NCBI GenBank assembly: GCA_029259935.1
Contig: JAJDEH010000241.1
Location: forward strand, 1-12,419
Direction: 5' to 3'
Length of the DNA stretch: 12,419 nt
Origin: Planctomycetota bacterium
GTDB taxonomy: Bacteria > Planctomycetota > Planctomycetia > Pirellulales > Pirellulaceae
In this document: one piece after another, positions 1 through 12,419 of the stretch
Layout of the letters: every line of letters begins with the position of its first letter
How positions within the stretch are numbered: position 1 is the first letter of the stretch
The notes under the pieces: generated by a model
What the model was told of the DNA's origin: nothing
The model's input: only the letters and a program-made list of their open reading frames with translations
Database searches by the model: none
Translations under genes and position numbers: made by a program

Positions 1-94
1 GGGGTGGTTCCGCAACGTGCCCCCACGGTCGTGTGCGCGGCGAGATTCCTTGGCGAGCGCAACTCACGGCTGTTAAGAATGGGGGATGAACGCC

Positions 95-179
95 GGGTGG
101 CTGGGGTCGAACGAATGTGAGCCCCCAGCGCGACAACGGCGACAACTGGGGGCTCGCTTTCGCTCGACCCCAGCCACCC
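95..179. repeat. Two-step long palindrome (REP-like or terminator-like)
   Basis: The outer arms at 95-110 and 164-179 are perfect 16-bp inverse complements, starting GGGTGGCTGGGG and ending CCCCAGCCACCC. The inner arms at 119-127 and 147-155 are a perfect 9-bp pair (GAGCCCCCA / TGGGGGCTC). The 8-nt spacers between the arms match at 5 of 8 positions. The loop 128-146 holds the 8-mer GCGACAAC twice. It starts 22 bp beyond the stop codon of the minus-strand gene at 202-537, so it could act as its terminator, although there is no T-run. Similar GC-rich palindromes are, from memory, scattered in planctomycete genomes. No second copy was noticed here. Confidence 0.75.
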
Positions 180-201
180 ATCCAATCAGCCAGACCGTCA
201 G

Positions 202-537
202 CTACGCCACTTGCTTTCGCTTGGGCTTGGGCGCGTAGGCGATACGGGCTTGGGCTTCGATCATCTGCACGACCGCCTCGGAGGCCCATTGATAAACTTG
301 CGTTTGTTGGGCGGGCGTGTCGATGCGATGATGCTGGAAAACAGTATCCAGTTCCCGTTGCAAGATGACCGCGGATCGGGCGCGAATGTAACCCTTGGCT
401 TCCCAGGATCTCATGACTTCCAGCCGCCGGCTGACGCGTTGCCAGACCACGTGGCGGCTGCGGCCAGCGACCTCTTCGGCGATGAGGGCCAATTTTTTCT
501 CAGACGGACGTCCCAGTATTTGGTCAAGCAATGTCAT
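202..537 (-). CDS. Small hypothetical protein (111 aa)
   Basis: I do not recognise this protein. It is a 111-residue, largely helical, basic and soluble-looking polypeptide with no signal peptide or membrane segment. It starts MTLLDQILGRPSEKK and ends in a lysine/arginine-rich tail (PKPKRKQVA). The ATG at 537-535 is preferred over the TTG one codon upstream because AAGGA lies 7 nt before the ATG. The predicted helices contain charged heptad-like stretches (residues about 12-45 and 60-95), which would fit a small DNA- or protein-binding role, but nothing decides this. It stands alone, with a large palindrome behind its stop codon. The reading frame on the opposite strand (211-672) is arginine- and proline-rich and looks like a shadow. 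Confidence 0.6.
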   Translation of the reverse strand: MTLLDQILGRPSEKKLALIAEEVAGRSRHVVWQRVSRRLEVMRSWEAKGYIRARSAVILQRELDTVFQHHRIDTPAQQTQVYQWASEAVVQMIEAQARIAYAPKPKRKQVA

Positions 538-931
538 CAACGGATCCTTCCGGCGTCAAGTAAAACAGGGCTTCATGTCAATCCGCCGCCCACGGACGCC
601 GCACGCCGAAAAAGGCAACGCGCGGAGAATGAGTTTTCTTATTGGATCGTAAAATTCAGAGCCAATTCTTGACCCGCGCTGCGCCGATGCCAGCTAGTCC
701 GAACAGGCAAACTGTGCGTGCGGGGCCGCTAGCAAGCGGTGCCGTTCGAACAGCCTACCTGACCGTCACACTTTGCCCGGGGCCGGTGGCAGCCGATTTG
801 ACCTTCGCCTTCCCTTTTGATGAGGCACGGTCATAGCGGGGGAATCTCTGACCAGGCGCTACTCTGTGCGGCCTGATGCGGGGACCAGGAATGGCGGCTT
901 GGATTTGCTACACTGCTGTTCTCTTTTTTAG
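538..931. other. Gene-free stretch upstream of the sulfatase
   Basis: No convincing gene, RNA or promoter was seen here. Open frames at 642-836 and 395-652 lack a ribosome binding site and have shadow-like composition rich in Arg, Pro and Ser. The stretch should hold the promoters of the divergent genes at 202-537 (minus) and 1010-2440 (plus), but no clear -35/-10 pair stood out by eye. Confidence 0.5.
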
Positions 932-997
932 CCATCCGACACCCATTTTCCATCTGACGCCTATTTTCCATCTGACGCCTATTTTCCATCCGACGCC
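932..997. repeat. 18-bp tandem repeat, 3.7 copies, in the sulfatase leader
   Basis: Units lie at 932-949, 950-967 and 968-985, with a 12-bp partial unit at 986-997. Units 2 and 3 are identical (CCATCTGACGCCTATTTT). Unit 1 and the partial unit differ at a few bases (CCATCCGAC...). The array ends 12 bp before the sulfatase start codon and abuts its weak AGGG ribosome binding site, so copy-number change would alter the leader. Confidence 0.9.
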
Positions 998-1009
998 AGG
1001 GTCCTCGCC

Positions 1010-2440
1010 ATGCCGCAAGATCAACCGAATATTATCTTCATCATCACCGACCAGCAGCGGTTCGATACGATCAACGCGCTTGGCTTTCCCTACATGGACA
1101 CGCCGCACATGGACCGGCTGGTCAACGAAGGGACCACGTTCACCAACTGCTTTATTACCGCCGCGTCGTGCGCGCCGGCTCGGGCCAGCCTATTCACCGG
1201 CTACTTTCCGCACACCACCGGCATCTATCGCAACGCCGACACTTGGCGGCGAAGCTGGATCGAAACGCTTTCGCAAGTCGGCTACCGTTGCATCAACGTC
1301 GGTAAGATGCACAGCTATCCTTACGACACGCCGCTGGGCTTTCACGAACGATACGTGGTCGAGAACAAGGACCGCTATCTGGAAGAGCGATTTTATTTCG
1401 ACGAATGGGACAAAGCCGTGCGGATTCGCGGCCATGTGAAACAGCAGCGCGAATTGTATCGCCAACGGGCCGACTATCGCGACCGGCTGGGCGCGTTCGA
1501 ATGGGAACTGCCCGAGGATCTGCACAGCGACATGTTCGTCGGCGAGATGGCCAGTTGGTGGCTGGAAAGCAAGCCGCCAACGCAGCCGCTGTTTCTGGAA
1601 ATTGGTTTCCCCGGTCCGCATCCGCCCTACGATCCGATTCCCCGCTATGCCGAACCGTACATGAAAAAGGATCTCCCGCTGCTGGAAGTCACGCAAGAGG
1701 AGTTGGATAACCAGCCTAAGCCGCTGCAAGGCCTGCGGATTCACAACCAGAAAGTGGACCACGATTCGGTGGTGCTGGAACTCAATCCCACGCACGAACA
1801 ACGGCATTTGCAGCGAGCGTATTATCTGGCGAACGTGACGATGATCGACGAAAAGGTGGGACAGATCTTGCAGTCGCTGGAGGATCGCGGCTATCTAGAA
1901 AATTCCGTCGTCATTTTCACCAGCGACCACGGCGACTGCCTCACCGATCACGGCCATTCGCAAAAGTGGACCATGTATGACACCATCACCCGCATGCCGT
2001 TGGTCGTCTGGTCGCCGGGGCGTTTCGACGGCGGACGGCTGATCGACGGACTTTGCCAGCAAATGGACATCGGCCCCACGTTGCTGGAAATCGCCGGCGC
2101 GGAAGTGCCCGACAACCTGGAAGCCACCACGTTGCTTCCCGCGCTGGAAGGCAAGGACTGGACGCCGCGCGATTACGTCTACGCCGAACAGGGCCAAGAC
2201 GGCATCTTGACCGACACGCAGTTCGTCACGATGGTCCGCGACGCCAATTGGAAACTGGTCCATTTTCTTGACGAGCCGTGGGGCCAACTGTTTGATCTGA
2301 AGGCCGACCCCGATGAAGTCAACAATTTGTGGACCGATCCCGCTTACGACAAACAAAAACAAAGGTTGCTCGCCGAACTACGCGAATGGCGTATTCGTAG
2401 TGGCTGGAGTACGAGTAAGTGGGCGGCCGAGTGGCGATAG
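1010..2440 (+). CDS. Sulfatase (S1 family, formylglycine-dependent)
   Basis: This is a 476-residue sulfatase of the alkaline phosphatase superfamily that hydrolyses a sulfate ester; the substrate cannot be told from sequence. Visible family landmarks, in order, are the N-terminal metal-site strand NIIFIITDQQ (D14, Q15), the signature CAPAR at residues 54-58 whose Cys54 would be converted to formylglycine, K99 and H101 in VGKMH, H204 in GPHPPYD, the second metal motif SDHGD (D306, H307) and K319. Length is normal for the family. Unlike many planctomycete sulfatases it has no signal peptide, so it probably acts in the cytoplasm, perhaps on sulfated oligosaccharides after uptake. The start ATG has AGGG 8 nt upstream. 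It needs a formylglycine-generating enzyme, which is not encoded here. A membrane protein gene follows 36 bp downstream. Confidence 0.95.
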   Translation: MPQDQPNIIFIITDQQRFDTINALGFPYMDTPHMDRLVNEGTTFTNCFITAASCAPARASLFTGYFPHTTGIYRNADTWRRSWIETLSQVGYRCINVGKMHSYPYDTPLGFHERYVVENKDRYLEERFYFDEWDKAVRIRGHVKQQRELYRQRADYRDRLGAFEWELPEDLHSDMFVGEMASWWLESKPPTQPLFLEIGFPGPHPPYDPIPRYAEPYMKKDLPLLEVTQEELDNQPKPLQGLRIHNQKVDHDSVVLELNPTHEQRHLQRAYYLANVTMIDEKVGQILQSLEDRGYLENSVVIFTSDHGDCLTDHGHSQKWTMYDTITRMPLVVWSPGRFDGGRLIDGLCQQMDIGPTLLEIAGAEVPDNLEATTLLPALEGKDWTPRDYVYAEQGQDGILTDTQFVTMVRDANWKLVHFLDEPWGQLFDLKADPDEVNNLWTDPAYDKQKQRLLAELREWRIRSGWSTSKWAAEWR

Positions 2441-2476
2441 CGGTAGGATGCGGAAAAACGAACAACAAGCACACCG

Positions 2477-3628
2477 ATGAATTGGCTTCGTCCCGTCGGC
2501 CGGATTTGGACCCGGCTTTGTCTCTTTCACCGCATCTGGGCCTGGCTTGATCCTCAAAGCCCCATTTCCAGGACGCTGCGAATCAAGTTCTTTCTGACCG
2601 GGATCGTGTTTCCGCTCACCGGATTGTTGTTCCTGCTGGGCGGGATGCCGGTCATGCTGGACTCGCCATGGCAGTCGGGAGAGTCCAGAGACTACATCGC
2701 CGTGCTGATGCGCTACCCGGCGCTGGTGCTGTTCTTTCCGTGCGTTGGCTTCAGCATGATCTGCCTGGGCACTTGGACGATCGCGCCCAAGACGAGCCGC
2801 TTTTTCGTTCTCCGATTGGGCATCTACACGGGCGTGGCGGTTGGTTTGCTGCTGTTTGTTTTGATTTACATGACCACGTCGATTTTGACGCTGATTGCCG
2901 CCGCCATTGTCGGCGTCGCGCTGGCCGTGGTGACCTTCAGCATCGCCAAAATCATCAAGCACGCTCGGCGTTTTACGATCCGTCATCTGCTGATCCTGAC
3001 CGGCGGATGCGCGGTGGTGATCTTCCTGGTTCAACTGCTGGACCTTGGCGAGAACGTAGGCGCGAGCTTCGTAATTGCCTTCTTGCTTATTCTGTTCTCC
3101 GCGCCGACTCTTGGGTTGCTCACCTACGTTCGCGCCACGAGAATCGTCAGCCGCGAATCGCAATGGATTCGGCTGGCCGGTTTGCACTGGCTGAAGATTG
3201 TTGGCTATCTCGTGGCGGGAGGAACCTGGGTGACGACGGCGGTCGTTTGTTACCGCTACGCCGTGGTGCTGATGTTGCACGAGTACTCCAAGCTGCCGAC
3301 CACCGATCCCAACTGCTACCTGAGCAGCGGCGCAAGGCACGGTCACCCCTGGCTGGTGGGCGCGAGAACCAGCGTCGGTCCGCAAACCAAACGGCTCAAA
3401 TTCCTGGAACTCGTCTTCGCGCAGGGTTGCCCGCGTCTTCACTCCCGGGTCAGAGTTTGTTACGACCTTATCGGCCCGCCACTGGCCCGGTATTGCGGTA
3501 GGAATCGATGGTTCGCCGACGCGACCTACGTCGCCCTAATGCCGCTGGCCTGGCTGGCGGATTGCCTGCGAATCGTTCTGCGAATTCCCAAGTCGACCAT
3601 CCTGGCGATGTACCTTGGACAAGATTAG
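2477..3628 (+). CDS. Seven-helix membrane protein of unknown function
   Basis: This 383-residue protein has about seven hydrophobic segments (residues roughly 37-60, 80-101, 112-131, 134-156, 168-188, 196-218 and 239-265). A C-terminal soluble domain of about 110 residues follows, containing the motif DPNCYLSSGARHGHP at about 277-291. I recall similar C-terminal motifs in uncharacterised planctomycete membrane proteins, possibly a DUF6688-type family, but cannot confirm the assignment. No catalytic motif was identified. The gene starts 36 bp after the sulfatase stop codon and could be cotranscribed with it, although the ribosome binding site is weak (GGAAAAACG region). It converges with the HtrA-like gene on the other strand, with only 4 bp between the two stop codons. 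A 354-codon antisense frame inside it (2378-3442) is rich in Gln, Arg, Asn and His and is judged a shadow. Confidence 0.85.
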   Translation: MNWLRPVGRIWTRLCLFHRIWAWLDPQSPISRTLRIKFFLTGIVFPLTGLLFLLGGMPVMLDSPWQSGESRDYIAVLMRYPALVLFFPCVGFSMICLGTWTIAPKTSRFFVLRLGIYTGVAVGLLLFVLIYMTTSILTLIAAAIVGVALAVVTFSIAKIIKHARRFTIRHLLILTGGCAVVIFLVQLLDLGENVGASFVIAFLLILFSAPTLGLLTYVRATRIVSRESQWIRLAGLHWLKIVGYLVAGGTWVTTAVVCYRYAVVLMLHEYSKLPTTDPNCYLSSGARHGHPWLVGARTSVGPQTKRLKFLELVFAQGCPRLHSRVRVCYDLIGPPLARYCGRNRWFADATYVALMPLAWLADCLRIVLRIPKSTILAMYLGQD

Positions 3629-3632
3629 CAGT

Positions 3633-5099
3633 CTACCGCTTGTCGGCCTCCTTGTTTTCTGAATCGTTTTCTGAACCGTGCGCCCTTTGTAATTGCTCGG
3701 TCAGCTTGTCCAACTGTTTCCGTAGCGACGCCACTTCGCGGTGAAGCAGGTCCAGCTTCTTCGCGGTGTCCGACCGCTGAACTTGAATCGTGGCCGGAGC
3801 CACCGGTCGGGGTTGCAAACGCCGGCTGAGTTGTGCCTTCGCGTAGGCTTTCTGCGCTTCAACGAAGGCCCGCTGTAGACCCTTGGGTTGATTTTGGTTC
3901 GGCGCCTGCTGGCTTGGCTGGACGACGTGAATCCTTCCTTCCGGATCGGCAATGTACAGCAAATCGGGGTGAAGCGTCGTCAATTGTCGCCCGCTGTTGT
4001 CCCGGAATAGGTAAGAGTAATGAGACGACGCCTGTGCCGGTGTCGCCGGAGAGCGTCCGAGTGTCACCTTGACTTGCATTTCGGTTGGCGATTGTTCCTT
4101 GTTCTGCGAGTTCGGACGACGGATGGTAACCGTCAGCATCTCGCCTGCCTTGTGGCGGCCGACGGCCTGAATGACTTCGGCAGGCGAAGTGGCTTCCTCG
4201 TCGTCCAATTTCACAATACTGTCACCAACTCGAATGTCGGCGGCCGCCGCGGCCGACTTGGGCTGGACACGCTCCACAAGCACCCCCAGTTCTTCCACGG
4301 CCGGCGAGTCGGGTTCATGGAGTGTTACGCCAAGGTAGGCACGATGCACGACCACCGAGTTTTCGCCACTCCGTTCCTTGAGCAACATGTCGACAAATTC
4401 CGCTGGGATGGCCAAGGCCTCACCGCGCTCATGGCCGGTTCGGCCCTGTTTGGCCACGACGATCCCCAACAGTCCTCCCCGTCCATCGACCAGCGGAGCA
4501 CCCGCGCTCATCGGACCCACGGAAACATCGGTCTTGAACAGATTAATCGGACCCTTGGTAGCCGCGGATTTGCTGGTGACGATTCCTTGAGCGACCGCGC
4601 GGTCCTTGAGATCGGTGCAGTAGGTTGCCACGACCTGTTGCCCCAGTTCCCCTTGATCCTTGCCCGTTTGCACCGGCTGTAAATCGTCGGCATCTATTTT
4701 CAGCAGCTTCAGGCCGCTACGAAAATCGTCCACCAGCAGCCGGGCGGGAAGTGTGCGTCCGTCATTCAAGGTAACCGAAAATGCTCCCGGTTTGGAATGC
4801 GCCAGGACGGTGACAATCAGCCCGTCGGTCGAGACCGCCGTGCCGCTGGATAAGCTGATTTCGTCCGGAGTTGGGCGAACACCGACGGGCGCGTTGGCAT
4901 AGCCCACAATCACGCCTTTGGACACCTTGGCGTTGGGTTCGCTCTTCGTCCCCTCCGCGCGCCATTCGACCGCGACGGTGGCGGGCAGTGCTTTCTTTAC
5001 CGCCGCCCGCACGTCGTCCGCGGCGGCCGGCGATGGCCAGCACAAGATCGTGACAGCGGAAAAACAGAACAGTGTTTGAAAAATCCTTCGTTTCCTCAT
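3633..5099 (-). CDS. Exported HtrA-like pseudoprotease with PDZ domain and coiled coil
   Basis: This is a 488-residue protein with a signal peptide (MRKRRIF, hydrophobic core, AAA|D cleavage near residue 27). A trypsin-like HtrA domain follows (about 30-245), then a PDZ domain (about 253-350), a proline/glutamine-rich linker and a C-terminal coiled coil (about 444-474). Aligned with HtrA motifs, the His box reads TVLAHS, with H101 shifted by one. The Asp position is Gly129 (SGLKLLKID instead of TDLAVLKID). The Ser box is GPMSAGAPL instead of NPGNSGGPL, putting Ala199 at the nucleophile. Proteolysis is therefore unlikely; a chaperone, sensor or scaffold role in the periplasm is inferred. It lies 11 bp after the putative anti-sigma gene, with GGGAG as ribosome binding site. 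The final heptads (KKLDLLHREVASLRKQLDKL) suggest oligomerisation. Confidence 0.88.
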   Translation of the reverse strand: MRKRRIFQTLFCFSAVTILCWPSPAAADDVRAAVKKALPATVAVEWRAEGTKSEPNAKVSKGVIVGYANAPVGVRPTPDEISLSSGTAVSTDGLIVTVLAHSKPGAFSVTLNDGRTLPARLLVDDFRSGLKLLKIDADDLQPVQTGKDQGELGQQVVATYCTDLKDRAVAQGIVTSKSAATKGPINLFKTDVSVGPMSAGAPLVDGRGGLLGIVVAKQGRTGHERGEALAIPAEFVDMLLKERSGENSVVVHRAYLGVTLHEPDSPAVEELGVLVERVQPKSAAAAADIRVGDSIVKLDDEEATSPAEVIQAVGRHKAGEMLTVTIRRPNSQNKEQSPTEMQVKVTLGRSPATPAQASSHYSYLFRDNSGRQLTTLHPDLLYIADPEGRIHVVQPSQQAPNQNQPKGLQRAFVEAQKAYAKAQLSRRLQPRPVAPATIQVQRSDTAKKLDLLHREVASLRKQLDKLTEQLQRAHGSENDSENKEADKR

Positions 5100-5110
5100 C
5101 GTGCAACTCC

Positions 5111-5680
5111 CTAGAGAGAATTTTTGTTGGGTGTTTCGTCGTTGATGCCAAGCACGCGACGAATCGCGCGTTGCTCGGCGGACGTAAGCTCTCGTAATTC
5201 AATTTGCTCGACCTGAGCGGGAAAATAGACGCCAGTGGCGATGACTTCGGCCTGCTCGATGTCGGTCGAGTTCGTAAATACAACCGGCACAACTTGCGGT
5301 CGAACCGGCTGACCGATCGCGGTTTCCAGCGGCGCGACAACGGCCCTTGGTTTTGCCAGTTCAACGGGGACTCCATCATCGACGGTCGCCCCTCGGCTTC
5401 CGGTTTCGTTAGACGAAGCCACATCCCGCGAAACCTTTCCCTGGTCATCATTTGCGTTTCGGACGTCAGGTCGCAGGCTGCGATAGCCGGCCACGCACAA
5501 GACGATGGTCATCAGGCTCGCGGCCAACGAAACTCGTCTCATCCGGCGCCAGGCCATTCGTTTTTTGTGCCGGGCGACCAATTGCCGCGCAGAGCCATGG
5601 TGTTTCGTCGCGCAAAGTAAGCGATCCGCTTCCTCGCGCAACTGGTCTCCAAATGGTTCCAATTCACGCTTCTCATTCAT
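5111..5680 (-). CDS. Putative anti-sigma factor, single-pass membrane protein (189 aa)
   Basis: No family is recognised from sequence; the role is inferred from position directly after an ECF sigma gene. The protein has a charged cytoplasmic N-terminus (about 49 residues with many Arg and Lys), one transmembrane helix at about 50-66 (VSLAASLMTIVLCVAGY) and an extracytoplasmic part of about 120 residues. The HxxxCxxC motif of zinc-binding anti-sigma domains is absent, so if it is an anti-sigma factor it is of another class. I chose the ATG at 5680 rather than the in-frame ATG at 5713. It overlaps the sigma stop in the string ATGAATGA, typical of translational coupling, and has AAAAGAG just upstream. 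Using 5713 would add 11 residues. The HtrA-like gene follows after 11 bp. Confidence 0.72.
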   Translation of the reverse strand: MNEKRELEPFGDQLREEADRLLCATKHHGSARQLVARHKKRMAWRRMRRVSLAASLMTIVLCVAGYRSLRPDVRNANDDQGKVSRDVASSNETGSRGATVDDGVPVELAKPRAVVAPLETAIGQPVRPQVVPVVFTNSTDIEQAEVIATGVYFPAQVEQIELRELTSAEQRAIRRVLGINDETPNKNSL

Positions 5681-6326
5681 GGCGGCTCTTTTCGTCAGTC
5701 GCTGCCTTTTCATTCGTCACGATAGGTTCGTGAACTGCGGCGACTTGCACCTGGTGTTTTGATTTCCGTTGATCCTTCCGCAATTTAGACTTCAAGGCCG
5801 CCAGTCCATGATGCAGCCGCGATTTGACCGTGCCGGCCGGACATCCCATCACTTCGGCAATTTGATCATAGGTGAGTCCTTCCGAGTATCTCAAAACGAC
5901 GGCGATTCGCTGGGCTTCCGGCAACGACTCGACACAAGACCACAGGTTCTCTCGCCACTCTTCCAATTCGATCACGTCGGCCGGCGACTTCTCCGGTACG
6001 GCACCCTTCGACAAGTGAAACCAGGCCAGCCACCGTCGCCAGCCCCGCTCGGCCGACCGCAACCGCTTGCGGCGGACATTCAACAGGATCGAATACAACC
6101 AGGTTTCGACCTTGCTTTGCCCCGCGAACCGATGCCAGGACTGCATGGCTTGTAAAAAGGTTTCCTGCGCAAGTTCGTCGGCATCCCAGGAATTGCCCAC
6201 CAGCAGCACGGCCGCTCGCAGAATTCTCGGGTAATGTTGCTGGATTAGCGATTCAAAGTCCGGGTTATCCACGTGGATGGTCGAATGTGAGTGCGTTTGA
6301 GCCCGCGATATCGCAAGTGTTTTCAT
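5673..6326 (-). CDS. ECF-family RNA polymerase sigma factor (217 aa)
   Basis: This directs RNA polymerase to a specific promoter set. Sigma region 2 covers about residues 23-90, with the polymerase-binding stretch DADELAQETFLQA and the melting/-10 helix ETWLYSILLNVRRKRLR. Region 4 covers about 128-182, with the helix-turn-helix LTYDQIAEVMGCPAGTVKSR. The linker is short, with no region 3, as expected for ECF factors. A 30-residue charged tail follows region 4. It is the first gene of a three-gene operon with a putative membrane anti-sigma protein and an exported HtrA-like pseudoprotease, which suggests response to an envelope signal. The start ATG at 6326 has a poorly placed AGGG immediately before it. 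A second possible start was not obvious, and the N-terminal 20 residues are outside the conserved domain. Confidence 0.93.
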   Translation of the reverse strand: MKTLAISRAQTHSHSTIHVDNPDFESLIQQHYPRILRAAVLLVGNSWDADELAQETFLQAMQSWHRFAGQSKVETWLYSILLNVRRKRLRSAERGWRRWLAWFHLSKGAVPEKSPADVIELEEWRENLWSCVESLPEAQRIAVVLRYSEGLTYDQIAEVMGCPAGTVKSRLHHGLAALKSKLRKDQRKSKHQVQVAAVHEPIVTNEKAATDEKSRHE

Positions 6327-6356
6327 CCCTGCTACTCGACCTAATTAGTTCCCACC

Positions 6357-6371
6357 GAACTGAATGAGTTC
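6357..6371. promoter_or_regulatory. Small dyad upstream of the ECF sigma operon
   Basis: GAACT (6357-6361) and AGTTC (6367-6371) form a 5-bp inverted repeat with a 5-nt spacer, 31 nt upstream of the sigma start codon. It could be an operator or part of an autoregulated promoter. No clear ECF-type -35/-10 pair with normal spacing was found, so this is only a candidate. Confidence 0.25.
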
Positions 6372-6383
6372 AATGAATCTTAA

Positions 6384-6449
6384 CTGATTCTCCGCCTTGC
6401 CAAGGAGCAGCTCTATCTGATTCTCCCGTGCCACAGGGGAGCTAGAGGG
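6384..6449. repeat. Tandem 33-bp imperfect repeat, each unit a hairpin
   Basis: Both units start CTGATTCTCC (6384 and 6417) and contain a hairpin of the form CTCC...GGAG, the second being CTCCC/GGGAG with a 9-nt loop. Period is 33 bp. The repeat lies about 60-125 nt upstream of the ECF sigma gene on its leader or promoter side. A regulatory role is possible but not shown. Confidence 0.6.
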
Positions 6450-6720
6450 GGTCCAAGATCCCCGGCCGCGCGCCAGCATGAATAGGGCCGCCGAGGGTGC
6501 ACTCAGCTCAGTAGCAAGAGACTAGCTGCTTTTTTGGGCGAAAACGGTGTGGTTTGATCGCTTGGAGGATGGGCGCGCGGTCGAATTTTCCGCTGCCCCA
6601 TTGGCAATGGAGGGATTCGTGCGAGAAACGCTGAAAAGGCGTGCTGCCAAGCTGGCTGCACCCTCTCGGTTATGAAACCGCTTAGTGAGAACGTGCGTGG
6701 TTTGGAATTCACTCTCGTTC
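6450..6720. other. Gene-poor stretch between sigma operon and cassette-like region
   Basis: No convincing gene was found. A weak terminator-like hairpin on the plus strand (AGTAGC 6510-6515, GCTGCT 6525-6530, then TTTTT) is visible, although no plus-strand gene precedes it. A GTG-started 69-codon minus frame at 6503-6712 begins just beyond the first attC-like site, but it has Pro/Ser/Arg-rich composition and no recognisable features. Confidence 0.4.
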
Positions 6721-6780
6721 GCCCAACGGGAAGTGTTCCCGTCGGCGCTGGTAGTGACGGTGCGGGAACACAGTGTTAGC
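6721..6780 (-). repeat. attC-like imperfect inverted repeat, candidate 1 (best)
   Basis: On the plus strand it reads GCCCAAC (6721-6727), GGGAA, GTGTTCCCG (6733-6741), a 21-nt loop, CGGGAACAC (6763-6771), AGT, GTTAGC (6775-6780). The 9-bp inner arms are perfect. The outer boxes pair partly and read as GTTGGGC (fits GTTRRRY) and GCTAAC on the minus strand. The stop codon TAA of the minus-strand gene 6776-7105 lies inside the GCTAAC box, as often in integron cassettes. No extrahelical base is evident in the inner stem. A competing hairpin exists (ACGGGAA-GTG-TTCCCGT, 6726-6742), so a plain terminator is an alternative. Confidence 0.5.
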
Positions 6781-7105
6781 GGCGTTGCTCGATGTCGCCG
6801 TCTTCCAAGATCACGTTACTCCCGGCAATGTCTGCGAGAAACCCGGATTCGATTTTGTACCAGAAACGAAGCATCCAGGAGTTCAGATCCTCCTGCGTAA
6901 ACACGAGTGTAACTCTTCCCGTTACATTCAAAAGTCGTAGAACTCCTCCTGCCGCACCGAATCCGAACAACACGACGAACGACGCGATTGACCAGCTAAC
7001 GTGAATCACACCGAAAACGCCAAGACCCACAACGACACCAAGGGGGATAATCACGAGTTGGCTATACAGGCAAAATCTGAGCCAGGTTTTTGCTCGCAGT
7101 TGCAC
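6776..7105 (-). CDS. Small membrane protein, hypothetical (109 aa)
   Basis: I do not recognise this protein. It has two predicted transmembrane helices (about residues 14-34 and 36-58: a Leu/Val/Gly-rich pair around LVIIPLGVVVGLGVFGVIHV and a second at SIASFVVLFGFGAAGGVL). A soluble C-terminal half of about 50 residues ends GDIEQRR. It starts with GTG at 7105, with no in-frame ATG upstream or close downstream and a poor ribosome binding site. The start is only 12 nt after the outer box of attC-like site 2, and its stop sits inside attC-like site 1, so it fills the space between two such sites exactly. Function is unknown. It could be a pseudo-coding frame, but the hydrophobic pattern and a clean helix-rich composition argue for a real protein. 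Confidence 0.6.
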   Translation of the reverse strand: MQLRAKTWLRFCLYSQLVIIPLGVVVGLGVFGVIHVSWSIASFVVLFGFGAAGGVLRLLNVTGRVTLVFTQEDLNSWMLRFWYKIESGFLADIAGSNVILEDGDIEQRR

Positions 7106-7117
7106 GATGCTTCAGCC

Positions 7118-7254
7118 GTCTAACGGGTTGAATGCCCGACACCGCCCTCAATGAAGGCAAGCAACGTCGAGTAAGAGTTGATTATCCAACGCAACGCTGG
7201 TTGCAACAAGAGCGAAGGTGTGCCGAGGCCGCAGCGGGCGTTTCATTGTTGGGA
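7118..7254 (-). repeat. attC-like imperfect inverted repeat, candidate 2
   Basis: The plus strand starts GTCTAAC (7118-7124, matching RYYYAAC) and ends GTTGGGA (7248-7254). Inside are the pairs TGAA (7129-7132) with TTCA (7242-7245) and GCCCG (7134-7138) with CGGGC (7235-7239). They are separated by one base on one arm and two on the other, resembling the extrahelical base of attC sites. In gene (minus) orientation the extra base is in the 5' arm, as expected. The middle contains smaller hairpins (GCAAC/GTTGC, GTTG/CAAC). The length of 137 bp is near the upper limit for attC. The stop codon of gene 7243-7563 lies in the arm. Confidence 0.42.
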
Positions 7255-7563
7255 GACTTGTGGCGTGACGCGAAGCGTATCGGCGTTACGTATGAAGTGA
7301 GCGCCCATGTCCAGCAATAACTTTGCGATAACCTCCGTGTGATCGTTTCCATCACGGTTAACGTTCGAGATGTCCAGCCATTCGACTTCAGCGACGGGTA
7401 CGGGCCCGAGAGTACCTGTTTCAAGGCAGCCTTCAACCGGACAAATCAGCCACGGTTGCCAATCGCTCATGTTTTCGTCCGTCACCCATTTCACACGGAA
7501 CCGGCAACCACGATCACGCAGTGTTTCAACGACGGATTTCCAATAGTCGCTGATTTCACTCAT
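7243..7563 (-). CDS. Hypothetical soluble protein (106 aa)
   Basis: This is an unrecognised acidic, soluble protein with alternating strand/helix pattern and no signal peptide. I prefer the ATG at 7563 (MSEISDYWKSVVETLRDRG) over the ATG at 7593, which would add 10 residues. The 7563 start has GGTTGGAT just upstream, while 7593 has no ribosome binding site. Two cysteines (CPVEGC, about residues 41-46) form a CxxxxC pair, and the middle is rich in Trp, Val and Glu (VAEVEWLDIS). The size, acidity and lack of partners resemble small immunity-type or cassette-encoded proteins in general, but no family can be named. Its stop codon falls inside attC-like site 2, and attC-like site 3 lies upstream. 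Confidence 0.6.
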   Translation of the reverse strand: MSEISDYWKSVVETLRDRGCRFRVKWVTDENMSDWQPWLICPVEGCLETGTLGPVPVAEVEWLDISNVNRDGNDHTEVIAKLLLDMGAHFIRNADTLRVTPQVSQQ

Positions 7564-7886
7564 GTCATCCAACCGGTTTCTGGCCGACAACATGTCGGGA
7601 AGTGTCGGAAACTCCCCAACTTAACGCGCGCATGGCCAGAATAGCAAATGCGGGTCGTAACTCGTCTTCCGAAGCGGGCACTACGGCGCAGGAACAGCAG
7701 GCCAGCGTGGTTGTTCATCATGCCGTGGGCGTGACACGGAACATCGACAGGTGTTGAACGGTCGAAAAATCGAACTGCGAGCTTGCTCCACTGCGACGAA
7801 TCGCCTGTTGCGGACCCGCACGCTAGGTGGTGTGGGGACTGGGCGGGTGAACCTGCTCGGCTACCCGATTTGGCAGTCGCGATACG
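7564..7886. other. Long intergenic stretch inside the cassette-like region
   Basis: No supported gene was found. A 6-bp hairpin CCGACA/TGTCGG (7584-7598 region) lies just upstream of the 7563 start. attC-like site 3 sits at 7619-7716. The remaining part, about 7717-7886, follows the stop of gene 7887-8210. It has short plus-strand frames (7751-7984, 7783-7995) without ribosome binding sites, which are judged spurious. Confidence 0.45.
7619..7716. repeat. attC-like imperfect inverted repeat, candidate 3
   Basis: The plus strand reads ACTTAAC (7619-7625, fits RYYYAAC), GCG, then CGC-A-TGGCC (7629-7637), a variable middle, GGCCAGCG (7700-7707), TG, GTTGTTC (7710-7716). The 8-bp inner stem is perfect except for A7632, which bulges like an attC extrahelical base. 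The bulge lies in the plus-strand 5' arm, the opposite orientation to the flanking genes and to candidate 2, which weakens the cassette reading. On the minus strand the outer box is GTTAAGT, matching GTTRRRY. Confidence 0.35.
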
Positions 7887-8210
7887 CTACAACTCCAGGA
7901 CGGCGCAGAACCAATCGTTCCAAGACGTACTGTCTAGCGCGTCTTCTCTCGCGTCTGGATGGCTTTCGAACCACCATGCCTTGAGAAAACCGTAGTCATC
8001 CAATGCGAGTTTAAAAGGCTCCCAATCGGGCATGCGGCCATCTTGATCGCACGCATCAGTCCCCGTGAAGAGGAAGTCGTTGAGAATGTGAAGCGGCGGG
8101 AAGTACTCGGACGAGTCGATAATGCTGAACGCACCATAGAGTACGCCGACATTTGTACTAATAATAGTCTTGGCGAGTTCAAGTTCAGTTGAGTGTTCGC
8201 GTTTCATCAT
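7887..8210 (-). CDS. Hypothetical soluble protein (107 aa)
   Basis: This is an unrecognised acidic protein, rich in aromatic residues (FEPFKL, WWFESHPD, WNDWFCAVLEL) and without signal peptide or membrane segment. The ATG at 8210 is chosen over an upstream in-frame start at 8234. GAGG lies 8 nt before it, and the upstream 8 codons are preceded by no signal. A second ATG follows immediately (MMKREHS). The composition, with many Asp, Glu, Phe and Trp, is typical of small globular proteins rather than a shadow frame. The frames on the other strand are short. It is a solitary gene in the cassette-like series. Its upstream border is near attC-like site 4 and its downstream intergenic space holds site 3. 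Function cannot be inferred. Confidence 0.62.
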   Translation of the reverse strand: MMKREHSTELELAKTIISTNVGVLYGAFSIIDSSEYFPPLHILNDFLFTGTDACDQDGRMPDWEPFKLALDDYGFLKAWWFESHPDAREDALDSTSWNDWFCAVLEL

Positions 8211-8242
8211 CGGCAGGGCCTCGAAACACAACAATGAGTACT

Positions 8243-8354
8243 GCCAACGGTAAGATCATTTTTTCACCGCCCCCTCGACAGTGACGACTTTGAACTGGCA
8301 TTGATTCTACCAGATGTTCGGAGTTTGTATGAAATCGAAGGTGAACGCGTTAGC
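8243..8354. repeat. Weak attC-like inverted repeat, candidate 4
   Basis: The outer boxes GCCAAC (8243-8248) and GTTAGC (8349-8354) pair with one wobble, and TTCACC (8263-8268) pairs with GGTGAA (8340-8345). The spacers between outer and inner boxes are very unequal (14 versus 3 nt), unlike a standard attC. A second GTTAGC...GCTAAC pair (8349-8354 with 8378-8383) overlaps. The minus-strand outer box CCGTTGG resembles those of candidates 1 and 2. Confidence 0.2.
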
Positions 8355-8415
8355 GACTAGCAATTAATCATTGTTGTGCTAACTGACCACACGGCATGGG
8401 AGAACAAACCGGAAT

Positions 8416-9090
8416 TCAGGCGTCGTTTTCTGACCGCATACCCTCAATCGGAAACTTCTCGACAAATTCAATCCATTCTTCAGGAGCGTCCCATCTCCTC
8501 AAATAGTCCGCGCGCTGAGGCTCAGATAGCGACCACCAAAATGGTTGCCACTCATTTTCGAACCACCATTCGCTTACTCCCTGCCGCCAAAGTCCGTCCA
8601 TCGGGGTGCTGCCCAAAAACAATATCCAGGGTGGTTGTGGCTCGCTCCAGTTGAGTTCCGCCACCTGATCCAGAAACTCACCATTTTCACCAACCAAGAG
8701 TAGTCCTGTGCCGATAGCATCGCGCAGTAGGACTGCAGCCAGTTGCACACACGAGTCTCTTCCGTGAAGATCGCAGTGCGGAACTCCGTTCACCAGAGCC
8801 TTGCCTTGCCCCCACGAAATCAAGCCACGACGCTCATGGCAGTCTAGCCAAACTGAAGGTCGCGCTAAACACACGCAACACTGGCTTGGAAAGACAGTCC
8901 TTAATGAACGAAGCATATCGTCGCTCAGAAGAATTGACACGGAGAAAAGTGATGGGAATCCCAAGACCTCCATCAACGTACCCGTTCCATCGAAACTACT
9001 ATCGGATTGGGGCTTCACTCTGAAAGCCCGATAGACCTGACGTTCCAATGATCGTTGGCTCCGTCTGTCCAACTTAAGTGGGTGACCCAT
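8416..9090 (-). CDS. Hypothetical Trp-rich protein with clustered Cys/His (up to 224 aa)
   Basis: This is an unrecognised protein of up to 224 residues from the ATG at 9090; a TTG lies one codon further out. The middle has CCVC, CHERRG and CDLHGRDSC (about residues 71-114), which together could bind a metal ion. The C-terminal third is strikingly rich in Trp (LWRQGVSEWWFENEWQPFWW). No signal peptide is present. The ribosome binding site at 9090 is weak, and the first 40 or so residues look low in structure. Translation may therefore begin later, for instance at the Met of MEVLGF (codon 40) or of MLRSLR (codon 60). A GTTGGAC box (minus strand, 9067-9073) lies inside the first codons and might mark the cassette edge, which would also favour a later start. 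Function is unknown. Confidence 0.6.
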   Translation of the reverse strand: MGHPLKLDRRSQRSLERQVYRAFRVKPQSDSSFDGTGTLMEVLGFPSLFSVSILLSDDMLRSLRTVFPSQCCVCLARPSVWLDCHERRGLISWGQGKALVNGVPHCDLHGRDSCVQLAAVLLRDAIGTGLLLVGENGEFLDQVAELNWSEPQPPWILFLGSTPMDGLWRQGVSEWWFENEWQPFWWSLSEPQRADYLRRWDAPEEWIEFVEKFPIEGMRSENDA

Positions 9091-9129
9091 CAAAATTTTT
9101 TCTCGAACTTAGTCGAACAGAATGCGGAA

Positions 9130-9372
9130 ATGATCACCTAGTCGCCGGACACGCGATTGCTCGCCGCCGGTGCCGAGCTAGAGGAAGATAGTGGCGGTGC
9201 AGTCTACGTTTGGGATGTGAGCGGCTGGACGCCACGAACTCAGTGGAAGATCAAGTCGCCGGACGTGTGGGGTGTGACAGCACTGTCTTTTTCGCCTGAC
9301 GGAGCGATGCTGGCCGTGGGAAAGAGCGACGGAGTCGTCTCACTAGTACCGGTTCCAAGTGTTGACCAATAG
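9130..9372 (+). pseudogene. WD40-repeat protein remnant (C-terminal fragment)
   Basis: The frame reads like the end of a beta-propeller protein. The segment SPDTRLLAAG begins a blade, AVYVWDVSGW gives the WD-type strand, and VTALSFSPDGAMLAVG begins the next blade before a stop at 9370-9372. In the same frame a TAG at 9139-9141 sits exactly where the residue before SPD should be, preceded by only ATG ATC ACC and unrelated codons. There is no ribosome binding site. A TTG at 9157 could start a 71-residue piece, but a single incomplete blade would not fold as a propeller. WD40 proteins are common in planctomycetes and often near ECF sigma genes. Here the rest of the gene is missing, its upstream end replaced by the cassette-like region. 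It converges with the sigma gene at 9401. Confidence 0.75.
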
Positions 9373-9400
9373 ACACACTGACCAACACTGCCTGCCGCCG

Positions 9401-10027
9401 TCACTCGGGGTCGGGCCAGTCGAGCAGCCCTTCTAGCTCTTTCCGCAGACGTCGGCGGATGCGGTAGATCCCTTGGCGGACTGCCTGTTCCGTCATCTCT
9501 AATTTCGCCGCCATCTCGCGCACTTCTTTTCCATCGATGGCGACCGCGCGGAAGGCCTCCCAAGTGTGAGCGTTGAAATCGGGGCGAATCAGTTCCAACG
9601 CCTGTCGCACCAACAGAGCATTGTCGGATTCAATTTCATCCTCGGTTTCCTCGGCCAGCGGATCGGGGACTTCGGAAAAGCGGAGGTTGGCGTCGGTTCC
9701 GCCCGCGGCGGCGGGCCGGCGCCCGGCGGCGTTGAAGTGATTCGCGATCTTGCTGCGAGCGACCGTTCTCAGCCAGGCCCGAAACGAACCGGTCCGCTGT
9801 TGATGCGTGAACCTGCCGATGCCTTGGGCCACGGCGCGAAACACATCCTGAAAGACATCCGGCATGTCATCCTGGGAAAGCCCGCCCCGGCGCAGCCAAC
9901 TGAAAACGAGCGGTCCGTAGAGTTGCACAATTCGTTGCCACGCATCTTGGTCGTCCGACTTGGCACGCTCCAACAAACTGAGAGAGGTGCGATCGTTGGA
10001 CGCTTCGTGGGACGGATTGGGTGGCAT
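9401..10027 (-). CDS. ECF-family RNA polymerase sigma factor (208 aa)
   Basis: Sigma region 2 spans about residues 25-100. Visible parts are AWQRIVQLYGPLVFSWLRR, the core-binding helix MPDVFQDVFRAVAQGI and the -10 helix SFRAWLRTVARSKIANHF. A Pro/Ala/Gly-rich linker follows (about 100-135), then region 4 (about 138-200) with the helix-turn-helix EVREMAAKLEMTEQAVRQGIYR. The ATG at 10027 is chosen, 19 bp after the stop of the HtrA gene. The longer open frame to 10159 runs through the HtrA coding end in another frame and adds only Ser/Pro-rich sequence. GAGG is 14 nt upstream, which is rather far. No anti-sigma gene follows, and the next thing downstream is the WD40 remnant on the other strand. 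Its regulator may be the membrane HtrA encoded just before it, but that is inference. Confidence 0.92.
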   Translation of the reverse strand: MPPNPSHEASNDRTSLSLLERAKSDDQDAWQRIVQLYGPLVFSWLRRGGLSQDDMPDVFQDVFRAVAQGIGRFTHQQRTGSFRAWLRTVARSKIANHFNAAGRRPAAAGGTDANLRFSEVPDPLAEETEDEIESDNALLVRQALELIRPDFNAHTWEAFRAVAIDGKEVREMAAKLEMTEQAVRQGIYRIRRRLRKELEGLLDWPDPE

Positions 10028-10046
10028 CGGCGCTGATCGGCCTCGA

Positions 10047-11384
10047 TTAATAGAGCTGCTGTGGCCGTTCGCCGACGACGACTTGCAGCCGCTGTTTTTC
10101 ACCGCCGCGGATAATGTCGATTGTGGCGGCCGACCCAATTTCGGTGGCCGCCACGGCACGGCTAAGCACCATGGGATTGATGACCGCGATATCGTTCCAC
10201 TGCACGACGAAGTCTCCCACTTCCAGACCGGCTTCCTTGGCCGGCGAAACGATCCCTTGAAATTCGACGACCTCCACGATCAACGCGCCTTCGACGCCTG
10301 GTAGGCTCAATTGCTTCGCCAGATCTTCGTCGATCTCGTCCATCTTAATTCCCAGCCAGCCGCGAGCGACATGTCCGTCGGTGCGAATGCGGTTGTAAAC
10401 GTCACGAGCCACGGCACTGGGAATTGCGAAACTGATCCCCTGATAGGTTTCGCCCAGGATCGCCGTGTTGATTCCGATCACTCGTCCCCGGTCGTCCACC
10501 AGTGGACCTCCGCTGTTGCCGGGATTCACGGCGGCGTCGGACTGAAGGAAGTCTTGGTAAATGTTGCCGGCCTTTTGACCACGGTTCTTCGCGCTTAAGA
10601 TTCCCGACGTCACGCTTTGGTGGAGTCCGAACGGGCTGCCGACGGCCCACACCAGCGCGCCAACCTGCACCTCTTCGCTATCACCCCACTCGACGGCGAT
10701 CAGGTTACCGGCGTCGATTTTGAGAACCGCCAAATCCGTGGGCGCGTCAACGCCGATTACCTCCGCGGGTATCTGGCGGTCGTCGCCCAGCGTGACTTGG
10801 ATCGACCGGGCACCGGCAATCACATGGCGATTCGTCAGGATGTATCCTTCCGTATCGACAATGACGCCCGAACCTTGTCCCTCGCTCTCTCGCGAGTGCG
10901 GACCGAACAGATGGCTCGCTTCATCGGTATTCACCCGGCCGCTTGTGACGGCCTGAATATGCACGACGCTTGGTCCGGCCCGCCGGGCTACCATCTGCGA
11001 AGCCAACGTCAGTTGACGCAGCGGCTGGTGGGCGAGAGCTTCGCCGGAAGTTTCGTATTCCGCCCGCAGCCGGCCCTGCGTCGAGGCGTAGTAATACTCT
11101 TCCGCGATATCGGGCACGATGTATTTGACCACCAGCAGAATCAGCAACACGGACATGAGCCATATCAGCCGCGCGACAACCAGATTCGAGCCGCCGCCGG
11201 CTTCCCTCTTCGTCCTCCCCGCGGGCTTGACCGGTTTAGCGGGGAGCATCTGGATCCCCGGATCGTTGCTTCCGACCATCGCTTCTTCGCGCACCACTTT
11301 CTCGTCATGCTCTGGAACGGGGGATGGAGCGGGGTCGCCCGTGGGCGACTGCTCGAACTCCGACCTAGGAAAAGAACTTTGCAT
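10047..11384 (-). CDS. Membrane-anchored HtrA/DegP-type serine protease
   Basis: This is a 445-residue S1C-family protease for envelope protein quality control. A proline-rich cytoplasmic N-terminus of about 65 residues precedes one transmembrane helix (about 68-90), which leaves the protease outside the cytoplasmic membrane. The catalytic triad is intact: H187 in LTNRHV, D217 in PTDLAVLKID and S291 in NPGNSGGPL. One PDZ domain follows (about 340-440, starting GWLGIKM). The single PDZ and membrane anchor resemble DegS more than DegP, but orthology is not claimed and I give no symbol. The start ATG has GAGG 6 nt upstream. The ECF sigma gene follows after 19 bp in the same direction, so a regulatory link between protease and sigma factor is plausible. 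Contrast the triad-less relative at 3633-5099. Confidence 0.95.
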   Translation of the reverse strand: MQSSFPRSEFEQSPTGDPAPSPVPEHDEKVVREEAMVGSNDPGIQMLPAKPVKPAGRTKREAGGGSNLVVARLIWLMSVLLILLVVKYIVPDIAEEYYYASTQGRLRAEYETSGEALAHQPLRQLTLASQMVARRAGPSVVHIQAVTSGRVNTDEASHLFGPHSRESEGQGSGVIVDTEGYILTNRHVIAGARSIQVTLGDDRQIPAEVIGVDAPTDLAVLKIDAGNLIAVEWGDSEEVQVGALVWAVGSPFGLHQSVTSGILSAKNRGQKAGNIYQDFLQSDAAVNPGNSGGPLVDDRGRVIGINTAILGETYQGISFAIPSAVARDVYNRIRTDGHVARGWLGIKMDEIDEDLAKQLSLPGVEGALIVEVVEFQGIVSPAKEAGLEVGDFVVQWNDIAVINPMVLSRAVAATEIGSAATIDIIRGGEKQRLQVVVGERPQQLY

Positions 11385-11905
11385 GAAAACCTCGCGCAGT
11401 TTGGCGGATGCGCAGTATTATACGGGATTTGTCCGCTAAACTGTTCGCAAATTCCACTGTTAAGTCAATTCGTGGACACGATCGACGTTCCACGCGGGAA
11501 TATCCTAGTTCCTACGATTTTGGCGGCGGTTTCAACCGCGAGAGCTGCCAGCAGGCAACGCCGACAAATGAGGGACTGTTGACGGTTGCCGTTCAATTGC
11601 CAAACTGATCGCCACTTTCCGCGATCGATCGTTGGCGACGAAGTCGAATGGCGGATGGTCGCGGCACCATGGGCCGTCCGTTTGTCGACGAACAGTAAGC
11701 TTCGCGACGACCAAGTTCGCGACGACGCGAGTGACGGTTTCGCGGCTAAAGTGAAGTCCGCATTCCTTCGCTCACGCATTCAACCGATTGCTTCATGCCC
11801 GCCGCCTCAGCCAAGGTTCCACGAAAGCGGCACACGAAACACCACCATCTTGGTCGCTGATCGGATCCACCACGATTGGCATTCCGATTCCCCTATTTGA
11901 GTAGT
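11385..11905. other. Gene-poor divergent intergenic region
   Basis: This separates the minus-strand HtrA gene from the plus-strand Cys-rich gene. Open frames on both strands (for example 11465-11779 minus, 11586-11900 plus) are rich in Arg, Ser and Thr, lack ribosome binding sites and look spurious. A short direct repeat TTCGCGACGAC occurs at 11701 and 11716. No RNA gene was recognised. Confidence 0.5.
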
Positions 11906-11934
11906 TTGACAGTGATTGTACTGACCACTACACT
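11906..11934 (+). promoter_or_regulatory. Candidate sigma-70 promoter for the Cys-rich gene
   Basis: TTGACA (11906-11911) and TACACT (11929-11934) are spaced by exactly 17 bp. The -35 is a perfect match and the -10 matches 4 of 6 positions. The 9-mer ACTGACCAC occurs at 11920-11928 and 11932-11940, flanking and overlapping the -10 box like an operator. The start codon is 155 nt downstream of the -10, leaving a long leader. Confidence 0.45.
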
Positions 11935-12007
11935 GACCACGCGATTTGCCAACCACCCTCTAGTTGGCATACGTTTTTACCTTACACGGATCTGAGTACA
12001 CCTGTTG

Positions 12008-12077
12008 CTGATGTCATTATTTCACTGAGCGATCATCTCGCTGAGTTATCATCTTTTCCCTGAGTTTACATCTTTTG
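12008..12077. repeat. Imperfect short tandem repeats in the leader of the Cys-rich gene
   Basis: Four degenerate copies of a 16-19 bp unit start CTGA at 12008, 12025, 12041 and 12060, with the shared core CTGAG...TCATCT. The last two are most alike (CTGAGTTATCATCTTTT and CTGAGTTTACATCTTTT). They end just before the ribosome binding site AAGGAGG (12078-12084). Confidence 0.6.
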
Positions 12078-12089
12078 AAGGAGGTTGTG

Positions 12090-12419
12090 ATGAATCGCAT
12101 CGTAGTTCTTGGAGTGTCCGTTTTTTTTGCGGTGGTTGGAATTGTCTTGATTGGCGACGGTAAGCCAGCGGTTGCCGGTCATGGTTGTTGCGGAACGGTT
12201 GTGGTTTCGAGCTGTCACATGTGCTACGGCTGCGGCGGTTGTTATGCACCTCCTTGCTGTGGTTATCCTCCCATTTATCGATGCGCTGGATGCGTGCCGA
12301 TCGACCGGTGCTTCGGTTGCCCCCGGCCCTGCAGCGGCCCCAACTGCAATCCCACGAATTGCCAGGGAAGAGATTGCAAAGTTCGACAACAGGACACGCA
12401 GCAAGGCGAGGTCAGTACC
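12090..12419 (+). CDS. Secreted cysteine-rich protein, partial at window edge
   Basis: The frame is open from the ATG at 12090 to the end of the window (110 codons, no stop). The start is firm, since AAGGAGG lies 5 nt upstream. An N-terminal hydrophobic segment (VVLGVSVFFAVVGIVLIG, about residues 5-22) followed by KPAVAGHG looks like a signal peptide with cleavage near VAG or AGH. After it come 16 cysteines in about 65 residues, in pairs and CxxC-type spacings (HGCCG, CHMCYGCGGC, PPCCGYPP, CAGC, CFGCPRPC, NCNPTNC), with many Gly and Pro. The chain then turns polar and Gln-rich (VRQQDTQQGE). Cys-rich exported proteins are known in planctomycetes, whose protein-based envelopes are disulfide-rich, but I cannot name a family. 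A role in the cell envelope or metal binding is inferred only. Confidence 0.85.
   Translation, partial: MNRIVVLGVSVFFAVVGIVLIGDGKPAVAGHGCCGTVVVSSCHMCYGCGGCYAPPCCGYPPIYRCAGCVPIDRCFGCPRPCSGPNCNPTNCQGRDCKVRQQDTQQGEVST

What the first reader, a model, noticed from the sequence alone, without database searches (positions are those of the whole stretch)
6720..9093. Possible integron-type cassette cluster without integrase
Four codirectional orphan genes lie in a row, each solitary and each followed by a non-coding stretch holding an imperfect inverted repeat bounded by RYYYAAC / GTTRRRY-like boxes (6721-6780, 7118-7254, 7619-7716, weakly 8243-8354). Two stop codons (6776, 7243) fall inside these elements and the start at 7105 is 12 nt from the next box, which is the geometry of gene cassettes. 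Integron integrases are known in some planctomycetes. Caveats: single boxes of this degeneracy are expected a few times by chance in 2.4 kb, site 3 seems oriented the other way by its bulged base, and site 4 is poor. The cassette proteins are unrecognised, so their functions would be new.
Basis: partly seen in the sequence, partly recalled or inferred. Interest (0 to 1): 0.72.

Follow-up and report, generated by a model that had tools for sequence, protein, structure and literature searches.

The report
Intron scrap behind an orphan gene
A run of four unfamiliar genes holds the tail end of a mobile intron of the kind that often lands in integron cassettes, so the run may be a worn-out cassette array, but no working cassette site can be shown.

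Summary
The four codirectional orphan genes are real (minus strand). The RYYYAAC/GTTRRRY boxes exist, but beside these genes they are no commoner than chance. A covariance model of attC, trained on 13 environmental attCs, finds held-out attCs of known cassette arrays at E<=4e-4 but nothing significant in the window (best E=2).

It lies on the strand opposite to gene 3, 17 nt from its stop, the layout of introns that insert into attC. Of 8 distinct plasmid insertions of such introns with both ends visible, 6 lie in sites the attC model hits.

Best reading: a relict cassette array with decayed attCs, marked by an intron scrap. Close rival: an intron scrap behind an ordinary orphan gene. No genome is held for the window, so integrase elsewhere and conservation in relatives could not be tested.

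The parts
7798..7869 (+). Group IIC intron remnant: domain V, domain VI and 3' end (..CCCGAT); 3' exon starts with T at 7870
   Evidence: Covariance model R1, 71.7 bits, E=2.4e-13, window not in training; blastn to plasmid introns; fold
7711..7714 (+). TTGT, possible 5' junction of the intron remnant (7715-7869 would then be 155 nt); unproven
   Evidence: Read; TTGT occurs in 23.5% of 85-nt stretches of the window; 7713-7797 is not similar to known intron 5' ends (shuffle p 0.21-0.84)
8416..9093 (-). Gene 4, orphan ORF, 225 aa (database form starts at 9090)
   Evidence: no relative but itself among 467 candidates
7887..8234 (-). Gene 3, orphan ORF, 115 aa (database form of 107 aa starts at 8210); sub-threshold DUF6971
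7243..7593 (-). Gene 2, ORF of 116 aa (database form of 106 aa starts at 7563); sub-threshold DUF6678
6776..7105 (-). Gene 1, orphan ORF, 109 aa
   Evidence: not searched in the large protein database (cap)
6721..6781 (.).
   Evidence: Shuffle p=0.003 by own scorer; no hit at E<=10
7118..7254 (.).
   Evidence: Shuffle p=0.030; only a 7.4-bit match, E=4.6, on the other strand at 7184-7254
7567..7573 (-). GTTGGAT, R'-type box 3 nt before the gene 2 ATG at 7563; far end of the best-scoring site behind gene 3
   Evidence: shuffle p=0.056
8226..8379 (.).
   Evidence: shuffle p=0.011

Best explanation
SHOWN: the 3' end (domains V and VI) of a group IIC intron lies behind gene 3 on the opposite strand, and no intron part is recognisable upstream of domain V. 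INFERRED: it is a 5'-truncated copy (incomplete reverse transcription) or a deletion remnant of an intron of the lineage that inserts at TTGT|T in the R'' box of attC sites. The four orphan genes would then be old integron cassettes, captured by an integrase that is not on this contig, whose attC sites have decayed until only palindromic traces remain. The array would no longer be mobile; its genes may still be expressed as an ordinary run.
For: Intron match E=2.4e-13 with the window left out of training. Opposite strand to gene 3, 17 nt from its stop, 3' exon T. Plasmid introns of this kind: 3' exon T in 10 of 11 that could be cut; 5' exon TTGT in 8 of 8 insertions with both ends, 6 of 8 in attC-model hits. 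The four gaps together exceed shuffles (Fisher 5e-5). Cluster genes have 51-52% GC against 56-62% in seven flanking genes. No terminator-like site between genes 2 and 3 by a strict scan.
Against: No attC-model hit, although split attCs at intron junctions in plasmids are hit at E<=0.015. Boxes at chance. No recognisable intron 5' end. Group IIC introns mostly insert after terminators and only a smaller fraction in attC (PMC4424553, passages); 2 of the 8 plasmid insertions are not in attC-model hits. No integrase on the contig (ORFs; no IntI-type match was looked for beyond that).
Confidence: 0.5

Rival explanations
1. No integron is involved. Four ordinary strain-specific genes lie in a row; a group IIC intron hit a hairpin other than attC behind gene 3, and the scrap is all that is left. 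The attC-like boxes are chance.
For: attC model negative; boxes at chance; 2 of 8 plasmid insertions are not in attC-model hits, one (L067) beside a terminator-like hairpin by eye; group IIC introns mostly follow terminators (PMC4424553, passages); a related intron in L070 sits in an IncP plasmid backbone with a different 3' exon.
Against: No terminator-like site found between genes 2 and 3; lower GC and orphan status of all four genes; combined palindrome test.
Confidence: 0.38
2. An intact cassette array whose attC sites belong to a type that my model does not cover, for instance a planctomycete type.
For: Taxon-specific attC models, one for Planctomycetes, have been built (PMC8352920, passages), so attCs differ by taxon, and none of my training sites is known to be planctomycete. 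Judged by eye from its translation, the 88% relative of gene 2 keeps both ends of the stretch behind the gene (GTPSLLLQ and VSG[I/V]Q).
Against: The model works on held-out attCs from gammaproteobacterial plasmids. Predicted single-strand folds of sites 1 and 4 are not attC-like.
Confidence: 0.1

Closest known systems
Truncated group IIC-attC introns in cassette arrays (UHB.F1 of Tanatar-5 soda lake; PMC7923331, passages)
   Same: 5'-truncated group IIC intron opposite to codirectional orphan genes, on a metagenome contig without integrase
   Different: There attC sites were detected; here they are not, and only domains V-VI are left
Group IIC introns in class 1 integron cassettes (for example L073, L074)
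   Same: Domain V-VI sequence about 76-78% identical; opposite strand; 3' exon T; gene stop close by
   Different: Those have a reverse transcriptase gene, a GTACGCC 5' end and an attC-model hit
167-nt intron remnant in Nitrosococcus halophilus pNHAL01 (L069:2905-3071)
   Same: Short remnant without reverse transcriptase, followed by the end of an opposite-strand gene
   Different: There the intron 5' end and an attC-model hit (E=0.005) are recognisable
CALIN (cluster of attC sites without integrase)
   Same: Run of codirectional orphan genes with palindromes between them, no integrase seen
   Different: A CALIN is defined by detected attC sites; none is detected here

Membership tests
CALIN / integron cassette array | attC sites detected by covariance model | tested here: not met
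   R3: best E=2 in the window, none on the gene strand inside the cluster; R2: none at E<=10; positive controls found
CALIN / integron cassette array | codirectional single genes separated by palindromic sites | tested here: inconclusive
   Genes codirectional; gaps exceed shuffles as a set but score below control attCs
Integron | intI gene and attI in the genome | not testable with these tools
   No genome held; none evident among the contig's ORFs
Integron | single gene-plus-attC units gained and lost in relatives | not testable with these tools
   The one genome scan found no near relative; contigs behind P0001 and P0002 could not be fetched
Group IIC intron | domain V and VI sequence and structure, 3' end | tested here: met
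Group IIC intron | intron 5' end and reverse transcriptase gene | tested here: not met
   No similarity to intron 5' ends; no YxDD motif upstream; so a remnant, not an intact intron
Group IIC-attC insertion | opposite strand to the cassette gene, 3' exon T, close behind the stop | tested here: met
Group IIC-attC insertion | 5' exon is an attC stem-loop ending in TTGT | tested here: inconclusive
   TTGT at 7711-7714 (chance 23.5%), no attC-model hit, joined-site score shuffle p=0.056

The most novel reading that the evidence does not exclude
The region is a living cassette array of a lineage whose attC sites have left the canonical bulged form, and the intron scrap shows that attC-seeking introns still recognise them; recognition by introns would then be broader than recognition by present attC models.
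Probability: 0.08. Interest if true: 0.55.

Novelty: new member of a known kind. Interest (0 to 1): 0.33.

Why it matters
Intron scraps of this lineage can be detected by covariance model even where attC sites cannot, so they could mark decayed or atypical cassette arrays that attC searches miss. If the reading holds, it adds a relict array and four uncharacterised genes to the cassette pool.

Tried and rejected
Rejected: canonical attC sites at the four named places; the box cores as evidence in themselves; 7713-7797 as a recognisable intron 5' end (a local match of 7734-7770 to the antisense of a reverse transcriptase gene in L064, E=0.003 in a small database, was not followed). A terminator between genes 2 and 3 found no support in a strict scan.

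Led nowhere: HtrA of the window as bait gave four distant loci, Deltaproteobacteria and Tissierellales. Genes 1, 2 and 4 in viral contigs: no relative (gene 3 not tried). DUF6678 in 297 genomes: 0, but nothing rang in the controls either. Gene 2 in plasmids: one weak DUF6678 hit. Sulfatase in plasmids for taxonomy: undecided. Phage records: no match. Rfam did not flag the intron. Structure models of genes 3 and 4 too poor to search (mean pLDDT 49 and 38). A full-length attC alignment misaligned the long sites and was not used. Model R2 carried poly-A loops as match positions and was replaced by R3. The first empty-site joins were off by two bases on each side; one search is the corrected one.
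Full report
THE WINDOW. It is a whole 12,419-nt contig: the proteins of genes 3 and 4 are listed with a longest contig of that length, and no genome is held for it. Flanking genes include a sulfatase (1010-2440), a PDZ protein (3633-5099), two ECF-type sigma factors (5673-6326, 9401-10159) and an HtrA-type protease (10047-11384) (the PDZ label is by eye from its sequence). ARAGORN finds no tRNA gene.

THE GENES. Four minus-strand ORFs lie between 6776 and 9093. Only sub-threshold DUF6678 and DUF6971 matches were found. Gene 4 has no relative but itself among 467 candidates. Gene 3 has one besides itself, at 48%. For gene 2 the search lists a 100% identical protein cluster of three members, marked as encoded by the window but with a longest contig of 1,063 nt, and one protein at 88% on a 950-nt contig. 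GC is 51-52% against 56-62% in seven flanking genes. Right of gene 4 lies a WD40 fragment on the other strand.

THE attC TEST. I took IntI loci from an integron-rich phylum (107 of 297 genomes over the TIGR02249 cut-off), fetched 20 regions beside them and 10 intron-bearing regions, and picked attC sites by scanner and eye. Thirteen attCs, loops replaced by N, made model R3. In 30 environmental loci it gives 65 matches at E<=5; 45 have E<0.01, 13 of them the training sites. In five plasmid loci not used for training its 8 best matches (E<=4e-4) all lie on the cassette strand; two of the 8 are the same site in two plasmids. Of four sites between annotated cassette genes that my scanner had proposed in L065 and L074, R3 finds 3 and misses a 126-nt one (partial match, E=0.52). 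A warning about E near 0.01: R3 also gives E=0.011 inside an IncP plasmid backbone (L070), probably false. In the window, filters off, there are 7 matches at E<=10, best E=2; the two inside the cluster are on the strand opposite to the genes. My own looser scorer puts the four gaps above shuffles as a set, Fisher 5e-5, but below the control attCs it could locate; it missed 1 of 11 control regions, and most controls had been chosen with its help. Single boxes are at chance. So something palindromic is there, but no canonical attC.

THE INTRON. blastn of 6400-9400 against plasmids returned matches to 7795-7875 in the rows listed (20 of 180 records at E<=0.01; best 78% identity), at the 3' ends of group II introns, several beside resistance cassettes. 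A shorter query matched 471 records at E<=10, some through domain V alone and a few elsewhere (60 rows seen). A covariance model of domains V-VI from nine plasmid introns, the window left out, scores 7798-7870 at 71.7 bits, E=2.4e-13, the only match in the window at E<=10. In 38 other loci (394 kb) it has two matches, both the same intron. The window's RNA folds into both hairpins, as do two plasmid introns (z -2.4 against -3.8 and -4.5); by eye the helices are kept despite changed letters.

ITS PLACE. By pattern the intron ends at 7869, the 3' exon starts with T, and gene 3's stop, on the other strand, is 17 nt on. Of 12 plasmid introns, 11 could be cut at the ..CCGAT end; in 10 of these the 3' exon begins with T. 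From the 30 loci returned, 27 ends in 25 loci were placed by pattern (at least one, in L105, doubtful): 26 are followed by T, and 20 by an opposite-strand ORF of 60 codons or more ending within 50 nt, against 22% of 4,000 random positions in other loci. Nine ends with 1,500 nt upstream showed no YxDD motif by my pattern, so reduced or broken copies seem common, though some of them (L080, L086) still show the end of a reverse transcriptase gene by eye. Eight distinct plasmid insertions show both ends, all with a 5' exon ending in TTGT. The attC model hits six of these 5' exons (L064 E=0.015; L066/L071 5e-5; second copy in L068 4e-6; L069 0.005; L073 4e-5; L074 1.5e-5) and misses two (L067; first copy in L068). 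Plasmid records with resistance integrons are over-represented, so 6 of 8 may overstate the preference for attC.

WHAT THE JUNCTIONS SAY. Upstream of domain V nothing is recognisable. The nearest TTGT is at 7711-7714; such a word falls in 23.5% of 85-nt stretches. With 7715-7869 left out, the best site runs from GCCAAAC beside the gene 3 stop to GTTGGAT at 7567-7573, three bases before the gene 2 ATG, which is cassette-like geometry, but its shuffle p is only 0.056.

LITERATURE. PMC7923331 (passages): IIC-attC introns insert in R'' at TTGT/T, opposite to the cassettes, also in CALINs, can also target terminators, and a truncated one is known from a metagenome. PMC4424553 (passages): group IIC introns insert at terminators and a smaller fraction in attC; most bacterial copies are truncated or inactivated. 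PMC2426708 and PMC8352920 (passages): integrons, and enough attCs for a model, occur in Planctomycetes. Other papers were seen only as search listings.

JUDGEMENT. That 7798-7869 is a group IIC intron 3' end is close to certain. Its meaning is not: relict array about 0.5, no integron about 0.38, atypical intact array about 0.1. The finding is useful mainly because the intron is a detectable mark where attC sites are not.

Noticed in passing
L069:2905-3071 (Nitrosococcus halophilus plasmid pNHAL01): A 167-nt miniature group IIC intron: the 5' end (GTACGCC..) lies 96 nt before domain V, with no reverse transcriptase between, beside an attC-model hit. Another short copy, 483 nt between the two points, is in L068.
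   Followed up: partly
   Followed up: partly
window 9145-9372: WD40-repeat fragment on the + strand, cut off at its N-terminal side, right of gene 4; possible edge of the cluster.
   Followed up: partly
window 86-186: Long near-perfect inverted repeat of about 100 nt near the contig end (weak plant microRNA-type Rfam matches on both strands, below gathering scores).
   Followed up: no
window 932-1000: Tandem repeat of an 18-nt unit, about three and a half copies, just before the sulfatase start at 1010 (read).
   Followed up: no
window 6493-6516 / 6642-6665: 24-nt inverted repeat, 79% complementary, left of the cluster.
   Followed up: no
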